From Candidatus Nitrosotenuis chungbukensis (GTDB taxonomy: Archaea; Thermoproteota; Nitrososphaeria; Nitrososphaerales; Nitrosopumilaceae): a stretch of DNA of 64,000 nucleotides. The notes beneath the pieces are model-generated. The model made no database searches, had not been told where the DNA came from, and worked only from the letters and a program-made list of their open reading frames with translations. The stretch covers positions 1 through 64,000 of the forward strand of contig NZ_AVSQ01000017.1 of assembly GCF_000685395.1 (NCBI RefSeq), written 5' to 3'. This document shows, one piece after another, positions 1-64,000 of the stretch (the first letter of the stretch is position 1; each line of letters begins with the position of its first letter). Made by a program: the position numbers and the translations under genes.

Positions 1-29
1 AAATTAAAAACTCATCCAAAATTGTTATA

Positions 30-887
30 ATGACAGATTTATTATCAAAATCTGGAAAATACTTGAAGTTTGTAGGATCTGGCAAAGTAAAAGATGTTTA
101 TGATTTGGAAAATGGGGAACTGCAGTTCAAGTTTAGCGATCGAGTCTCTGCATATGATGTAAAGTTTCATGATCCTATTCCTCTTAAAGGCGAGGTCTTG
201 TGCAAGTTTGCGGAATTTTGGTTCAACAAACTTCCTGCAAAAAACCACTATGTCAGAACCGTATCAAAAAACGAAATCATTGTCAAGAAAATGAAAATGA
301 TTCCAATGGAATGCGTAGTTCGCGGCTATTTCTATGGCAGTCTTGTTTCTAGATGGAAAAGTGGAGAAATAAAATTACCGTCTGGAGCCATAACTGAAGT
401 TGCAGCCAAATTGCCACACCCGATATTTGATCCCACAACAAAGGCAGAGCACGACGAGCCTGTGACAAAGGAATCTGCAGTAACTCGCGGACTGGTAACA
501 AAACAGGAATTTGAGTGGCTAGAGTCAAAATCGATTGAAATCTATAACCTGATGTCAAAAATCGCAGATTCTGCAGGATTCATCCTTGCAGACTTGAAGC
601 TAGAGTTTGGCAAGATAAACGATGAGATTTTGCTTGGGGATTCTATCGGTCCTGACGAATACCGACTGTGGCCAAAGGACGCTTATGCTGTCGGCAAAAT
701 CCAAGAATCCTACGACAAGCAAATTCTTCGCGACTGGCTAACTGCAAACGGCTACCAGAAACAGTTTGAGGATTTCAGAAAGGAAGGCAAGGAACCAGTA
801 GCCCCCTTGATACCTGCCGACATTATCCGTAAAATGTCACAACGATACGTAGTTTCATACGAAAAGCTTACTGGCAAGGCTCTTTAA
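30..887 (+). CDS. purC: Phosphoribosylaminoimidazole-succinocarboxamide synthase (SAICAR synthase)
   Basis: Joins aspartate to CAIR in ATP-dependent purine synthesis, in the cytosol. The 285-residue protein has the N-terminal nucleotide-binding stretch GSGKVKDVYDL, the family signature IPMECVVRGYFYGS near residue 90, and the second signature DLKLEFG near residue 190. Length is a little above typical bacterial PurC, as is common for archaeal forms. The ATG start is preceded by an AT-rich stretch and little leader. It is monocistronic here. purK and purE, which make its substrate, are about 46 kb away in the same window, so the pathway genes are dispersed. Confidence 0.97.
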   Translation: MTDLLSKSGKYLKFVGSGKVKDVYDLENGELQFKFSDRVSAYDVKFHDPIPLKGEVLCKFAEFWFNKLPAKNHYVRTVSKNEIIVKKMKMIPMECVVRGYFYGSLVSRWKSGEIKLPSGAITEVAAKLPHPIFDPTTKAEHDEPVTKESAVTRGLVTKQEFEWLESKSIEIYNLMSKIADSAGFILADLKLEFGKINDEILLGDSIGPDEYRLWPKDAYAVGKIQESYDKQILRDWLTANGYQKQFEDFRKEGKEPVAPLIPADIIRKMSQRYVVSYEKLTGKAL

Positions 888-1193
888 CTCGAATTTCAAA
901 TTCTCCCCCAAGTCAAATCTTTTTTCAAAACCCCGTCTTGGGGTGTTTTGCACCTGTTTGGCGGTGGTGGTTTTGGGATTTTCAAAAATTTGACAGTTTC
1001 TAATATTAGTTGTAGGGTTATCAAATTTGTCAACACGATATCATATTTATGACACCGATACGAGATTAGTAGTAGCAAAAGAAACTTTAGTGATTTTAAT
1101 ACGATATTTTTGGTAATGTAAAAAAAATAGTGCGATTAGACAAAAAAATGTGATACGTTGATCTTTTAGCTAACCCAAATACAGAACGCTATC
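888..1193. other. Intergenic region with hairpin and repeated GATACG-like motifs
   Basis: No convincing gene. CCCCAAG at 906-912 can pair with CTTGGGG at 937-943 just after purC and may act as its terminator. The half nearer the ArsR-like gene carries several ACGATA/CGATACG-like words (about 1036, 1056, 1100 and 1152). These could be binding sites for that regulator, but this is inference from repetition only. Confidence 0.4.
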
Positions 1194-1715
1194 ATGTCTA
1201 CATTACTAGAAAAACCAATCAAAATTAGTCGCATAATGACAATTTCAGTCGAACACGCCCGTGCACTAGAAGACCCAGCACGAGCAAAAATTGTGGAAAT
1301 TCTGTATCACAAAAGGCTCACCGCAGAACAAATTACAAAGGAGCTGCAAAAAACAGGACACAACAAGGCAATCACCACGATTCGACACCACATCGATATT
1401 CTAAAAGAAGCAGGCCTAATTGAGATAGTAAAAATCGAAGAGGTGCGAGGAGCAGTTGCAAAGTTTTATGGCACGTCAACCAAGTTTCTTGGAAATCATT
1501 CTTCAAAAGATTTTGACACCAAATATTCTTCAATTATAGAAAACACGTCTGCAAAGATTGAGAAAATTCTTGAAGGCATTGCAAAAAAACCGGCACTGCA
1601 AAAAAAGACAGACAAGCAAGGTTATGGCGAATTTCTTCTGATGGAAATTGTCAACCGCGCAACCGCAAAGGCTCTGGAAACAAAAGACTACACGTCACAA
1701 AAAAGGCTCAAGTGA
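1194..1715 (+). CDS. ArsR-like winged-helix transcriptional regulator
   Basis: 173-residue probable DNA-binding protein. Residues about 17-95 form a winged helix of ArsR/HTH_20 type: the stretch LEDPARAKIVEILYHKRLT leads into helix-turn-helix residues, then RHHIDILKEAGLIEI as recognition helix and wing. The C-terminal part is helical and may dimerise or sense a ligand. No metal-binding ELCVCDL box is present, so it is probably not a metal sensor. The start is the first ATG; a second in-frame ATG lies 40 bases on. The upstream region has repeated CGATA words that could be autoregulatory. It ends overlapping the convergent DUF371 gene by 8 bases. The ligand and targets cannot be read from the sequence. 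Confidence 0.85.
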   Translation: MSTLLEKPIKISRIMTISVEHARALEDPARAKIVEILYHKRLTAEQITKELQKTGHNKAITTIRHHIDILKEAGLIEIVKIEEVRGAVAKFYGTSTKFLGNHSSKDFDTKYSSIIENTSAKIEKILEGIAKKPALQKKTDKQGYGEFLLMEIVNRATAKALETKDYTSQKRLK

Positions 1716-2136
1716 CTTCGATCACAAAGACGCCTTTTGTTTGAGGGCTCTGTAACATCTTTATCATTTTGCGCGGGATGTCGTTTGATGCCTTGTCGCA
1801 ATCTATTGCCAATGTCCTTGGGCACAAAAACTTGCTTTTCCTAATCACTATGTCGTGTGGGTGTTCAAGTATCAGATCCGGGTTTCCGCTCCCAGCGACT
1901 TGAAAAATTTCGTCGTTTACCTGGATTGAAAATGTGACTGTAGATCGCTCGTCTCTTAGCCTTTCTTTTAGTTTCTTTGGAATGTCTTTACAGCCGCACT
2001 CTGCAGAGACGCCGATAATGCAATCTCCCTGCACTGTAAGATCAGGCTCGGTTGTGATCTCAATTGTTCTTGGATGAAACGCTCTGACATTTTCGTGGCC
2101 GTAAAATGGAATCTCAAATCGCACGCTACATTCCAT
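1708..2136 (-). CDS. DUF371 family protein
   Basis: 142-residue protein resembling the archaeal DUF371 family, of unknown function. Visible marks are the opening beta-rich GHENVRAFHPRTIEITTE, the central VSAECGCKDIPKKLKE, and a C-terminal KMLQSPQTKGVFVIEV strand. DUF371 proteins are small single-domain archaeal proteins, often near core information-processing genes; here the divergent neighbour is psmA. A short conserved-looking Cys pair (CGC) may bind metal or be structural. Family recognition is from sequence memory; the biochemical role is unknown. Confidence 0.8.
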   Translation of the reverse strand: MECSVRFEIPFYGHENVRAFHPRTIEITTEPDLTVQGDCIIGVSAECGCKDIPKKLKERLRDERSTVTFSIQVNDEIFQVAGSGNPDLILEHPHDIVIRKSKFLCPRTLAIDCDKASNDIPRKMIKMLQSPQTKGVFVIEVT

Positions 2137-2175
2137 GACTAGACTTAAATTAAACTTTCAAAGCATTGAAAACAA

Positions 2176-2913
2176 TTGCTTCCTTCTCAACAAGGTTATG
2201 ACAGAGCTATTACGATATTTTCCCCAGATGGAAGACTTTACCAAGTAGAATATGCAATTGAAACAGTAAGGCGCGGAGCAATTGCAGTTGGAATCAAAAG
2301 CAAAGAAGGCGTCGTAATTGCAGTAGAAGAAAAGCCACGAAAATTACAAATTTCAGAATCAGCACATAAAATATTTCAAATTGATGAGCACATTGGGTTT
2401 GCGGCAGCAGGATACATTCCTGATGCGAGAAGTCAGGCAGATGCAGCGCGATTCTTTTCACAAAGCAACAGGATGATCTATGACGAACCCGTTGACGTGG
2501 AGACAGTAGCAAAACATCTTGCAGACCAATGCCAGCAATACACCCAGTTTGGTGGAGCAAGGCCGTTTGGCGTTGCACTGATAATTGGTGGCGTTGACTC
2601 TAACGGTAACTCTTTGTTCTTGACTGATCCTAGCGGAACATACATCGCATATGATGCAGTTGCAATCGGCGCAAATTCTGATCAAGCAAATGATTTTCTT
2701 GAAAAAAATTACAAGCCAGACATGTCACTTGAAGACGCGTCTGCACTAGCAGTGTCATGCATATACCTTGCAAGTGATCAAAAGGAAGGAACAGATCACA
2801 TCAAGATGTCAAATGTAAAATCATCTACAAGACAGTTTGACAAGGTAACCCAAGAACAAATTGCACACTATGCAGCAATTGCAAAGCAAAAATTCCCAGT
2901 TCCGTCTTCATAA
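2176..2913 (+). CDS. psmA: Proteasome subunit alpha
   Basis: Non-catalytic alpha subunit forming the outer rings and gate of the archaeal 20S proteasome. The N-terminal signature YDRAITIFSPDGRLYQVEYA is the alpha-type motif, and the YDR gate residues are present. At 245 residues it has the usual length. It starts at TTG directly after an AT-rich stretch, giving the expected MLPSQQGYDR-like start. Transcription is divergent from the DUF371 gene, and the SPOUT methyltransferase follows after 11 bases, suggesting co-transcription. The beta subunits are not in this window. Confidence 0.97.
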   Translation: MLPSQQGYDRAITIFSPDGRLYQVEYAIETVRRGAIAVGIKSKEGVVIAVEEKPRKLQISESAHKIFQIDEHIGFAAAGYIPDARSQADAARFFSQSNRMIYDEPVDVETVAKHLADQCQQYTQFGGARPFGVALIIGGVDSNGNSLFLTDPSGTYIAYDAVAIGANSDQANDFLEKNYKPDMSLEDASALAVSCIYLASDQKEGTDHIKMSNVKSSTRQFDKVTQEQIAHYAAIAKQKFPVPSS

Positions 2914-2924
2914 GTTTCTCAATA

Positions 2925-3740
2925 TTGAAAATCTCAATCGCTATTCCAGACTCTGCTCTCAAGGATGAATCGACACAGCTTGACAAGTCCCGTAAGGCCT
3001 CCTTAATTGCACGGGCATGCGCAATTTTTAGAATCGACACAATATACCTGTACGAGGAAAGCGGCGGAAGCGAGGCAGACAGATTCCTCCTTTCATTGAT
3101 TCTGCGCTATCTTGAAACTCCGCAATATTTGCGAAAGGCGCTCTTTCCAAAAATAGATGAACTCAAGTATGCCGGCATACTGCACCCATTACAGATCCCG
3201 CATCACTCTCTTTTGGCAAATCCAAAGTACCTCAAGGTCGGAGACATCAGGGAAGGAGTTGTACTGCACCACAAGGGAAAAAAATTCCTTGACATTGGAA
3301 CATTTGATCCCGTCGTATACTATGGAAAGGAACACGAAAAGAAACGACTCACCGTTCAAATCAAAACCGTGGTGCCGACAGTCACCGTAAAAGAAATTTC
3401 TGAAAGTGAAGTAAAGCAGTACTGGGGATACAAAGTAAAGGAGCGATCAAATCTGCTAAAACTGCTAACCGAATGGAAAGGCGACATTCTCATGACATCG
3501 CGCAAGGGAAAAAACGCCACACAAAAACACCTGGATTACTATGTTCAGTCTGAAAAGCCGATGCTTTTGGTTTTTGGAGGTCCGGATCGGGGAGTATACG
3601 AAATGCTTGGCCAGAGAATAAACGACATCTCAAATGCAAAGGTGCTCAACTTTTTCCCAAATCAGGCAACTGAAACTGTCAGAATGGAGGAAGCACTCAT
3701 GGGCATACTGTCGATTCTTAATTTTGCAAACTCACATTAA
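2925..3740 (+). CDS. SPOUT-family RNA methyltransferase (COG2106/SPOUT1-like)
   Basis: 271-residue putative AdoMet-dependent RNA methylase. It resembles the archaeal/eukaryotic C9orf114 (SPOUT1) group: an alpha/beta knot with an inserted OB-like domain. The N-terminal half of the knot is residues 1-85 (AIPDSALKDES, ARACAIFRIDTIYLYE). The OB-like insert is about 90-150 (LKVGDIREGVVLHHKGKKFLDIG). The C-terminal knot carries LVFGGPDRGVYEML and NFFPNQATETVRMEEAL, which hold the AdoMet pocket in SPOUT enzymes. The TTG start fits close coupling to psmA. The RNA target is not known from sequence. Confidence 0.88.
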   Translation: MKISIAIPDSALKDESTQLDKSRKASLIARACAIFRIDTIYLYEESGGSEADRFLLSLILRYLETPQYLRKALFPKIDELKYAGILHPLQIPHHSLLANPKYLKVGDIREGVVLHHKGKKFLDIGTFDPVVYYGKEHEKKRLTVQIKTVVPTVTVKEISESEVKQYWGYKVKERSNLLKLLTEWKGDILMTSRKGKNATQKHLDYYVQSEKPMLLVFGGPDRGVYEMLGQRINDISNAKVLNFFPNQATETVRMEEALMGILSILNFANSH

Positions 3741-3762
3741 TGATCATTTCCCCGTGTACTGG

Positions 3763-3873
3763 ATGGCAAAATCAAAAAGTTTTCTCAAGCTGGTAATTCT
3801 GGTGGGGATTGTGGGAATCGTAATTGGCGGAATCACGTTTTATCTTTCGCTTGCAAGTCTAGTAAAACCATAA
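3763..3873 (+). CDS. Small single-pass membrane protein
   Basis: A 36-residue reading frame starting MAKSKSFLKLVILVGIVGIV and ending SLVKP. A basic N-terminus is followed by one transmembrane helix. An in-frame GTG nine bases earlier (3754) is an alternative start. It sits just after the SPOUT gene and before the L3 promoter. Charge layout and uninterrupted hydrophobicity support coding, but there are no family marks and the size gives weak statistical support. Confidence 0.5.
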   Translation: MAKSKSFLKLVILVGIVGIVIGGITFYLSLASLVKP

Positions 3874-3878
3874 CATTC

Positions 3879-3907
3879 GTTACCCCTAGATATATAATGG
3901 GGTTAAC
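3879..3907 (+). promoter_or_regulatory. L3 operon promoter: TATA box framed by an inverted repeat
   Basis: A strong TATA element (GATATATAAT, 3889-3898) lies about 26 bases before the expected start of a nearly leaderless L3 message (ATG at 3925). It is enclosed by GTTACCCC (3879-3886) and GGGGTTAAC (3899-3907), almost perfect reverse complements. The layout would let a repressor or autogenous regulator block TBP binding; that role is inferred. Confidence 0.6.
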
Positions 3908-3924
3908 GAGGTTTTCGATTATCC

Positions 3925-4917
3925 ATGGGCCATAAGAAATACAGTCAGCCACGTCGTGGAAGTCTTGCGTACTCGCCGAGAGGACGTGCCAAAAGCATGG
4001 AGGCAAGAATTCGAAACTGGCCTGAAGTAAATTCAGAACAACCAAAACTCTTAGGCTATGCAGGATTCAAAGTAGGGTGCATCCAAATTGTCAGCATTGA
4101 TGATAGGGAAAAAACACCAAACCATGGAAAACAACTTGTAAGCCTTGGAACTGTCGTTGCGACCCCACCAATCTCAATAATTGGAATTCGAGGTTACCGT
4201 GACGACAATGACGGCGCGCATGCGCTCTTTGATGTGTACAGCAGCGACATGCCAAAAGAAGTATCACGATTATTCACAGTAAAACCAAAGGAAGGCGGAC
4301 TGGAGCAGGCAGAAAAAATGCTCAGCAAAGTAAGCGAATTATTTGCAGTAGTTGCAGTATTCCCAAACACTGCAGGACTCGAACAAAAGAAACCATATGT
4401 GTTTGAAGTTGCAGTAAAAGGCGGAGACACCAAAAAACAATTTGAATTTTTGAAAAATCTTTTCGGAAAACAAGTCAAGGTAGAAGAAGTATTCGAGCTT
4501 GGCACAACCGTTGACGTTGCATCCATAACAAAAGGAAAGGGAATTGAAGGCCCGATCACAAGATGGGGTGTCAAGAAAAAGCAACACAAATCAAGAAAAA
4601 GCGTAAGGGCACTCGGATCACTTGGACCAATTTCCCCAGCAAGCATCATGTACACTGTACCACGTGCAGGACAACGGGGTTTCCATCAAAGAGTCGAGTA
4701 CAATAAACGAATTATGATAATGAGCAACACGGACAAAAACGAATTCAAGATAAATCCATCTGGCGGATTCAAACACTATGGCGTCGTAAATGGCGACTTT
4801 GTTGTTTTGAAAGGCTCAGTTCCTGGAACATACCGACGTCTTGTCAAGCTCAGAGCACAAATGAGAGACATTCCGACAAAGGTTCTAAAGCCGAACATAC
4901 TGGAGATTGTGATATGA
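3925..4917 (+). CDS. rpl3: 50S ribosomal protein L3 (uL3)
   Basis: Large-subunit assembly-initiating protein. It begins MGHKKYSQPRRGSLAYSPR, the archaeal/eukaryotic L3 type with Lys/Arg-rich start, and its 330 residues match archaeal length. The WGVKKKQHKSRKS stretch and the SASIMYTVPRAGQRGFHQR-like region (ending near 255) hold the loop that reaches the peptidyl-transferase centre. It is first in the S10-type operon, and its stop overlaps the L4 start by 4 bases (ATGA), so translation is probably coupled. Confidence 0.98.
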   Translation: MGHKKYSQPRRGSLAYSPRGRAKSMEARIRNWPEVNSEQPKLLGYAGFKVGCIQIVSIDDREKTPNHGKQLVSLGTVVATPPISIIGIRGYRDDNDGAHALFDVYSSDMPKEVSRLFTVKPKEGGLEQAEKMLSKVSELFAVVAVFPNTAGLEQKKPYVFEVAVKGGDTKKQFEFLKNLFGKQVKVEEVFELGTTVDVASITKGKGIEGPITRWGVKKKQHKSRKSVRALGSLGPISPASIMYTVPRAGQRGFHQRVEYNKRIMIMSNTDKNEFKINPSGGFKHYGVVNGDFVVLKGSVPGTYRRLVKLRAQMRDIPTKVLKPNILEIVI

Positions 4918-5723
4918 AGGCCAAGACATTTTCGTTAACCGGAACAAAGCAGGAGGAAATCGAACTGCCACCAGTGTTCCTGACTCCGTTTAGAAAAGAC
5001 GTAATTCACAGAGCATTTGTCAATTTAGATTCCCATCACTACCAATCCCAGGGACGACACCCAACTGCAGGTATGGATGTAGTCGCAATGTCAAACGATC
5101 CGCCGACAGGACACGGCAAGGCAAGAATTGCAAGAATCCGAGGCGGCGGACCAAGACAAGGCGAAGGCGCAGGCGTCTCACAAACAAGGGGCGGAAGACA
5201 GGCACATCCACCAACGTCTGAAAAGATAATCTACAAGAAACTAAACAAAAAAGAAAACCGATTTGCGCTATGCTCTGCAATTGCGGCTACTGCCTCAAAG
5301 GATATCGTAGAATCAAGAGGACACGTGGTCGAAAAAGTCGAGTCATTCCCACTGGTAGTATCTGACGATATTGAAAACATCTCAAAGGCAAAAGACATAC
5401 TCAAAGTATTTGACGCATTACACCTGACGCCTGACATCAAGAGACTTGAAAGCCGCAAGGCTCGTTCCGGCAGAGCAGTCATTCGAGGAAGAAAGACAAA
5501 GACTGGAAAAAGCATTCTCTTTGTAACAAAAGACGCAAAAAATCTTTCCAAGGCATGCGGCGGATTCTTGGGAGTGGACGTGGTAAATGCAAATGACTTG
5601 TCAATTCTTGACTTGGCACCCGGCTCTCAACCAATCAGACTCACAGTATACACAAAATCTGCAATTGCGGAAATTGCAAAGATAAAATCGACACATCTTG
5701 GACTAATGGAGATATTGCAATGA
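4914..5723 (+). CDS. rpl4: 50S ribosomal protein L4 (uL4)
   Basis: 269-residue large-subunit protein lining the exit tunnel. The extended tunnel loop is the Gly/Arg-rich segment GHGKARIARIRGGGPRQGEG at about residues 62-90, followed by the globular domain ending in LVVD-like beta strands. The start overlaps the L3 stop and its own stop overlaps the L23 start (ATGA at both junctions). Length is archaeal-typical. Confidence 0.97.
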   Translation: MKAKTFSLTGTKQEEIELPPVFLTPFRKDVIHRAFVNLDSHHYQSQGRHPTAGMDVVAMSNDPPTGHGKARIARIRGGGPRQGEGAGVSQTRGGRQAHPPTSEKIIYKKLNKKENRFALCSAIAATASKDIVESRGHVVEKVESFPLVVSDDIENISKAKDILKVFDALHLTPDIKRLESRKARSGRAVIRGRKTKTGKSILFVTKDAKNLSKACGGFLGVDVVNANDLSILDLAPGSQPIRLTVYTKSAIAEIAKIKSTHLGLMEILQ

Positions 5724-5986
5724 ATACAATTCAAGCAACAAAAATCATCATAAGACCACACATCACTGAAAAGACTTTTGCGCTAATTGAAAAAGACAAC
5801 AGAATCTGCTTTATTGTGGATGCCGATGCAGACAAAAAGACAATCAAGGAGGCAATCAAGATCCTGTATGAGGAAAATGCACTTGATGTCAACACTGCAA
5901 AGACAATTTCTGGCAAAAAGGCGTTTGTCAAATTTGAGTCAGTCGAAAAAGCAAGAGACCTTGCAACAAAGATAGGAATGCTATAA
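5720..5986 (+). CDS. rpl23: 50S ribosomal protein L23 (uL23)
   Basis: 88-residue protein at the tunnel exit, the docking site for SRP and chaperones. IIRPHITEKTFALIEKDNRICF is the family start region. Next in the standard archaeal order would be L2, but the following 38 bases hold only a leader for S19 (see findings). Translation is coupled to L4 by ATGA overlap. Confidence 0.95.
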   Translation: MNTIQATKIIIRPHITEKTFALIEKDNRICFIVDADADKKTIKEAIKILYEENALDVNTAKTISGKKAFVKFESVEKARDLATKIGML

Positions 5987-6024
5987 TATGGACCGAAAAA
6001 CTTCAATCATAAAGGTGTCAATAC

Positions 6025-6420
6025 ATGGTTAAAGAATTTGATTATAGGGGAATCCCGCTGGCAGAACTACAGAACATGTCGCTAGAAAAATTATTTGAGA
6101 TATTCCCGGCAAGATCAAGAAGATCACTTACCAGAGGCATCACCGACGGCAAGAGAAAGCTTATCGAGGAAATCAAACTTGACAAGGCTGGAAAACTAAA
6201 GAATCCAATCAAGACCCACATTCGAGATTTGATAGTGCTGCCTTACATGGTAGGAGTTACAATTAGCGTCTTTTCAGGCAAGGAATTCGTTCCAGTTACA
6301 ATTACCACACCAATGATAGGACACCACATTGGAGAATACGTTAGAACAAACAAGCGAGTCGTACATGGAGCACCAGGAGTCGGAGCATCAAGATCCAGCT
6401 TGTACGTGCCATTAAAGTGA
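6025..6420 (+). CDS. rps19: 30S ribosomal protein S19 (uS19)
   Basis: 131-residue small-subunit head protein of archaeal type, with an N-terminal extension (FDYRGIPLAELQNMS). The C-terminal signature is GHHIGEYVRTNKRVVHGAPG. A purine-rich AAAGGTG precedes the ATG by about 8 bases, suggesting independent ribosome loading after the gap where L2 would usually lie. The stop overlaps the GTG of L22 by four bases. Confidence 0.97.
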   Translation: MVKEFDYRGIPLAELQNMSLEKLFEIFPARSRRSLTRGITDGKRKLIEEIKLDKAGKLKNPIKTHIRDLIVLPYMVGVTISVFSGKEFVPVTITTPMIGHHIGEYVRTNKRVVHGAPGVGASRSSLYVPLK

Positions 6421-6884
6421 TTGACATGGGAAACTTTGATTACGCTTTTCAAAACTTTGATGCGACAAAACATGTCCGTGCATCAATACGCGAAAAAGAC
6501 GTTTCACACAAACACGCACGCGAAGTTGCCAAGGCGATAAAGGGCCTTACAATTGAGAAGGCACGCGACTACTTGCAAGATGTTGTTGCAGCAAAGCGCG
6601 CGATTCCATTTAGAAGATTCAACAACGAAGTTGGCCACAGATCTGATCCTGGCGTAATGTCTGGACGTTATCCTGAAAAAACCGCAAGGGAATTCATCAA
6701 ACTATTAGATAATTTGGAAGCAAATGCCGAATACAAGGGAATGGATCTTGACAGACTCAAAATTGTCGGCGCAAACACCCACAAAGGAGTAATAGTAAAA
6801 AGATTCACACCGCGTGCACAGGGCAGAGCAACTCCCAAAAACAACGTCCTAACACATATTGAGCTAGTGGCTCAGGAAGCATAG
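6417..6884 (+). CDS. rpl22: 50S ribosomal protein L22 (uL22)
   Basis: 155-residue tunnel protein. [19 protein letters not shown] near residue 40 is the helical core, and the C-terminal hairpin contains [14 protein letters not shown], the family tunnel-loop signature. The start is GTG overlapping the S19 stop; an ATG three codons later is equally possible. Confidence 0.96.
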
Positions 6885-6886
6885 AA

Positions 6887-7630
6887 TTGACCGCAGTAAA
6901 AAACGTCATAAAAGACAACTACAACATGATGCTCCTAAAGGACTACCTAAGGGAAGCAATCAAAGAGGCAGGATTCTCGCATGTTGAGATCTCAAAGACG
7001 CCAACTGGCACTAGAGTAGTCTTGCATGTAACCAGACCTGGAATTGTAATCGGAAGAAAAGGATCTGGAATCAGAGACCTGACTGAAAAACTAGAAAAAG
7101 ACTTTGGATTAAAGAGCCCACAAATTGCAGTAAACGAAATTTCCCAACCTGAACTCACATCAAGCGTGATGTGCAATAGGGTCGCATCGCTGATTCAGCG
7201 AGGAACTGCATTTAGACGTGCAACAATGTGGACACTGCAGCAAATCATGAATGCCGGCGCAATGGGCGTGCAAATCACACTGTCTGGAAAACTAAGAGGC
7301 GACCGCTCAAGCTTTGAAAAACATTCTGCCGGAATACTGCCGCGCGCAGGGCACCAAGCACAGATTATAGTTGACGAAGATATCACTCACATCCCGACAG
7401 CAATGGGATACATCGGAGTAAGAATCAGAATTGCTAAAAAAGACAGATTCATTCCAGAATTTGAACTCAAGGGAGTAAAAGACGAAAAAACTCTGGCACA
7501 AAGACAAAAGGAAGAGGCAGATGCAGCAGCACTACTCCTGGCAAAAACTGAAAGCGAAGCAGTAAAAATCATTGCAGAAAAAATTGAAAATCTTGATCTT
7601 ATGGAAGACGTAGAGGAGAAGCTCAAATAA
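6887..7630 (+). CDS. rps3: 30S ribosomal protein S3 (uS3)
   Basis: 247-residue head protein at the mRNA entry. The KH domain is visible as [20 protein letters not shown] (about 50-70), and the C-terminal domain includes [21 protein letters not shown] Glu/Ala-rich archaeal tail ends in [10 protein letters not shown]. The TTG start two bases after the L22 stop gives a start region normal for archaeal S3. Confidence 0.97.
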
Positions 7631-7631
7631 A

Positions 7632-7835
7632 ATGGCCCGACTCAAGATGAAATCCATTCGAGAGCTAAACGCGCAAGACCTCAAAGAAAAGCTAGCACAG
7701 TCAAGAGTAGAGCTTTCAAAAATACGAACCGAGGCAGCAAAAGGAACCCTGAGAAAGGAAAGCGGAAAAATTCGAGCATATAGAAAAGAAATCGCAAGAA
7801 TGCTCACAAAAATAAACGAGGCAAAAACACAATGA
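7632..7835 (+). CDS. rpl29: 50S ribosomal protein L29 (uL29)
   Basis: 67-residue two-helix protein near the exit tunnel. The family pattern LKMKSIRELNAQDLKEKL and the KESGKIRAYRKEIARMLT helix are clear. The stop overlaps the Rnp1 start (ATGA). The usual archaeal neighbour SUI1 (eIF1-like), sometimes found here, is absent. Confidence 0.95.
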   Translation: MARLKMKSIRELNAQDLKEKLAQSRVELSKIRTEAAKGTLRKESGKIRAYRKEIARMLTKINEAKTQ

Positions 7836-8107
7836 TTACACTAGAAAATATCGCAAACCATGAGCTAATCGGACTTGACACCCAGATTGTAGAGTCCACA
7901 AATAATCAAATTGTCGGCTTTAGCGGCAAAGTGGTGGACGAAACAAGATCAACATTTACAATTCAGACACAAACAGGTTTGAAAATGATTCCAAAAGAAC
8001 ACTCTAAATGGAAATTTACAATTAACGGAACCCAAAGCTGCGTAATTGACGGCTTGGAAATCTCAAAGCGACCAGAAGAACGATTAAAGGTGAAGAAAAA
8101 TGGCTAA
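7832..8107 (+). CDS. rnp1: Ribonuclease P protein component 1 (Rpp29/Pop4)
   Basis: 91-residue Sm-like-fold subunit of archaeal RNase P, which matures tRNA 5' ends. It opens with NIANHELIGLDTQIVESTNN and has the GFSGKVVDETRSTFTI strands typical of Rpp29. Placement between L29 and S17 is the conserved archaeal arrangement and links tRNA processing to ribosome production. The stop overlaps S17 by 8 bases. Confidence 0.95.
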   Translation: MITLENIANHELIGLDTQIVESTNNQIVGFSGKVVDETRSTFTIQTQTGLKMIPKEHSKWKFTINGTQSCVIDGLEISKRPEERLKVKKNG

Positions 8108-8411
8108 GGGACAAACCGAGTCAAAACACATCTATCACGGAATCGTCATGGACAATGGCGATGCACTAAGCGTTAGAGGAAAGCTCTTTGAGGGCAAAGT
8201 GGTCAGTGCGAAGAACAAAAATACTGTAGTTATTCAAAGAGAAGCTCCATTGTACATGTCAAAGACAAAACGATACGCAAGAAGCAAGAGCACAATTCAT
8301 GCATACAAGCCAGCAAAATTGGCGATCAAAGAAGGCGATATGGTTGTTGCAGCAGAATGCAGACCAATCGCAAAATCTGTTTCATTTGTTGTAGTGGAGG
8401 TCAAGTCCTAA
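8100..8411 (+). CDS. rps17: 30S ribosomal protein S17 (uS17)
   Basis: 103-residue OB-fold protein binding 16S rRNA. RGKLFEGKVVSAKNKNTVVI forms the first strands, and MSKTKRYARSKSTIHAYKP is the archaeal signature loop. It begins within the end of Rnp1, which implies coupled translation. Confidence 0.96.
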   Translation: MAKGQTESKHIYHGIVMDNGDALSVRGKLFEGKVVSAKNKNTVVIQREAPLYMSKTKRYARSKSTIHAYKPAKLAIKEGDMVVAAECRPIAKSVSFVVVEVKS

Positions 8412-8412
8412 A

Positions 8413-8850
8413 ATGTCTGGCGGAAAAAGTCGTGCAGTATCTGCAAAGGGTGTGCAGGAGTTCAGGCCATATGTTACCAGAGTACTCCCACTTGGCGCAA
8501 GAGTCACATGTGCAGACAACACCGGTGCTAAGATCCTAGAAATTATCATGGTAAAACGAGCAAAGACTAGACACTCACAATATCCTGCAGCCGCAGTTGG
8601 GGACTTTGTAAACGTTGTAGTTAAGAAAGGCCCAGCAGAACTAAGAAAACAAATCTTTGGCGCAGTTATAATTAGACAAAAGTACCCAATTCGAAGATTA
8701 AATGGAATTCGCGTTTCATTTGAGGACAACGCAGCAGTGCTAGTTACTCCGGAAGGGGAAATCAAAGGAACTGACATAAAAGGACCGGTTGCAGCAGAGG
8801 CCTCTGAAAAATGGCCAAGAGTTGCAAACCTGGCATCGATGGTGGTATAA
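8413..8850 (+). CDS. rpl14: 50S ribosomal protein L14 (uL14)
   Basis: 145-residue interface protein. RVLPLGARVTCADNTGAKIL (about residues 25-44) and the GPAELRKQIFGAVIIRQKYP region mark the family. Length and N-terminal extension are archaeal. Start and stop are each 1-4 bases from the neighbouring genes. Confidence 0.97.
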   Translation: MSGGKSRAVSAKGVQEFRPYVTRVLPLGARVTCADNTGAKILEIIMVKRAKTRHSQYPAAAVGDFVNVVVKKGPAELRKQIFGAVIIRQKYPIRRLNGIRVSFEDNAAVLVTPEGEIKGTDIKGPVAAEASEKWPRVANLASMVV

Positions 8851-8854
8851 GAAA

Positions 8855-9349
8855 ATGAAGCCAACAACAATTCGTAACCGAATGATTTACCAGGCAACTG
8901 CCGTTGTCAAAAGCAAACAGCTTAGCAGCCATCTTTCAAAAGAGCTGCAAAAAAAATACAACAAGCGCAGCATCAGAATAATTGAAGGCGATACAATTCG
9001 CGTACTCCGAGGAGAATTCAGAGGCGTCACAGGCAAAATCACCAACGTGTCGACTCCAAGAAATGGCGTCTCTATAGAAGGAGTCAAAAAGGAAAAACTC
9101 AAGGGCGGAAACCTTGACGTCTTTATTCACCCGTCAAACCTCATAGTTACAGAACTAAACACCGAAGACAAGTGGCGACAAAACAAACTGGAAGGAAAGA
9201 AAACAAAGCCAGTCAAAGAAGCAAAACCAAAAGAAGCCGCAAAACCTGCTCCGAAAAAAGAAGCAAAGGCACCGGCAAAGCAATCAACGCCAAAAGAAAC
9301 CAAAGAATCAAAGCCAACCAAAACTGAAAAGAAAAAGGAGAAAAAATAA
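8855..9349 (+). CDS. rpl24: 50S ribosomal protein L24 (uL24) with Lys-rich tail
   Basis: 164-residue assembly protein. The KOW motif is GDTIRVLRGEFRGVTGKITN at about residues 46-65. A low-complexity C-terminal tail (about 115-164) is built from Lys/Ala/Pro/Glu words such as KPAPKKEAKAPAK. The tail is long for L24 and is probably a disordered rRNA-contacting extension. The ATG at 8855 follows the L14 stop by 4 bases; an upstream in-frame ATG inside L14 would add 22 residues that do not belong to the family. Confidence 0.95.
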   Translation: MKPTTIRNRMIYQATAVVKSKQLSSHLSKELQKKYNKRSIRIIEGDTIRVLRGEFRGVTGKITNVSTPRNGVSIEGVKKEKLKGGNLDVFIHPSNLIVTELNTEDKWRQNKLEGKKTKPVKEAKPKEAAKPAPKKEAKAPAKQSTPKETKESKPTKTEKKKEKK

Positions 9350-10066
9350 TTGCCACGAATAGCAGGAAGTAAAAAACTAAAGCGTCAGATGTCTCCAATG
9401 TTCTGGGGAATCTCAAGAAAAGAGCCACGATTCGTAGTTACCGTAAGGCCTGGTCCTCACTCAAAACAAGTTTCGATTCCAACTGCAGTATTCCTGCGTG
9501 ACACACTAAAACTAGTGACTACCCTACGAGAGGCAAAATATGCAATCTATGGAGGCAAGGTCAAAGTTGACGGTGTTGAGCGAAAATCACTCCACCATGG
9601 AATCGGACTCATGGATGTAGTCGAGCTCGAAGGAATCTCTGACATCTACCGACTCGTACCTGGAAAGGGCCACATACTAACACCGCTAAAAATCAAGAGT
9701 TCTGAAAAATCTGTTAAACTAGTCAAGGTTACAAGCAAACAAAACGTTCCAAAGGGAAAAACCCAGATTGGATTCCACGACGGACGCTCGTTACTCTCTG
9801 ACGAAAAAGTTTCAGTGGGAGACACATGTGTCATGCAAGTCCCAGAACAAAAAATTAAAGAAGTTTTGAAGCTAGAAAAGGGAGCCAAAGTAATTGTCAC
9901 TAAAGGAGTTAACACAGGTCAGATAGCAGATGTAAAAGACATCAAGGAGGGCACGTTTGTTCTTCCAAAACGAGCACTGCTTTCATTTGACCAGAGAGAA
10001 ATTGAAATTCCAGCAGACCTAGTAATGGTCATAGGCAAAAAGGAGCCAGTAGTTCAAGTAGCGTGA
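9350..10066 (+). CDS. rps4e: 30S ribosomal protein S4e
   Basis: 238-residue archaeal/eukaryotic-specific small-subunit protein. An S4-like RNA-binding domain lies near residues 40-85 (LREAKYAIYGGKVKVDGVE) and a KOW-like segment near 175-200 (GAKVIVTKGVNTGQIADVKD). The TTG start is adjacent to the L24 stop and gives the typical MPRIAGSKKLKRQMSP start. Confidence 0.96.
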   Translation: MPRIAGSKKLKRQMSPMFWGISRKEPRFVVTVRPGPHSKQVSIPTAVFLRDTLKLVTTLREAKYAIYGGKVKVDGVERKSLHHGIGLMDVVELEGISDIYRLVPGKGHILTPLKIKSSEKSVKLVKVTSKQNVPKGKTQIGFHDGRSLLSDEKVSVGDTCVMQVPEQKIKEVLKLEKGAKVIVTKGVNTGQIADVKDIKEGTFVLPKRALLSFDQREIEIPADLVMVIGKKEPVVQVA

Positions 10067-10070
10067 TTAT

Positions 10071-10589
10071 ATGGCAAACAAAGACAGCATAATGAAAAAA
10101 ATTAGATTAGAAAAAGTCGTCTTAAACATGGGCGTCGGCAAGTCTGGCGATGCAATCGAGACTGCAAAAAAAGCACTTGATTCGATTTCAGGCAAAAAAT
10201 CCTGCGCAAGAGATGCAAAGGGAACCCAAAGAGACTGGGGAGTAAGAAAAGGTGAGCCAATAGGAGTCGCAGTTACCGTTAGAGGCGAGGATGCAGGCAA
10301 ATTACTGCAAAGACTAATCGATGCAAAGGGCAAGAAGCTAAACGGCAGATCCTTTGATGATTTTGGCAATGTTTCTTTTGGCATTCGAGAGCACATTGAC
10401 ATTCCTGGAATAAAATACGATCCACAAATTGGAATCTTGGGACTGGAGGCAGCAGTGACTCTTGTAAGACCAGGATTTGGCATTAGATTCAGAAGCAGAC
10501 ACAAGGCAAGCGTTGGAAAGCACCACCGCATCAGCAGTGACGAAGCGAAAGAATTTTTATCACGTGAATTTGGAGTTGCGTTTGTATAA
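10071..10589 (+). CDS. rpl5: 50S ribosomal protein L5 (uL5)
   Basis: 172-residue 5S rRNA-binding protein. Archaeal marks include KIRLEKVVLNMGVGKSGDAI at the start and REHIDIPGIKYDPQIGILGL in the second half. The TAA stop overlaps the ATG of S14 by one base. Confidence 0.96.
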   Translation: MANKDSIMKKIRLEKVVLNMGVGKSGDAIETAKKALDSISGKKSCARDAKGTQRDWGVRKGEPIGVAVTVRGEDAGKLLQRLIDAKGKKLNGRSFDDFGNVSFGIREHIDIPGIKYDPQIGILGLEAAVTLVRPGFGIRFRSRHKASVGKHHRISSDEAKEFLSREFGVAFV

Positions 10590-10765
10590 TGAAAGATAGA
10601 TCATACAAGTACACTGGCAGAAAGGAGCACAAATTCGGAAAAGGCTCACGCTGGTGCAAGCGATGTGGCGATTACACAGCAGTCATTCAAAAATATGATT
10701 TGAACATCTGCAGACGATGCTTTAGGGAGGTTGCAAATTCTTTGGGATTTGCAAAATACAGGTGA
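10589..10765 (+). CDS. rps14: 30S ribosomal protein S14 (uS14), zinc-binding
   Basis: 58-residue protein starting MKDRSYKYTGRKEHKFGKGS. Two Cys pairs (C23-x2-C26 and C41-x2-C44, in CKRCGDY and ICRRCFRE) form the zinc ribbon of type Z/archaeal S14, and it ends SLGFAKYR. The gene starts in the L5 stop codon (TAATG) and ends 5 bases before S8. It is easy to miss because of its size, but position and motifs leave little doubt. Confidence 0.96.
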   Translation: MKDRSYKYTGRKEHKFGKGSRWCKRCGDYTAVIQKYDLNICRRCFREVANSLGFAKYR

Positions 10766-10770
10766 GATAA

Positions 10771-11163
10771 ATGCCAGCAACTAACATCGTAGCAAACCTG
10801 TTTAACACTCTGTACAACAACGAGGCAAGAAGAAAGAGCGAATGCATAATCCTGCCCACATCAAAGCTCGGAATTGAGGTACTAAAGACTCTCCAAAAGC
10901 ACAACTACATTGGCGAATTTGAGCACATTGACGACAAGAGAGGCGGAAAATTCAAGATTCAACTATTGGCTCACATAACAAAATGCGGCGCAATCACGCC
11001 CAGATTCAAGGTAAAAAAAGGCGAATTCGTTGACTGGGAACAGCAATATCTCCCGTCATACAACAAAGGAATGATGCTTGTAACTACAAACCAAGGCGTA
11101 ATGTCGCACCACGAGGCCGCAAACAAGGGAATTGGAGGATTCTTGATTGGATATGTCTACTAA
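10771..11163 (+). CDS. rps8: 30S ribosomal protein S8 (uS8)
   Basis: 130-residue primary 16S rRNA-binding protein. It begins MPATNIVANLFNTLYNNEAR, and its C-terminal signature TTNQGVMSHHEAANKGIGG corresponds to the S8 TSxGxMxxxEA region. The stop lies inside the start of L6. Confidence 0.97.
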   Translation: MPATNIVANLFNTLYNNEARRKSECIILPTSKLGIEVLKTLQKHNYIGEFEHIDDKRGGKFKIQLLAHITKCGAITPRFKVKKGEFVDWEQQYLPSYNKGMMLVTTNQGVMSHHEAANKGIGGFLIGYVY

Positions 11164-11710
11164 ACAAGAAGAAATATTCCAAGCTACATTTGATGTTCCG
11201 GCAAAAGTAAAGCTTACACTCAAAAAACACATGCTACACATTGAAGGCCCGCTAGGCAAGACATACAAGAATTTCAAGAAAATTCCAGTCGGCCTTGAAG
11301 TCAAAGACAACAAAGTGACAATTACAGCTGTGAACTCTAGGAAGAAGTATCACGCAATTGCAAACACTACACTTTCAATAATTCGAACATTGTGCGAAGG
11401 AGTACTCACAGGCTATACAATAAAAATGAAAATAGTCTACGCTCACTTTCCAATTACTGTCAAAACAAAAGACAAACTTGTCCTAGTTGAAAACTTTCAA
11501 GGCGAACGTGCACCAAGAACTGCAAAAATCCACGGAACAACCAAGGTCACCTCAAAAGGAGACGAGGTAGTTGTGTCAGGACCAGTGCTGCAACACGTAA
11601 CGCAGACTGCAGCAGAAATCCAATCAAACACCAAAGTCAAAAACAAAGATCACCGAGTTTTCCTTGATGGAATCTACCAATTCTACAAGGAAAAAGGCAT
11701 CGAAAAATAA
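11153..11710 (+). CDS. rpl6: 50S ribosomal protein L6 (uL6)
   Basis: 185-residue protein near the factor-binding site, with two similar alpha/beta domains. HMLHIEGPLGKTYKNFKK marks the archaeal N-domain. The ATG at 11153 is preferred; a TTG two codons earlier is possible. This is the last gene of the cluster: L32e, L19e, L18, S5, L30 and L15, which often follow in archaea, are not here. The next feature is tRNA-Asn after about 60 bases. Confidence 0.96.
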   Translation: MSTKQEEIFQATFDVPAKVKLTLKKHMLHIEGPLGKTYKNFKKIPVGLEVKDNKVTITAVNSRKKYHAIANTTLSIIRTLCEGVLTGYTIKMKIVYAHFPITVKTKDKLVLVENFQGERAPRTAKIHGTTKVTSKGDEVVVSGPVLQHVTQTAAEIQSNTKVKNKDHRVFLDGIYQFYKEKGIEK

Positions 11711-11770
11711 TTTTTCAAATTTTCAAACTTAGTAAGGATTAAATCGCATACGCCTAAGACAAAACCTGTT

Positions 11771-11844
11771 GCCGCCCTAGCTCAGCGTGGTAGAGCGCCT
11801 GACTGTTAATCAGGGGGTCGTCAGTTCAAGTCTGACGGGCGGCG
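11771..11844 (+). tRNA. tRNA-Asn (GTT)
   Basis: A 74-base cloverleaf. The acceptor GCCGCCC pairs with GGGCGGC, D-arm GCTC/GAGC, anticodon stem CCTGA/TCAGG with loop CTGTTAA (anticodon GTT), and T-arm GTCAG-TTCAAGT-CTGAC with the normal G53-C61 pair. Discriminator is G, CCA is not encoded, and there is no intron. Confidence 0.97.
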
Positions 11845-11851
11845 CATAATC

Positions 11852-11873
11852 TTTCTAAATTCGAGTTCTGAAA
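11852..11873. repeat. Degenerate copy of the 22-bp palindrome
   Basis: The left arm TTTCTAAATTC is perfect, but the right half (GAGTTCTGAAA) differs from the perfect arm GAATTTAGAAA at three positions. It lies 8 bases after tRNA-Asn and 60 bp before a perfect copy. It may be a decayed or weaker operator. Confidence 0.5.
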
Positions 11874-11932
11874 CATTTGTTTTTGCATCTTGCGGTTCAA
11901 GACGCGTTGATTTGCGAGTTTAATTTTAAATC

Positions 11933-11954
11933 TTTCTAAATTCGAATTTAGAAA
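11933..11954. promoter_or_regulatory. 22-bp perfect palindrome (copy 1)
   Basis: Arm TTTCTAAATTC is followed directly by its reverse complement GAATTTAGAAA. The same sequence recurs at 13838-13859 and 14205-14226. Here it lies 90 bp before the zinc-ribbon gene at 12045. Exact symmetry without a loop favours a dimeric protein binding site over an RNA hairpin. Confidence 0.65.
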
Positions 11955-12044
11955 TATAGATCGATGCAACCATTTGGTTTACTCTATTAGACCGTCTGGA
12001 TCTAATATCTGATCGCACATTATGAATAATGCAGGAGGTTTACG

Positions 12045-12299
12045 ATGGCCAGAATTAAAAGGGCCAACAGGTATTGTGTTGACTGTGGGGCAAGACTGGT
12101 GTATTACCCACGTCTTTCAAACCCAAAAGCACCAAACGAGCACAGGGTTTTGGTGTACGGCTGCCCTGACTGCACGGTAGACTTTGAAAAACCAAAGCTT
12201 TTCTCAATTAGGAGGAACCAGGTTGACGATCCGCTGGAAACTGTGGAGATAGAAATAGTCGAAGCTAGGAAAATCCTAGAAAAAACCCCGGCAGCGTAG
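12045..12299 (+). CDS. Zinc-ribbon protein of unknown function
   Basis: 84-residue protein with two Cys pairs, C11-x2-C14 (YCVDCGARL) and C40-x2-C43 (YGCPDCTVDF), a classic zinc ribbon. An acidic helical tail (VEIEIVEARKILEKTPAA) follows. A strong Shine-Dalgarno sequence (AGGAGGT, 8 bases before the ATG) is unusual beside the mostly leaderless neighbours. One copy of the 22-bp palindrome lies upstream, so it may share regulation with the secreted proteins at 13.9 and 14.3 kb. No family is recognised. Confidence 0.8.
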   Translation: MARIKRANRYCVDCGARLVYYPRLSNPKAPNEHRVLVYGCPDCTVDFEKPKLFSIRRNQVDDPLETVEIEIVEARKILEKTPAA

Positions 12300-12359
12300 A
12301 TCAATTTTACAATATCTGAACTAGTAGAACTTTTTATCCAACTGTACCAAGAACTCTCC

Positions 12360-12899
12360 GTGGACGATGTCAAGAGTACTTGGGGAAATCGCTTCATAAT
12401 TGCTGCAATCCTGCAGGGTGGCATCATAACTCTCATGGCGCTAAGCATGGTTGGCGCCCAGGCTGTTTTTACCAAAGTTAACATGATTCAGTTTTTGTCC
12501 CTGTCTTTTGAGGGGCCGGCAAAATGGGTCTTTCTTGGGCTGATGTTCTACCTGATACTAATTGTAGCAATAGCAGTTACTGCCGTTTTTTACAGTCATT
12601 TGGAAATCAATCTAAAGCGAAGATTTTCTGGCAAATCCAAATTTTTAGCTTGGATTCACCTGATAGGGATGAACGTGGGCGGAACTGGCACTACGCTTCT
12701 TATGATATTTGCAGGACTTAGCGGTTCTGGGGTGATGGACATATTTACAACAGGGGAGATTGGCAAACCAAATCTTGCAGTTATGGATTCATTTATTCCT
12801 CCAATTGGACTGTTCATCGGTTTTCTTGCAATAGGTGTGATGTGCGGCGGCCTGGCGTACACCTTGGCATATCTTAGGAAACCCTCCTCAATTCAATAA
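12360..12899 (+). CDS. Conserved-type integral membrane protein, four helices
   Basis: 179 residues with four hydrophobic stretches at about 14-35, 54-80, 98-122 and 143-168. A Gly-rich third helix region contains MNVGGTGTTLLMIFAGLSGSG. The GTG start gives a short soluble start (MDDVKSTWGNR). No catalytic or transport motif is recognised. A hairpin CTTTTGCC/GGCAAAAG at 12973-12997 downstream may end transcription. Confidence 0.75.
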   Translation: MDDVKSTWGNRFIIAAILQGGIITLMALSMVGAQAVFTKVNMIQFLSLSFEGPAKWVFLGLMFYLILIVAIAVTAVFYSHLEINLKRRFSGKSKFLAWIHLIGMNVGGTGTTLLMIFAGLSGSGVMDIFTTGEIGKPNLAVMDSFIPPIGLFIGFLAIGVMCGGLAYTLAYLRKPSSIQ

Positions 12900-13359
12900 A
12901 AAACTCGTTCTAGCCGCTTTTTCTCTTGCATTATGAAAAGTTTTGCCAAGTTTTACAGGAAAAACCCCCACCCTTTTGCCACAAACTAGGGCAAAAGAAT
13001 TTGGCGTTTACGCATAAATTGAGAACCGTCATTGGCCTGACTTGTATCAAAAAACCCGAAAAATCCCTGATTCAAAGCTAGGTTTTTCCGCCAAAATTTG
13101 ATTTTTACCGGGGTTTAGCTTTTGTTCGGGGAGCAAATAGTTTTGGCACCTTTACCTGGGTAATGGGGATGTTTTGGCACTTGCCTGCATTAGTTACGAA
13201 CAAGTGTTAAACCCCCCTGAAAAACGCCTGATCCTGAAAAAATCGCCGCCCTCGTAATTGGGGGTTGCGTATGTGGGGGTTTAGCTTTTACGAACAAATC
13301 GAGATATTTGACAAAAAGTCAAAATACTTCAAATTAACGGACATTCTGATTTGTAGCAC
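12900..13359. other. 460-bp non-coding region with internal repeats
   Basis: No coding potential seen. It contains a hairpin (12973-12980 with 12990-12997), two exact copies of GGGGTTTAGCTTTT (13110-13123 and 13276-13289) and two of GTTTTGGCAC (13140-13149 and 13171-13180). G- and C-runs are much more common than in neighbouring intergenic DNA. A similar TGGGGTGTTTTGCAC word occurs at 939-953. This may be a decayed repeat or a structured RNA; undecided. Confidence 0.4.
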
Positions 13360-13827
13360 ATGAAAAAACAGCCAAAAAATCAGAAAATAAGGATAGCACC
13401 AAAAAAAGAATATGATAACTTTAGAAAATATTTTGCTTTTTCATGTATTGACATGGTGATATTTGACGGCAAGTCTGTCTTGCTGACAAAGCGCACCAGG
13501 GACCCATACAAGGGGTATTGGCACCTGCCTGGCAGCATGATACACAAGGATGAGAAAATGACTGACACCGTAAGGCGCTCTGCAAAAGAAGAACTTGGCC
13601 TTGATGTGAAAATTAGGAAATTTGTCGGAGTCTATGAAAGTCTGAATACTTTTCGCCATGACGTGTCACACGGATTTGTCGTTTCAATTAACGGCGGCCA
13701 GATTAAGACTGACCACCAAAGCAGTGATCTTAGGTTTTTTGCAAGACTTCCAAGCAAGATCATTCCGCATCATCGCGCTCTCATAAAGGACGCGCTAAAG
13801 CACACTCGCAATGATTCTCATGCCTAA
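13360..13827 (+). CDS. Nudix hydrolase, GDP-mannose mannosyl hydrolase-like
   Basis: 155-residue Nudix-fold protein that should act on a nucleoside diphosphate derivative. The Nudix helix region (about residues 57-81) reads PGSMIHKDEKM then RRSAKEELGL. The family GG is PGS, the catalytic-loop Glu is shifted, and the central RE is RS, while the EE of the metal site (residues 77-78) is kept. This pattern, including HLPGS and KDE, resembles the GDP-mannose hydrolase branch, which cleaves sugar-nucleotides, rather than MutT. The substrate is inferred. It is flanked by the repeat-rich region and a 22-bp palindrome just downstream. Confidence 0.8.
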   Translation: MKKQPKNQKIRIAPKKEYDNFRKYFAFSCIDMVIFDGKSVLLTKRTRDPYKGYWHLPGSMIHKDEKMTDTVRRSAKEELGLDVKIRKFVGVYESLNTFRHDVSHGFVVSINGGQIKTDHQSSDLRFFARLPSKIIPHHRALIKDALKHTRNDSHA

Positions 13828-13837
13828 AAACCATATG

Positions 13838-13859
13838 TTTCTAAATTCGAATTTAGAAA
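13838..13859. promoter_or_regulatory. 22-bp perfect palindrome (copy 2), promoter of secreted protein
   Basis: Identical to copies at 11933 and 14205. It is followed by GTGAAAAGATCAGTTAATTA, whose TTAATTAAT is a likely TATA element. The ATG at 13906 is 46 bases after the palindrome, nearly the same as at copy 3 (47 bases), which supports both the start choice and the operator role. Confidence 0.7.
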
Positions 13860-13905
13860 TATTGTGAAAAGATCAGTTAATTAATTGGGAATTAAAAAAT
13901 TGAGC

Positions 13906-14133
13906 ATGACCGGCAAAATACTCGGACTCGTTGCAATAACAGTCCTCCTGTCTACGATATTGGTAATGGCCCTGTCATCTGAGCAATATGCAGAGGCAAA
14001 GCCTTCAAAAATGTCACCAAAACACAAGTTCAGCAAATGGCAACATAACAAAGTATGCGGTGACCAACTCTGTGAAGGACCATCATACTCAAAAGTGCCA
14101 CTTAAGATAGTAAAGGGCTCACCACACCGATAA
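13906..14133 (+). CDS. Small secreted Cys-pair protein, paralogue A
   Basis: 75-residue precursor. The N-terminal signal peptide or anchor (MTGKILGLVAITVLLSTILV) ends near ALSSEQYAEA. The mature part carries HKFSKWQHNKVCGDQLCEGP, then PSYSK. Two Cys in CGDxLC could bind metal or form a disulfide outside the cell. An upstream in-frame TTG (13885) would add 7 residues but would break the matched promoter spacing with the paralogue at 14274. The message is probably leaderless, starting from TTAATTAAT. The function is unknown. Confidence 0.75.
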   Translation: MTGKILGLVAITVLLSTILVMALSSEQYAEAKPSKMSPKHKFSKWQHNKVCGDQLCEGPSYSKVPLKIVKGSPHR

Positions 14134-14204
14134 GAAACAAAAACTCGCTTTCCTTTTTTGTACCTGATTTTTTACACGATGCTCTAATGCGGCAAAATTT
14201 GATA

Positions 14205-14226
14205 TTTCTAAATTCGAATTTAGAAA
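14205..14226. promoter_or_regulatory. 22-bp perfect palindrome (copy 3), promoter of secreted protein
   Basis: Third identical palindrome, followed by GTGAAAAATGATTACTTTAA and a TTTAATTAAT TATA-like element. The downstream ATG is 47 bases away. The flanking GTGAAAA and TTAATTAAT words are shared with copy 2, so whole promoters, not only operators, were duplicated or conserved. Confidence 0.7.
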
Positions 14227-14273
14227 CAGTGAAAAATGATTACTTTAATTAATCCAACGCACATGCACAAACC

Positions 14274-14552
14274 ATGTTGCGATTAGTTGCACTTGTAATG
14301 ATAAGCGCATTGCTGTCAGTGGCCATGATCAGCGCAATTAGCCCAGGTCACTCTGCAGAAGCGGTAAAGGCAACTAAGGATTTGAATTCTCTTAGGCACA
14401 AGTACTCCAACTGGGTAGGAAACAAGGTATGTGGCGACGAATTATGCCCTGGACCATCTTACTTCAAGTGGCACATGAAATACAGAACTCACGCATCCCC
14501 CTACGACACATATGAGCACCACGAATTACTCAAGCTAAACAAGCAAAAGTAA
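14274..14552 (+). CDS. Small secreted Cys-pair protein, paralogue B
   Basis: 92-residue precursor with signal segment LVALVMISALLSVAMISAI, then mature HKYSNWVGNKVCGDELCPGP followed by PSYFKW. It shares HK[FY]S[KN]W-x2-NKVCGD[EQ]LC-x-GPSY-x-K with paralogue A and adds a His/Tyr-rich tail (YDTYEHHELL). It is probably exported and soluble or membrane-tethered. It shares palindrome and TATA layout with paralogue A, so the two should be co-regulated. Confidence 0.78.
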   Translation: MLRLVALVMISALLSVAMISAISPGHSAEAVKATKDLNSLRHKYSNWVGNKVCGDELCPGPSYFKWHMKYRTHASPYDTYEHHELLKLNKQK

Positions 14553-14615
14553 TTTTCAAGTGCAAATAAACTAAATAATTTGTTTTACCTATCTCTAAAA
14601 TCTTGTGATTTTTTA

Positions 14616-15071
14616 TTACTTTGCTGCCATTATGGCGTCGAGCGCTTTTGTTAGTTTCTCAAAGCCATACTTGTTAATCATTGCAGATAGCTCTCGGGTT
14701 ATCAGTGCCGCTTCGACGTCGTTTGACACTTCGTTACTTTTTGCTTGAAATCCGCTCTGCTCGACAACTGCGTCTACTTTGAACATGTTCATCTCCTCTT
14801 CGTATTTGCGTTGAGCCTCCTTGATCTTCGCGATCTGGGATACTTTTTTCTGTAGTTGGGCATTGACTAGTTTTACAAACTGATTTGCGTTTCTCGTATC
14901 CTGCCCTGCCTCGATGAACTGGTCCTTGACTCGCTCGGAACGATCCCGCGTGTCAAGTTCTTCTTTAAAGAACAATTTTCTTGTTCCTCCGCTTTCTATA
15001 ATGTCCTCCAAATCGTCATTTGTGATGTTTTTCTCAGTTACGTCTCTTTTTGCTATGTGCTTTTCTACCAT
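14616..15071 (-). CDS. Coiled-coil protein, RxxFF family, member A
   Basis: 151-residue cytosolic protein. Near residue 31 is RKLFFKEEL; residues about 60-100 form a coiled coil (LVNAQLQKKVSQIAKIKEAQ), and the C-terminal helical domain ends KLTKALDAIMAAK. From the FF to the coiled coil it aligns without gaps to the 229-residue protein at 25258-25947 (FF, then 33 residues, then VNA in both). It lies next to a CdvB-like gene region. The role is unknown; adaptor or scaffold is a guess. Confidence 0.75.
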   Translation of the reverse strand: MVEKHIAKRDVTEKNITNDDLEDIIESGGTRKLFFKEELDTRDRSERVKDQFIEAGQDTRNANQFVKLVNAQLQKKVSQIAKIKEAQRKYEEEMNMFKVDAVVEQSGFQAKSNEVSNDVEAALITRELSAMINKYGFEKLTKALDAIMAAK

Positions 15072-15163
15072 TGGTTTCTCTAAAATCCTATTAGTAATAT
15101 CCTGTGTTCTGTTTTAATTGAACAAACACCTTTCATAAAATCACTGTTCCTAAACTCCATATT

Positions 15164-15559
15164 TTGTTAAATCTAATTCATCATGACTCTATTAAGAAAT
15201 GCACGCCTGCATACCATGTGGATGGCCTAGAGGTAAGGTTGCCTGTTCCAAAAAGGCTTACGGATGCGCAATTACGCATGCTGGAGGATTATTTTAGGGA
15301 GATGCCTATTGAGGAAATCCTAACCGGACTCAAGTTTGCAAAAAACAGGTGGTCTGCAAAAGACGCCGGCGTTCTAAAAGTGGGGCGAAAAAGCATCATA
15401 CAAAAAGAGGTCCATTCCGTTACAAACGAGCAGGCGCAGTGGAGGCTAAAGAACTGGAAAATGATGATCTCCAACTATCGGCGACGAGGCTACAGTTACC
15501 CGACAATATCTAGAATAAAGAAAATCCTGGTTGAAAAAAGCAAGAAAAAGTCTAAATGA
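15164..15559 (+). CDS. Basic protein of unknown function
   Basis: 131 residues, rich in Lys/Arg at the C-terminus (RIKKILVEKSKKKSK), without membrane segments. Visible parts are VDGLEVRLPVPKRLTDAQ and a helical block IEEILTGLKFAKNRWSAKD. TTG at 15164 is the longest start; a GTG at VDGLEVR (about 57 bases later) is possible. It converges on the CdvB-like gene with an 8-base stop overlap. Basic character and WRLKNWKMMISNYRRRGY suggest nucleic-acid contact, but no family is recognised. Confidence 0.7.
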   Translation: MLNLIHHDSIKKCTPAYHVDGLEVRLPVPKRLTDAQLRMLEDYFREMPIEEILTGLKFAKNRWSAKDAGVLKVGRKSIIQKEVHSVTNEQAQWRLKNWKMMISNYRRRGYSYPTISRIKKILVEKSKKKSK

Positions 15560-16208
15560 GCGATTCTTTTTTCTGCAAAATTCCAGCTGGAATGTCGCTT
15601 GGAGGCTCTGGAATGCTTGCCCTTGTCTGGCCCTCTATTACTGCCTGAGCCTCTTCAAGAATTGCAAGCGTATCTGAGCTTGAACTGTACGTTGTCACTG
15701 CAGTGTCTGATGCGTTCATAGAAGAGCCAGTCAGCACATCTCCTAACACTTGGGATAGGTTCTGCATTGATGATGTTGCCTCTGGCATTATTCCGCTCAG
15801 CGATGCGCCCAATCCCTTGATTACTGACATGCACGGGCTTAGTGTTACCACGATGTCTCCGAGTTCTGATACTGTGTTTAGCCTTAGCTGAATCTGTTCC
15901 AAAGCAAGTTTTGCACCGTTTACCATGTTGTGCATTTTCCTAATCTCAAGTAATTCAGTGGCGTACGCTCTGGCATAATGCTGGTTGTTTGTTTTTTGAG
16001 CGGCAATTATTTTATTGAAAATATAATCATTTTTCTGCTTTATTTTTGACGCAATCCCGTCAAGTTTTACTATCTGGAGCTGGAGGTTTTTTTGTGCGAC
16101 ATCTATCTTGTTTTTGAGTGGTACGTCTGGCTTTACTCTGTCTAGTATTTTTTGCGAGAGATTGTCCCCGCGTCCCATATCATTCCATCTGTCACTTAAC
16201 GACCCCAT
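15552..16208 (-). CDS. CdvB-like ESCRT-III protein (Snf7 domain)
   Basis: 218-residue ESCRT-III homologue. These proteins polymerise at membranes in thaumarchaeal/crenarchaeal cell division or vesicle scission. The basic helix 1 start (VPLKNKIDVAQKNLQLQIVKL) and the long helical hairpin up to residue 140 match the Snf7 core. The C-terminal region is low-complexity Ser/Thr-rich, ending with Pro-rich SIPEPPSDIPAGI that could be a MIM-like motif for the Cdv ATPase. CdvA and CdvC are not adjacent, so this is probably one of several CdvB paralogues. Confidence 0.85.
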   Translation of the reverse strand: MGSLSDRWNDMGRGDNLSQKILDRVKPDVPLKNKIDVAQKNLQLQIVKLDGIASKIKQKNDYIFNKIIAAQKTNNQHYARAYATELLEIRKMHNMVNGAKLALEQIQLRLNTVSELGDIVVTLSPCMSVIKGLGASLSGIMPEATSSMQNLSQVLGDVLTGSSMNASDTAVTTYSSSSDTLAILEEAQAVIEGQTRASIPEPPSDIPAGILQKKESLI

Positions 16209-16297
16209 TTTCCATTATTGATAAAAAAATTGATTTTAAACAAGTTTGTAACCCCGCCCCCTGTCACTCTAGTTACAAGATCACCTGGTTACAGCAC

Positions 16298-17383
16298 TCA
16301 TCCGAAGGTAAACGTATAGATTTCAAAGCCAGGCCCGCTCACCTGAATTTCTAGTGTGTGTCTTCCGGGCTCTTTTGTTTTGACCAGATTGTAGAGTCGT
16401 GACTCTGACGTGCGGACCTTTCCATCTTCTGTGTCGCCCCCTGAGTCTTCTTGAGATACCTGCTTTCCGTCAAGCAGTATTGCAAGTTCTGATTCTCCTG
16501 ACGCTACAATGTTTACCTCTTTTGCAAAGTATGGCAACTTGATGATTCCAGAATCTGACACTAGGATCATGCGGTCTGAAACGTTTTTCCAAACTCCATC
16601 CAAGTAAAAGTAATCATCTTGCAGTTTGCCTGGAATAACATACCTTACCTCTCTGTCTGGATTGAACCCTTCTGCGTTTCCTAACCTGTCCCTTCCATAC
16701 GCAAAGTCGTATCCAAAATACAATTCCGGAGTCCTAGCGCCGCTTCTTGATTCTTGGATCTCGACAAGCGATTGTCCTGCATCAACTTTTAGCCCAAGTC
16801 TTGATGATCGCTCATTTAGCAAGTCTTGGATTATTTTTTCAGTTTCGGCATACGCTCCTTCCCCTATGTGGTCATATCTGATGTAGCCTTCGTCGTCCGC
16901 AATGTATTTTCTTGGCCAATAATTGTTTGAAAACGCACTCCAGATTTCTTTGTCGTTGTCAAGCACTACTGGATATTCGATTCCAAACTTTTCAGTTGCC
17001 ATCCTTACGTTGTTGATGTCTTTTTCAAACTCAAATTCCGGCGAATGTACTCCGACTATGACTAGCCCTTTGTCTGAATATTTATCGTTCCAAGCTACGA
17101 TGTATGGGATGGTCCTCTGGCAGTTTATACAGCTGTATGTCCAAATGTCATAGAGCACGACTTTTCCTTCGATTTGGTCTTTGAGATCATCTGCATCTGT
17201 ATTGATGTATCCTGCTATTCCCTGCAGTTCTGGCGCTTTTTTGAATCTGCTTTTATCCATTGATTGTACCTGTGTGTCTGCATTGCCTGGGGTTTCTAGC
17301 GATGTAAAATAAGCACTAAGTCCGCCTATTGCTCCTGCAATTATTATTCCCATGATTATGGCCGTCTTGATTTCCGTTCTCAT
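16298..17383 (-). CDS. Membrane-anchored thioredoxin-like protein with DipZ-type C-terminal domain
   Basis: 361 residues. An N-terminal anchor (about 9-28) is followed by a TlpA/AhpC-type thioredoxin domain containing YDIWTYSCINCQRTIPYIVAW, with CINC as active site. After residue 210 a beta-rich domain follows, as in the C-terminal half of DipZ. It should handle extracytoplasmic disulfides. The CcdA gene ends 5 bases before it on the same strand, so together they form a split DipZ. Confidence 0.88.
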   Translation of the reverse strand: MRTEIKTAIIMGIIIAGAIGGLSAYFTSLETPGNADTQVQSMDKSRFKKAPELQGIAGYINTDADDLKDQIEGKVVLYDIWTYSCINCQRTIPYIVAWNDKYSDKGLVIVGVHSPEFEFEKDINNVRMATEKFGIEYPVVLDNDKEIWSAFSNNYWPRKYIADDEGYIRYDHIGEGAYAETEKIIQDLLNERSSRLGLKVDAGQSLVEIQESRSGARTPELYFGYDFAYGRDRLGNAEGFNPDREVRYVIPGKLQDDYFYLDGVWKNVSDRMILVSDSGIIKLPYFAKEVNIVASGESELAILLDGKQVSQEDSGGDTEDGKVRTSESRLYNLVKTKEPGRHTLEIQVSGPGFEIYTFTFG

Positions 17384-17387
17384 TTTC

Positions 17388-18116
17388 TTACCCTAGCAAC
17401 AGATCATTTAGGAATGGAAAGCTTGCAATTGCGGCAAGCTGGTTTGTTAGTACCAAAACGCCAAGTATGATGATCAAGCTTCCCATGATTATGGAATAAT
17501 ATTTCAGGTGTCTGCTTAGCGCGCGAATCAATCCTGTGAATCTTGAAAAGAACACGCCCATTAGGACAAACGGAATCCCTAGTCCTAGGGAATACGCAAG
17601 CAATAGCGTAAATGCCTGCCCCGGCGTGGTGACAGCCAGCGTCAAGACGCTTCCAAGTATTGGGCCTATGCACGGCGTCCAGCACGTGGCAAACGCAAGC
17701 CCGAAGACAAATGATAGCGGGTAACTTGCCTTGCCCCTGCTTGGCAAAAATTTCTTTTCAAAGTTAAGCTTGTTGATCTTAGTTGATAATAGCATAAAGA
17801 CGCCAAACCCAATTATTATTATTCCTCCAACTTGGTTTAGTCCAGATATTAGGCCAGATGCCACACTTGAAAGTACGCTGTTTAGCACAACTCCAAAAAT
17901 AGAAAACACAACTGAGAACCCGAGAACAAAAAATACCGTGTTTAACAAAACGTTTAGCCGATTTGCCACCGTGATCACGCCGTTGTTTTTTTGAAGATCC
18001 GTGATCGTCGTTCCGGAAATGTATGCCAAAAACGCAGGTATTACAGGCAGTATGCACGGGGCGAGAAACGAGCCAAGTCCTGACACTGCGGCTATTGCGA
18101 TGGTTATCTCCGACAT
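17388..18116 (-). CDS. ccdA: CcdA-type transmembrane thiol reductant transporter
   Basis: 242 residues with six hydrophobic helices. Conserved Cys lie in GSFLAPCILPVIPAFLAY near residue 20 and FATCWTPCIGPILGSVL near 140, the two redox Cys of CcdA/DsbD-beta. It moves reducing power from cytosolic thioredoxin to extracytoplasmic partners, here probably the thioredoxin protein encoded directly downstream (5-base gap). Confidence 0.93.
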   Translation of the reverse strand: MSEITIAIAAVSGLGSFLAPCILPVIPAFLAYISGTTITDLQKNNGVITVANRLNVLLNTVFFVLGFSVVFSIFGVVLNSVLSSVASGLISGLNQVGGIIIIGFGVFMLLSTKINKLNFEKKFLPSRGKASYPLSFVFGLAFATCWTPCIGPILGSVLTLAVTTPGQAFTLLLAYSLGLGIPFVLMGVFFSRFTGLIRALSRHLKYYSIIMGSLIIILGVLVLTNQLAAIASFPFLNDLLLG

Positions 18117-18213
18117 GATACACTAGGTTTGATTTTTTTAATTAAACATTCTTCCAAATTCAGTCCTAATTGCCTGACATTGCTTTTTATCTAACCGTAC
18201 CATGTGAACCTCC

Positions 18214-18318
18214 ATGAATAAAAGATTCATCGCAATCGGGATAGCGTTTGCAATCATAATTGCAATTGCAGTTTATGTCGGCTCACCAATGTTCATGGGC
18301 CTGGACATGCGCAGATAG
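18214..18318 (+). CDS. Tiny single-pass membrane protein
   Basis: 34-residue frame MNKRFIAIGIAFAIIIAIAV, then YVGSPMFMGLDMRR: a positive N-terminus and one helix, typical of a micro membrane protein. It lies between the divergent ccdA promoter and the bioF end. The uniform hydrophobic pattern and clean ATG support it; size keeps confidence moderate. Confidence 0.5.
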   Translation: MNKRFIAIGIAFAIIIAIAVYVGSPMFMGLDMRR

Positions 18319-18320
18319 CA

Positions 18321-19454
18321 TTAGAAAATCTTAAACTTTTTTCCTGCTTTTTCAAAGACTGACAGTGTGTACTCTATTTGCTTTTTTGAAATCCACGCCG
18401 TTACCGAAACCCTGATTCGTGCGCTGTTTTTTGGAACCGTCGGATAGCGGATTGGTTGGGCAAACACTCCGCACTCAAAGAGGTATTTTCCAAAGTCAAG
18501 TGTCTTTTTCTCCTTTCCAATTATGATGGGAATTATGTGCGTGGGGGACCTTATGTCGTAACCGATTTCTTTTAGTCCCGATGAGAGCAGATCTGTATTC
18601 TTACTGAGTGCCGTTTGCCGTGTTTTTCTGTCCTGCTCGAACCTGTCAAGTGACATCTTGACAAGAAATGATGGTAGCGCAGACGTGTAGATGAATGATT
18701 TTGAGCGATTTATGCACAGATCTATGACGGAGTCATGCGCCGCAACGTATCCGCCAAAAGAGCCAAGTGCCTTGCTTAGGCTGCTCACGTATGCGTCGAT
18801 TTTTTTATCGACTCCAAAAAGATTCGCAGTGCCCCTGCCGTCATCACCTACTGCAAAGTCCCCGTGCGCGTCATCTAGGATCAAGATTGCATTTTTTTTC
18901 TCAGTAATCTCTGTCATCTGTTTTAGCTTGGCATAGTCTCCGTCCATGCTGAAGATTCCTTCCGTGATCACGAACTTTCGCATCCTGTCATGCGTGCTGA
19001 TTTTTTTTGCCAGGTCTTCCATGTCGTTGTGTTTGTACACCTGCACTTTCGCGCCTGTCATCTTGCACGCATCGATGATGCTTGCGTGATTTAGCTCATC
19101 GCTTAGTATGAGATCTTTTTTCCCAACCAGTGCGGAAATGACTCCGAGATTTGCCATGTATCCTGTTGGAAATACGAGTGATGCCTTTTGCGACTTGTGC
19201 GCCGCAAGTTTTTTTTCTAGTCTCCTAAACGAAACGTCGTTTCCTGAAACAAGGCGCGAGCTTGACTGCAGCTGGCCTGCCTCGATTTTACTTCCCTGCA
19301 GTCCTAGGTAGTCATTTGAGCAAAGGTTGATGAGTTTTTTTGCTCCAATTGTTATGTGCGACTCTCTGACGTGGCCGTAGCGTAGCTGCCTGTGGAGGTC
19401 TTTTTCCTTTATCTCTCTTAAAATATGATTTACAAATTCGAGTTTAGGCTTCAA
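18321..19454 (-). CDS. bioF: 8-amino-7-oxononanoate synthase
   Basis: 377-residue PLP enzyme condensing pimeloyl thioester with alanine, the first ring-building step of biotin synthesis. Marks are LCSNDYLGLQGSK (about 43), ILDDAHGDFAVGDDGRG (about 190), and the PLP Lys in SSLSKALGSFGGYVAA (about 225). Last of the bioA-bioB-bioF group on the minus strand; it overlaps bioB by 11 bases. Biotin is needed by the acetyl/propionyl-CoA carboxylase of the thaumarchaeal carbon-fixation cycle (known biology). Confidence 0.96.
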   Translation of the reverse strand: MKPKLEFVNHILREIKEKDLHRQLRYGHVRESHITIGAKKLINLCSNDYLGLQGSKIEAGQLQSSSRLVSGNDVSFRRLEKKLAAHKSQKASLVFPTGYMANLGVISALVGKKDLILSDELNHASIIDACKMTGAKVQVYKHNDMEDLAKKISTHDRMRKFVITEGIFSMDGDYAKLKQMTEITEKKNAILILDDAHGDFAVGDDGRGTANLFGVDKKIDAYVSSLSKALGSFGGYVAAHDSVIDLCINRSKSFIYTSALPSFLVKMSLDRFEQDRKTRQTALSKNTDLLSSGLKEIGYDIRSPTHIIPIIIGKEKKTLDFGKYLFECGVFAQPIRYPTVPKNSARIRVSVTAWISKKQIEYTLSVFEKAGKKFKIF

Positions 19455-20445
19455 GATTTATTTTTTTGATCATTTCCAAGTCTTTTTTCATCTCGTTTCC
19501 GCCCATGGTCAGATAGCCGGAGCTGATTATTCCGTTTGCACCGCTTAGGAGCAGTTCTTCACCACCGTCTTTTAGGTGCACTTCGCGACCTCCGGAAATT
19601 TTGATTATTGATTTCGGTAGTGCAAATCTTGTGACTGCAAACATGCGCAATATCTCCTCAAACGGCAACGGTGTTTGCAGCTCAAGCGGGGTTCCAGGCA
19701 TTGCAACAAGCAAGTTTATCGTAACCTCCTCTGGCTTCATTTTTGCTAAATCCAAAATCAGTTCCAGCCTCTGGCTCCTTGTTTCGCCCATTCCTATTAT
19801 TCCGCCGGTGCACAACTCAAGTCCTGCCTGGCGCGCTATTAGGAGGGTGTCTATTCTGTCCTGATACGTGTGAGTCGTGCAAATCTGGGGAAACTTTGAT
19901 CTTGACGTTTCTAAGTTGTGGTTGTACCTCCGCACCCCCAATGCCTTTAGCTGTTTTGCCTGGCTCATGGTGAGAAATCCCAAGCTGCACTCTAAACTGA
20001 TTCCAACCTGGCTGTTGATCTGCTCGATTATCCTGCACACTTTCTGAAAGTCTGACTCTGATGGCTCTCTCCATGCTGCAACTAGGCAGTATGACTCTGC
20101 TCCCTCGTCTAGTGCTTTTTTTGCCTTTTCTACAATCTCTTCTGCCGGAAGCAGCTGGTAGCTGTCTATTCCAGTGTTGAAAAATGCCGACTGGCCGCAA
20201 AATGCGCAATCTTCGCTGCAATAGTTTTTCTTGATGTTTGCAAGCTGCTCTACATCTACTTTGTCTCCGCTGAATCTGCGCGTTATTTTGTTTGCCGCAT
20301 CTGATAGTGTTACTAGTTCTGATTTTGGTATGCTGATTAGTCCTTCCAGGTCAGAATCCGAAAGGCTGATGCCGTCTAGGACCTTTTGTTGACACTCTAA
20401 AATGAATTGATGATCAGGAATCATCAAACAGTAGCGACTTTTCAC
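19444..20445 (-). CDS. bioB: Biotin synthase (radical SAM)
   Basis: 333 residues. The radical-SAM cluster motif CSEDCAFCGQS (CxxxCxxC, about residue 75) is intact, and RYNHNLETSRSKFPQICTTH carries the family NxD-like barrel region. It inserts sulfur into dethiobiotin. The first ATG gives a short extra start (MKSRYCLMIPDHQ); an internal ATG at MIPDHQ is possible. It lies between bioA and bioF on the same strand. Confidence 0.97.
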   Translation of the reverse strand: MKSRYCLMIPDHQFILECQQKVLDGISLSDSDLEGLISIPKSELVTLSDAANKITRRFSGDKVDVEQLANIKKNYCSEDCAFCGQSAFFNTGIDSYQLLPAEEIVEKAKKALDEGAESYCLVAAWREPSESDFQKVCRIIEQINSQVGISLECSLGFLTMSQAKQLKALGVRRYNHNLETSRSKFPQICTTHTYQDRIDTLLIARQAGLELCTGGIIGMGETRSQRLELILDLAKMKPEEVTINLLVAMPGTPLELQTPLPFEEILRMFAVTRFALPKSIIKISGGREVHLKDGGEELLLSGANGIISSGYLTMGGNEMKKDLEMIKKINLEA

Positions 20446-20496
20446 GGTTAATTAAGATTTCAATGTTAACTGGTCGCACTGTGTGCTGGTTTACAA

Positions 20497-21810
20497 TTAC
20501 CTTGAAATGTTTTTGATGGTGAGTATCGTCCTGTCTATCAGATAGTTTAGTTCGGATTCAGAAATCGCAAGCGGCGGAACCAGCATGACTATGTTTCCAA
20601 GGGTTCTAAGGTAGATGCCATTTTTCCTTGCTTCTTCAAAAACCACTTTGTTTGTGGATTTTTTAAAGGAAATAGGCGTCTTTTTGCTCTTGTCACGTAC
20701 CAGTTCTATTCCCATGAGCATGCCCTTGTGTCGCACGTCGCCCACTGTTTTTAGGTCGAGGATTTCCTGGGTTCTTTTTTCAAAGACCGTTGATGTTTTT
20801 TGTATTTTTTTAATGAGGCTTGCTTTTTCATATAGGTCCAAGTTCTCGTTTGCGACAGCGCATGATAGCGGGTTTCCAGTAAACGTGTGGCCGTGGTAGA
20901 TGTGCCTCATGTCAGAATACTTGCCCAAAAACGAGTCGTAGATGTTTTTTGTCACCAGCGTTGCAGCCATCGTGATGTATCCACCAGTTAGCATTTTCCC
21001 GTAGGAAACAATGTCTGGCTTGCTGTTTTGAGACACGTATTCTACAAGTGATCCCAGTCTTCCAAAGCCAGTTGCAATTTCATCTAGTATGAGTAAGACT
21101 CCGTGCTTTTTGCACAGCCTGCTTATTTTTTCTTGGAATCCGTTCTGGTAAATGTTTACTCCCCCTGCAATCTGTGCCCCGCTTTCCATTACAAATGCCG
21201 CAATTTTGTCGTTATTTGAAAACAGTCTTTCGATTTTTTCTAGACGCTGATCCTGGTATTCTTTTGGCGTTGTGTTGCTGGGCAGCCTGTAGCTGTTTGC
21301 AAAGGGAATCTGAATTGTTTTGTACAGTTGGTTCTTGAATTTGGAAAAAAACCCCGGCACGTATCCTACAGACATTGCGCCAAACGTGTCACCATGGTAT
21401 CCATTTTGGAGTGTTGCAAACTGGGATTTGTTTTTCTCGCCCTCGTTTTGCCAGTACTGCAGGGCCATTTTGAATGAGATTTCCATCGCAGTAGAGCCGT
21501 CGTCTGAATAAAACACCTTGTGCATGTGTGGGGAAATGCCAACTAGTCTTTTGGCAAGGGATTCTGCCTGATCATTTGTGAGGTTAAACAGCGACGAATG
21601 CACTATTTTTTCTGACTGTTTTTTTATTGCAAAAATCAGCTCTTTTTTCGAGTGCCCCCATACGTTGCACCACATGCTTGCCACGCCGTCAAGAAGCCTG
21701 TTGCCGTTTGAGTCAATCAGCCACATCCCCTGGCCTCTTACAATCCTTGTAAACGAGTCCCATTCGGACATCTGCGTGTATGGGTGCCAGACAGAGCTCT
21801 GAGGCTTCAT
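20497..21810 (-). CDS. bioA: Adenosylmethionine-8-amino-7-oxononanoate aminotransferase
   Basis: 437-residue class III PLP aminotransferase using AdoMet as amino donor. Marks are the start SSVWHPYTQMSEW, the segment HSSLFNLTNDQAESLAKRLV, the DEIATGFGRLG motif, and the PLP Lys in SYGKMLTGGYI. It heads the minus-strand biotin genes and is divergent from bioD with about 75 bases between starts, where their promoters must lie. Confidence 0.96.
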   Translation of the reverse strand: MKPQSSVWHPYTQMSEWDSFTRIVRGQGMWLIDSNGNRLLDGVASMWCNVWGHSKKELIFAIKKQSEKIVHSSLFNLTNDQAESLAKRLVGISPHMHKVFYSDDGSTAMEISFKMALQYWQNEGEKNKSQFATLQNGYHGDTFGAMSVGYVPGFFSKFKNQLYKTIQIPFANSYRLPSNTTPKEYQDQRLEKIERLFSNNDKIAAFVMESGAQIAGGVNIYQNGFQEKISRLCKKHGVLLILDEIATGFGRLGSLVEYVSQNSKPDIVSYGKMLTGGYITMAATLVTKNIYDSFLGKYSDMRHIYHGHTFTGNPLSCAVANENLDLYEKASLIKKIQKTSTVFEKRTQEILDLKTVGDVRHKGMLMGIELVRDKSKKTPISFKKSTNKVVFEEARKNGIYLRTLGNIVMLVPPLAISESELNYLIDRTILTIKNISR

Positions 21811-21887
21811 CGTCTGTATGACTGGTTTTCATTTTAATAATCAAGCGGTAAAAAGGTTAATCAATCAACTAGGTGGATTTTTTCCTG

Positions 21888-22568
21888 TTGAAATCCTACT
21901 TTATTACGGGAACTGACACCGGAGTTGGGAAAACATGCTTTACTGCAGGCCTTGCACTTGTAATGAGAAATTCCGGAACTGACGTGGGCGTGATGAAACC
22001 TTTTGCCACCGGCATTCCGCAAAAGACCGGGTACCAATCCGAGGATGTGGAAATTCTAGTTGAGGCATCTGGTGCAAAAGACGGTGAAAGTCTGGTAAAT
22101 CCGTACTTTTTCCCAATTCCCGCCTCGCCGTACATGGCAGCGAACAAGCTGAAAACTGCAATCGACGTGAGTTTGGTGCTAGACCGATTTGAAAAACTGC
22201 AATCCCTTCACGATTCCGTGCTAGTTGAGGGGATTGGCGGAATAATGACGCCGATTCTCAAAGATTACCATGTTGCTGATTTGATAAAGGACATGAACCT
22301 TGAGGCCATGATAGTGGCAAGCTCAAGAATTGGAACCGTAAATCACACCCTTTTGACGTGTGACGCCTGCGCAAAGTACGGGATCAAGGCAAAAGGGATA
22401 GTCATAAACAATTCTGATGCATCTGGGTATGCTGCAGACGATCTTGCATCTGACTTGAAAAATCTTAGCGGGCTTGACGTGCTGTGCTCGATCCCACATG
22501 TTGATGGGTGCAACACAGAGAAAATTTCCAGAATCTTGGCCGAAAGCAGTATGCTGTCTGCGCTCTGA
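21888..22568 (+). CDS. bioD: Dethiobiotin synthetase
   Basis: 226-residue ATP-dependent ring-closing enzyme. The P-loop SYFITGTDTGVGKTCFTAGL is at the very start, and VEGIGGIMTPILKDYHVADL is the second conserved block. TTG at 21888 gives a family-like start; a GTG five codons earlier (21873) is the alternative. It is divergent from bioA, so all four late biotin genes are here; bioC/bioH-type pimeloyl genes were not seen. Confidence 0.95.
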   Translation: MKSYFITGTDTGVGKTCFTAGLALVMRNSGTDVGVMKPFATGIPQKTGYQSEDVEILVEASGAKDGESLVNPYFFPIPASPYMAANKLKTAIDVSLVLDRFEKLQSLHDSVLVEGIGGIMTPILKDYHVADLIKDMNLEAMIVASSRIGTVNHTLLTCDACAKYGIKAKGIVINNSDASGYAADDLASDLKNLSGLDVLCSIPHVDGCNTEKISRILAESSMLSAL

Positions 22569-22569
22569 T

Positions 22570-23202
22570 TCACACTTTGAAGATTTTAAATTTTGACTGT
22601 GTCCTTGAGGCGCAAAAAGCACTGATGTCATTTATGATGCTGGAAAAAGAGCACCCGTTGTCGATTTCGTACGTCTTGTATTGAAGGCCAAGGCCAGTTT
22701 TTTGCACAAGCCAGATGTTTTCTTTTGTCGGCTGTACGGTTTCAATCCTCTTTAGCGATTCGAGAATTGCGTCTACGTTCTTTGTTTTTGGGAAAAATAT
22801 GACTAGTGCGTCTTTTGGAGATGAGACAAGCGTTCGAACGTCTGGAATCACAATGTCTATTTCTACGGATTTTAGCGTCACCTTTCTTTGGCTTGGGATC
22901 AGCGCATTTGTGAGCAAATAATGCATCAGCGACTCTGCAAGCACTTCAAAGTTTTCGTGCTGGTCTCCGTGCAATTTGATAATTTTTGGGTAGCAGTTGT
23001 TTACAATGTGCTGGATCATGTCGACTGTATTGTTTTTTGAAATCTCTGTCTGAATTTTCTGCTCTGAGATTGAATCTATCTGCTCGTACAGAATTTCTTT
23101 GACTGGGGATGCCTCGCTCATGGATTTGTCAACCGTTTGCACCATTTCTTGTTTTGGATTTGCGTAAAATGAACTCTGCAATCCTAACCTGGTGTCTGGC
23201 AC
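22570..23202 (-). CDS. Unknown protein, possible degenerate PD-(D/E)xK-like domain
   Basis: 210 residues, no membrane segments. The first 70 are helical and polar. From about 95 a beta-rich part contains LKSVEIDIVIPDVRTL and ALVIFFPKTKN, which loosely recall a PD-(D/E)xK nuclease core, but the expected ExK is replaced by FPK, so activity is doubtful. A Cys pair occurs late (GCSFSSIINDISAFC). It converges on bioD almost end to end. Function unknown. Confidence 0.65.
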   Translation of the reverse strand: MPDTRLGLQSSFYANPKQEMVQTVDKSMSEASPVKEILYEQIDSISEQKIQTEISKNNTVDMIQHIVNNCYPKIIKLHGDQHENFEVLAESLMHYLLTNALIPSQRKVTLKSVEIDIVIPDVRTLVSSPKDALVIFFPKTKNVDAILESLKRIETVQPTKENIWLVQKTGLGLQYKTYEIDNGCSFSSIINDISAFCASRTQSKFKIFKV

Positions 23203-23258
23203 GGATTTCCTAAAGTCGCGTAGAAATTCCTAAATCATGGGCATAATTCTGAGAACTA

Positions 23259-23477
23259 GTGAAAAACGCCGAATGCAAAAGGTGCCTGAACAAGTTTAAT
23301 CCGAAGGACATTTACACGATTCAGCAGTTTCAATATAGAAAGTCCCCGTCTTACGAGTGGACAAGAGAATTCTTTGATGTCTTAAAGATTGGCGAATGGG
23401 ACTCGTTTTGCGAGACCTGTATTCGTCACTATGCCCAGATATCAAACGATGCGTGGCTAAAATCCTGTAAAAACTAG
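23259..23477 (+). CDS. Small Cys-pair (zinc-finger-like) protein
   Basis: 72 residues from a GTG start. C6-x2-C9 (ECKRCLNKF) and a later pair FCETCIRHY suggest a treble-clef or zinc-ribbon fold. The middle is aromatic and charged (YEWTREFFDVLKIGEWDSF). One of many tiny zinc-type proteins in this window. No family is recognised. Confidence 0.7.
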   Translation: MKNAECKRCLNKFNPKDIYTIQQFQYRKSPSYEWTREFFDVLKIGEWDSFCETCIRHYAQISNDAWLKSCKN

Positions 23478-23508
23478 AAAACTGTGTTTTGACCCAAGTT
23501 TCCAGAGA

Positions 23509-23892
23509 TCATACTGCTGGCTGTATGTTGGCCAGTTTTTTAATCTCGTTTATCACGTCGTCTAAATCGTAAGGCTTGTACATCAGCGAAATCTCCTTCA
23601 TTTGCTCGAGTTTCTTCTTTGTTGCGTCTGTGATGTCTGCAGTTAGAACTAGGAACTTTGCGCTTGGGTCGATTTTTCGTATCTTGTCAATTGCATAAAA
23701 TCCGTCAAAATACGGCATCATTAGATCAAGTACGATTATTTCTGGCCTGTGTTTTTCAAATAATCCGACTGCCTCTCTTCCGTCATAGCCTACGCCTACA
23801 ACAGAGATGTTTGCTGATTTTGCCCATTCTTCAAATATCTCTGCCATGTCCTTGTCGTCTTCTATTATTATGATGGTGTCCTTTTTGCTCAT
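23509..23892 (-). CDS. CheY-like response regulator receiver domain
   Basis: 127-residue stand-alone receiver. The acidic pocket is E11-D12-D13, the phospho-acceptor D56 (IIVLDLMMP), with T84 (LVLTAD) and K106 (MYKPYD), so phosphorylation chemistry is intact. There is no output domain; it may pass signals by protein contact. The divergent neighbour is a histidine kinase, its likely partner. Confidence 0.93.
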   Translation of the reverse strand: MSKKDTIIIIEDDKDMAEIFEEWAKSANISVVGVGYDGREAVGLFEKHRPEIIVLDLMMPYFDGFYAIDKIRKIDPSAKFLVLTADITDATKKKLEQMKEISLMYKPYDLDDVINEIKKLANIQPAV

Positions 23893-24016
23893 TTATTCTA
23901 TAACTGATTAAAATCCAAATAACCATGTGTTTGTACAAAAAATTCACATGTTTTCTTTTTGTTATTTATAACTCATAAAACCTGTTTGTTTGATTAAAAA
24001 AACACATTTTTTTTAA

Positions 24017-25219
24017 ATGATGATTTGTATCCACTGCATGCGTAGATTCATCATTAGAAAGGAGGATGCTGAGTCTTCAACACAGTCTAAAGAATTGGAT
24101 CCGATGAGTTTTACGGAGAGAACTGTCTTTTTCAAAAAAGACCCAAATGCAAAAAACCAACCCACGATAGATGATCTGGACAAAGAGGATCTGGGCAAAG
24201 AGGATTTTAAGCAAAGTGACTCTTCAGGACCTAGTCTGACTAAAAGCACCTTGGAATTAAAGACCAAGTCTAGCAACGAAGACAAAGACGCAGATAATGT
24301 CGATAAGCCAAATAATGCTGCTGGTCAGTCTCAAGAGATAAAAAAGTTATTTGATCAGTCGCTCGGAGTCGTAAAAGAGTTCCAGGAAAACAAAATAAAA
24401 CTAATGTACAAACATCTGGAAGAAGAGCAACAGCTGACAAAGCATCTAAATGATACGTTGCAAACAAACCTTCTTACCATTTCTAAACTAGATGAGGAAC
24501 TAGAAGAGCGAAAAAATCAGCTCGAAATCGAGGTGGAAGAGAAAACAAAGAGAATCCTTGATTCTGAGAAACTATCTGCGATAGGAGAGCTTTCGGCAAG
24601 GCTTGCGCACGATATAAAAAATCCGCTTACCACAATCAAAAGCACAGTTAAACTGCTAAAAACATTCCAAGGCAAGCCAATAGACGAGTATGTCATGAAA
24701 AGATTTGACATGATGGATGAATCTATTTTCCGAATAAGTCATCAAGTTGACGGCGTGCTTGATTATATCAAGAAAACCCCCCTGCAGATGGAGCCATCGT
24801 CTTTGATTAACATCATAAAAGTATCAATCATGCCTCTGACAATTCCAAAAAATGTTCAAATTAACTTGCCAAACACTGACATAACTTTGAAGTGCGACTC
24901 GATAAAAATGGAAGTCGTTTTTGGAAATATCATACTGAATTCCGTTCAAGCAATTGGCGATAACCCTGGCAAGATCTATGTTCGTTATGTGGAAACGTCA
25001 GATTATGTGATAATCGAAGTGGCAGATTCCGGTCCTGGGATTCCTCCTGAGATTTTGGACAGGGTTTTTGATCCGCTGTTTACGACAAAACAAAGGGGAA
25101 CGGGTCTTGGACTGTCAAGTTGTAAAAACATAATCGAGCAACACGGTGGAAACATGTCTGTAAAAAACACCCCAACTACATTTACAATCCGCCTGCCTAA
25201 TTTGCTTGCAAAGAAATAA
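24017..25219 (+). CDS. Cytosolic sensor histidine kinase with coiled-coil N-terminus
   Basis: 400 residues with no transmembrane helix. An N-terminal CIHC pair and an RTVFFKKD motif (about 36-42) precede a low-complexity acidic region, then a coiled coil (about 105-185). HisKA has H198 in SARLAHDIKNPLTTI, and HATPase has the N box (NIILNSVQAIGD), G1 (VADSGPGIP) and G2 (GTGLGLSSCK). The short RxxFF motif resembles those of the coiled-coil proteins at 14616 and 25258. It is divergent from the CheY-like gene, suggesting a two-component pair. Confidence 0.92.
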   Translation: MMICIHCMRRFIIRKEDAESSTQSKELDPMSFTERTVFFKKDPNAKNQPTIDDLDKEDLGKEDFKQSDSSGPSLTKSTLELKTKSSNEDKDADNVDKPNNAAGQSQEIKKLFDQSLGVVKEFQENKIKLMYKHLEEEQQLTKHLNDTLQTNLLTISKLDEELEERKNQLEIEVEEKTKRILDSEKLSAIGELSARLAHDIKNPLTTIKSTVKLLKTFQGKPIDEYVMKRFDMMDESIFRISHQVDGVLDYIKKTPLQMEPSSLINIIKVSIMPLTIPKNVQINLPNTDITLKCDSIKMEVVFGNIILNSVQAIGDNPGKIYVRYVETSDYVIIEVADSGPGIPPEILDRVFDPLFTTKQRGTGLGLSSCKNIIEQHGGNMSVKNTPTTFTIRLPNLLAKK

Positions 25220-25257
25220 TTTTTAATTTTTTTCTAGTCTTTTTTTGAAATTACGGT

Positions 25258-25947
25258 TTAGCTTTCCTGTGATTTTATTAATTTGCATATTCTTTCTGAA
25301 TGCTCGTCATTAATCCCAAGTCGCTTTAGTTCCTGTTTTATCAGTAGCGTGGGATCCGTGATTTCTGGGTTTTTCTGTTTTTTTATCACAAACTCCATTT
25401 CCTCTTTTAGTGATATTATTTGCCTTTTTGTTGAGACCATCTCATTTTTTGTCTTTTCAACTACCATCTGCTCATGTTCCAGCTTTTCGTTTAATCTATT
25501 GTAATTAGCTTCAAGATTTGATATTATGGTCCTTATGTCACTTTCAGTTATGTGCTTTGGGTTTATTTTCTCTAATTCGACTTTGTTTTTTGGCGATTCA
25601 CGAAAACAATTTAATTCATCGGCAAACTTTTTTTCTTTTTCAAGCAGCGTTTTCATGTTGGCCATTTTCTGAGTAAGTGTAGCATTTACAAATTTTTGAT
25701 ATTGGTTTGTATCAAGAATTTGATCATGGATGTCTTTTGATTTTTGTAAAACCTCCTCATGTTTTGATAAAATTTGCGGCTTGTTTGAGAAGAAAATTGA
25801 CCTATCTGTTACCTCTGCCGCGTCCTGAATCTCAATCTTAGATCCTACTCCTGTAATGTGCGACCATTCGTCCTCCGCTGAATCACCCTGACCCTGAATT
25901 GGCTGCCCGTCTTTTGAGATTCGATTAATGTGTTTTACCAATGACAA
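25258..25947 (-). CDS. Coiled-coil protein, RxxFF family, member B
   Basis: 229 residues. DRSIFFSNKPQI lies near residue 49; residues about 78-115 match the coiled coil of the 14616 protein (KFVNATLTQKMANMKTLLEK), and a second long coiled coil runs about 135-195. The C-terminus has a small helical domain (LLIKQELKRLGINDEHSERI). It sits between two histidine kinase genes, so a scaffold or adaptor in that signalling is plausible but unproven. Confidence 0.78.
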   Translation of the reverse strand: MSLVKHINRISKDGQPIQGQGDSAEDEWSHITGVGSKIEIQDAAEVTDRSIFFSNKPQILSKHEEVLQKSKDIHDQILDTNQYQKFVNATLTQKMANMKTLLEKEKKFADELNCFRESPKNKVELEKINPKHITESDIRTIISNLEANYNRLNEKLEHEQMVVEKTKNEMVSTKRQIISLKEEMEFVIKKQKNPEITDPTLLIKQELKRLGINDEHSERICKLIKSQES

Positions 25948-26103
25948 ACTTCAGAAATTCTACCTAATGTTTATCATGATATTTAAAATGAACAAACAAC
26001 TCTGTTGTTTTTTGGCATAGGGCATGAGCGTGAGAACCTCATACTGTAATTTTAGAAAATGTAACGCCAGTCAGTTTATTGTCTGGCTGTATTTTGTTGG
26101 GTA

Positions 26104-27126
26104 TTGTTTGAACAAATCGAAAACATAAATCTAATTATAAAATATCAAAGAAAATTCACTGTGCCTATTTTCATGGATGAACACACCATTGATGCTGATT
26201 CTCTGAACCTATTCAAAAACATCATAACCAGCGAATTTGAATCTCACATCTACACCAAAGAGATGTTTTTCAATCCTCAGCAACAAAAACTATGCTGCAT
26301 TTTGGATTCCCCAGATGAAAAGTCTATACGAGATCATCATGTTAAATTTGGAATTAAGTGCGATTCCATCACTCAAATACAGCAAGTTACACTTGGGGAT
26401 CAGGGTGACACGGACAAACTTCAAGTCATAGGCGAACTGGCGGCGAGGCTTGCACACGATCTGCGAAACCCGTTGTCAGTAATCAAAAACGTTGTGGAAA
26501 TAATGGAAAGCAAGCCGAAGCTTAAGATCGAAGAAAAAATCATCTGTTATGGGAGGCTGCACCGGGCGATAAACAGAATATCCCATCAAATAGACGAAGT
26601 ACTTGACTTTGTCAGGCCAAGTAAGCTTACCGTGACAAATAATCTTTTAAATGAAATTGTTATTTCTGCAATAGAAAAAATAGCAAAACCAGATAACGTA
26701 AAAATCAATCTTCCAAATAATTTTGTCTATGTGCCATGTGATTTTATAAAATTTGAAGTGATGATTACGAATCTCATAATGAACGCAATTCAGGCAATGA
26801 ACAACTCCGGCCAGGTCGATGTCAGACTTTTTGATGACGGAAAATATGCGACATTGCAGGTAATCGACAGTGGCTGCGGCATACCCAAAGACGTAATGCC
26901 TAGAATATTTGAGCCGTTGTTTACGACAAAGCAGATAGGCACCGGCCTTGGGCTGGCAAGCTGTAAGGCAATAGTTGAGCAACACAAAGGCATAATCACT
27001 GTCACTAGCAGCGTTGGAAAGGGAACGACCTTTACAATACGAATTCCAAAATCCAGCGCCGTCGTATCTGATAAGAGCGTATCACATAGCGCAGTTCCGT
27101 CGCAAATCGCAATGCCTAACAAATAA
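26104..27126 (+). CDS. Sensor histidine kinase with DUF4242-like N-terminal domain
   Basis: 340 residues, no membrane helix. Residues about 19-95 resemble DUF4242 (the SCO4226-type nickel-binding ferredoxin-like fold): FMDEHTIDADSL holds the MDxH start, C64/C65 precede ILDSPDE, H78/H79 precede FGIKCDSITQIQQV. HisKA follows with H118 (ARLAHDLRNPLSVI), then HATPase with N box (MNAIQAMNN), DSGCGIP and GTGLGLASCK. The TTG start is needed to include the whole domain. The kinase core is close to that of the gene at 43437. Metal or redox sensing is inferred. Confidence 0.9.
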   Translation: MFEQIENINLIIKYQRKFTVPIFMDEHTIDADSLNLFKNIITSEFESHIYTKEMFFNPQQQKLCCILDSPDEKSIRDHHVKFGIKCDSITQIQQVTLGDQGDTDKLQVIGELAARLAHDLRNPLSVIKNVVEIMESKPKLKIEEKIICYGRLHRAINRISHQIDEVLDFVRPSKLTVTNNLLNEIVISAIEKIAKPDNVKINLPNNFVYVPCDFIKFEVMITNLIMNAIQAMNNSGQVDVRLFDDGKYATLQVIDSGCGIPKDVMPRIFEPLFTTKQIGTGLGLASCKAIVEQHKGIITVTSSVGKGTTFTIRIPKSSAVVSDKSVSHSAVPSQIAMPNK

Positions 27127-27176
27127 TCCTAGTTCGCACTAAATTTAGGATAACTCGAATCTGAAAAGAAAATCCG

Positions 27177-27377
27177 CTACTCTCCTGGATATAATATCAG
27201 ATATTCCTCGGGATTCTTTCGTGACTTTTTTGCAATCAATGCGTCTTGGTAGCGCTCAAAGTGCTCAATCAGGTACAGCTGGCTTCCGTGAGATCCAAAC
27301 GGGTCTATGCCAACTAGATTAAATCCTGACTCGGGGGTTAGGCTGGCCTTTTCTTTTCCGTCTATCTCGTATGCCAT
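27177..27377 (-). CDS. Small protein of unknown function
   Basis: 66 residues, MAYEIDGKEKASLTPESGFN then LVGIDPFGSHGSQLYLIEHF, ending EEYLILYPGE. It is compact, probably soluble, with a basic middle (KKSRKNPEE). Codon use and the clean ATG support coding. No family is recognised. Confidence 0.65.
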   Translation of the reverse strand: MAYEIDGKEKASLTPESGFNLVGIDPFGSHGSQLYLIEHFERYQDALIAKKSRKNPEEYLILYPGE

Positions 27378-27429
27378 GTCTGTCTCCCGCTTGGCATAGT
27401 TTTAAAATTTGATACTCTGTGTATGATCA

Positions 27430-27624
27430 TTGGACAAAGTGCCTTCGAGGGACAAAATAAGAATTGGGTCAAACGTGCTGATAGTGCAAAAACAGGATCA
27501 GCGTACGGGCGCTCTGACTGAAGGCACGGTCAAAAGAATTCTCACATCGAGTAATTTCCACCCTCATGGGATCAAAGTTGAATTAGAGGGGGGCAAAGTA
27601 GGCCGCGTTCAAAAAATATCTTAA
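27430..27624 (+). CDS. YwbE family protein (DUF2196)
   Basis: 64 residues from a TTG start. The family pattern IRIGSNVLIVQKQDQRTGAL, then EGTVKRILTSSNFHPHGIKV and GGKVGRVQKI is nearly complete. YwbE proteins are small beta-barrel-like proteins of unknown function found in bacteria and archaea. It is followed closely by a cupin gene, possibly co-transcribed. Confidence 0.92.
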   Translation: MDKVPSRDKIRIGSNVLIVQKQDQRTGALTEGTVKRILTSSNFHPHGIKVELEGGKVGRVQKIS

Positions 27625-27711
27625 TTTGTAGTGGCTGTGGGATATTTTTGTCTCTTGATTTGGATGAGGCCCCAAAATACTCAAATCTGTCATGTCTTTA
27701 ACTTCGGTGGA

Positions 27712-28176
27712 ATGAGCGTAAAAAAGGAAAACTTGTTTTCTAGTTCAAAAATAAGGAAAATAAATCCAAACTGGTTTACTGGCAAGGTCCACATGACTGA
27801 TATCTCAGACGTCATAAAATCAAAAGAACAGCACATCTATCATGTTTACTTTAAGAATGGCGCAAAAACCAAAGTGCACATACATAACGGAAACCAAATA
27901 CTGATTGCCACAAAAGGAAGGGGAGTCTTGGAAACGTTTTCAAAAAAGGGAAGCGGAAGGGATCATTTCGGCATTGCAAGAACCCAAAAAATCAGCCTCA
28001 ATGTAGGTGACGTGGCATACATCAAAAAGGGAACGCTTCACACTCATGGCTCTGCGGACAAAAGAAATGTTTTCTCTCATATTGCAATTAACATCATACC
28101 TGCAAAGAACAAGGAATACAAGACCACTTGGTACGAGTCTGATTTTAAAACGCTTGCAAGTGGCATCGTAAAATAA
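27712..28176 (+). CDS. Cupin-domain protein
   Basis: 154-residue single-domain cupin. Motif 1 is HVYFKNGAKTKVHIHNGNQI with metal-type His; motif 2 contains DVAYIKKGTLHTHGSA. A metal-dependent enzyme or small-molecule sensor is possible. The ATG at 27712 after GGTGGA is preferred; an upstream in-frame start would add 27 residues with no cupin similarity. Confidence 0.85.
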   Translation: MSVKKENLFSSSKIRKINPNWFTGKVHMTDISDVIKSKEQHIYHVYFKNGAKTKVHIHNGNQILIATKGRGVLETFSKKGSGRDHFGIARTQKISLNVGDVAYIKKGTLHTHGSADKRNVFSHIAINIIPAKNKEYKTTWYESDFKTLASGIVK

Positions 28177-28248
28177 CTGAATTAATTCCGTACGGCGTCT
28201 GCGTTCTGGATCCATCCATGGCTTATAACTAGAAGTCCTTCAGCAGTC

Positions 28249-28806
28249 TTGTTGGAATCGCCATCAATTGAGATACGACGAGCGTTTGGATTTCTATTCA
28301 TATGCGTTTCAATCGCAGTTGTGGCAGGCGCGGTCTTGAGCGAAATTGTTTATCAGAACAATTTGCCATTTTATTACTACGGGATAGTCTGGGTTGGAAG
28401 TTTTGGCATAACCGTAGGATCTAGTTTTAGAAAATTCTCCAAGACCATTCCATTGATCCGCCAAAGAATGAAAAACAGCGTAAAGTGGCCTCCGTACATA
28501 AGTGCCATAAACGGGCTCTGCTGGGCGGGGCCGTTTGCCGCAATCGCGGTGTTTCCGTCATTGCTACAATATCTGATACTTCTTGGCATTGGACTTGGTA
28601 ATCTTGCGACTTATCTTATGATGAGGAAGTTTAGCAATCAGGACAACAGAGAACAGATGATAGTTGGATGCATTGCGTTGATCTCAATACCAGTTGCAGT
28701 TTTCATAGACACGCAACTAGTCATATTGCAAGACGTTGCAGTTTTGCTGTCTAGGATTTTAATTGCAATATCTTATGCTGCTGGCGGAATTTACGCTAGG
28801 CGATAG
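28249..28806 (+). CDS. Multi-pass membrane protein of unknown function
   Basis: 185 residues with about five helices (near 12-33, 42-60, 88-118, 130-150, 158-180). The loop after helix 2 is basic (RQRMKNSVKWPPY), suggesting cytosolic. No motif is recognised. It starts at TTG and its stop abuts the convergent HMG-CoA synthase gene. Confidence 0.72.
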   Translation: MLESPSIEIRRAFGFLFICVSIAVVAGAVLSEIVYQNNLPFYYYGIVWVGSFGITVGSSFRKFSKTIPLIRQRMKNSVKWPPYISAINGLCWAGPFAAIAVFPSLLQYLILLGIGLGNLATYLMMRKFSNQDNREQMIVGCIALISIPVAVFIDTQLVILQDVAVLLSRILIAISYAAGGIYARR

Positions 28807-28807
28807 C

Positions 28808-30202
28808 CTAGTCACAGAACACGTACTTGCGCTCGCCTCTGCTTTCAGGAGTGTCTTCGATGCTGACTAGGACGAATTCTTTTTTGGCATCCAAAAGACT
28901 TTGATCTGGAGAGCGTTTGTTTTCGTGGATTTCCTCGTATTCCTCAAGTGAAAGCTTTTTGCGCTCGCCTATCTCCACCTCGAGATTCATGTTGCTTACG
29001 ATTTCTTTGTAGTCTGGCTGAACAGTTCCGCTAAACACCATTGCACTGCTTCCGCTGCCGTACGAGCCAAATCCGATGCGTTTTCCAGCCAGGTCGATTC
29101 CCTTTTGGAATTCAAACTCTAGGCAGCTTCTAAATCCCAAGTACAAAGACGCCGTATACAAGTTTCCAATCATCGTGGATGCAATAAGGGAGCTTGCAAG
29201 CTTGTCTTCGTAGAACTGCCTGTATTCTTTTGTCTTTGTGAAAAGCTTGGTAAATTCATGGTCTTTTGTCATGTATTCCTCATCTGCCAAAATCGATTCT
29301 ATTGTGCCCCGCGGATCTTTTGGAACTGGCTCCTCCATTCCTGTCTGCTCGATGGTCCTCTTCCATCTTGGCAGGCCTCTCCACTCCCTTCTAAGCAGGT
29401 ATGACAGCGCCTTTTTGCCCATGTTTGAGTACGGCAGGTGCATGCAGAGATAATCGATATGGTCCAAAATTGTCTCGCCCTCGTTTATTTTGATTATTCC
29501 TGTGCCCAGTGCCTTTTTCTTGTATGCCTCAAAGGCCTTTTTGACCTGAATCAGGTATAGTAAATTAGAATACTGGCCGTGAACAATTGGGGTTTCCTTT
29601 CCAAACGGCCTGTAGAAATCATACTCGTTTTTAATCGAAGTTGATGTTACCTTTGCGTCAAACTGGAGCAGCCTTGGCTTGTCGTTGAGAAGCATTGCGA
29701 CTGCCCCTGCCCCCTGCGTATACTCACCAGTCGAACCCATGTCGTACTTGGCAATGTCTGATACCACAACTATGGCTGATTTTCCTTCAGCCTCTCCAGC
29801 TCTGATCCAATTAGAATTATCATACAGCGCATAAGAACCGCTTACACATGCAAACTTGCACTCTATTCCACCACAGTGCTCAAAAGAGTCCGGGCCGTAT
29901 ACCTGCTCGAGCATTCCAATCACGTAGGAGTTTAGCGCCTTTGACTCGTCTAGTGCCGATTCGGTTGCGACATAAAGCCTGCCTATCTCGCTTGGGGAAA
30001 CATTGTTTTTTTGCATTAGTTTGAGGCATGCATTTGCAGCCAGGCACGCTGGGTCTTGGTTTGTATCTACTATTGCCATCTTGGATATTCCCAAACCCTG
30101 CTTTAGCTTTGCAGGATCAACTCCCCTTGCTACTGCAAAGTCTGCCGAATCAACAAAAAGCCTTGGAATATAGATGGCCATGTCATCTATGCCTGCCGCC
30201 AT
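28808..30202 (-). CDS. Hydroxymethylglutaryl-CoA synthase
   Basis: 464 residues. It condenses acetyl-CoA with acetoacetyl-CoA in the mevalonate pathway for archaeal lipids. The catalytic Glu is E81 (VATESALDESKA), the nucleophile C119 (CKFACVSGSYAL), and the His is in CMHLPYSNMGKKAL. It is longer than typical archaeal forms (about 350) and closer to the eukaryote-like length, as in other thaumarchaea. Monocistronic; the 175-bp upstream gap holds its promoter. Confidence 0.95.
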   Translation of the reverse strand: MAAGIDDMAIYIPRLFVDSADFAVARGVDPAKLKQGLGISKMAIVDTNQDPACLAANACLKLMQKNNVSPSEIGRLYVATESALDESKALNSYVIGMLEQVYGPDSFEHCGGIECKFACVSGSYALYDNSNWIRAGEAEGKSAIVVVSDIAKYDMGSTGEYTQGAGAVAMLLNDKPRLLQFDAKVTSTSIKNEYDFYRPFGKETPIVHGQYSNLLYLIQVKKAFEAYKKKALGTGIIKINEGETILDHIDYLCMHLPYSNMGKKALSYLLRREWRGLPRWKRTIEQTGMEEPVPKDPRGTIESILADEEYMTKDHEFTKLFTKTKEYRQFYEDKLASSLIASTMIGNLYTASLYLGFRSCLEFEFQKGIDLAGKRIGFGSYGSGSSAMVFSGTVQPDYKEIVSNMNLEVEIGERKKLSLEEYEEIHENKRSPDQSLLDAKKEFVLVSIEDTPESRGERKYVFCD

Positions 30203-30377
30203 GAGCTTCCCTTCTCAAATTTGAATATAAGGTTTGTCAACTAAGCATATTCTAATAACGTATAATCACGTGAAAATCTGCGATATTTTCTGCTATCTTG
30301 ATTTGTTTGGCAATTTTTTTACAATTATTGTTCGGTGTAGTGTAATTATTAGTTATTTTGCCCAAATCTGAAAAACG

Positions 30378-30947
30378 TCAGGACTCCATGATCCAGCCTT
30401 TTTGTATGGCTGATCTGTCGACTGCCTCCCCGACACCTGTGGCGTATCTCCAAATGACTGGCGCGTCAGTTGACATTCTGACCTTTATTTTTATCAGGGC
30501 CTCGGTCTCGTTTGCAAGATTACTGCTTGTGTTTCCGTGGTTTTGGCAGAACTTGCATTTTGGATCAAGTCTGATTGGATCCGTGTCAGATACTGGATAT
30601 GCCTTGCATGCAAGCGGCCTTTGCTCGTAAATCATACATGGAAACCCACCATGAGGCGATTTTTTGCCAGACTTTGTATCCAAAAATGGGCAGGTGTTTC
30701 CGTTTTCCTCAATTCCCATCATCTGGTACGCCATGACCTCTGTTGGCCCGTCAGATTCGTATGAAATGCCGATTCGCGGCAGAATCGTCACGTCAAGATC
30801 ATGCGTCTTGGCAAGGGCGTGGATTCTTTCCCTTTCTTCAGGCATTATGAGCACGCCTATCTTGCCGAACTTTTTTGAAGGGTAGTACTCGCGTTCTATG
30901 CAGCACTGGGAACAGTCCTGAACACAGTTAAAATCCACGCAATGCAA
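30378..30947 (-). CDS. YkgJ-type Cys-cluster protein
   Basis: 189 residues of the zinc/iron-chelating YkgJ family (CxxxCxxCC plus further Cys). The first cluster is FNCVQDCSQCCIEREYYPS; later Cys occur in NTCPFLD, GFPCMIYEQRPLACKAYPVS and PKCKFCQNHG. The family is linked to metal or Fe-S handling; the exact role is unknown. It lies 21 bases downstream of the DsbA-like gene on the same strand, a possible redox operon. Confidence 0.88.
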   Translation of the reverse strand: MHCVDFNCVQDCSQCCIEREYYPSKKFGKIGVLIMPEERERIHALAKTHDLDVTILPRIGISYESDGPTEVMAYQMMGIEENGNTCPFLDTKSGKKSPHGGFPCMIYEQRPLACKAYPVSDTDPIRLDPKCKFCQNHGNTSSNLANETEALIKIKVRMSTDAPVIWRYATGVGEAVDRSAIQKGWIMES

Positions 30948-30968
30948 ACGGCGTAAAACAATAAAACT

Positions 30969-31703
30969 CTAGTTGTTTTGCAGCTCTTCTGAATCTAGGA
31001 CCTTGGCAAAGACGTCGTATGGCTGAGCCCCCGGTATCTTTGCCATCTTGTTGTTTGCCCCAACGATGATGAATCCCGGCGTTCCAGTAAAGCCAACTGT
31101 TTTTGCATCCTCCGCGCTTGCCTGGATCATTTTCATGTATCTTCCGCTTGACGTGCATTCTGCAAATGCCTCCATGTCAAGTCCAAGATCATTTGCAAAT
31201 TTGATCTGATTCTCAGGAGACGCCCAGCCGTTGTTCTCACCAGTCCAGTTGTTGTACAGGGTATCGTGGTACTCCCAGAACTTGTCCTGCTCTCCTGCAC
31301 AGTGTGCCGCGTGTGCGGCAGTGACAGAGTCTTGGCCTATTATGGTAAAGTCCTTGAATATCATTTTCACTTTTCCTGTTTTTATATAGTTTTCAAGAAT
31401 TTGGTTCTCTGTCTCATGGAAGAACTTGTTGCAGAAAAAGCACTGATAGTCTCCAAACTCTATTATCGTAATTGGCGCGCTAGGATCGCCCAGTAGCGGC
31501 GATGCGTTTTCAGTCAGTACCGACATGCTGATTTGCTTGGGGCCTTCCTCCTCTGCAGGTTTTACGTTTTCATGCTTTGACTGCTCTATGTCTTCGACGC
31601 TAAACGGCGTTCCGACATTTGCGGACATTGCATAAAATACTGCGATTATGGAAATTGCCGCGATTCCTGCCCCGATTCCTAGTGATGGCGCGTGTATGTT
31701 CAA
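30969..31703 (-). CDS. DsbA-like thiol-disulfide oxidoreductase, membrane-anchored
   Basis: 244 residues. An N-terminal helix (about 8-27) anchors it outside the cytosol; the thioredoxin fold begins near residue 70. The active site CFFC sits in FGDYQCFFCNKFFHET, the helical insert holds AAHAAHCAGEQ, and the cis-Pro loop is GFTGTPGFIIVG. It probably forms disulfides in secreted proteins; CcdA and the DipZ-like protein could balance it. Confidence 0.92.
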   Translation of the reverse strand: MNIHAPSLGIGAGIAAISIIAVFYAMSANVGTPFSVEDIEQSKHENVKPAEEEGPKQISMSVLTENASPLLGDPSAPITIIEFGDYQCFFCNKFFHETENQILENYIKTGKVKMIFKDFTIIGQDSVTAAHAAHCAGEQDKFWEYHDTLYNNWTGENNGWASPENQIKFANDLGLDMEAFAECTSSGRYMKMIQASAEDAKTVGFTGTPGFIIVGANNKMAKIPGAQPYDVFAKVLDSEELQNN

Positions 31704-31816
31704 CTAAGACTGGTCAAATCTGGGCGCATTTAGTTCTTTATCCTGTCTGGACGAACCGAACACATTCACATTAATCTAAAGCAAAACTGCGATCATGACT
31801 GTTGTCCGGAGATAAC

Positions 31817-32014
31817 ATGTGGACCATAACTGTCACTGTAGCACTGTCATCGCTTTTGATTCTTGCGTATTTTGTACTGTATCCAATCACTGCAAAAGAT
31901 GGCACAGTTGAGCAGACAAAAATGGGGCTGGACAAGGCAATAAACAGAGTTGAGACGCTGCGCGATGAATCAAAACAAGTGCCTATGTCGACTGATTCTG
32001 GATTAAATCCGTAA
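31817..32014 (+). CDS. Small single-pass membrane protein
   Basis: 65 residues, MWTITVTVALSSLLILAYFV then LYPITAKDGTVEQTK and an acidic tail. One helix near the N-terminus with a soluble part of about 40 residues. A TTG at 31802 could add five residues. It is upstream of gap on the same strand but probably separate. Function unknown. Confidence 0.6.
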   Translation: MWTITVTVALSSLLILAYFVLYPITAKDGTVEQTKMGLDKAINRVETLRDESKQVPMSTDSGLNP

Positions 32015-32060
32015 AAACCCAAAGTGTAATGTAAATAAATCCCGAGCCTTTGGAAAAAAC

Positions 32061-33110
32061 ATGAAACGGGTTTTTGTAAACGGGTATGGCTCGATTGGAA
32101 CCCGTATAGTACAGTTCATCAAAGACGATCCCCAAATCAAGGTAATCGGGATTGGCAAGAACTCGCCTGACGATAAGGTAAACGATGCAATATCGCGCGG
32201 ATTTGACGTTTACGTTCCGGAAAAAAACATTGCACTTTTCAAGAATTACAAAATCAAAGGGACGATCGAGAGCGCACTGGATGACTGCGACCTGGTGATA
32301 GATGCAACACCTGGGGGCACAGGCTATGCCAACAAAAAACGTCTCTATGAGCCAAAGGGCGTGATGGCAATATACCAGGGGGGAGAGTCAGTATCTGGGG
32401 ACGAGCGCGTCTCTGACTTGCTGTTCAATTCCCGCGTGACATACAAGGAGGCATTTGGCCAAAAACACGTCATGCAGGGAAGCTGCAACGTAACTGGAAT
32501 GGGAAGGATACTGCAGCCTCTGCGAGAAAAGTTTGGTTCAAGACTAGTCAGGTTTGACGCCGTCTTGGTACGACGATGGGCAGACCTTGAGCAGACAAGC
32601 AAAACAGTCCCAGATACCGTAGAGTGGACCCCAAACCCGCACCACGGGGACGACGTAAAGCACTACATGGGAAAAGACACGCCGCTGTTTTTGCAAGTGA
32701 TCAAAGTTCCGACAAGGCAGATGCACCTTCATCTCATGGCTGTCAGATTCAAAGATGCCGCGCCAAAGCCTTCTGAGATTTTGGATCTTTTCAAAAATGA
32801 ATACGGCGTTGCAACGCTGTGGACTGCCAAGGGAACAAAGCAAATACGCGATGCCGCAGAGTCCATGAAGTTTAGCTTCAAGGACACTAACATGATTCAC
32901 ATCCACGCTGAGATGCTAGAGTCAGTTGGCGACACAATCAAGATGGCGTACTCTGATGACCAAACGGGAATCGTGATTCCTGAAAACCACATCCTGATGC
33001 AGGCAATGCTGTTCCAAAAAACGTACGAGGAGGCATCTAGGCACACCGAAAGCCTGTTTCACATGGATGAGAAAAAGAAGGCACTAGAAGAGTTTTTTTC
33101 TAAAAAATAA
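32061..33110 (+). CDS. gap: Glyceraldehyde-3-phosphate dehydrogenase, archaeal type II
   Basis: 349 residues. The Rossmann start is VFVNGYGSIGTRIVQFI, and the catalytic Cys is C142 (MQGSCNVTGMGR). It is of the archaeal phosphorylating NAD(P) type, distinct from bacterial GapA, and acts in gluconeogenesis. It starts with ATG after a short leader. Confidence 0.95.
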   Translation: MKRVFVNGYGSIGTRIVQFIKDDPQIKVIGIGKNSPDDKVNDAISRGFDVYVPEKNIALFKNYKIKGTIESALDDCDLVIDATPGGTGYANKKRLYEPKGVMAIYQGGESVSGDERVSDLLFNSRVTYKEAFGQKHVMQGSCNVTGMGRILQPLREKFGSRLVRFDAVLVRRWADLEQTSKTVPDTVEWTPNPHHGDDVKHYMGKDTPLFLQVIKVPTRQMHLHLMAVRFKDAAPKPSEILDLFKNEYGVATLWTAKGTKQIRDAAESMKFSFKDTNMIHIHAEMLESVGDTIKMAYSDDQTGIVIPENHILMQAMLFQKTYEEASRHTESLFHMDEKKKALEEFFSKK

Positions 33111-33119
33111 CTGCAAATA

Positions 33120-34061
33120 TTATTTTATTCTCTCTCGCTCTATCTCGACAAAGATGTGCTCTCTGTTTGCCTTTGGAATTATCTCCATTATCTTTTGCTC
33201 CACAATATCTGTCACCACTTCTATCTTGTCAGTATCCAGATTGTCTATCAGGTTCACCTGAACTCCGATTAGAATGTCGTCCAGTCCCAAGTGCATGGTT
33301 CTCATCGTTATGACTCTGTTTACCTCTGGGATGTCATTGATTGATTTTACTATTCGTCTGTACTCTCTTGCCGTTATGGATTCGCCTATGATCAAACCCC
33401 TGTTCTCTTTTGCCAAAAAGAACGCAAAGAACATCAGGATGGATCCGATTAGAAGAGACGCAATCCCGTCGTAAACAGAGTTTCCAGTCATGTCCGATAG
33501 GAAAATTCCTATTGCAGCTATTGCTATTCCAAGCAGTGCTGCAGAATCCTCAACAATGACTGTCAGGATTACCGTGTCCTTGCTTTCCTTGAACTCATTG
33601 ATCATTGATGACGGCGTGATCTTTTCTCCGCGCCCTCTGATTCCCTTTGTAAACTGTTTTAATGCAATCCTTAGCGCGTTTGCCTCAAACCCGAACGCTA
33701 TTACAAGTATGATGTAGCTTATCTGGACGTTTTCAATCTTGTAGTTTCCATGAAGTAAAGATGAGGCGCCGTTTTCCAATGACAAAATGCCTGATATTCC
33801 AAACAGCATGGTTGCAACAATAAATGACCAAAAGAAAAGATCCCTCCCGTAGCCGAACTGGTGCTGATAGCTTGCAGCTTTTACACTGGTCTTCATTCCA
33901 AACAAGAGCAGGACCTGGTTGAACGTGTCTGATGCAGAGTGGTATGCCTCTGCCCACATTGCGGCACTTCCTGTAAATAATGCCGCAACAAACTTGCTAA
34001 TTGCAACACCCAAGTTTCCAAATAATGCTGCATATACTGCTTTTTTAGAACCTACTGCCAA
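33120..34061 (-). CDS. Cation diffusion facilitator (zinc/metal exporter)
   Basis: 313 residues with six helices and a cytosolic C-terminal domain. The metal-site motif is MWAEAYHSASDTFNQ (HxxxD, helix II), with its partner in helix V (VEDSAALLG). The C-terminal domain (about 225-313) has MRTMHLGLDDILIGVQVNL. Resembles the FieF/ZNT9-like branch. It lies convergent with gap and upstream of the threonine synthase gene on the same strand. Confidence 0.92.
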   Translation of the reverse strand: MAVGSKKAVYAALFGNLGVAISKFVAALFTGSAAMWAEAYHSASDTFNQVLLLFGMKTSVKAASYQHQFGYGRDLFFWSFIVATMLFGISGILSLENGASSLLHGNYKIENVQISYIILVIAFGFEANALRIALKQFTKGIRGRGEKITPSSMINEFKESKDTVILTVIVEDSAALLGIAIAAIGIFLSDMTGNSVYDGIASLLIGSILMFFAFFLAKENRGLIIGESITAREYRRIVKSINDIPEVNRVITMRTMHLGLDDILIGVQVNLIDNLDTDKIEVVTDIVEQKIMEIIPKANREHIFVEIERERIK

Positions 34062-34109
34062 CTATAGGTTACCTCAACTGATTTGGCTATAATAAATTAA
34101 AGCCTGATC

Positions 34110-35447
34110 TTATCCTCTTGGTGGGATGGCAAACCTGTTTGCAGGGTTGTTGTGGTAGTCAACTGGCAGGCTGGAATCCTTTTGTCTGCCCGTCAGTATT
34201 CCTACTACTACGTCGTCTTTTTTGATTGTCCCCTTTTCTACGAGTTTCTTTATTCCAGCTGGTGTCGCACCTGATGCCATCTCGCAGTCAAATCCGTTTA
34301 GCCCTACTATTGACATGCCGTCAAGCATCTCAGAATCAGATACCTGCTCGACAACTCCGTTTGTAAACTCTAGTGCCCTCAGTCCCTTTAGGATGTTTGC
34401 AGGCCTGCCAATTTGGATTGCAGTTGCCTTTGTCTTTGGGCGTATTCCTTTCTCGTCCATGTTCTTGTAGTATCTTTTTATCAAATCAGTATCCGGCTTT
34501 CCTTTGTTCCATCGCAGCTCTGCCCCTTCAAACTTACCGTTGTACAAATCGTATAACGTGCTTGCGCCGTCTGAGTTTATTGCAGCGATTCTTGGGACTT
34601 TTTTAATCCAGCCCCACTCGTACAGCTCCATGAGTGCCTTGCCGCAACTTGAGATGTTTCCAAGTGCGCCTCCTGGATACACAATCCAGTCTGGCGCCTG
34701 CCAGTTCAGGTATTCTATTGCCCGGTATGGGATTGTCTTTTGCCCCTCAATTCTAAACGGGTTTACAGAGTTTACCGTGTATCCGTCCTGATTTTTTGCA
34801 TCGTCAAGTGACTTGGCAAGTGCGTCGTCAAAATTTCCCTGCACCTGGATTATCTGCGCACCAAACTGGTATGCCTGGCTCAGCTTTCCAGGCGCTATCT
34901 GTCCTGCCGGGATGTACACGTGGCAGTCCATGTTTTCGTTTGCGGCAAACATTGCAGCTGCAGCAGACGTGTTGCCAGTTGAGGCGCAAATTATCTTTCT
35001 TGCCCCGATTAGCTTTGCGTGGGTAATCGCAGTTGCCATGCCGTTGTCTTTGAAGGAGCCACTTGGGTTGTACCCTTCTGGCTGGAGCCACAAGTTATCG
35101 TGATTTACACCGATGTATTCTGCGACCTTTGACATCTGGTAGGGCTTTGACTGCCTTCCCTCCGCCCCGTCAAGTGAGACCAGGTACTTGGAGCACTCCT
35201 CCTCGTTTCTGGTGTCTATCTGGCAGAAATTGAGCAGGTCTCTGAATCTCCACACTCCGCTTTCGTTGAAAATGTTGCCCTGGGAATTGCGCCTTGTATA
35301 GAATAATTCCTTTAGTTCTGATGATGGTGATTTTTTGTATTTTACGTCAAGTAGGTGGCCTTTGTCGCACTCTATGTTTCTTGACGTGATTGGGTACTCC
35401 AGTCCGCAGGAAGGATCAATGCATTTTAGATATGCGTTATCGTTCAA
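34110..35447 (-). CDS. thrC: Threonine synthase
   Basis: 445 residues, PLP-dependent. An N-terminal Cys/zinc-type part starts YLKCIDPSCGLEYPI. The PLP Lys is in YNPSGSFKDNGMATA, and the Gly-rich phosphate loop near GNISSCGKAL. It makes threonine from O-phosphohomoserine. Threonine deaminase, which uses the product, is encoded at 48063-49322. Confidence 0.95.
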   Translation of the reverse strand: MNDNAYLKCIDPSCGLEYPITSRNIECDKGHLLDVKYKKSPSSELKELFYTRRNSQGNIFNESGVWRFRDLLNFCQIDTRNEEECSKYLVSLDGAEGRQSKPYQMSKVAEYIGVNHDNLWLQPEGYNPSGSFKDNGMATAITHAKLIGARKIICASTGNTSAAAAMFAANENMDCHVYIPAGQIAPGKLSQAYQFGAQIIQVQGNFDDALAKSLDDAKNQDGYTVNSVNPFRIEGQKTIPYRAIEYLNWQAPDWIVYPGGALGNISSCGKALMELYEWGWIKKVPRIAAINSDGASTLYDLYNGKFEGAELRWNKGKPDTDLIKRYYKNMDEKGIRPKTKATAIQIGRPANILKGLRALEFTNGVVEQVSDSEMLDGMSIVGLNGFDCEMASGATPAGIKKLVEKGTIKKDDVVVGILTGRQKDSSLPVDYHNNPANRFAIPPRG

Positions 35448-35545
35448 TGACTTGCAAATAAAATACTGGTTTAAATTTGAACCGATGATTGCCCCGTTTC
35501 AATTAGGCCTAACATTTTTGAATAGTCGCGTACGAATACAAGAAA

Positions 35546-35920
35546 ATGACTGCGTTTTCCAAGTACATCGAGGGAATCCTGCAGCAAATATCTGACTCGC
35601 ATACCGTTTTGAAAAATCTAAAGGACAAGCCTGGGGACCTGGATGTGATAAAAAAAGAACTTGCCAAGATAACCGGCCTTTTGCAGGTCTTGGCAAACAA
35701 GATTGAGGCAAACCCTGAAGAGGCGTCCGACTATCGCTACTTTCTGTCGCCGTCAAAGTTTTACCTGGAGAACTATGATTTTTTTAGGGAAATCGACACT
35801 GTGTCACTTTTGTATTCTGATGACCCGATGCGACTAAAGGGCATCAGGCTTACCATACTTGATGCACTTGATGAAAAAAACTTAATTGGACACATCAGCG
35901 CGTTTCTTAGGGGGCTGTGA
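35546..35920 (+). CDS. Helical protein of unknown function
   Basis: 124 residues, almost all helical, without Cys or membrane segment. It begins MTAFSKYIEGILQQISDSHT and has KPGDLDVIKKELAKITGLLQ, probably a coiled-coil or bundle. Its stop (TGA) is followed at once by the micro Cys-rich gene at 35921, so the two are probably co-transcribed. No family recognised. Confidence 0.7.
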   Translation: MTAFSKYIEGILQQISDSHTVLKNLKDKPGDLDVIKKELAKITGLLQVLANKIEANPEEASDYRYFLSPSKFYLENYDFFREIDTVSLLYSDDPMRLKGIRLTILDALDEKNLIGHISAFLRGL

Positions 35921-36016
35921 TTGGCTGAAAAAAAGTGCGTGATTTGCGGATGCCGTGATCACAAGATATTTGGCTGCTCAAGGCACTGGTCAAAAAGCTG
36001 CAGCTGCCACAATTAG
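35921..36016 (+). CDS. Cys-rich microprotein
   Basis: 31 residues from a TTG: MAEKKCVICGCRDHKIFGCS then RHWSKSCSCHN. Cys at 6, 9, 11, 19, 27 and 29 with several His suggest binding of one or two zinc or iron ions. It starts at the stop of the preceding gene and overlaps the convergent 36013 gene by 4 bases. The Cys density and position give the support. Confidence 0.6.
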   Translation: MAEKKCVICGCRDHKIFGCSRHWSKSCSCHN

Positions 36017-36243
36017 TCACCTGGCTTGCAAGTGTCGCACACTATGACACTGAAAGATTTTCTGGCCATGTCAATTGTGGAGAACCAGTGAAAGCCGTCG
36101 CCATTGTTTGCAAATTTGCCCTCCGTTATGGAATCGCACTTGCTTTGGTGTATGGTCTTTGACGCATCATCAGAGTACACGATAAAACCGAAATTTGATC
36201 CCTTGACTAGTTTGAACTGTTCTAGGTTTTCGATTTTTGACAA
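36013..36243 (-). CDS. Small Ada-zinc-like protein (H-C-C-C)
   Basis: 76 residues from a TTG start (MSKIENLEQFKLVKGSNFGF). KTIHQSKCDSI, then FHWFSTIDMARKSFSVIVCD and a final CDTCKP give the H-x3-C ... C-x2-C pattern of Ada-type zinc domains. Longer starts in this frame enter another small gene (36270-36398, other frame) and give implausible Arg-rich sequence, so TTG at 36243 is chosen. Confidence 0.65.
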   Translation of the reverse strand: MSKIENLEQFKLVKGSNFGFIVYSDDASKTIHQSKCDSITEGKFANNGDGFHWFSTIDMARKSFSVIVCDTCKPGD

Positions 36244-36269
36244 CTGTAAAATGATGCAAACTCGGTATT

Positions 36270-36398
36270 TTAACTGGACTTCTTCGCGCCCGAACGAACA
36301 TGGAAGTTTATACAACACTTGCACTCTTTGTCGATACACTCTGACTCGGTGTAATGGCCGCAAATGCCGCACTCACAATGTGTTTGCATAAGCATCAT
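36270..36398 (-). CDS. Cys-rich microprotein
   Basis: 42 residues if the first of three in-frame ATGs is used (39 from the last, at 36389). The sequence MQTHCECGICGHYTESECID then KECKCCINFHVRSGAKKSS carries eight Cys and several His. It resembles in style the microprotein at 35921 and lies just upstream of the Ada-like gene on the same strand. A metallothionein- or zinc-type role is plausible. Confidence 0.6.
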   Translation of the reverse strand: MMLMQTHCECGICGHYTESECIDKECKCCINFHVRSGAKKSS

Positions 36399-36459
36399 TA
36401 CTCATTCCTGAATATAACTAAAACTGCGTATCTTTTGCTGATTTGGAGCTAAAATGATG

Positions 36460-36795
36460 TTATTTTTTTACCTTTGAGTGTTTTTCTGGCTTGGCTTCTT
36501 TTTTTGCCTTTGCCGCCTTGTTTTCCAACTCTTCAATCTCCGCTGCTTTCTTGTCGACAACCTTGATTATCTCCTGAATGAATTTGTCAAGATCGTCGTC
36601 TGAAACGGGAGGCTCTGCCTGGGCCGCTATTTCTGTTATGGCATTTGAGATTTCAGAGCTTACCTGCTCAAAGCTCTCTGGATCCTCGTATGCCGCACTG
36701 TATAATGATTTGAGATTGTTTACTTGGTTGAGAAGCTGATCAGTCAACGTTATGTGGTAGTCGGTGCCGCTAATCGAAATCTCCTTTGTAAGCAT
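36460..36795 (-). CDS. Helical protein with Lys/Ala-rich tail
   Basis: 111 residues. A short beta-like start (MLTKEISISGTDYHITLTDQ) is followed by an acidic helical middle and a Lys/Glu/Ala-rich coiled-coil tail ending KPEKHSKVKK. It is probably cytosolic. No family is recognised; the tail resembles those of L24 and the 53733 protein in composition only. Confidence 0.7.
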   Translation of the reverse strand: MLTKEISISGTDYHITLTDQLLNQVNNLKSLYSAAYEDPESFEQVSSEISNAITEIAAQAEPPVSDDDLDKFIQEIIKVVDKKAAEIEELENKAAKAKKEAKPEKHSKVKK

Positions 36796-36869
36796 GATTC
36801 TGTCTTTTTCGTATACTGTCTTATAGTTTTCCCTCGAAATGAGTCAAAAAATGACTTGTAGTTGTGGTA

Positions 36870-37229
36870 TCAGAACGTGATGTATTCTAGCGCCACTGCA
36901 TCGCTGATAAGGGAGAAATGCTTTGTGTTTACAACGTATCCGTTTTTTATGTCGTTTACAGACACCCACCTGTTTGTAGAGGTGTAGTTGCTTCTTTCTT
37001 TGAGTTCTTTTTCGATTACGTCGATATCAAACTCGCCTTCCTCGATTTGCTGTGTGGCCAGATGTTTTATTGTGACCAAAATTTTGTTCACCTTTACCCT
37101 GTTTCCAAATTTCCACTGTGATGGAGGGTGTTCGTCGGAGACTTCGAGTATCTTGATCTTCATTTCCTTGTTTCCAAAGACGTTGTGGCTTACCAGCATC
37201 CTTTCGTCAACAAACTGTTCAAAGCTCAT
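36870..37229 (-). CDS. Protein of unknown function
   Basis: 119-residue soluble protein with many beta-type stretches (MKIKILEVSDEHPPSQWKFG, VNKILVTIKHLATQQI). No Cys, no membrane helix. It is on the same strand as the 36460 and 37293 genes with about 60-75-base gaps. No recognised domain. Confidence 0.7.
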   Translation of the reverse strand: MSFEQFVDERMLVSHNVFGNKEMKIKILEVSDEHPPSQWKFGNRVKVNKILVTIKHLATQQIEEGEFDIDVIEKELKERSNYTSTNRWVSVNDIKNGYVVNTKHFSLISDAVALEYITF

Positions 37230-37292
37230 GGGTATGGTATGGTGAAAGGATAATTAAAGAATTGTCATAAATCTCAATTTGCTGGCGCCGTT

Positions 37293-37868
37293 TTAGGCAC
37301 TAGTCTTTGAGTGCCTCATCTTAAAGGGCATTGCGTGGTCCTTCAGGTCAAGCGTTTGGCGCTTTCCGTCAACTAGGGCATAAGTCTCGCCCTCGTAGCT
37401 GCAGACAAAATCGGTAACCTGGTGCGCCTTGTCCCAGACCTTGTAGAACTCCCTTAGCTCTCTTTTTTCGTATTGCCCAAGGCCTATTCTCTTTTTTGAG
37501 AGAAACTTGAATGCAAATATGACCCTGCGCGTACCGTAGATCTCAAAGGTGTCTGTCCATTTTAGGCATCTTTGGACCTGGTCATACGGGACAGTCAGCG
37601 AGTTTGTCGTTCCTGACTTTGCCTCTATTGTAAATATGGTGCTGTGTTTTGTGCTTACAACCAAAATGTCAGGCAGCCCGACGCTTGGGGAGCCAAGCCT
37701 AAACGCCTTCCAGTCTGACATTGCGTTGAATCTCTTTACCAGTGTGTCTTCCCAGTTGTAGCCTCGCTGGCGCCTCGTTCTTGCGATTTTTTTGTTATCC
37801 TTGACTGGGGGATCCGGCTTTGTTATTTTAGATGACTTTAACAAAAGAACTGGCTTTGCTGCTTTCAA
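37293..37868 (-). CDS. Hjc-like PD-(D/E)xK nuclease
   Basis: 191 residues. Nuclease core: E40 (RQRGYNWEDTLVKRFN), D67 (SPSVGLPDILVV), and E82-x-K84 (TIFTIEAKSGTTN), all intact. This layout fits archaeal Holliday-junction resolvases, which are usually about 120-140 residues; extra N- and C-terminal parts make it longer, so it could be a related nuclease of other use. A lysine-rich N-terminus may bind DNA. Confidence 0.8.
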   Translation of the reverse strand: MKAAKPVLLLKSSKITKPDPPVKDNKKIARTRRQRGYNWEDTLVKRFNAMSDWKAFRLGSPSVGLPDILVVSTKHSTIFTIEAKSGTTNSLTVPYDQVQRCLKWTDTFEIYGTRRVIFAFKFLSKKRIGLGQYEKRELREFYKVWDKAHQVTDFVCSYEGETYALVDGKRQTLDLKDHAMPFKMRHSKTSA

Positions 37869-38137
37869 TGACTAATCGTGGACTCGTTTCGTTATAGTGA
37901 CTAGGTTATTGTATTATCTTACAAGTTTGTGAAGATCTGTTTGCTTGCAAAATCGCTATTTTATCTGAAATACTATGGCTTGTACTGTAAGATCTGATTT
38001 TTCAAAAACAAGCTGTCCTTGACTCCTAGAGCCAGTCTTGGGAACCGTTTGGGTTAGTTCTATTTTCAAAAGATTGTTTTTAATGATTAACTTCATTTGT
38101 CACACATTTGATTGATTTGACAACTTTGTGCGTATCG

Positions 38138-38461
38138 TCAGAATTCTTCTGGGCTGAATGTGAACTGGGGGGATTTGTCAAACCCACAGCTTGAGATCTT
38201 GACTTTTTGGCCGACTGACGGCGTCTTGGTGTCAAGTGAGCCCATGACTCTGATTGAATCCTCAAACTCTGCGATACAAAACGTCTTGCCGTCCTTTGAG
38301 GAATATTCTACAAGCGTGCCAGGCTCGCTTACTGTGCGCCATATTGTATTTCCAAAACAATGCGTGCAGAACTCGCTTGGCGGCCAAATTATTTTCTGGC
38401 ACCTTGGGCACTCGGAGATTACGAATCTTCCGTTTTTTAGTTCTGCCTCAAAAACGCTCAT
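38138..38461 (-). CDS. DUF35 zinc-ribbon/OB-fold protein (acyl-CoA associated)
   Basis: 107 residues. The zinc ribbon is ISECPRCQKIIWPPSEFCTHC, followed by an OB fold (GTLVEYSSKDGKTF). DUF35 proteins bind thiolases and help acetoacetyl-CoA transfer toward HMG-CoA synthase in archaea. It overlaps the thiolase gene by 4 bases, which supports that role. Confidence 0.92.
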   Translation of the reverse strand: MSVFEAELKNGRFVISECPRCQKIIWPPSEFCTHCFGNTIWRTVSEPGTLVEYSSKDGKTFCIAEFEDSIRVMGSLDTKTPSVGQKVKISSCGFDKSPQFTFSPEEF

Positions 38462-39564
38462 GATTCCAATATCAAAACCGTCGAAGATGTTGCCGCAGCA
38501 GACATGTTTTGTACGAGGCCCGTCTTTGGGTTTTCAGTCTGCCTTTTTCCGGATTTTCCCTGCAACTGCCTTGTGATTTCGGCAATCTGTGAGATTCCCG
38601 TTGCCCCAAGTGGATGGCCTGCACCAATCAGTCCGCCGCGCGGATTGATTTTTTTATTATTTGTATTGTATAGATCAGAGACAAGCTGGCCTGCCTTTCC
38701 TTTTTGTGCAATTCCAGTGTCCTCTAGTACCATCAGCTCGCAGACAGTAAACGCATCGTGTATTTCCGCGACGTCTATTTTTTCTGGGCTTGTTTTTGAC
38801 ATTGTAAATGCCTCATGAGCCGCAATCTTTGTTGACTCGATGCTGGTCAGATCGTTTTTTGTAAAGCTCGCAGACGTTGTTTTCTGTCCAATTCCTGAAA
38901 TCCAGACTGGCATGTCTGTGAATTTTTTGGCAATTTTTTCAGACGCAAGCAAGATTGCAGAGCTCCCCGTGCACGGCCTTGAGCAGTCAAGCAGCCTGAG
39001 GTCGTCTGTTAGTTTTTTAGAGTTCATTATTTCCTCAACTGTGTATTTTTTTGGGTTGTATGCGTTTGGGTTATCCAATGCGTTTCTGTGGTTTTTTGCA
39101 GACACGTATGCAAGCTGCTCATTGGTGGTGCCGAATTTTCGCTTGTGTGCCTTGGTAAACATTGTTGCCCAAAATATCGGGTGCTTGAACTCTCCTCGCG
39201 AGTCGTCCCACTGTAGCACTTGACCCGGGCTGTCAAATCGCTCGGCGCCAACCACCAGTGCAACGTCTGCCAGGCCTGATGCGATATATGAAAATGCAGA
39301 GACGGCCGCGTTTGTGCCTGAGCTGCATAGGTTCTCAACGTTGTGGGAAATCTTTGGCGCAATACCTGACAGTTCTGAGACTATCGGGGCAAGGTACTTT
39401 TTGTTGTCGTTAGTCGATGTTAGAACGACATCGATGTCTTTTTGGCCAAGATTTGACGTCTGCTCAAAAAGTAGCCTTACTGCCGATATCATTGATGACT
39501 CTATTGGGATGTCGTCTGATGAGAATTTTGTGTCCGAATACCCTGTTATTGCGACCTTGTTCAA
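38458..39564 (-). CDS. Thiolase (acetyl-CoA acetyltransferase, SCP2 type)
   Basis: 368 residues. The nucleophile Cys is in NVENLCSSGTNAAVSA, the His in VAEIHDAFTVCEL, and the closing loop GGLIGAGHPLGATG. The pairing with DUF35 suggests acetoacetyl-CoA formation feeding the mevalonate pathway or the reverse step of the carbon-fixation cycle. The start overlaps the stop of the F420-type gene by 4 bases (ATGA). Confidence 0.94.
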   Translation of the reverse strand: MNKVAITGYSDTKFSSDDIPIESSMISAVRLLFEQTSNLGQKDIDVVLTSTNDNKKYLAPIVSELSGIAPKISHNVENLCSSGTNAAVSAFSYIASGLADVALVVGAERFDSPGQVLQWDDSRGEFKHPIFWATMFTKAHKRKFGTTNEQLAYVSAKNHRNALDNPNAYNPKKYTVEEIMNSKKLTDDLRLLDCSRPCTGSSAILLASEKIAKKFTDMPVWISGIGQKTTSASFTKNDLTSIESTKIAAHEAFTMSKTSPEKIDVAEIHDAFTVCELMVLEDTGIAQKGKAGQLVSDLYNTNNKKINPRGGLIGAGHPLGATGISQIAEITRQLQGKSGKRQTENPKTGLVQNMSAAATSSTVLILES

Positions 39565-40529
39565 TTTGCATCACTTAGCGTAGATATCAGCAGGTCAAAC
39601 GACTCGTTGACGTTTCCAATTGGGTTGAACTGAATTATCGGGTGTGTTATACCTGCATCGTAAATTCTGGCAACCTGCTCCCTTGCCTGGCTTGGCGTTC
39701 CGCACACTGTCAGTGACTCTAGCATGGCATCTGTCACAAGCTCGTGGTTTGAGCTGAATCCTGATTTTATGTATTCGTCATAGATGCGCGCAGTATCGTC
39801 TTTGAATCCGTTTTCTGCAAGAAACTTTCGATAAATCTCTCCAACTGATACGTAAAATGCAACTGTTTTTCTTGCGCGCTCTTTTGCCTTTTTTTCGTCA
39901 TTTGAAATACATGTGATGAACTGGCATGCTACGTCTATCTTTCTTTTTGATTGCATTTTTGAAATTGTCTTTTTCATTTCTGAAATAGGCCTTAGGTAAA
40001 ATATTGCACCGTCTGCTATTCTCCATGTAAGATCGACCATCTTTTGGTTTATCGCTGCCAGATAAATCGGAATGTCATGTCGTGGCGGTTTTATCAAAAG
40101 CGTGAACCCTTTAAGGGAAAATATCTCTCCTGAATAGTCTATTTTTTTCCCAGACAGCGCAAGTCGTATTATTTCCACATATTCCTGCATCCGCCTTAGA
40201 GGTTTTTCAAATTTTGCGCCGTGCAGTCCTTGTACAATTGGCACGCTGCTTGTCCCAAGTCCCAAGATCAGCCTTTTGTTTGATATCGTGTCTACGGTTG
40301 CCGCGCCCATCGCAATTAGCACAGGGCTCCTGGAATAGATATTGATAATTGATGAGCCGATTTTGGCAGAATCTATTTTTTGGGAAACCGCGCTGAGCAT
40401 TGCAAAGTTTTCCATGCCCCACGTCTCAGGAACCCACAGCGCCTCGACGTTTTTCTTTGATAGTTTTTGCGTGCAGTTCAAAAGGTCCTCAATTGATAAA
40501 AGCGAGCCCAGGCTGTATGATAGTTTCAT
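39561..40529 (-). CDS. Luciferase-like (LLM) F420-type oxidoreductase
   Basis: 322 residues forming a TIM-barrel of the Mer/bacterial luciferase family. EALWVPETWGMENFAMLSAV at about 32-51 and the nonprolyl cis-type region SRSPVLIAMGAATVD are visible; LGLGTSSVPIVQGLHG binds the flavin phosphate in relatives. Cofactor F420 is inferred from archaeal context. Upstream of the thiolase and DUF35 genes on the same strand. Confidence 0.88.
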   Translation of the reverse strand: MKLSYSLGSLLSIEDLLNCTQKLSKKNVEALWVPETWGMENFAMLSAVSQKIDSAKIGSSIINIYSRSPVLIAMGAATVDTISNKRLILGLGTSSVPIVQGLHGAKFEKPLRRMQEYVEIIRLALSGKKIDYSGEIFSLKGFTLLIKPPRHDIPIYLAAINQKMVDLTWRIADGAIFYLRPISEMKKTISKMQSKRKIDVACQFITCISNDEKKAKERARKTVAFYVSVGEIYRKFLAENGFKDDTARIYDEYIKSGFSSNHELVTDAMLESLTVCGTPSQAREQVARIYDAGITHPIIQFNPIGNVNESFDLLISTLSDAN

Positions 40530-40538
40530 GGCGTGATT

Positions 40539-41222
40539 CTAGACAAAGCCCCTATATTTTTTGAGCTGGAGGGTTTCTGAGCAATCCTCCAAGTCCTTGT
40601 GAGAGTCAATTGAAAACCAAAACGAGTCTCTGAATTTTACCCCGTGCAACTTTCCTTCTTTTGCGTATTTGAGAAACACTGTCTTTTCTATTGCGCCGTT
40701 TGTGGGCAGTTTTTCAACAATGCTTCTATCCAAGTGGTAAATCCCCGCATTCATCCAAACGTCTGGCACTGATTTTTTCTCTCTGAATTCAGTTATCCGG
40801 TCCTCGTGTATTGACACGGTGCCATATTTTGTTTTTAGCTCGATTAGCGCAATTGCGTTTTTCTTTTTGTACATCTGTTTGATGTCCATGTTCGTGATGA
40901 CGTCTCCGTTTAGGACCAAAAACGAGCTTCCCTGGATCATCTTTGCTGCTTTTTTGATTGCGCCTCCGGTTCCAAGCGGTTTTTTCTCAATTGAAAATTT
41001 TATTTTTGAGCCAAAGTTTGCCTTTCTCTCAAGATAGCCTTCGATTTGCTTGGATTTGTATCCCGTGCAGATGACTATGTTCTTTATGCCAAATTTTTTT
41101 AGATATCTTATTTGCCATTCTATGAGCGGCTTGCTGTTTATTGGAATTAGCGGTTTTGGGACGTGGTCTGTGAGTGGCTTTAGTCTGGTACCTTTGCCGC
41201 CTGCAAGAATAATTGCGTCCAC
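40539..41222 (-). CDS. Sugar-1-phosphate nucleotidyltransferase
   Basis: 227 residues. The signature AIILAGGKGTRLKPLTDHVP and the KPLIPINSKPLIEWQI region are intact; FLVLNGDVITNMDI carries the metal Asp. It lacks the C-terminal left-handed helix of bifunctional enzymes. It activates mannose- or glucose-type phosphates for glycan building; the exact sugar is unknown. Confidence 0.9.
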   Translation of the reverse strand: MDAIILAGGKGTRLKPLTDHVPKPLIPINSKPLIEWQIRYLKKFGIKNIVICTGYKSKQIEGYLERKANFGSKIKFSIEKKPLGTGGAIKKAAKMIQGSSFLVLNGDVITNMDIKQMYKKKNAIALIELKTKYGTVSIHEDRITEFREKKSVPDVWMNAGIYHLDRSIVEKLPTNGAIEKTVFLKYAKEGKLHGVKFRDSFWFSIDSHKDLEDCSETLQLKKYRGFV

Positions 41223-41350
41223 AACTTTCAGTCCGGTTTAGGTTTTTAAAAATGTGTCATCTTTAAAATCTCTGTAATTGTGTAATTGAGAATCTACACG
41301 CGTGCCACAACTGCCAATTGCTACCAAAAATAGGCTAAATCTGTAATCAT

Positions 41351-41453
41351 CAACGAGAAAACAGTGGAAAACTACAACGAAATAGTTTCGTAATAACATG
41401 ATTGTTTTCCTTTCTCTGTCAGTCTACGACGCAGATATGACAGTTTCTCGTTG
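41351..41453 (-). ncRNA. Candidate structured RNA with 10-bp closing stem
   Basis: Transcribed on the minus strand, the RNA would start CAACGAGAAA (41453 to 41444) and end UUUCUCGUUG (41360 to 41351), perfect complements. Inside are CUGUC/GACAG (41439-41443 with 41416-41420), stacked directly on the closing stem, and ACGAAA-CUA-UUUCGU (41377-41391). A TATA-like TTAAATAAT (41472-41480) lies about 25 bases upstream of the stem. A T5 run lies about 25 bases beyond the other end. No coding frame was found. RNA status is inferred. Confidence 0.5.
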
Positions 41454-41562
41454 TATACTATACGTCAAAATATTATTTAAGATTGATCTTGATTTTCATG
41501 AAATCTGGCATGGTGGAGATCTCAGTTTAATTACTGTTTTTTGAAAATAGGAATTAGAAAAA

Positions 41563-41703
41563 ATGGCAAAATTGGGAGACAAGATGACAAAATATTGCGA
41601 ATACTGCAAAACCCCAAAAAACTTTTTGGTGTCTGAGATAAGCGACTACGGCGGACTGTATGGCGTATGCGAGACCTGTAAGGTCAGTATGAGACTAAAC
41701 TAG
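41563..41703 (+). CDS. Small zinc-ribbon protein
   Basis: 46 residues starting MAKLGDKMTKYCEYCKTPKN, with a second pair in YGVCETCKVSM. The two CxxC pairs are 22 residues apart, right for a zinc ribbon. The AT-rich upstream DNA and an A-rich leader favour a short 5' UTR. No family recognised. Confidence 0.7.
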   Translation: MAKLGDKMTKYCEYCKTPKNFLVSEISDYGGLYGVCETCKVSMRLN

Positions 41704-42071
41704 TCCATATCTGAACGCTGATAATTTCTTCGTTCGTCTTTAATATCACAAAATATTGAATCCCTATCAGTGGACTGGGGATACCAAACAGTGCCCCAAC
41801 GACCACCGTCCTACTCGCTACTAAAAAGATCTTGATGAACAAAGGCGAATCTAAATTGCAAAAAAACGGCACTCAAGGCTTAAGGCCAATAACTGAAAGT
41901 ACATTGACGACAGCCGCAAATGCCTAGTTATGGTATGTGTTATTTTCCTATTATTTTGTGTGGTGTCTGAATCAAACACGTTGGGTAGAAAAAGTTAGAC
42001 TCGATCTGGAAAAGCGATCCTATGTATTAGAATTTCCTAGTTGCGGCCCGTAATCATATAATCTGATTTAC
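41704..42071. other. Non-coding stretch of about 370 bp
   Basis: No well-supported gene. A hydrophobic 62-residue minus-strand frame (41684-41872) overlaps the zinc-ribbon gene and was judged doubtful. No clear repeats or hairpins were found. Confidence 0.4.
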
Positions 42072-42194
42072 CTATTTTTGAATCTGAATCTCGGCGTCTT
42101 TTTTGACTCGTAATTCCAAGTCTATTTTGTCAATATCTGACACTGTGGGCTCTGACTTGCTCATCTGGTGAAACATTCGTGTGGTCACAACCAT
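42072..42194 (-). CDS. Small acidic/basic protein of unknown function
   Basis: 40 residues: MVVTTRMFHQMSKSEPTVSD then IDKIDLELRVKKDAEIQIQK. Regular alternation of charged and aliphatic residues suggests an amphipathic helix or strands. It starts at ATG; an internal ATG (MSKSEP) is possible. Downstream of DedA on the same strand. Support is only compositional. Confidence 0.4.
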   Translation of the reverse strand: MVVTTRMFHQMSKSEPTVSDIDKIDLELRVKKDAEIQIQK

Positions 42195-42303
42195 GTTTTT
42201 GCAAATCTGCAAAATAGCATAATAGGAATATGTTGTTCAAATCAAGCATACATCGTTATTTTGCATTCAAATGCTCTTTTATTTCTGAAATCTATGCCTG
42301 GGG

Positions 42304-42831
42304 CTAGAAAATTTCGATGGTTATGACGCCAAAATAATACCCGACAAGAGTGAGCGAAATGCTCCATACGCACGAGCCAAAAAACGTGTATGTGATAAAC
42401 TTGGCCGGCCTCATTCGAAGCAGCCCTGCAGGGATTGAAATCATTTCCCTTAGGACCGGAACCATCCTTCCAAAAAACACCGCCTTGTCGCCGTATTTCT
42501 CAAACCATTTCTCTATCTTTGCAAGTCTTTCGTCTGTGATCCTGGCGTATCTGAGGTACCGCAGTAACGCAATCCGTCCAAGCTTTATGCACACAAAGTA
42601 GATTATCGTGGAACCTATCGTTGCACCAGCTCCGCCTGCCACTCCGAGCCCTATGACCTCAAGCAAGCTCATTTTGCTCTGTGATGCAAAGTATCCTGCC
42701 AGGGGAAATATGGCAAATGTCGGCACTGGTGGAAAAACAGTCTCAATTATTGCCGCAACAAATACCCCTGCATACAAATACTGTGCGACCAGTGAGCTTA
42801 CCCATTGAACAAATGCCTCTATTTCTAGCAA
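42304..42831 (-). CDS. DedA family membrane protein
   Basis: 175 residues of the SNARE-associated/DedA family, which move lipid carriers or support envelope homeostasis. Marks are ETVFPPVPTFAIFPLAGYFA (E and Pro-rich re-entrant loop), GATIGSTIIYFVCIKLGR, and FFGRMVPVLREMISIPAGL with the conserved Arg. The start overlaps the small Cys protein gene at 42825 by 7 bases. Confidence 0.92.
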   Translation of the reverse strand: MLEIEAFVQWVSSLVAQYLYAGVFVAAIIETVFPPVPTFAIFPLAGYFASQSKMSLLEVIGLGVAGGAGATIGSTIIYFVCIKLGRIALLRYLRYARITDERLAKIEKWFEKYGDKAVFFGRMVPVLREMISIPAGLLRMRPAKFITYTFFGSCVWSISLTLVGYYFGVITIEIF

Positions 42832-42956
42832 CTTTGATTCTCAGTTAGGTAGTAGTGGAGTTCGGTATAGCACTCTGTGCAGTATTCCTGATCGTTGGTA
42901 TGCGTGCATTCGTATGTTTTGTTTGTATCTTTACTGCATTTGGCACAGACTGTCAT
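42825..42956 (-). CDS. Small Cys-pair protein in the DedA operon
   Basis: 43 residues: MTVCAKCSKDTNKTYECTHT then NDQEYCTECYTELHYYLTEN. C4-x2-C7 and C26-x2-C29 with further Cys and His suggest a zinc finger. It starts one base after the stop of the membrane gene at 42958 and overlaps DedA by 7 bases, so the three genes form an operon. Confidence 0.72.
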   Translation of the reverse strand: MTVCAKCSKDTNKTYECTHTNDQEYCTECYTELHYYLTENQSC

Positions 42957-42957
42957 A

Positions 42958-43341
42958 TCACTTTCGGATTTTTACTGCTCCAAGTCCGATGATAAATGCG
43001 CCGACTGCAATCAGGGGTACTGCCTCTGCAACTGCATTTCTTCCGGTATTGACAGATTCTGCCGAAGGCGGCATTGAAATTACAACTGCGCCGCCAACTA
43101 TTATCAAAATTCCTGCCACAAAAAGCATGATTGCAAGCGGTTTTGATGACTCTTTTCTTGATATGAAAAATCCTATTATTGGCAATATCATTGCAGGTCC
43201 GCCTAATGCCATGCCCCTGATTTTATGATCAAATGGCAAAAATCCGGTTCCGGTTCCTCCGCCGGCTGCAACGTCTGCCCCATAAATCACAAGTAATGCT
43301 ATTGAAATCCCGGTTATGATCAGGGCCGCTTTTATTGCCAT
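42958..43341 (-). CDS. Four-helix membrane protein
   Basis: 127 residues. Helices near 5-27, 45-62, 68-90 and 103-122. The extracytoplasmic-type loop after helix 1 is Gly-rich (ADVAAGGGTGTGFLPFDHKI). Probably first gene of the operon with the Cys-pair protein and DedA. No family motif recognised. Confidence 0.78.
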   Translation of the reverse strand: MAIKAALIITGISIALLVIYGADVAAGGGTGTGFLPFDHKIRGMALGGPAMILPIIGFFISRKESSKPLAIMLFVAGILIIVGGAVVISMPPSAESVNTGRNAVAEAVPLIAVGAFIIGLGAVKIRK

Positions 43342-43436
43342 GTTTCGCCGTCAGTTTAATTAACTAATAAACCGTGCTAGTCTAGTTATTCTTCAAAAGT
43401 AATATCTTTTTGTCCTGATTCCGATGTTGGCGTTTT

Positions 43437-44477
43437 CTAAAAGTTCTTTGGCAGTCTGATGATAAATGTAGTCGGGTTGTTCTTTGCAGCAATGCTTCCG
43501 CCGTGCTGTTCGATGATTTTCTTGCAAATTGACAGGCCTAGCCCGGTTCCTGTCTGCTTTGTTGTAAACAATGGATCAAATATTTTTGGCATCACGTCCT
43601 GGGGAATTCCCGGGCCAGAGTCCTCAAACGCTATTATCGCGTTTGCGCCATTGTCCATGATTCTCACGTTGATCGTCCCGACGTTCTCAATTGATTGAGC
43701 TGCATTAACTAAAAGATTTGTAAAGACTGCCTCGATTTTTCTCATGTCTACGTTTATCTTCATCTCGCTGTCCTCTATGTTGATTTTGACATTGCTTCCA
43801 AAGTTTCCCTCCAACACTGCCTGCGTGATCAGCTGCGTGATCTTGCATGTTTGCAAGTTGAGCTGAGTAGACCGTCCGTACTCCAAGACATCGTCTACCT
43901 GGTGTGATATTCTTTCTATTGCCCTGTGCAGCTTGCCATAGTAGACAATTTTTTCTTCAATTCGGAGCTTTTGCTTATTTTCCATTATCTCCACTACGTT
44001 TTTGATTGTGGATAATGGGTTTCTAAGGTCGTGCGCCATCCTTGACGCAAGCTCGCCAATTATTGCAAGCTTTTGCGATTTGATCAGCTCCTCAGTCTTT
44101 TCGTTTATCCTCCTTTCAAGCTGGTCTTTTTGAAGCTCTAACTCCTTTTCTTTTAGGACTACTTTTTCTAAATTCTTTTTCAGATCCGATGACAGATTGT
44201 TGTTCTCTATTCTCTGTTTTTCCAATTCCTGGTTTCGTTTTTCCAACTCTTCGTTTCTTACACTCAAATTTTCTGTAAGGCCTTGCAAAAACTCAATTTT
44301 TTCCTTCAGCCCGAGATTCATTTTCAGCACCTCGTTGAATTTTGCGTTGGACTGGTTTGCCAGCTCTTGCAGCTGGTTTCCCCTTTCCTCAACTTCGGTC
44401 TTTGCCTGGTTTAATTCCGTTATTGTCTTTCCCGTAAGGCCCGAGAATTTTTCAAAATAGGATGACTGCTCTGGCAT
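43437..44477 (-). CDS. Cytosolic coiled-coil sensor histidine kinase
   Basis: 346 residues from ATG (a TTG 19 codons earlier is possible). Residues about 20-138 are one long coiled coil; HisKA has H149 in SRMAHDLRNPLSTI, and HATPase has FTNLLVNAAQSIENV, FEDSGPGIP and GTGLGLSICK. The core is nearly the same as in the kinase at 26104 (shared IKNVVEIME-x-K-x-KL-x-IEEKI). No receiver gene is adjacent. Confidence 0.9.
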   Translation of the reverse strand: MPEQSSYFEKFSGLTGKTITELNQAKTEVEERGNQLQELANQSNAKFNEVLKMNLGLKEKIEFLQGLTENLSVRNEELEKRNQELEKQRIENNNLSSDLKKNLEKVVLKEKELELQKDQLERRINEKTEELIKSQKLAIIGELASRMAHDLRNPLSTIKNVVEIMENKQKLRIEEKIVYYGKLHRAIERISHQVDDVLEYGRSTQLNLQTCKITQLITQAVLEGNFGSNVKINIEDSEMKINVDMRKIEAVFTNLLVNAAQSIENVGTINVRIMDNGANAIIAFEDSGPGIPQDVMPKIFDPLFTTKQTGTGLGLSICKKIIEQHGGSIAAKNNPTTFIIRLPKNF

Positions 44478-44569
44478 TGTGATTTTTATGACTTTTTTAT
44501 TTGGTATTATCCTGTGTTTGTAATGATCAAACAAACAAATTTAGAAAATTTACCTCGAGTTTTCAGTAC

Positions 44570-45265
44570 CTAGCGAAAAGCCCCAAAGACGCTCATTATA
44601 AAATCCCCGTACACCAGCTGGATGACAAAGCCTGCGGTTATGAATATCATGTACGGGATGCCAGGAGTTACCCACGTGTCGCTTTTATTGCAAAACGCCG
44701 CGTTTTCTGCATGCTGTAAGGCAAGGTTCAGTTTCTTTTGGTTCCCAACTTTTCGCTCAATTGAAAAGCTGAATTTTGGGTTTGCCGCCCTGTATCCTAC
44801 GAACATTGCGACGATTTTCTTTTTTGTAGACTCGTCAAAGCCTTCGAAAATGTTCTTTTTTGTCGCAAGCAGTATGGTATTTCTTGTAACGTTGATGATC
44901 ATCGGCGCTATTGACATTAAGACTGCATTTGTAAGCGTGGTAAATGGCGTTACCGTATTCCCAGTAAGTGTGATGCTTGGCGCAAGAACTGCAAGGACAA
45001 TCAGGGCAAAGGCGTCTGCCCCGCCAAACAGGCCTATTCGCCATATCAGTAGGACAAACGGTGCAATGATTAACGAAATTCCAATTTTGGGCAGTTCTTG
45101 GCTTAGGTCTGTTCCGAGCAAAACTATGCCTACTCCAAGCGCTCCAAAAACCACCCAGATAATGTCGCTGATTTCCCTTTTTTTAATATCTGACACAGTA
45201 GCAATTCCGAGCATCGCAAGCGATAAGACGATCCTTATTTGATCTAGGTGTGCTAGTTCTGACAT
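44570..45265 (-). CDS. Prepilin/preflagellin peptidase (A24 family)
   Basis: 231-residue polytopic aspartyl protease that trims class III signal peptides of archaeal pilins or archaellins. The two catalytic Asp are in ATVSDIKKREISD (near residue 26) and LFGGADAFALI (near 83). About six membrane helices with an inserted cytosolic loop (STKKKIVAMFVGYRAANPKF). No pilin or archaellum genes are near. Confidence 0.9.
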   Translation of the reverse strand: MSELAHLDQIRIVLSLAMLGIATVSDIKKREISDIIWVVFGALGVGIVLLGTDLSQELPKIGISLIIAPFVLLIWRIGLFGGADAFALIVLAVLAPSITLTGNTVTPFTTLTNAVLMSIAPMIINVTRNTILLATKKNIFEGFDESTKKKIVAMFVGYRAANPKFSFSIERKVGNQKKLNLALQHAENAAFCNKSDTWVTPGIPYMIFITAGFVIQLVYGDFIMSVFGAFR

Positions 45266-45335
45266 TGCCCTTTTACGTTATACCTGATTTGGAGTTTATT
45301 TAATGACAAGCTTGAGTTTTTTGTTTAAACGTAGT

Positions 45336-46163
45336 TTAGTGTGATACCTGTTTTGCAATTTTCTTAACTGGCTCAACTTCCTTTGATCGCTTCCAGAGGT
45401 GCTCACAAAGACTGTACATGTTATTTGTCATCTCGATGGAATTGCTATCCAAAACCGAATCACTGTCGTCATTCATGTCCATGGTCTCACTAAATCCCCC
45501 TGACATCACGACGCGTTTTTGATCCTCGACTATCATTCTGCTCTTTGATGGGAGCTTGCCTATTCTTATTTCGGAGGCGCCAAGTTTTGATATGATTGAA
45601 AGCGTATTTGGGTCCTCACTGTCTGTGATTATTCTGATCTGTCCGCCCTTGTTCTTGCAAATTTTGATCTTTTCTGGTATTGCCGTATGATACATTCGCA
45701 AAAGATCTTTTTCCGTGGTAACCATGTATATTATTCCTGTAGACTCTTGCAGCATTTTTCCAATTCTGGAGTAAATGTTGTGCCTTCCCTGAATTATTGA
45801 AACTGTTGGGGTATCACTCATTGTCTGCTTTCTTGTAATGTCTTTTAGATCCACTGCAAGCTTGCTGGCAAGTTTTTGCATTGTGATAAATTCATTTTCT
45901 TTGTGGCTGATGATGTTTGTCAGCGCCTCCTTTGGCTCAATCGGTTTGCAAATTATCGGATTTGTAAGGGTCGTTGTGATCAATCCAATACTTCTTAATT
46001 TTTCAAGTGATCTGTATGCTTTGCCTCTTTCAATTTCCAATTTTGCTGCAATGTTTCCAACTGAAAGCGGTCCTACCTGTAGTAATCCTATGTATATTTT
46101 AGAATCGGTTTCTTCTAGGTCAAAATGTTTTAGCATTGTGATTAGCTCGTCTTTGTCCTGCAA
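45336..46163 (-). CDS. TrmB family transcriptional regulator
   Basis: 275 residues. The N-terminal TrmB winged helix (about 10-80) has LEETDSKIYIGLLQVGPLSV and RGKAYRSLEKLRSIGLI. A C-terminal phospholipase-D-like sensing domain (about 115-255) has GRHNIYSRIGKMLQ and MIVEDQKRVVMSGGF. TrmB proteins sense sugars or metabolites in archaea. It is divergent from nothing obvious; its targets are unknown. Confidence 0.9.
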   Translation of the reverse strand: MQDKDELITMLKHFDLEETDSKIYIGLLQVGPLSVGNIAAKLEIERGKAYRSLEKLRSIGLITTTLTNPIICKPIEPKEALTNIISHKENEFITMQKLASKLAVDLKDITRKQTMSDTPTVSIIQGRHNIYSRIGKMLQESTGIIYMVTTEKDLLRMYHTAIPEKIKICKNKGGQIRIITDSEDPNTLSIISKLGASEIRIGKLPSKSRMIVEDQKRVVMSGGFSETMDMNDDSDSVLDSNSIEMTNNMYSLCEHLWKRSKEVEPVKKIAKQVSH

Positions 46164-46244
46164 ATTACAAAACTGAATCGCAAATCAAGTATATTAGCTT
46201 GAGGGTGTGAAAAGTTTTATTGTGCTGTGTTAACGACTATGAAT

Positions 46245-47390
46245 CTATGCCGGAATTGGCCTGAACTTGTCTTTTATCAAATTGATTGATTCTAGCAGTC
46301 CGTCTATTCCGATGTTTTTTCTGTCGACTAGATTAAAGTGGCCGAGTTTTCTTTGAGGTTTTGATTCTTCTTTGCCGTACATTTTGAGATAAAGGTTGTC
46401 TTGTTTTACTTCGGGAATTTTGTATTTTCCCTGAAAGTTGTCTGGGCCTAAAATATTGTACATTATTGTTGGGCGAATCAGTGCGGTGTCTCCAAGATCA
46501 AGTCCAAGTATCGCGCGCAGATGTTGCTCAAATTGCGACGTCTTGCTTGACTGCAGAGTGTGATGCCCTGAATTGTGAACTCGTGGTGCAATCTCGTTTA
46601 TCAAAATTTGGTCTTGCCTTGTCACAAACATCTCTATTCCAAACACTCCTGCACCGTGGAGCACACGCATTGTTTCTTTTGCAATTTTTTCTGCTTCAGA
46701 TGTGACGTTTTTTGTTACCCTTGCAGGAGCAACTGTCATTTTCAAAATATTGTTTTCGTGAATGTTTTCGACAACTGGATATGTTGCGATTTGCCCCTTG
46801 GTGTTTCTTGCAGCGATTACCGATACTTCCATTTTAAAGTCAACGAATCTTTCAAGCATGAGTGGTTTTCCAGAAAAATAGTTTAGCGCCTGCTCCAAGT
46901 CGGCTTCGGATTTTATTTTAAAATTTCCGCGACCGTCGTACGCGTCTCTTCTTGCCTTGAGTAATGCCGGATATCCAAAGTTCGATATTTTTTTCCTAAG
47001 ATCATCAAGCGATGTTATCTCGACAAAGTCTGTAACTGGTATTTTGTTGTCTTTTAGAAATGTTTTCTGTAAAAACTTGTCTTGGATTATTCTGAGAGTT
47101 TCAGGGGATGGGTTGATCGTCGTTTTGGATTCTGCGATTTTTAGGACCGAGCTGTCTCCTGATTCTATTTCGTATGTTATGATGTCTGCCTTTGAGGCAA
47201 GCTCCAAGATTGCGTCTTTGTCCTTAAAGTCACCCACAATCTGCTTTGCACCGGCCTGTGCTGCAGAGCAGTTTGGTGTCGGATCTAGCACTATTACGTC
47301 AGATATGTGCTCTGGCATTTTCTTTGCAGCCTCAGTAAGCATCATTCCAAGCTGGCCGCCTCCAATTATGCCTAAAATTTGCCTCAACAT
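46245..47390 (-). CDS. purK: 5-(carboxyamino)imidazole ribonucleotide synthase
   Basis: 381-residue ATP-grasp enzyme carboxylating AIR. LGIIGGGQLGMMLTEAAKKM at the start, DAYDGRGNFKIKS in the ATP-grasp part, and INEIAPRVHNSGHHTLQSS in the metal/ATP site are intact. It is divergent from purE, which uses the product; the 97-bp gap holds both promoters. Confidence 0.96.
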   Translation of the reverse strand: MLRQILGIIGGGQLGMMLTEAAKKMPEHISDVIVLDPTPNCSAAQAGAKQIVGDFKDKDAILELASKADIITYEIESGDSSVLKIAESKTTINPSPETLRIIQDKFLQKTFLKDNKIPVTDFVEITSLDDLRKKISNFGYPALLKARRDAYDGRGNFKIKSEADLEQALNYFSGKPLMLERFVDFKMEVSVIAARNTKGQIATYPVVENIHENNILKMTVAPARVTKNVTSEAEKIAKETMRVLHGAGVFGIEMFVTRQDQILINEIAPRVHNSGHHTLQSSKTSQFEQHLRAILGLDLGDTALIRPTIMYNILGPDNFQGKYKIPEVKQDNLYLKMYGKEESKPQRKLGHFNLVDRKNIGIDGLLESINLIKDKFRPIPA

Positions 47391-47487
47391 TACATCAAAC
47401 GAGTCTTGGATTAAAAATAGTTATTTTAATTTGAAGCAAACTGATTTCTCAGATATTGTTAAAAACATCACTCTCTTTTGAGATATC

Positions 47488-48060
47488 ATGATTCCAAAAA
47501 AGCCACTAGTCGGAATAATCATGGGATCAAGCTCTGACAGCAAGGTAATGCACAGTGCAGCAAAAATACTAGATGACTTTGGGATTGCACATGAAGACCA
47601 AATCATATCTGCTCATAGAACCCCGACAAGGCTAGAAGAGTATGCAAAGCATGCGGAGAAAAGCGGATTTAAAATAATAATTGCAGGCGCCGGAGGATCT
47701 GCGCACCTGCCCGGAATGGTTGCGTCTCACACAATAATCCCCGTAGTCGCAGTTCCGATAATGGTGTATAATGACAAGTCGGAGAAAAAACAAGAGCGAT
47801 TCAAGTTTTCGGCATTTGGCGGAATGGATTCTCTCCTGTCGATAGTTGAAATGCCAAATGGATCCCCCGTTGCAACAGTTGGCATAAACAAGGCTACAAA
47901 TGCCGGACTGTACGCAGTAAAAATTCTCGCAAACGAATTTACGGAATTGCAAAAGAAACTAAAGACATTCAAACAAAAGCAGCATCAGTCAGTGCTTGAT
48001 GAATCAGACGAGATGAAAAAAACAGGCCTTGTCAAATTTGTACAAAAGAAATTCAAGTGA
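47488..48060 (+). CDS. purE: N5-carboxyaminoimidazole ribonucleotide mutase
   Basis: 190 residues. IIMGSSSDSKVMHSAAKIL, ISAHRTPTRLEEYA and GAGGSAHLPGMVAS mark class I PurE. It forms CAIR, the substrate of PurC. A C-terminal Lys/Gln-rich extension of about 25 residues follows the usual end. It converges on ilvA with 2 bases between stops. Confidence 0.96.
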   Translation: MIPKKPLVGIIMGSSSDSKVMHSAAKILDDFGIAHEDQIISAHRTPTRLEEYAKHAEKSGFKIIIAGAGGSAHLPGMVASHTIIPVVAVPIMVYNDKSEKKQERFKFSAFGGMDSLLSIVEMPNGSPVATVGINKATNAGLYAVKILANEFTELQKKLKTFKQKQHQSVLDESDEMKKTGLVKFVQKKFK

Positions 48061-48062
48061 AT

Positions 48063-49322
48063 CTAAGTCAGTATCTTGAATTGTATGTTCTTTGATTTTA
48101 GGTGCGAGACTAGCTTTTGTGCATGTTCCTTTCCTTCCATTTCAAGACTGAGTGTTACGCCTGCGGTTCCAGCATCAATGTTTGAGCTCAGCCTGTCATG
48201 AACTACCTCTACAATGTTTACGCTCAGCGAGGCTATCTCATCTACTACTTCTTTTAGCGCACCCGGCTTGTCTTTTAGCAAAATGAAAATTTTGACCAGT
48301 CTGCTCATTGCGGTAAGGCCCTTTGCTACTATCTGACCCAAAAGATACATGTCTACATTCCCTCCGCCTAAGATTGGAACTACTTTTTTGCCTGGTGCTG
48401 GTTTTGAATTGAGCAGATATGCAAGTGTGACTGCGCCTGCCGGTTCTACCACCATCTTTGCGCGCTCCATTAGCAAAAACATTGTCTTGACTATCTGAGT
48501 GTCATCAACAAGAACGATGTCGTCAATTAACTCATTAATTATTTTAAATGTCAGTTTTCCTGGCATCTTTACGGATATTCCGTCTGCAATTGTTCTCTCG
48601 CCTTTTACTGTCTGCAGCCTTCCGACCTTTATGGAATTTTTCATTGCAGGAAATGCTTTTGACTCAACCCCGATTACTTTGACCTTTGGGTTTTTTGCCT
48701 TGACTGCAAGCAAAACTCCCGCAGCTAATCCGCCACCACCGATTGGGACGTAGATTTCATCTACGTCTGGGAGGTCTTCTAAAATTTCTAGTCCGATTGC
48801 ACCGTTTGCCTCAATTATTTTTGGATCATCAAATGCATGGATTATTTTTGCACCAGTTTTCTTTGAAATCTCTTGTGCTTTTGCCCACGATTCGTCATAG
48901 TTTATTCCCTCGAGTATGACCTTTGCACCGTATCCTCGAGTTGCGGCAACCTTTGCTGGTGATGCAGTAACTGGCATTACTATGGTACATGGTATTTTTT
49001 CAAGCTTTGATGCAAACGCCACGCCCTGCGCGTGGTTTCCCGCTGACGCTGCAATCACTCCGTTTTTCTTTTCCTCTTTTGTAAGGGCTTTTATTTTTGC
49101 ATATGCTCCTCTGAGCTTAAACGAACCCGTCCTTTGCTGAAACTCTGCCTTGAGATACACCTTTGAGCCTGACATTTTGCTAAACGTATCCGTGTACAAC
49201 AAGGGAGTTTTTCGAATCATGTTTCCGTATGACTGCCTAATATTGACAATCTCGTCATAAGTTGGATTCATTAGATTTGATCGCAGTCCCTCAACTATAT
49301 TTAATTTCTCGTGTGGTGTCAT
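48063..49322 (-). CDS. ilvA: Threonine ammonia-lyase (threonine deaminase)
   Basis: 419 residues. The PLP Lys is in QRTGSFKLRGAYAKI, the phosphate loop VPIGGGGLAAG, and the C-terminal ACT-like domain is about 340-419 (LKDKPGALKEVVDEIASLSV). It makes 2-oxobutanoate for isoleucine synthesis; an ACT domain suggests feedback control. The first ATG is used; a later one at MNPTYDEIV is possible. A candidate structured RNA lies upstream on the opposite strand. Confidence 0.94.
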   Translation of the reverse strand: MTPHEKLNIVEGLRSNLMNPTYDEIVNIRQSYGNMIRKTPLLYTDTFSKMSGSKVYLKAEFQQRTGSFKLRGAYAKIKALTKEEKKNGVIAASAGNHAQGVAFASKLEKIPCTIVMPVTASPAKVAATRGYGAKVILEGINYDESWAKAQEISKKTGAKIIHAFDDPKIIEANGAIGLEILEDLPDVDEIYVPIGGGGLAAGVLLAVKAKNPKVKVIGVESKAFPAMKNSIKVGRLQTVKGERTIADGISVKMPGKLTFKIINELIDDIVLVDDTQIVKTMFLLMERAKMVVEPAGAVTLAYLLNSKPAPGKKVVPILGGGNVDMYLLGQIVAKGLTAMSRLVKIFILLKDKPGALKEVVDEIASLSVNIVEVVHDRLSSNIDAGTAGVTLSLEMEGKEHAQKLVSHLKSKNIQFKILT

Positions 49323-49407
49323 ATGATGTTAGAAAATTTACTATGTTCTATCTGAGCCTAATATTTCCGGATATCCTTAAATAGAATAACTGTGATCGTA
49401 CATATTC

Positions 49408-49466
49408 TGTCAAAGGGTCAGTTCTCCCCTAAGAACTAAGTCAAATTAGTTCCTGATCCTTTGACA
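49408..49466 (+). ncRNA. Candidate small structured RNA with TATA promoter
   Basis: Arms 49408-49421 and 49453-49466 pair over 14 bp with one G-U pair (TGTCAAAGGGTCAG with CTGATCCTTTGACA). A second hairpin, GAACTAA-GTCAAA-TTAGTTC (49433-49452), stacks directly on the 3' arm. A TATA-like CTTAAATAG at 49376-49384 lies about 25 bases before the first paired base, the archaeal spacing for transcription start. It overlaps no gene. It could instead be a regulatory element of ilvA (opposite strand) or the terminator of the 49509 gene. Confidence 0.5.
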
Positions 49467-49508
49467 TTATTATTACAAACATTACATCGTGACAAATATA
49501 AAAATTTC

Positions 49509-50348
49509 CTATTTTGATAAGGCGTTAATTATTTCGTCTAGGGATTTTGTGACATGTTCTTTTGTCTCTGCAGACATTCGTCTTGGATCGAAAATTGATT
49601 CCTTTGATTTCTTTTTGATGTAGTCAAGATCAAATGTGCAGAGGCACCCTTCCTCACCGCCAATCAGCTTGCTCTCATCAAGCAATACCGACGTTGTCTG
49701 GTATGTCTCTACAAGCAAATTGTCTAGTTCTTTGAATAGTTCTTTCTTTCTTTCCGCCTTTGCCTTAAAGTCAAAGTCCGTCTTTCCGCTCACATCTTCG
49801 ACTATCTTTTCTCTCATCTGGTCGTTTTCAAAGAGCACCTCAAACAGCTTTTGCTCATCAACGTCCTTAAACCCAAGGGACTCTAGTTTTTCCTTTATCA
49901 TGCTGTCTGTCATTTCTGCAAGCTCCTTCTCCTTGTCCATCGTGCTGTCTAAAAGATCTGCTAGTTCTTTTTGGATTTTTTGTACCTCGATGCTTACCTT
50001 GTAGTACAACAACGCGTGATATTGTAGTGACATGTGCCAAAGCAAGACATAGTTGCCGGCCGGCTTTTCAAGCTTGACAAATATTCTTCTCAAGTCCTCG
50101 TCACTTGTCATGGCAATTCCGCTTGTTTTCCAGTCTGGCAGACTGTTCATTATTTTACTGTAAAATGTCTTTATACCCTCCGGATCAAAAGTGGTTTGCT
50201 CAGTTACCGTCGTGTCTCCAAGCATGACCTTGACGCTTGTAGGTTTGGTAATCCGTTCTATGTTTTTTTGAAATATTTCGCTTATTTTTTGAGATTTTTC
50301 GCCCAAATCTTTCATAAATTCGTCCGTAGTATTGCTTCCTAGACGCAC
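49509..50348 (-). CDS. Helical protein of unknown function
   Basis: 279 residues, soluble, mostly helical. Several coiled-coil-like stretches (KIQKELADLLDSTMDKEKEL; ERKKELFKELDNLLVETYQT). A CLC Cys pair near residue 238. The N-terminal third has beta-type VMLGDTTVTEQTTFD. No family recognised. Confidence 0.72.
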   Translation of the reverse strand: MRLGSNTTDEFMKDLGEKSQKISEIFQKNIERITKPTSVKVMLGDTTVTEQTTFDPEGIKTFYSKIMNSLPDWKTSGIAMTSDEDLRRIFVKLEKPAGNYVLLWHMSLQYHALLYYKVSIEVQKIQKELADLLDSTMDKEKELAEMTDSMIKEKLESLGFKDVDEQKLFEVLFENDQMREKIVEDVSGKTDFDFKAKAERKKELFKELDNLLVETYQTTSVLLDESKLIGGEEGCLCTFDLDYIKKKSKESIFDPRRMSAETKEHVTKSLDEIINALSK

Positions 50349-50504
50349 AAGTGAGCCTGTCCTTTGAGACTAAAAATCCTATGTCTGCATCTGCCTTTTG
50401 GACAGACGGCGTATTTCATGACTCGAAGTGAATCCTGTTGAGCTGCCGTTTTCTATTTTATCTACCAATCTCTTATATACAAAATACGCCTAATTACCCT
50501 AGGA

Positions 50505-50627
50505 ATGTCCGTTCACAGGATACTTTGCTCCATATGTAGCGTAGAAGTGGTCCAGTATTACGATGACGGCTATAAGGGAAAAAGGGCAAAATGCCCCGTC
50601 TGTGAGATTAGCTTTCCATTAGAATAG
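50505..50627 (+). CDS. Small zinc-ribbon protein
   Basis: 40 residues: MSVHRILCSICSVEVVQYYD then DGYKGKRAKCPVCEISFPLE. C8-x2-C11 and C30-x2-C33 form a zinc ribbon. TATA-like CTTATATAC (50472-50480) about 28 bases before the ATG suggests a nearly leaderless message. The class III cyclase follows after 14 bases, so they may be co-transcribed. Confidence 0.75.
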   Translation: MSVHRILCSICSVEVVQYYDDGYKGKRAKCPVCEISFPLE

Positions 50628-50641
50628 GTGATTATTGCAAT

Positions 50642-51466
50642 ATGAGCGGTACTGAAAGTAACAAGATAAAAAGCGACCCGGCTGAAAATCCATCAATCTC
50701 AAACAAAACAAAACCTGATTATGGCATAATCGACATGATGCTAAGTCACGGTGAATTAAGGGTCATTGACTCAGAAACACTGATCAAGGAAACTCAGAAT
50801 CGGGTATGGCATGCGCTAAAGAGCGGATATGAGTATTCTCCAGTAGAAGATCAGTCTGATGCGTTTTTACGAAAACACGTCTCGTCTAGAATGAAGATGG
50901 TTGTAATGTATGTGGATTTGGTCGGCTCTACAAACATTGCACTTGAGCTTCCAGAAGACAAAGTTGCAATCATAATCACCTGCTTTGCACAGGAAATGGC
51001 ATCTACCATACGACACCACAACGGGTACGTGCTCAAGTTTGTAGGTGATGCGGTGATTGGATACTTTGTTGCAGAGGAAAACCAGCTCCAGCCTGCAGAC
51101 GACGCTGTACTGTGCGCAAAATCAATGGTGTCCGTAATCCAAAAAGGAATCAACCCAATTCTGAACCAGTATGATTATCCTGACTTGGCAATCAAAATAG
51201 GAATCGATTATGGCGAAAACATGATAGTCAGGTATGGTGCAGACGCAAAAAAATCACACGTTGACATCTTGGGACCGTCAATGAACATTGCGGCGAAAAT
51301 CCAAAACATGGCAAAACCAAACCAAATCCTTGTAGGCGATGACGTCTATGCGAGGATTCATCCTTCGATTCAACCTTCATTTGAAAAAGTTGTCTGGAAG
51401 AACAACGAGTGGAAATATCGTAGGTCTACTGGCGAGCTGTATCCCGTCTTTGCGTATGTCGATTAA
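50642..51466 (+). CDS. Class III nucleotidyl cyclase
   Basis: 274 residues. The cyclase domain spans about 83-245. Metal Asp are D92 (MYVDLVGST) and D136 (LKFVGDAV); adenine-selecting K132 and D208 (SHVDILG) suggest ATP as substrate; N215 is kept. The usual transition-state Arg of the NxAAR motif is K219 (MNIAAKIQ), an odd change. No membrane segment; the N-terminal 80 residues may regulate. Neighbours are two tiny zinc proteins. Confidence 0.9.
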   Translation: MSGTESNKIKSDPAENPSISNKTKPDYGIIDMMLSHGELRVIDSETLIKETQNRVWHALKSGYEYSPVEDQSDAFLRKHVSSRMKMVVMYVDLVGSTNIALELPEDKVAIIITCFAQEMASTIRHHNGYVLKFVGDAVIGYFVAEENQLQPADDAVLCAKSMVSVIQKGINPILNQYDYPDLAIKIGIDYGENMIVRYGADAKKSHVDILGPSMNIAAKIQNMAKPNQILVGDDVYARIHPSIQPSFEKVVWKNNEWKYRRSTGELYPVFAYVD

Positions 51467-51609
51467 ACTGTGAATCTTTCTGGACACTCGACGTGCTCGT
51501 AATGGTGATCAGTGAATCTTTCGCTCACCACGTAAATTACAATTTTGTGCAATTCACTATCTACGATGTTTTTTTTGCACTTTATGCAGTTCTTCAAATC
51601 CACTTTCAT
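51463..51609 (-). CDS. Small Cys-pair protein
   Basis: 48 residues: MKVDLKNCIKCKKNIVDSEL then HKIVIYVVSERFTDHHYEHV and ECPERFTV. One CxxC (C8, C11) with a late Cys and several His could bind zinc. It is convergent with the cyclase, overlapping stops by 4 bases. Its promoter carries an inverted repeat around the TATA box (51629-51655). Confidence 0.62.
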   Translation of the reverse strand: MKVDLKNCIKCKKNIVDSELHKIVIYVVSERFTDHHYEHVECPERFTV

Positions 51610-51628
51610 TACAAGCTGGGTGCGATCT

Positions 51629-51655
51629 CTGATCGCTATAAGGATCTGCGATCAG
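51629..51655 (-). promoter_or_regulatory. Promoter with TATA box inside an inverted repeat
   Basis: CTGATCGC (51629-51636) and GCGATCAG (51648-51655) are perfect reverse complements. Between them, on the minus strand, lies CTTATAG, a TATA-like element about 26 bases before a leaderless start of the 51463-51609 gene. The arrangement suggests a repressor site over the TATA box. Confidence 0.55.
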
Positions 51656-51750
51656 CTCAATTTGATTAAAACTGCCCCCGAATTTACAACTGAGTATATC
51701 TAACGCCTAATGCCAAAGCAAAAATACCTCGTTAAATTAGCAATAGCGTC

Positions 51751-52125
51751 ATGAATCCAGTAGAAATGAAGATGTTCATGGAGATGTATGGTTATCCAGC
51801 AGGGTTTAGTCTAAGCCCGTTTGCCATTACTAGATATCCTCCTGGGACAAATGCGCCGTTTTCAATAAACCCTGCAAAACTAAAAGAAAAGATAATCCGA
51901 GAAAACGAAACGTTCACTGTGAAACTGCATGACTTTAACAAGATGTATCTTCAACAGGCCTCTAGTTTGCTTGAGATGACCTCAAAGATGGTTCCACCGG
52001 GACACCCGATGTATTCCCAAGTGAGCCCAGAAGTAGTTGAGGGAGAAAACGAAAAACTGCGCAAAGAAAACTCGGAATTGAAAAATCGCTTTGAGCAGTT
52101 CACAAAATCAAAAAAGCACGATTAG
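51751..52125 (+). CDS. Protein with C-terminal coiled coil
   Basis: 124 residues. A Pro/aromatic N-terminal half (YGYPAGFSLSPFAITRYPPG) is followed by a helix and a coiled coil (about 95-118, NEKLRKENSELKNRFEQF). No membrane segment. Thaumarchaeal-specific in appearance; function unknown. Confidence 0.7.
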   Translation: MNPVEMKMFMEMYGYPAGFSLSPFAITRYPPGTNAPFSINPAKLKEKIIRENETFTVKLHDFNKMYLQQASSLLEMTSKMVPPGHPMYSQVSPEVVEGENEKLRKENSELKNRFEQFTKSKKHD

Positions 52126-52317
52126 CTAAAGATATTTCCTGTATTTTCTGAAAATCCTTTGCACTGTTTCTGATTCTTTACTATTTGGCAAGTTGTTTGA
52201 TTGTGTCTTTTGAAGGTATGTGCTAAGATACAGTCTTTCGCTGCTTTCAAGGTAATTGATGACGTCTGAATCAAGTAGCAGCCGAATCATTCTGATTGGA
52301 TCCAAATCTTCGCTCAT
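52126..52317 (-). CDS. Small helical protein
   Basis: 63 residues starting MSEDLDPIRMIRLLLDSDVI, then polar linker and basic end (RIFRKYRKYL). It abuts the 51751 gene stop to stop. The short N-terminal DSDVI region resembles DNA-binding or adaptor helices only loosely. Unknown. Confidence 0.6.
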   Translation of the reverse strand: MSEDLDPIRMIRLLLDSDVINYLESSERLYLSTYLQKTQSNNLPNSKESETVQRIFRKYRKYL

Positions 52318-52371
52318 TTGGTCTTACAAGAATAACAAACTCTTTTAACTTTTGACTGGTGTAGTAATGGC

Positions 52372-52758
52372 ATGAGCAAAACCCCTGAAGAAAAATGGAA
52401 AGAATCCATCATATCATACAGGAAAAACTGTCAGAACATTATCGCAATTTCAAAATCCATTAGATATGCCGGAGTGATTAACGAGTATGGGAGAACACTT
52501 ACCGGAATAATACAGCCGGGGATTAAACCAATTCTAAAACCGGAGGATGCGAAAAACGAGTTCTTCATTGTTTCAAATCTGATTACCCTGCGGCATGTCC
52601 AATCAAAGGCGTTTGGCTCCCTTGATCATATTGTACTGCAGCACAAAAAAGCGACAATTGTTTGCGTTCCGGACGGAAACATCGTGTACTATGTGTCACT
52701 CAATCCGGGCACGACGTCGCTTGAAGGCATAATCAAAAAGATTAAGAGTGTAGTTTAG
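52372..52758 (+). CDS. Thaumarchaeal-type protein, tentatively DUF6659
   Basis: 128 residues. The central SIRYAGVINEYGRTLTGIIQ and C-terminal beta strands (IVCVPDGNIVYYVSL) suggest a profilin/roadblock-like fold, possibly the archaeal DUF6659 family (tentative). Such proteins might bind signalling partners. It is convergent with the VOC gene, overlapping stops by 4 bases. Confidence 0.7.
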   Translation: MSKTPEEKWKESIISYRKNCQNIIAISKSIRYAGVINEYGRTLTGIIQPGIKPILKPEDAKNEFFIVSNLITLRHVQSKAFGSLDHIVLQHKKATIVCVPDGNIVYYVSLNPGTTSLEGIIKKIKSVV

Positions 52759-53168
52759 ACTGGCGTGAATCCGTGGTAGCCTGAGGTCTGTTGTTCTTTA
52801 TCGGCAAATATGGGCTCGAACAATGATACCATGTATTCGTCAGGATCCAAAACTATTGCATTTTTTCCAGACTCTCTGTCTATGATGTCTCTGTATATGG
52901 TAACGCCTTTTGCCTTTAGCTCCTCAACTGCTGACTTTACATCGCCTACCAAAAACCCAATTACGATTCCGTTTTCAAGCGATGTTCCAAGGTGCTTTGC
53001 AGTTAGTGATGCTGGGTGCAGACTCAAAAGTGCGCCCGATTGCCCCAAGTCAACCCATGACCTTCTCTGGTTTTTTATTGGAAGCCCCATGATGTTGTGG
53101 TAAAACTCTACAGACTTGTCCAAATCCTTAACTGCAAGGATGACATTTCCGACTCGCTTTATGTTCAC
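52755..53168 (-). CDS. VOC-family (glyoxalase-like) protein
   Basis: 137 residues from GTG (MNIKRVGNVILAVKDLDKSV). Two beta-alpha-beta-beta-beta units; metal-ligand type residues at GNVILAVKD, LSLHPAS and VSLFEPIF. Such proteins include glyoxalases and dioxygenases. A longer frame start exists (to 53225) but adds residues without family similarity. Confidence 0.82.
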   Translation of the reverse strand: MNIKRVGNVILAVKDLDKSVEFYHNIMGLPIKNQRRSWVDLGQSGALLSLHPASLTAKHLGTSLENGIVIGFLVGDVKSAVEELKAKGVTIYRDIIDRESGKNAIVLDPDEYMVSLFEPIFADKEQQTSGYHGFTPV

Positions 53169-53248
53169 GACTCTGTTATACACTACATTGTTAAATGCTT
53201 TATGAAATAGCGAGAAAGAAAACAAATGCCTTTTAGCGCATGGTATTT

Positions 53249-53467
53249 TTACTGTATTTCTATCATGGTTTCGGTTCGCTCAACGCCGGGAATCATTTGG
53301 ATTTTTGTTGTAATTTCCCTGATTTCCGACAAGTCCTTGACATCGACAAATGCAACTGCGTCAAACTGGCCAGACACTGGAAACGAGTTGTACACAAAGT
53401 CCATCTTGCCAAGCTTTGCTGCAATGAGCTTCTTTGGCGATTTGACTAGGATTACTGCCTTTACCAT
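53249..53467 (-). CDS. Stand-alone Lrp/AsnC ligand-binding (RAM) domain
   Basis: 72 residues, MVKAVILVKSPKKLIAAKLG then FPVSGQFDAVAFVDVKDLSE, a ferredoxin-like RAM fold without DNA-binding domain. Such proteins bind amino acids and tune full-length Lrp regulators. It overlaps the second RAM gene by 7 bases. Confidence 0.87.
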   Translation of the reverse strand: MVKAVILVKSPKKLIAAKLGKMDFVYNSFPVSGQFDAVAFVDVKDLSEIREITTKIQMIPGVERTETMIEIQ

Positions 53468-53700
53468 CCCAAGTTTACCTCCACTTCGATGAGAGTCTCG
53501 GTGCTGACAATTTCCTTTATTTTCTTAAAGTCGATTACCATGTTGTTTATCTCGTCTATCGTCCCAGACAATAGGACGCAAATGTCTGCCCTTCCTGTTA
53601 CTGGCATGATTTCCTTGAGCAGTTTGCGTTTTTTCCGTAGCGCCTCTAAGATCCGGTCTGTCTTGCCTGGTTTTATTGTAATGAGACAGACTGCGCGCAT
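53461..53700 (-). CDS. Stand-alone Lrp/AsnC ligand-binding (RAM) domain
   Basis: 79 residues, MRAVCLITIKPGKTDRILEA, then MPVTGRADICVLLSGTIDEI. Same fold as the next gene; the pair probably arose by duplication and may form mixed oligomers. No HTH gene is adjacent. Confidence 0.87.
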   Translation of the reverse strand: MRAVCLITIKPGKTDRILEALRKKRKLLKEIMPVTGRADICVLLSGTIDEINNMVIDFKKIKEIVSTETLIEVEVNLGW

Positions 53701-53732
53701 GTATGGTATAGTGAGTTTTTGCGGATAAAGGT

Positions 53733-53981
53733 TTAGTCTTCGACCTCTTGGGATCTAGCTTCCTCCAAGTATGCCTTCCTTGCCTCAAGCTCGGCTTCCT
53801 TGTCCTCTTCTAACTTTTCGTCTATGATGACCAAGCCGTCGTCTGCTATGAAATCTTCTTTTGGTTTCTTTGATTTTTTCTTGGCATCCTTGGCTGGTTT
53901 TTCTTTAGCCGGTTTTTCCTTTTTGGGTGCCGCTTTAGCTGGTTTTTCCTTTTTTGCCTTTGGTTCTTTTGTTTTTGCCAA
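53733..53981 (-). CDS. Lys/Ala/Pro-rich low-complexity protein
   Basis: 82 residues. The first 42 are repeats of KEKPAK/KKEKPAK type; the rest is acidic (DEKLEEDKEAELEARKAYLE). A disordered basic half with an acidic helix could contact nucleic acids or ribosomes. Upstream of the RAM genes on the same strand. Confidence 0.7.
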   Translation of the reverse strand: MAKTKEPKAKKEKPAKAAPKKEKPAKEKPAKDAKKKSKKPKEDFIADDGLVIIDEKLEEDKEAELEARKAYLEEARSQEVED

Positions 53982-54121
53982 GTTGACTTTCTCATGAGGC
54001 TATTTTGATGTATTAAAACATTACTTCTGGTGCTGTTCTCGCATTGTTTTTTGTGATCATATGGGATGTGTCTTTGGGTTGGTCCCGGATCTGATTTTGC
54101 TCAAATGAGATCGTATTAAAT

Positions 54122-54193
54122 AAAAAATGTGCCAAGATAAGATTTTAGTGAATTATTATGCATATCACCAAAACTCGGTTCAAATTTGATTGC
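54122..54193 (+). repeat. Direct repeat, copy 1 (degenerate tRNA-Phe-type att-like site)
   Basis: Shares about 60 bp with copy 2 at 55856-55919: GTGCCAAG, then GATTTTAGTGAATTATTATG, later TCACCAAAA and TTTGATTGCT. Its TGCCAAG (54130-54136) matches the 3' end of tRNA-Phe. An 11-base insertion distinguishes it. The distance to copy 2 is about 1.73 kb. Confidence 0.6.
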
Positions 54194-54287
54194 TGATAGA
54201 TATCTGTGAAATAATAATGGTAGGATGCTACTTTACATTTTTTCTTCATAACCTATGTTCATAGTTGAGAATCAGAGGTGAAAATCG

Positions 54288-55184
54288 GTGTCTAGTGTTA
54301 ATACCTTTAGACAGCCATCCTCCATAATGGCAAGTCCGTATGTCATAATTGGCATATCCATAGGTGTTTTTTTTGCAGGGCTTGGAATTGGTTATGCGAT
54401 TTTTTCAGCAAACCAATCTTCTATCTTTATGCACATGACACCACAGCAAATGCAACAAATGATGGGCAACCCGCAAATGATGACCCAGTGGCATCAAACC
54501 ATGATAAATGATCCACAAGCAATGAACAGCTGGATGAACACAATGATGGGCAACCCACAAGCAATGCAACAAATGCACGATTTGATGATTAACAATCCTC
54601 AACACATGCAGACAATGATGAATACGATGGGCCCAAGTATGATGAATAGTATGATGAGCAACCCACAGATGAGTCAACAGATGATGGGCATGATGATGCA
54701 AAATCAACAGTTCATGCAAGGAATGATGATGAGTCCACAGTTTCAGCAAAACTGGATGGGACCTTGGATGAGCAACAGTACTAACTGGCAAGGAATGATG
54801 GGATCCGGTTGGATGAATCCGGGAATGATGGGAAACAACATGATGGGATCAGGGACGATGATGGGAACACCAATCACAAAAAACAGTGAAGTGATGTCTA
54901 CAATAAACAATGTCAAGAAATTGCTAGATCAGGTCTCAGTAAGATACAATGATGGCGATGTATCTGGAGCATTTGGCCTTGCAACAGAGGCATACCTTGA
55001 AAATTACGAGTATGTCGAAAGTGCAATTGCGGCAAAAGACCTGAACTTGATGGAAAAAATCGAGTTCATGCTAAGAGTTGAGCTGCGCTCCATGATTCAA
55101 AATGAAGATCCAATAGAAGACATTGACGCAAAGATAAATTCCATAAAAGAGAATCTTGATGATGCAAAATCGCTATTCCAATAA
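54288..55184 (+). CDS. Membrane-anchored Met/Gln-rich metal-binding protein
   Basis: 298 residues. An N-terminal helix (about 17-40) anchors it. Residues about 45-195 are Met-, Gln- and Asn-rich, with repeated NPQ-MMxQ, MMGNPQ and MMGSG words and many Met-x-Met pairs typical of Cu(I) binding. The C-terminal 100 residues are helical and acidic. It is probably extracytoplasmic and copper-related, fitting the high copper need of ammonia oxidisers (known). GTG start; an ATG at MASPYV is possible. Confidence 0.82.
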   Translation: MSSVNTFRQPSSIMASPYVIIGISIGVFFAGLGIGYAIFSANQSSIFMHMTPQQMQQMMGNPQMMTQWHQTMINDPQAMNSWMNTMMGNPQAMQQMHDLMINNPQHMQTMMNTMGPSMMNSMMSNPQMSQQMMGMMMQNQQFMQGMMMSPQFQQNWMGPWMSNSTNWQGMMGSGWMNPGMMGNNMMGSGTMMGTPITKNSEVMSTINNVKKLLDQVSVRYNDGDVSGAFGLATEAYLENYEYVESAIAAKDLNLMEKIEFMLRVELRSMIQNEDPIEDIDAKINSIKENLDDAKSLFQ

Positions 55185-55198
55185 TTTTTTATTTTAAC

Positions 55199-55777
55199 CT
55201 ATGATAGTGGCGGAATGAGCCACTGCATTATTTCTGGATATGGGATGTCTAATCCATAGATGATTAAAGGGATTCCTGTTGCCGCAAGCAAGATTCCAGA
55301 AACCAGTCTCGTCAGTTTTAATGGAATTCTCTTGATTATTCCAAGGTATAGCAATCCTACGATTAACCCTATTGCCAGCACTGCACCAGATATTGCGCTT
55401 GCCATGTCTATTAGGCTAAATGTTGCTAGCGCAACTGAGTTTTCTATCGCTTCAAGTATTGCGATGTAAAAGTAGCCTATCTTGTATTTGGTAACGTCTT
55501 TTTCTTCACGCTCTAAAAACTCCTTGAACATTGTGTAGCTGAAATACAAAAGACCTACGCCAAGTGCAATTTCTACCAGATTTGTTGGGAAAAATTCTAC
55601 TGCATTTAGGAACAGAAAATAAAGCGCGATTCCAACGGCCAAGCCGATTAATGTGATTTTGAGTGTTTCCCGGTATCCTATTCTAACAAGTGTTCCAATT
55701 CCGACAAGGGCTTGCTCCCCACCCTCGACAAAAACATACTTGAAGGCAGTAAAGAATACGATGAACTCAAAGGCCAC
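55199..55777 (-). CDS. FTR1/EfeU-like membrane permease (tentative)
   Basis: 192 residues with six helices. VFVEGGEQALVGIGTLVRIG in helix 1 and FYIAILEAIENSVALATFSL in helix 4 recall the paired REGLE motifs of FTR1-type iron permeases, though Arg is not kept. It lies convergent with the Met-rich protein gene, so a metal-handling unit is plausible. Specificity is unknown. Confidence 0.7.
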   Translation of the reverse strand: MAFEFIVFFTAFKYVFVEGGEQALVGIGTLVRIGYRETLKITLIGLAVGIALYFLFLNAVEFFPTNLVEIALGVGLLYFSYTMFKEFLEREEKDVTKYKIGYFYIAILEAIENSVALATFSLIDMASAISGAVLAIGLIVGLLYLGIIKRIPLKLTRLVSGILLAATGIPLIIYGLDIPYPEIMQWLIPPLS

Positions 55778-55855
55778 AAGTCTGGATTTCTGATTATGTA
55801 TTTAGAAGGTTTGTCAGTGTCAGCCTAGTTTACAACATGTTTTAATTGAAATATA

Positions 55856-55919
55856 AAAAAATGTGCCAAGGGTGGGATTTTAGCGAATTATTATGTACCC
55901 TCACCAAAATTTGATTGCT
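55856..55919 (+). repeat. Direct repeat, copy 2, with tRNA-Phe 3'-end core
   Basis: TGCCAAGGGTGGGA (55864-55877) is identical to the 3' 14 bases of tRNA-Phe (57674-57687, same orientation on the plus strand) and matches 16 of 17 when extended. The rest matches copy 1 over about 45 bp but not the tRNA. This geometry fits an attR-like scar at the far end of an element inserted at tRNA-Phe. Confidence 0.65.
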
Positions 55920-56077
55920 AGAGTAAGAGGATATGGTCGGAGGTTAGATTTTGCCCTTTTTTCAGCCCTAGAATAGATCTGGACAAGGGTAAAGAAACAC
56001 GAGCTAAATGTTTCAGAGTATGACTAAATCACAGGATTGCCCTTATGAGTAGTCCATCAAAAGATGTAATGACTTGT

Positions 56078-56728
56078 TTAAGGCGGTACTGGAAAATTAT
56101 CAACAGAAGTTCCAATACTGTGCTTTATGATTTGTGGAGTATTGCATTCCATCCCGTCTGGAATAAATGCCAATCTTTTGATGAATTCGGCGTACTGGAT
56201 TCCGTCCAACTCAAAAACATCAGTAAACGTATAGACGTGCAAATTTCTATTCATAAAACATTCACCTACAAAGCTCTTACCTTTCTGTATATTGGCAGTA
56301 TACTCAAAATCACTATCAGGATTCATGTCACCATCACTGTCAACATCGCTAAACGTTATTCTCACGGTATCCTGATCTATTATTTCTAAATCCTTTATTC
56401 CTTGCAGCCGTACATTTTCAGTATTTTTTATAAAAAAATATCCGCCATAATCGATTGGCGTAATGAATCTCCCATGCACATCTGACTCTGGATGTCTAAT
56501 GATACGTGGCTCAACACATACAAAACCTTCTTTTGTTTGCATGCATGTATTTCCAGCTTTTTCCAATTCTGTCTTACAGTTAACGTCACAGGGATCCAGT
56601 ATTGGGAAAACCTCTAAACTTTCTAAGGGCGCCCTCCAAACCACATAATCATAAAGAGTCGGACTCAACACAGCAACGATAACCACTGCAATTATGATGC
56701 CAATGAATTTTTTCTGGAAGATGTACAT
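56078..56728 (-). CDS. Membrane-anchored extracytoplasmic protein
   Basis: 216 residues. One N-terminal helix (about 8-28), then an exported beta-rich part. Cys in PCDVNCKTELEKAGNTC and VCVEP could form disulfides. DVDSDGDMNPDSDFEY is an Asp-rich Ca-type loop. It lies inside the probable tRNA-Phe island. No family recognised. Confidence 0.72.
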   Translation of the reverse strand: MYIFQKKFIGIIIAVVIVAVLSPTLYDYVVWRAPLESLEVFPILDPCDVNCKTELEKAGNTCMQTKEGFVCVEPRIIRHPESDVHGRFITPIDYGGYFFIKNTENVRLQGIKDLEIIDQDTVRITFSDVDSDGDMNPDSDFEYTANIQKGKSFVGECFMNRNLHVYTFTDVFELDGIQYAEFIKRLAFIPDGMECNTPQIIKHSIGTSVDNFPVPP

Positions 56729-56895
56729 GTTATTTTGTTAAAATTAGAAATAAAAATGGAAAAAAGTGTTTTATGTACATGTTAACGCATTCATGCCTGA
56801 ACACATTAACTTTGCGTACAAATTTACTTTCATTCAAGTTTCAATTACGGGTTTACAGAGTTTGTTTAAAAATTTTGAAAATCTTTAGTCAATCG

Positions 56896-57153
56896 TCATT
56901 TGTATACGTCACTTCTATGTGATATGTCGTATATCTTTGCAGTACCCTCTTCACGGAAAAATAGGATTCTGTAATCTCCAACCCGAATCCTGTAATGGTT
57001 GTCATACCCCTTTAGTTTCTTTATATCAAGTCTGCATGTTGGCCACATGGATTCAAGCTCATTTAACGCAGTTCTGATTCTCTTCTTTAGGTCATTAGGA
57101 AGTTCATCAAGTTTGTTAGAAACTTCTTTTTTAACTAAAACCTTGATTGTCAA
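56896..57153 (-). CDS. RelE/ParE-type toxin
   Basis: 85 residues. LDELPNDLKKRIRTALNELE in the N-terminal helices, RIRVGDYRILFFREEG and the final DISHRSDVYK match RelE-type ribosome-dependent mRNA interferases (R, Y, HR residues). TTG start. The antitoxin gene lies 8 bases upstream on the same strand, the normal order. Confidence 0.9.
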   Translation of the reverse strand: MTIKVLVKKEVSNKLDELPNDLKKRIRTALNELESMWPTCRLDIKKLKGYDNHYRIRVGDYRILFFREEGTAKIYDISHRSDVYK

Positions 57154-57161
57154 ACCTGAGA

Positions 57162-57401
57162 CTAGTTCAACGAATCTAACGGCAAGTACTCTGCTTTCTT
57201 TTTTGATTCAAAATTCTTTATTGCCTTGCTTTCATATTCGTCTGGACTGTCTTCTCGTATCATGTTCTTTTCTATCATTTTTTGTAATTTGACAATCTTC
57301 ATGTTAAGCAGCTTTATTTCCCGGTCAGTAGTTTGCTTGTATTTTTTGACATCCCTCATAATCTTATTGATCTCCTGCCGTGATGTCATCCTAGTTTCCA
57401 T
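57162..57401 (-). CDS. Antitoxin partner of RelE
   Basis: 79 residues. A helical DNA-binding-like or dimerising N-part (MTSRQEINKIMRDVKKYKQT), long helix, then a flexible tail (KKKAEYLPLDSL) likely to wrap the toxin. Known antitoxin families are not clearly matched, but position and size support the role. Confidence 0.82.
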   Translation of the reverse strand: METRMTSRQEINKIMRDVKKYKQTTDREIKLLNMKIVKLQKMIEKNMIREDSPDEYESKAIKNFESKKKAEYLPLDSLN

Positions 57402-57673
57402 GTGTGATGACTGATATGGTGTTAATTGACTAAAAAGGATTACGTAACTGTTTGGTGTTTTGAAGCATTATTCCCGATGGCACTATTCCAAAAAAGACTG
57501 TTGGAAAATATTAGAATTGTTGTAGGATTCAATCTTTAGGTTGTATTGTGATTTAAGATCATTAGTATATTGCTGATATTCTAAAACTATCCAATTCAAA
57601 ACTGACTGACTTTGGACTCTATTTTTTTAGGTTTTAAAAAATCGGGCTCAAATTATTAGAAAAAAGAAAATTA
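57402..57673. other. Non-coding stretch between antitoxin gene and tRNA-Phe
   Basis: About 270 bp, AT-rich, no gene seen. It would contain the end of an integrated element next to the tRNA and the promoter of the toxin-antitoxin pair. Confidence 0.4.
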
Positions 57674-57747
57674 TGCCAAGGGTGGGACTTGAATCCACGA
57701 CAGCTCGGTCTTCAGCCGAGTGCTCTCCCAGGCTGAGCTACCTTGGC
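57674..57747 (-). tRNA. tRNA-Phe (GAA)
   Basis: 74 bases on the minus strand. The acceptor GCCAAGG pairs with CCTTGGC, D-arm GCTC/GAGC, anticodon stem CTCGG/CCGAG with loop CTGAAGA (anticodon GAA), discriminator A, no intron. The T-arm reads GTGGA-TTCAAGT-CCCAC, so the universal G53-C61 pair is replaced by A53-C61, an unusual mismatch. The 3' 14 bases are duplicated at 55864-55877. Confidence 0.93.
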
Positions 57748-57808
57748 GTCAATTTTTCTGTAAACTGGGGGGAATTAAAGTGTCTTTTGCTTTGAAAAAA
57801 TCCAAAAT

Positions 57809-58345
57809 CTACGGTTTCCAGACCACGTCGCTTGTTCCGTTTCGCTTATTGACAACGCGTGCAAGCACAAACAAAAGGTCCGATAATCGGTTAAGGTATT
57901 TCTGACAGTACGAGTTGATCTGCTCGTCTTTTGCCAGTGCCACGACATCTGTTTCAGCTCGTCTGGATACGGTTCTTGCCATGTGCAAGTGCGCAGCACT
58001 CTGGTGGCCTCCCGGAAGTATGAAATTTGTAAGGGGGCTCAGTTCTGCCTCGAATCTGTCAATGTTTTTTTCTAGGTTCTCGACCATCTGCTCTGTGATT
58101 CTGTTGTCTTTTTTCCCCAAGTCTGGATTGGACAGATCAGAGCCTGCGACAAACAGTTCGTTTTGTATTCTTGTAAGCAGTTCTCTGATGTCTGCATCCA
58201 TATCATGTGACAGTGCGACGCCAAGCGAGGAGTTTGCTTCATCCACTGCCCCGTATGCTATTATTCGTAAATCTGATTTTAAAACGCGCTTTCCACCCTG
58301 GAGCCCGGTGGTTCCGTCATCTCCTGTTTTGGTGTATATTTTCAA
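57809..58345 (-). CDS. Cob(I)alamin adenosyltransferase, PduO type
   Basis: 178 residues. KIYTKTGDDGTTGLQGGKRV (ATP site) and VDEANSSLGVALSH at the start, and ARTVSRRAETDVVAL in the later helix are characteristic. It makes adenosylcobalamin, used by methylmalonyl-CoA mutase in the thaumarchaeal carbon-fixation cycle (known biology). Confidence 0.95.
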   Translation of the reverse strand: MKIYTKTGDDGTTGLQGGKRVLKSDLRIIAYGAVDEANSSLGVALSHDMDADIRELLTRIQNELFVAGSDLSNPDLGKKDNRITEQMVENLEKNIDRFEAELSPLTNFILPGGHQSAAHLHMARTVSRRAETDVVALAKDEQINSYCQKYLNRLSDLLFVLARVVNKRNGTSDVVWKP

Positions 58346-58466
58346 GTAAGAAGATTTTTGGGTTCGCAGTTATTATCTTGTTCGAATCGCATTTCAAATA
58401 AAATAATTTTGCAGATTTGTTCTGCAGTTCTGCAATTTATTTATAGGCCGGAACAGTACGTTTAAC

Positions 58467-58592
58467 ATGGTAAAAAAAGCCACGTGCCCGTACTGCGAAT
58501 CGGAGTTTGACAGCAACGAAGATCTTTCAAAACACATTGACAGAATACATGGCGATTCTGGTTTGTTAGAAGGCTCTAGAAAAAAATTCTAA
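58467..58592 (+). CDS. Small C2H2 zinc-finger protein
   Basis: 41 residues: MVKKATCPYCESEFDSNEDL then SKHIDRIHGDSGLLEGSRKK. C7-x2-C10 ... H23-x4-H28 is a classic single C2H2 finger with a basic tail, so DNA or RNA binding is likely. It follows a TTTATAGG TATA-like element (58439-58446) about 23 bases before the ATG, fitting a leaderless message. Confidence 0.8.
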   Translation: MVKKATCPYCESEFDSNEDLSKHIDRIHGDSGLLEGSRKKF

Positions 58593-58681
58593 ATTCCAAC
58601 TTACCTCAAAACCCAAATTATTTTATTAAATCCATAATGTTTTAGATAGATTAATAGAATATTTGAAATGGAATGATGTGA

Positions 58682-59203
58682 TTGCTTGAAGATTTTCTAA
58701 AAAACGCCATGGAACTAAAGGCCGTCCCAAGGCAAGGCTGGATAAACAAGCTCGGCCTAAAGAATCCGGAATCCGTTGCAGACCATTGCTATTCGATGGC
58801 AGTACTGGCAATGATATTTTCAGATTTGAAAAGGCTTGACACTGAAAAAATAATCAAAATGACCCTTTTGCACGATTTGGCAGAATCTGTAACCGGGGAT
58901 CTCACGCCGGAAGATGTCACAAAATCAAAAAAAGAGAAACTGGAAACACGTGCGATGAAAAAAATTCTCGCACACCTTCCAAAACCGCTCAGAGCCAAAT
59001 ATGCAAAACTCTGGATGGAGTATCAGCAAAACAGCACAAACGAGGCCAGACTCTTGCACCAAATCGACAAGCTGGAAATGGCACTACAGGCAAAATCCTA
59101 CGAAAAAAAATTCACAAAAAAACAACTAAAGCCGTTTTTTGATTCGGCAAAAAGGGAAATCTCCGACCCTGATCTCAAAAAGGCGTTTAAAAAAATTTTG
59201 TAA
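58682..59203 (+). CDS. HD-domain nucleotide hydrolase (YfbR/HDDC2-like)
   Basis: 173 residues. H in ESVADHCYSMAVLAMIF, the HD pair in MTLLHDLAESVTGDLTP and a later D in LLHQIDKLEMALQA give the HD metal site. Relatives remove phosphate from deoxynucleoside 5'-monophosphates. TTG at 58682 is chosen because the part before the next ATG is family-like (LEDFLKNAMELKAVPRQGW). Confidence 0.88.
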   Translation: MLEDFLKNAMELKAVPRQGWINKLGLKNPESVADHCYSMAVLAMIFSDLKRLDTEKIIKMTLLHDLAESVTGDLTPEDVTKSKKEKLETRAMKKILAHLPKPLRAKYAKLWMEYQQNSTNEARLLHQIDKLEMALQAKSYEKKFTKKQLKPFFDSAKREISDPDLKKAFKKIL

Positions 59204-59223
59204 GATTTAGAAATACCGTCTGT

Positions 59224-59475
59224 GTGATTTCTGATGTGTCTGAGCAAGAAAAAGACGAACTGATTCGCGCCCAAAACGAGCTCATCGGAGTCTTGTTTGA
59301 GATAATAAAACGACTCCAGGCAAACAACACTTTGGACGAGGAATACTTTGGGATAATAGCAAATGACACCGTAAGGGATGCTGACCAAAAACGGCTAGAC
59401 GAAATCCTGGCACAGAGAACAGAAAACGGCAAAATAGTTGCAAAACTTTTAGAAAAACTACAGCCCAATCAGTGA
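59224..59475 (+). CDS. Small helical protein
   Basis: 83 residues from GTG. Almost all helical: EKDELIRAQNELIGVLFEII, then DADQKRLDEILAQRTENGKI. Probably a two-helix coiled coil. 20 bases after the HD gene, so probably an operon partner. Overlaps the convergent 59469 gene by 7 bases. Confidence 0.68.
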   Translation: MISDVSEQEKDELIRAQNELIGVLFEIIKRLQANNTLDEEYFGIIANDTVRDADQKRLDEILAQRTENGKIVAKLLEKLQPNQ

Positions 59476-59786
59476 CAACTGCAGTCGTCGCCGTCATGGT
59501 CTGACAGAACGCGCAGCTTCTTTCCACCCTGCTCAAATCTTGCCTGCACATAATGCGAGATGTTTGTTATTCGAACAATTGTCGGCTTGTGCTTCCAGCT
59601 GCCCTCATTTTCAAACCACGACTCTATCTCATCGACATCATAGTATTCCCCACTCTCAAGTATTCTGAGGAACACCTCTTTGATCAACTTCTCGTCTTTG
59701 TCAGTCAGGTTTTTCTTGTCGTAGACTTGGGTCGTGATCTCGTTTAGACGAATTATGGTGTTGTTTGACAGCGGCATAATTTCCAT
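59469..59786 (-). CDS. Protein of unknown function with Cys-His tail
   Basis: 105 residues, soluble, helical start (SNNTIIRLNEITTQVYDKKN), aromatic middle (SWFENEGSWKHKPTIVRITN), then a tail DHDGDDCSCH that could bind metal. No family recognised. The ATG has an in-frame second ATG three codons later. Confidence 0.7.
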   Translation of the reverse strand: MEIMPLSNNTIIRLNEITTQVYDKKNLTDKDEKLIKEVFLRILESGEYYDVDEIESWFENEGSWKHKPTIVRITNISHYVQARFEQGGKKLRVLSDHDGDDCSCH

Positions 59787-59852
59787 GCCTTGCGATATGT
59801 TATAACAATATTGCGCAACTAGGTTTTAATAATTAATTTTGCATAACGAGTC

Positions 59853-60200
59853 ATGCAGTACTTTCAGGCATTAAAGATGGGGCAAAAAAGAGTTCAGGCC
59901 TCAAGGGACTATCTGAACAAGCTTACAAACAACAGGGCAATGCCTGCACTTGCACTGCGGGACACAAAGTCAGACGTGTGGGAGCCAGTTGGCGAAGAAA
60001 ACTATTATGCTGTAGTTGACGAGTCAAGTGGATTTGTCCTGACTGACACCAGCGGGTACATCATAGCTCTATGCGACAAGGACGGGTTTTCAAAGACGTT
60101 AGTTCAAGGCGTGACACTGGAGCAAAAGGAACAGATTGTAAAGGAGTTTGAAAAGGACAACGTGCCGCAATTCAAAGGCAAGGTAATTCTTCCTGTATAA
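59853..60200 (+). CDS. Protein of unknown function
   Basis: 115 residues, soluble. N-terminal helix (MQYFQALKMGQKRVQASRDY), then beta strands with VVDESSGFVLTDTSGYIIAL. A single Cys. Last gene before the TnpB element; no sign that the insertion broke it. Confidence 0.7.
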   Translation: MQYFQALKMGQKRVQASRDYLNKLTNNRAMPALALRDTKSDVWEPVGEENYYAVVDESSGFVLTDTSGYIIALCDKDGFSKTLVQGVTLEQKEQIVKEFEKDNVPQFKGKVILPV

Positions 60201-60244
60201 AAAACAAGAAAACTGGAGGTAATGTTAACTATTATGCATGCGAG

Positions 60245-61439
60245 AGATTTGGTTCTGTCAAATCTACAATTGATTGATCTGACTCATCACAATCTGCTTC
60301 ACATCTTTTGACTGCTTCATTGCTTCATCTTGTGATGCGTTTGGCCTGAACCCCATGCCTCGTAACTGCACTGCTGGTATTCCTTTGTATAGAATATTTC
60401 GTGCAGCATTGATATCGCGGTCTTCTCTGTGACCACAATGACATCTTATCTGTCTGTTCTCTTCGGGGATCACTTTTGCCCCACATATCGAACACTTTGA
60501 TGATGTATGGTTTGGTTTTATCTTGATGACATCGATTCCATTATACCATTTTGATTTGTATTCTAGTTGCTTTCGGAATTCATAAAATGGCCAGCCGTTG
60601 AGCCTTGAACGATATTTTGTTCCTTGACCGTTTCCTTTTTGATATAGTTTTCTAATTCCAGTTAGATCCTCAAGAATTATCTGTTTTTTCTGCTCTACAA
60701 GTTTTTTTGTAATGTTGTGAATAATTTGTTGGGTTTTGCATTTTTGCTTTGTGCCGTATTTTTGAAAAATCTTTCTCCTAATTCGTGTGTCGTTTCGCTT
60801 AAAATGTGATGTCACTTTTCTGTATCTCTCTTTGATTTTTGTTATCTTGACTATATCTGAGTAAACATTAGTCGTTCCATCAGAGTGAACGGCTGATATG
60901 TTATTCAGATTTGTATCTATTCCAATAAATTCCACAAATTTGATACTTGGCGTTTCTTTTAATATTGAAATTGATATTGTATCTTGGGTAATTGTAATTG
61001 CTCCAATTTTAGTACATGGATCAGAGATTTGTGACACCGTATAATTATTTAATGGAATTCCAACATATGATTGTCCGGGACGGACTCCGATTAGAAGCGT
61101 GTTTCCAATGATTCTGTATGACTGCTTATCAACAATAACATGTGGTTTTTTGTAATGTGGAATTTTGGCATTTGGATTCTTTCTTCTCGTTTTTCTTAAA
61201 TGATTGATTTTTGACCTCGCTATCTGCATTGCTCTTGCAACATACAGTTTGAGAAATTCTGTATTGTCTGACAAGTAATGATATACATTTGAATTGAAAG
61301 CTTGCTGCGAGGTAATGTTTCTTTCTATTCCGATTCTAATTGCTTCGTTGATCATCCACCTGAATTCTTCCATTAGCAATACTAGTTCAGGACTGTTATG
61401 ATGTTGAATAACAGATATTGTTGATTCCGTGTATTTGTA
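60245..61439 (-). mobile_element. IS200/IS605-type (TnpB-only) element, approximate limits
   Basis: A lone tnpB without a TnpA gene. AGATTTG (60245-60251) pairs with CAAATCT (60259-60265) across the tnpB stop, a hairpin that may belong to the right end or omega-RNA scaffold. At the other end CTGTTAT (61393-61399) pairs with ATAACAG (61408-61414). Exact ends cannot be fixed without an empty site. Confidence 0.55.
60264..61379 (-). CDS. tnpB: TnpB-like RNA-guided nuclease
   Basis: 371 residues. RuvC residues are complete: D155 (FIGIDTNLNN), E237 (IILEDLTGIRKL) and D320/D322 (REDRDINAARNI); the zinc finger is C296-x2-C299 and C313-x-C315. It should cut DNA guided by an RNA from its 3' end. The open frame continues upstream of the TTG start by about 20 TnpB-like codons (to 61439) without a start codon, so the 5' end may be decayed. 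A short N-terminus results. Confidence 0.92.
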   Translation of the reverse strand: MLMEEFRWMINEAIRIGIERNITSQQAFNSNVYHYLSDNTEFLKLYVARAMQIARSKINHLRKTRRKNPNAKIPHYKKPHVIVDKQSYRIIGNTLLIGVRPGQSYVGIPLNNYTVSQISDPCTKIGAITITQDTISISILKETPSIKFVEFIGIDTNLNNISAVHSDGTTNVYSDIVKITKIKERYRKVTSHFKRNDTRIRRKIFQKYGTKQKCKTQQIIHNITKKLVEQKKQIILEDLTGIRKLYQKGNGQGTKYRSRLNGWPFYEFRKQLEYKSKWYNGIDVIKIKPNHTSSKCSICGAKVIPEENRQIRCHCGHREDRDINAARNILYKGIPAVQLRGMGFRPNASQDEAMKQSKDVKQIVMSQINQL

Positions 61440-61543
61440 TTATAAAATAACTGTATAATGACTGGGTTATTGCGTAATTACCGATCTATCATATATTTGG
61501 CAATACCAGAGATTTTAAATTCTGATGGGTGGATATCCACAGA

Positions 61544-62767
61544 ATGAAGTTTTCAGCCGAAGTTGAGGTAAAGGGACACCTGATTGACTCTATGATACTT
61601 ACCAAAATATTTGATGTTATAATGGACATGGGCGGAGAATTCGAGGTCCTTGAAATGCAGGTCGGAAAGAAGAAAAAGGATCCAAGCTACGCCAAGCTGC
61701 AAATCCAGGGAAAGACCAAAGACCACCTTGAAAAACTACTCGAGCAGGTTTACAGGGCAGGCGCCATATCCACCATAGGAAAGGCAGTTGCACTTAAGGC
61801 AGCACCAAAGGACAGGGTGATGCCAGACAATTTCTATAGCACGACAAACAATGCGACTCAGATCTTCCTTGGCGGAAAATGGATAGACGTGGAAAACACA
61901 ATGATGGACAAGTGCATCCTAGTAAAAGGAGGAAAGGCAATGTGCATTCCAATTAGGGATGTAAAAAAAGGCGACAAGATCGTTGTCGGAGAAACGGGAG
62001 TAAAGGTAACGCCTCCTGAGCGTCCGCGCGACGGAGCCAACGTCTTTGAATTCATGGGTAGCAGCAGCTCAAGTGAGAGGCCGACGCAGCACATTGCAAA
62101 AAAGGTGGCTCAGGATATTTTCAAGACAAAAAAGGCAGGAGGAAAAATAATCATTGTCGGAGGACCGGCAATAGTCCACACCGGAGCAGCTGACTCTGTT
62201 GCAGAATTAATCCGGATGGGATACATTGATGGGCTTTTGGCAGGAAACGCACTTGCGGTTCACGATGTGGAATATGCAACACTTGGAACGTCTCTTGGCA
62301 TGAACGTCCATGATGGCTCGCTTGCAGTCAAGGGGCACCGAAACCACATGGAGGCAATCAACTCTGTCTTCAAGTCCGGCTCCATTGCAAATATGGTGAA
62401 AACAAAAAAACTCACAAGAGGAATAATGTACGAGTGTGTAAAGCGAAAAATTCCATTTGTCTTGGCAGGCTCCATCCGAGATGACGGCCCACTCCCAGAT
62501 GTCATAACTGACATGGCAGTTGCGCAGAAAAAATACAAAGAGGTGCTAAAGGGGGCAAAAATGGTCATCATGATATCGACAATGCTTCACTCAATAGCTA
62601 CAGGAAACATGCTTCCGGCAAATGTCAAAGTAGTTGTAGTTGACATCAACCAGCCGACTGTAACCAAACTGATGGACAGGGGCACGTGGCAGGCACTTGG
62701 AATTGTATCCGATGTTGGTGCGTTTTTGCCGCTAGTTGCGCAGGAATTAAAGCACCTCAAGCGCTAA
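61544..62767 (+). CDS. Archaeal ornithine cyclodeaminase-type protein (TIGR00300, LOR/SDH domain)
   Basis: 407 residues. An N-terminal LOR/SDH domain (about 1-95, KFSAEVEVKGHLIDSMIL) and a Rossmann-like part with KIIIVGGPAIVHTGAADSV and GLLAGNALAVHDVEYATLG. Members in methanogens convert ornithine to proline (known); the cyanobacterial arginine-catabolic enzymes share this C-domain. GTG at 61529 is an alternative start. Confidence 0.88.
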   Translation: MKFSAEVEVKGHLIDSMILTKIFDVIMDMGGEFEVLEMQVGKKKKDPSYAKLQIQGKTKDHLEKLLEQVYRAGAISTIGKAVALKAAPKDRVMPDNFYSTTNNATQIFLGGKWIDVENTMMDKCILVKGGKAMCIPIRDVKKGDKIVVGETGVKVTPPERPRDGANVFEFMGSSSSSERPTQHIAKKVAQDIFKTKKAGGKIIIVGGPAIVHTGAADSVAELIRMGYIDGLLAGNALAVHDVEYATLGTSLGMNVHDGSLAVKGHRNHMEAINSVFKSGSIANMVKTKKLTRGIMYECVKRKIPFVLAGSIRDDGPLPDVITDMAVAQKKYKEVLKGAKMVIMISTMLHSIATGNMLPANVKVVVVDINQPTVTKLMDRGTWQALGIVSDVGAFLPLVAQELKHLKR

Positions 62768-64000
62768 ATCCGCTTTATCTCGTCTAGAACATGCGGGTTT
62801 TCAAGCGCAGACGTATCGCCTATATCTTCGCCAAGCAGCTTTGCCCTAAGCAGGCGCCGCATCACCTTGCCTGTTCTGGTCTTTGGCATGTCTGATATGA
62901 CAAGGACTGTCTTTGGCTTGGCAATCTTGCCTATTTTTTCAGAGATGAACTCTTCCATTTCAGGCTGAATGGTCTTTTGATCAGCCTTGTCCTTTAGCAC
63001 TACAAAGAGTGCAATCGCATTTCCCGTTATCTCGTCTGGAATTGAGATTGCCGCGGCATCTGCAATTTTCTTATGTGTTATCACCGCCTGCTCGATTTCA
63101 ACCGTGCTCAGTCTGTGCCCTGAGACATTGATGACATCATCCACTCTCCCGTACATGTACCATAGTCCGTCGTCATCAACCATGACGTAATCCCCGTGAA
63201 ACCACACGTCTTTGTACTGGCTCCAGTAGCTCTGGATGTATCTTTCAGGATCATTGAGCAAGCCCCTTGTCATGGTGGGCCAGGGGGACTTTATGATGAG
63301 GAATCCTTTTTTGTTCTTGACTGATTTTTTCGTTTCATCAATCACATCAAGATCAAACCCAGGACACGGTATGCCGACCGTGGTCGGCTTTAGCTTCATA
63401 CCTGGAAACACCGACAGCATCGCGCCGCCAATTTCTGTCCCGCCTGCCAAGTTCATGATTGGAGCTTTTTTGTTCCCTATTTTCTCATAGAGCCACCACC
63501 ACGATTCTTCGTCAATTGGCTCACCAGTTGTTGGAATTATCCTGATGTGGTCTAGGTTGAACTGCTTTCTTGGTTCTAGTCCAAGTTTTCTAAATATTCG
63601 AACCGCCGTTGGCGATATCCCAAAAATTGTTACCTCGTACTTTTCAAGCATTTTCCACAGTTTGTCAGGAGTCGGCCAGTCGATTGCCCCGTCATATATT
63701 ATCGCAGTTGCCCCAATTTCCAAAAGGCCGTAAACATTCCATGTCTGGCCCGTTATCCAGCCCATGTCTGCAGGCCAAAACAAAATGTCGTCTGGCTTCA
63801 TATCTATCAAATATGATGCCTGATGGCCGGCAAACACTGAAAAGCCTCCGTGCGTGTGAATTACCCCTTTTGGCCTGCCTGTCGTGCCCGAAGTATACAA
63901 AATAAACAGCGGATCCTCAGAATCCATTGACTCTGGCTTGTACGAGTCCGGCTGGTCTTCTACCAGTTTTGCATAATCTAAAACCGAGTCTGAAAAATCG
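62764..64000 (-). CDS. AMP-forming acyl-CoA synthetase (acetyl-CoA synthetase-like), partial
   Basis: C-terminal about 412 residues; the gene begins beyond the window end. The P-loop LFILYTSGTTGRPKGVIHTH, the WFHGDYVMVDDDGLWYMYGR segment and the catalytic Lys in RTGKVMRRLLRAKLL are intact. It activates acetate or a similar acid to the CoA thioester. The stop overlaps the TIGR00300 gene by four bases. Confidence 0.92.
   Translation of the reverse strand, partial: DFSDSVLDYAKLVEDQPDSYKPESMDSEDPLFILYTSGTTGRPKGVIHTHGGFSVFAGHQASYLIDMKPDDILFWPADMGWITGQTWNVYGLLEIGATAIIYDGAIDWPTPDKLWKMLEKYEVTIFGISPTAVRIFRKLGLEPRKQFNLDHIRIIPTTGEPIDEESWWWLYEKIGNKKAPIMNLAGGTEIGGAMLSVFPGMKLKPTTVGIPCPGFDLDVIDETKKSVKNKKGFLIIKSPWPTMTRGLLNDPERYIQSYWSQYKDVWFHGDYVMVDDDGLWYMYGRVDDVINVSGHRLSTVEIEQAVITHKKIADAAAISIPDEITGNAIALFVVLKDKADQKTIQPEMEEFISEKIGKIAKPKTVLVISDMPKTRTGKVMRRLLRAKLLGEDIGDTSALENPHVLDEIKRI

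Follow-up and report, generated by a model that had tools for sequence, protein, structure and literature searches.

Stacking of genes at a single tRNA gene is known from several systems. Additive flexible islands, in which gene cassettes accumulate at a conserved tRNA, have been described in Alteromonas (PMC4119200), Candidatus Actinomarinales (PMC7771536), and the Methylophilaceae (fGI-2, PMC10872708), and in these islands direct repeats of the tRNA end mark the cassettes, content and length vary, and relatives carry empty or short versions. Elements integrated at tRNA genes are common in the Thaumarchaeota, where 39 cases with attL/attR repeats have been catalogued, with five elements in four tRNA genes of Candidatus Nitrosotenuis AQ6f; the cryptic elements are defined as containing an integrase and measure 2.6 kb or more (PMC6563490). 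Tandem insertion of archaeal elements is also known (PMC8371274), and Tycheposons are tRNA-anchored elements of 4–200 kb with a tyrosine recombinase (PMC10872708).

We have analysed here a 64,000-nucleotide stretch (the window) on contig 17 of the 1.76-Mb, 98% complete assembly of Candidatus Nitrosotenuis chungbukensis, by its content an ammonia-oxidising-type thaumarchaeon, together with 16 other species-level genomes of the genus, and with high confidence we read positions 54130–57673 as an array of short units integrated successively at the 3’ end of tRNA-Phe. We found no earlier description of this array in the open-access literature, supplementary tables aside. As in the additive islands, there is one tRNA target with repeats of the tRNA end, and different cassettes are stacked at it in the window and in the relatives G009, G003, and G013. 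As in tRNA-gene islands generally, one end is formed by an intact tRNA and the opposite end by a displaced, degraded copy of the tRNA 3’ end, and the empty site in relatives ends at the core. However, the additive islands are bacterial and the sections of their descriptions considered here mention no conserved arm beyond the tRNA repeat, whereas this array is archaeal and its units are about 0.9–2 kb long. The large element in G013 is of the thaumarchaeal kind, with integrase and att repeats, whereas the units in the window are shorter and lack an integrase. The original prediction had noted that no integrase is seen, and indeed a search of positions 54000–57800 with the G013 integrase reveals no remnant and a Pfam scan finds none among the five annotated open reading frames of the segments; we therefore do not class the units as autonomous elements. 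At 0.9–1.8 kb, and with no recombinase, they also fall outside the Tycheposons.

The features of the locus are as follows.

54085–54129, unstranded: chromosomal sequence once downstream of tRNA-Phe, displaced by 3.5 kb, from the G007 empty-site alignments
54119–54195, plus strand: distal attachment repeat, with a degraded core from 54130 and an arm as in the internal repeat (profile score 68.1 bits)
54130–55863, unstranded: segment A (1734 bp), 94% identical in G009
54288–55184, plus strand: Met-rich protein, 298 aa, with an N-terminal hydrophobic segment; homologue in the G013 element (66% aa)
55199–55777, minus strand: hydrophobic membrane protein, 192 aa, of patchy distribution (in 15 of the 151 family genomes)
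55852–55925, plus strand: internal attachment repeat, with the exact core at 55864–55877 and an element-side arm (profile score 68.9 bits)
55864–56812, unstranded: probable unit X (about 0.95 kb), missing from G009, where unit T directly follows the repeat
56078–56728, minus strand: 216-aa protein with an N-terminal hydrophobic segment and no assigned family; weak homologues scattered in the family
56795–56845, plus strand: probable remnant of the unit T arm, from alignment with G009 and G003, its outer part lost or unrecognisable
56812–57673, unstranded: probable unit T (about 0.86 kb), which follows a repeat in G009 and G003
56896–57153, minus strand: RelE/ParE-family toxin, 85 aa (PF05016, E 5.8e-7, 30.4 bits, cut-off 23)
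57162–57401, minus strand: presumed antitoxin, 79 aa, from its position upstream of, and co-directional with, the toxin
57638–57673, plus strand: A-rich arm adjoining the tRNA 3’ end, like the tRNA-side arm of G009 segment C
57674–57687, plus strand: attachment core TGCCAAGGGTGGGA, the proximal attachment site, at the tRNA 3’ end
57674–57747, minus strand: intact tRNA-Phe (GAA), the integration target, with its 3’ end at 57674 (ARAGORN; Rfam RF00005, 61.4 bits)

The core corresponds to the last 14 bases of tRNA-Phe read on the plus strand, and the proposal that it recurs exactly at 55864–55877, with a partial copy at 54130, is confirmed. No copies are expected by chance (0 in 100 shuffles, one mismatch allowed). 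The copy at 54130 is degraded, reading TGCCAAG and then GATAAGA, that is, seven bases followed by the remainder with one base deleted. The two outer copies also share an arm of ~50 bp, ATTTTAGYGAATTATTATG...TCACCAAAA...TTGATTGCT, that has no counterpart in the tRNA, again as predicted; these arms match at 83% over 54 bp, with an E value of 8e-8 against the whole genome. A repeat profile assigns 68–69 bits to both outer copies and 17 bits to the tRNA copy, although the profile was made from the repeats of the window and its relatives and its scores on these are not independent. The repeat spacings are 1734 and 1810 bp, in agreement with the segment lengths of 1.73 and ~1.81 kb first estimated, and the comparison of composition that had been suggested places all of the units below their flanks in G+C (39.4% in A, 36.6% in X, and 33.1% in T, against 41–42%).

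The relatives show what the site looks like when it is unoccupied. Joining 54085–54129 to 57674–57747 gives a sequence that matches the empty tRNA-Phe site of G007 at 92% without internal gaps, the empty site ending exactly at the core, and the 54085–54129 region matches G007 at 88% over 49 bp. The site is also empty in G008, G005, and G016, with the conserved flank lying within about 80 bp of tRNA-Phe, and 54130–57673 is thus an insertion exactly at the tRNA 3’ end. These empty sites accord with the integrative-element geometry originally proposed, with the cargo on the side stated, and they also mean that the gene order and the repeats are not universal among the relatives. G007 contains a different insertion, 4.7 kb long and with a DDE transposase, at a greater distance from the tRNA (it lies between the equivalents of 54026 and 54088), and the equivalent flank of G002 bears a related scar.

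Where the site is occupied, the contents differ. The closest relative, G009, whose flanks are mostly 92–95% identical, carries its repeats at 877702, 879446, and 880292, with tRNA-Phe starting at about 881753, and its segments are ordered A-T-C, as against A-X-T in the window and D-T in G003. In G009, T encodes the toxin and the presumed antitoxin, with the toxin frameshifted, and C encodes a histidine-kinase fragment. In G003 the flank is followed by a distal repeat that resembles the attR of G013, then by unit D, which encodes a DUF6659 protein, by another repeat, and by T up to the contig end. Because the RelE block directly follows a repeat in both G009 and G003, but in the window begins at ~56812 in the remains of an arm, the proximal 1.81-kb segment is probably two units, X and T, joined near that position. 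The homology to T in the window starts near 56812, in the inner part of a T-type arm with X before it; since the outer part of this arm is unrecognisable, the X/T border is placed by comparison with the relatives, and a profile search finds no full third repeat there, while a shuffle test gives p 0.08. The array holds at least two and probably three units (A, X, and T), such that the two insertions or remnants of the original prediction stand as a minimum and G009 and G003 point to three. Beyond 57472, T is no longer similar to G009, and the 36 bp adjoining the tRNA look like the end of G009 unit C (81% over 53 bp for this arm and the core together); a further lost unit on the tRNA side of T is weakly suggested.

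The predicted cargo fares unevenly, in that the RelE assignment stands, with PF05016 above its cut-off, and that of an FTR1-like iron permease does not, the 192-aa membrane protein having no Pfam or NCBIfam support and no family even at an E value of 5. A very remote relation to FTR1 could still exist. The presumed antitoxin is the single, marginal match in a PADLOC defence-gene scan (E 0.0019). The Met-rich 298-aa protein has no Pfam family, and its kind is common, with some match in 79 of 151 genomes of the family, a count that includes matches partly through low-complexity or C-terminal parts. No att sites were found beside distant homologues of the toxin or the membrane protein.

The element-side arms are of two related types. 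One precedes A, X, T (as seen in G009 and G003), and C, and the second precedes D in G003 and marks the end of the G013 element that is distant from the tRNA. On the tRNA side, the arms of the units share their richness in A and are otherwise unlike one another, as expected if each unit provides the tRNA with an end and a terminator-like run of its own. Within the 17-genome genus the common-arm repeats are confined to tRNA-Phe. Matches to the repeat profile in other genera (among 200 genomes of the family) look like chance and reflect one conserved coding sequence (GIDVPRV..., DEAD-box-helicase-like by eye), and we also reject two candidates in viral contigs, L175 (arm) and L232 (core), which have no tRNA and no matching context; the L175 match falls within a coding frame, and L232 is without an arm.

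An integrase is present at the same tRNA in G013, which has a single 19.3-kb element at tRNA-Phe with attR 19.3 kb away and a gene for a tyrosine integrase (PF00589, E 1.9e-11) 42 bp from the tRNA; the element also encodes a copper-type ATPase and regulators (assigned by eye) and a homologue of the Met-rich protein, and G012 has the empty site that matches it. It had been anticipated that the window repeat should match an element end, and it does match the far end of this integrase-bearing element, likewise at tRNA-Phe, at 78% over 52 bp (E 2e-4 for that genome). This pairwise match is independent of the profile, whereas the profile score of the same copy, 60.7 bits, comes from a sequence in the training set. 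G014 (a second small contig) and G015 also have an integrase or fragment beside tRNA-Phe, 63% aa in G014 and a fragment in G015. The 98%-complete host assembly contains no G013-type integrase, its two other integrases being only remotely similar to that type, and the G013 integrase has no match in the viral contigs.

We propose that a tyrosine recombinase like that of G013 would have acted on the tRNA 3’ end as attB and on the matching core of a circular unit as attP. A new tRNA 3’ end would have come from the incoming unit, while the old core was pushed outward together with the chromosomal sequence downstream and became joined to the unit’s conserved arm. Later units may have used either the restored tRNA or an internal repeat as their point of entry, which would have kept the tRNA intact and left the repeats as marks of the unit borders. 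Sequence comparison shows the empty sites, the repeats, the conserved arm, the differing contents, and an integrase-bearing element at this site; it suggests the recombinase type, the circular intermediates, the order of events, and an integrase acting in trans or since lost. In favour of an array are the recurrence of the core beyond chance, the match to G007, the differing contents in relatives, the integrase in G013, and the low G+C. Against it are the lack of an integrase in the segment and of a G013-type integrase in the host, such that no enzyme can be assigned to the common arm type, and the repeat at the X/T border, which is deduced from relatives and fails profile detection.

There are two plausible models for the origin of the units, as cut-down remnants or as mini-units, and we give them about equal weight. 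One model proposes that full-size integrase-bearing elements entered tRNA-Phe in succession and subsequently lost the integrase and most genes by internal deletion. Although G013 and G014 have such elements at tRNA-Phe and G015 has a fragment there, and unit A carries a homologue of a G013-element gene, A, X, T, C, and D are all devoid of any detectable integrase trace and yet retain both the arm of the repeat and the A-rich stretch that precedes the core. Similarly, the degraded distal core and T arm and the frameshifted toxin in G009 point to decay, but the size of A is unchanged in two species, and we rate this model at slightly below an even chance. In the second model, to which we extend the same not quite even credence, the units are small non-autonomous cassettes whose attachment sites are intact and which an integrase from another element moved in trans. 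A single conserved arm across unrelated cargo argues for it, although the cognate integrase for the common arm type was not found. The neighbour of T differs in three genomes (A in G009, X in the window, and D in G003), and the units have thus been reshuffled or acquired more than once, although loss of X in G009 would account for part of the order. In 80 non-coding bases T matches G009 at 84.5% and G003 at 89.6%, even though the flanks are clearly closer to G009, but few bases could be compared for T (194 aligned, Fisher p 0.08), and a separate acquisition of T in G003 is suggestive but not significant. An imperfect inverted repeat within the repeats (GGGTGRG...CTCACC) would favour structural or regulatory sequences that resemble the tRNA end by chance rather than attachment sites. 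This is very improbable, since the repeats fold no better than shuffled sequences (z-scores –0.8 to 0.7), Rfam has no match near gathering score at the locus except the tRNA, the empty sites stop exactly at the core, and the common-arm repeats are restricted to tRNA-Phe in the genus.

Short cargo units parted by recombination sites are also characteristic of integron arrays, of integrase-less attC clusters, and of archaeal integrons. The array at tRNA-Phe resembles these in having cargo units between recombination sites, one of them with a toxin-antitoxin pair, but differs in that there is no integrase at the locus, no intI or attI, a repeat that is tRNA-derived and without a fold better than shuffled, and a tRNA as the target. 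A more speculative and, in our estimation, rather unlikely view is that the array is an archaeal tRNA-anchored counterpart of integron cassette arrays, in which larger elements that use tRNA-Phe would provide the integrase that inserts, excises, and reshuffles, in trans, ~1-kb integrase-less cassettes with a shared, conserved ~60-bp attachment site.

The array of successively integrated units offers a compact example, with clear boundaries, of a single tRNA gene that has been targeted repeatedly, in a group of archaea whose mobile elements have been catalogued mainly through their integrases. Having no integrase, and being smaller than any catalogued element, the units would escape surveys that rely on that gene, and the conserved arm provides a handle with which to find more. 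Stacked insertion of foreign genes at one spot is an established route of gene gain in microbes, of which this locus is a genuine if small instance, with relatives carrying other blocks, a large element, or nothing at the same position.

The attachment repeats, in which the 14-base tRNA-Phe 3' end (the core) is joined to an element-side arm, include an imperfect inverted repeat, GGGTGRG...CTCACC, with its halves about 23 bp apart (window positions 55878-55905); it is retained in several of the repeat copies and could be a binding site for a recombinase. An isolated copy of the core with an arm resembling the second arm type (30 bits) is present on contig 20 of the related genome G007 (L228, 4893-4954), no tRNA gene was found near it within the 20 kb examined, and it is possibly the scar of an ectopic insertion.

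Other insertions are also seen. In G007, a 4.7-kb insertion encoding an IS240-type DDE transposase (L136, 8763-13477) lies a few tens of bases beyond the empty tRNA-Phe site, and in the window a segment of about 1.25 kb (60261-61507) encloses a TnpB-like gene (60264-61379) with a Cas12f1-like TNB domain. This segment is absent from G007, G008, and G009, where its flanks are contiguous. The RelE/ParE toxin gene of G009, the closest relative, is broken by a frameshift (L135, 9589-9841).

The integrase-bearing element of G013 encodes a 331-residue protein (L140, 8847-9842) that has no Pfam match, and its motif PHFHLVGFG is reminiscent of HUH rolling-circle initiators; the element itself may be the published NitAQ6f-E2.
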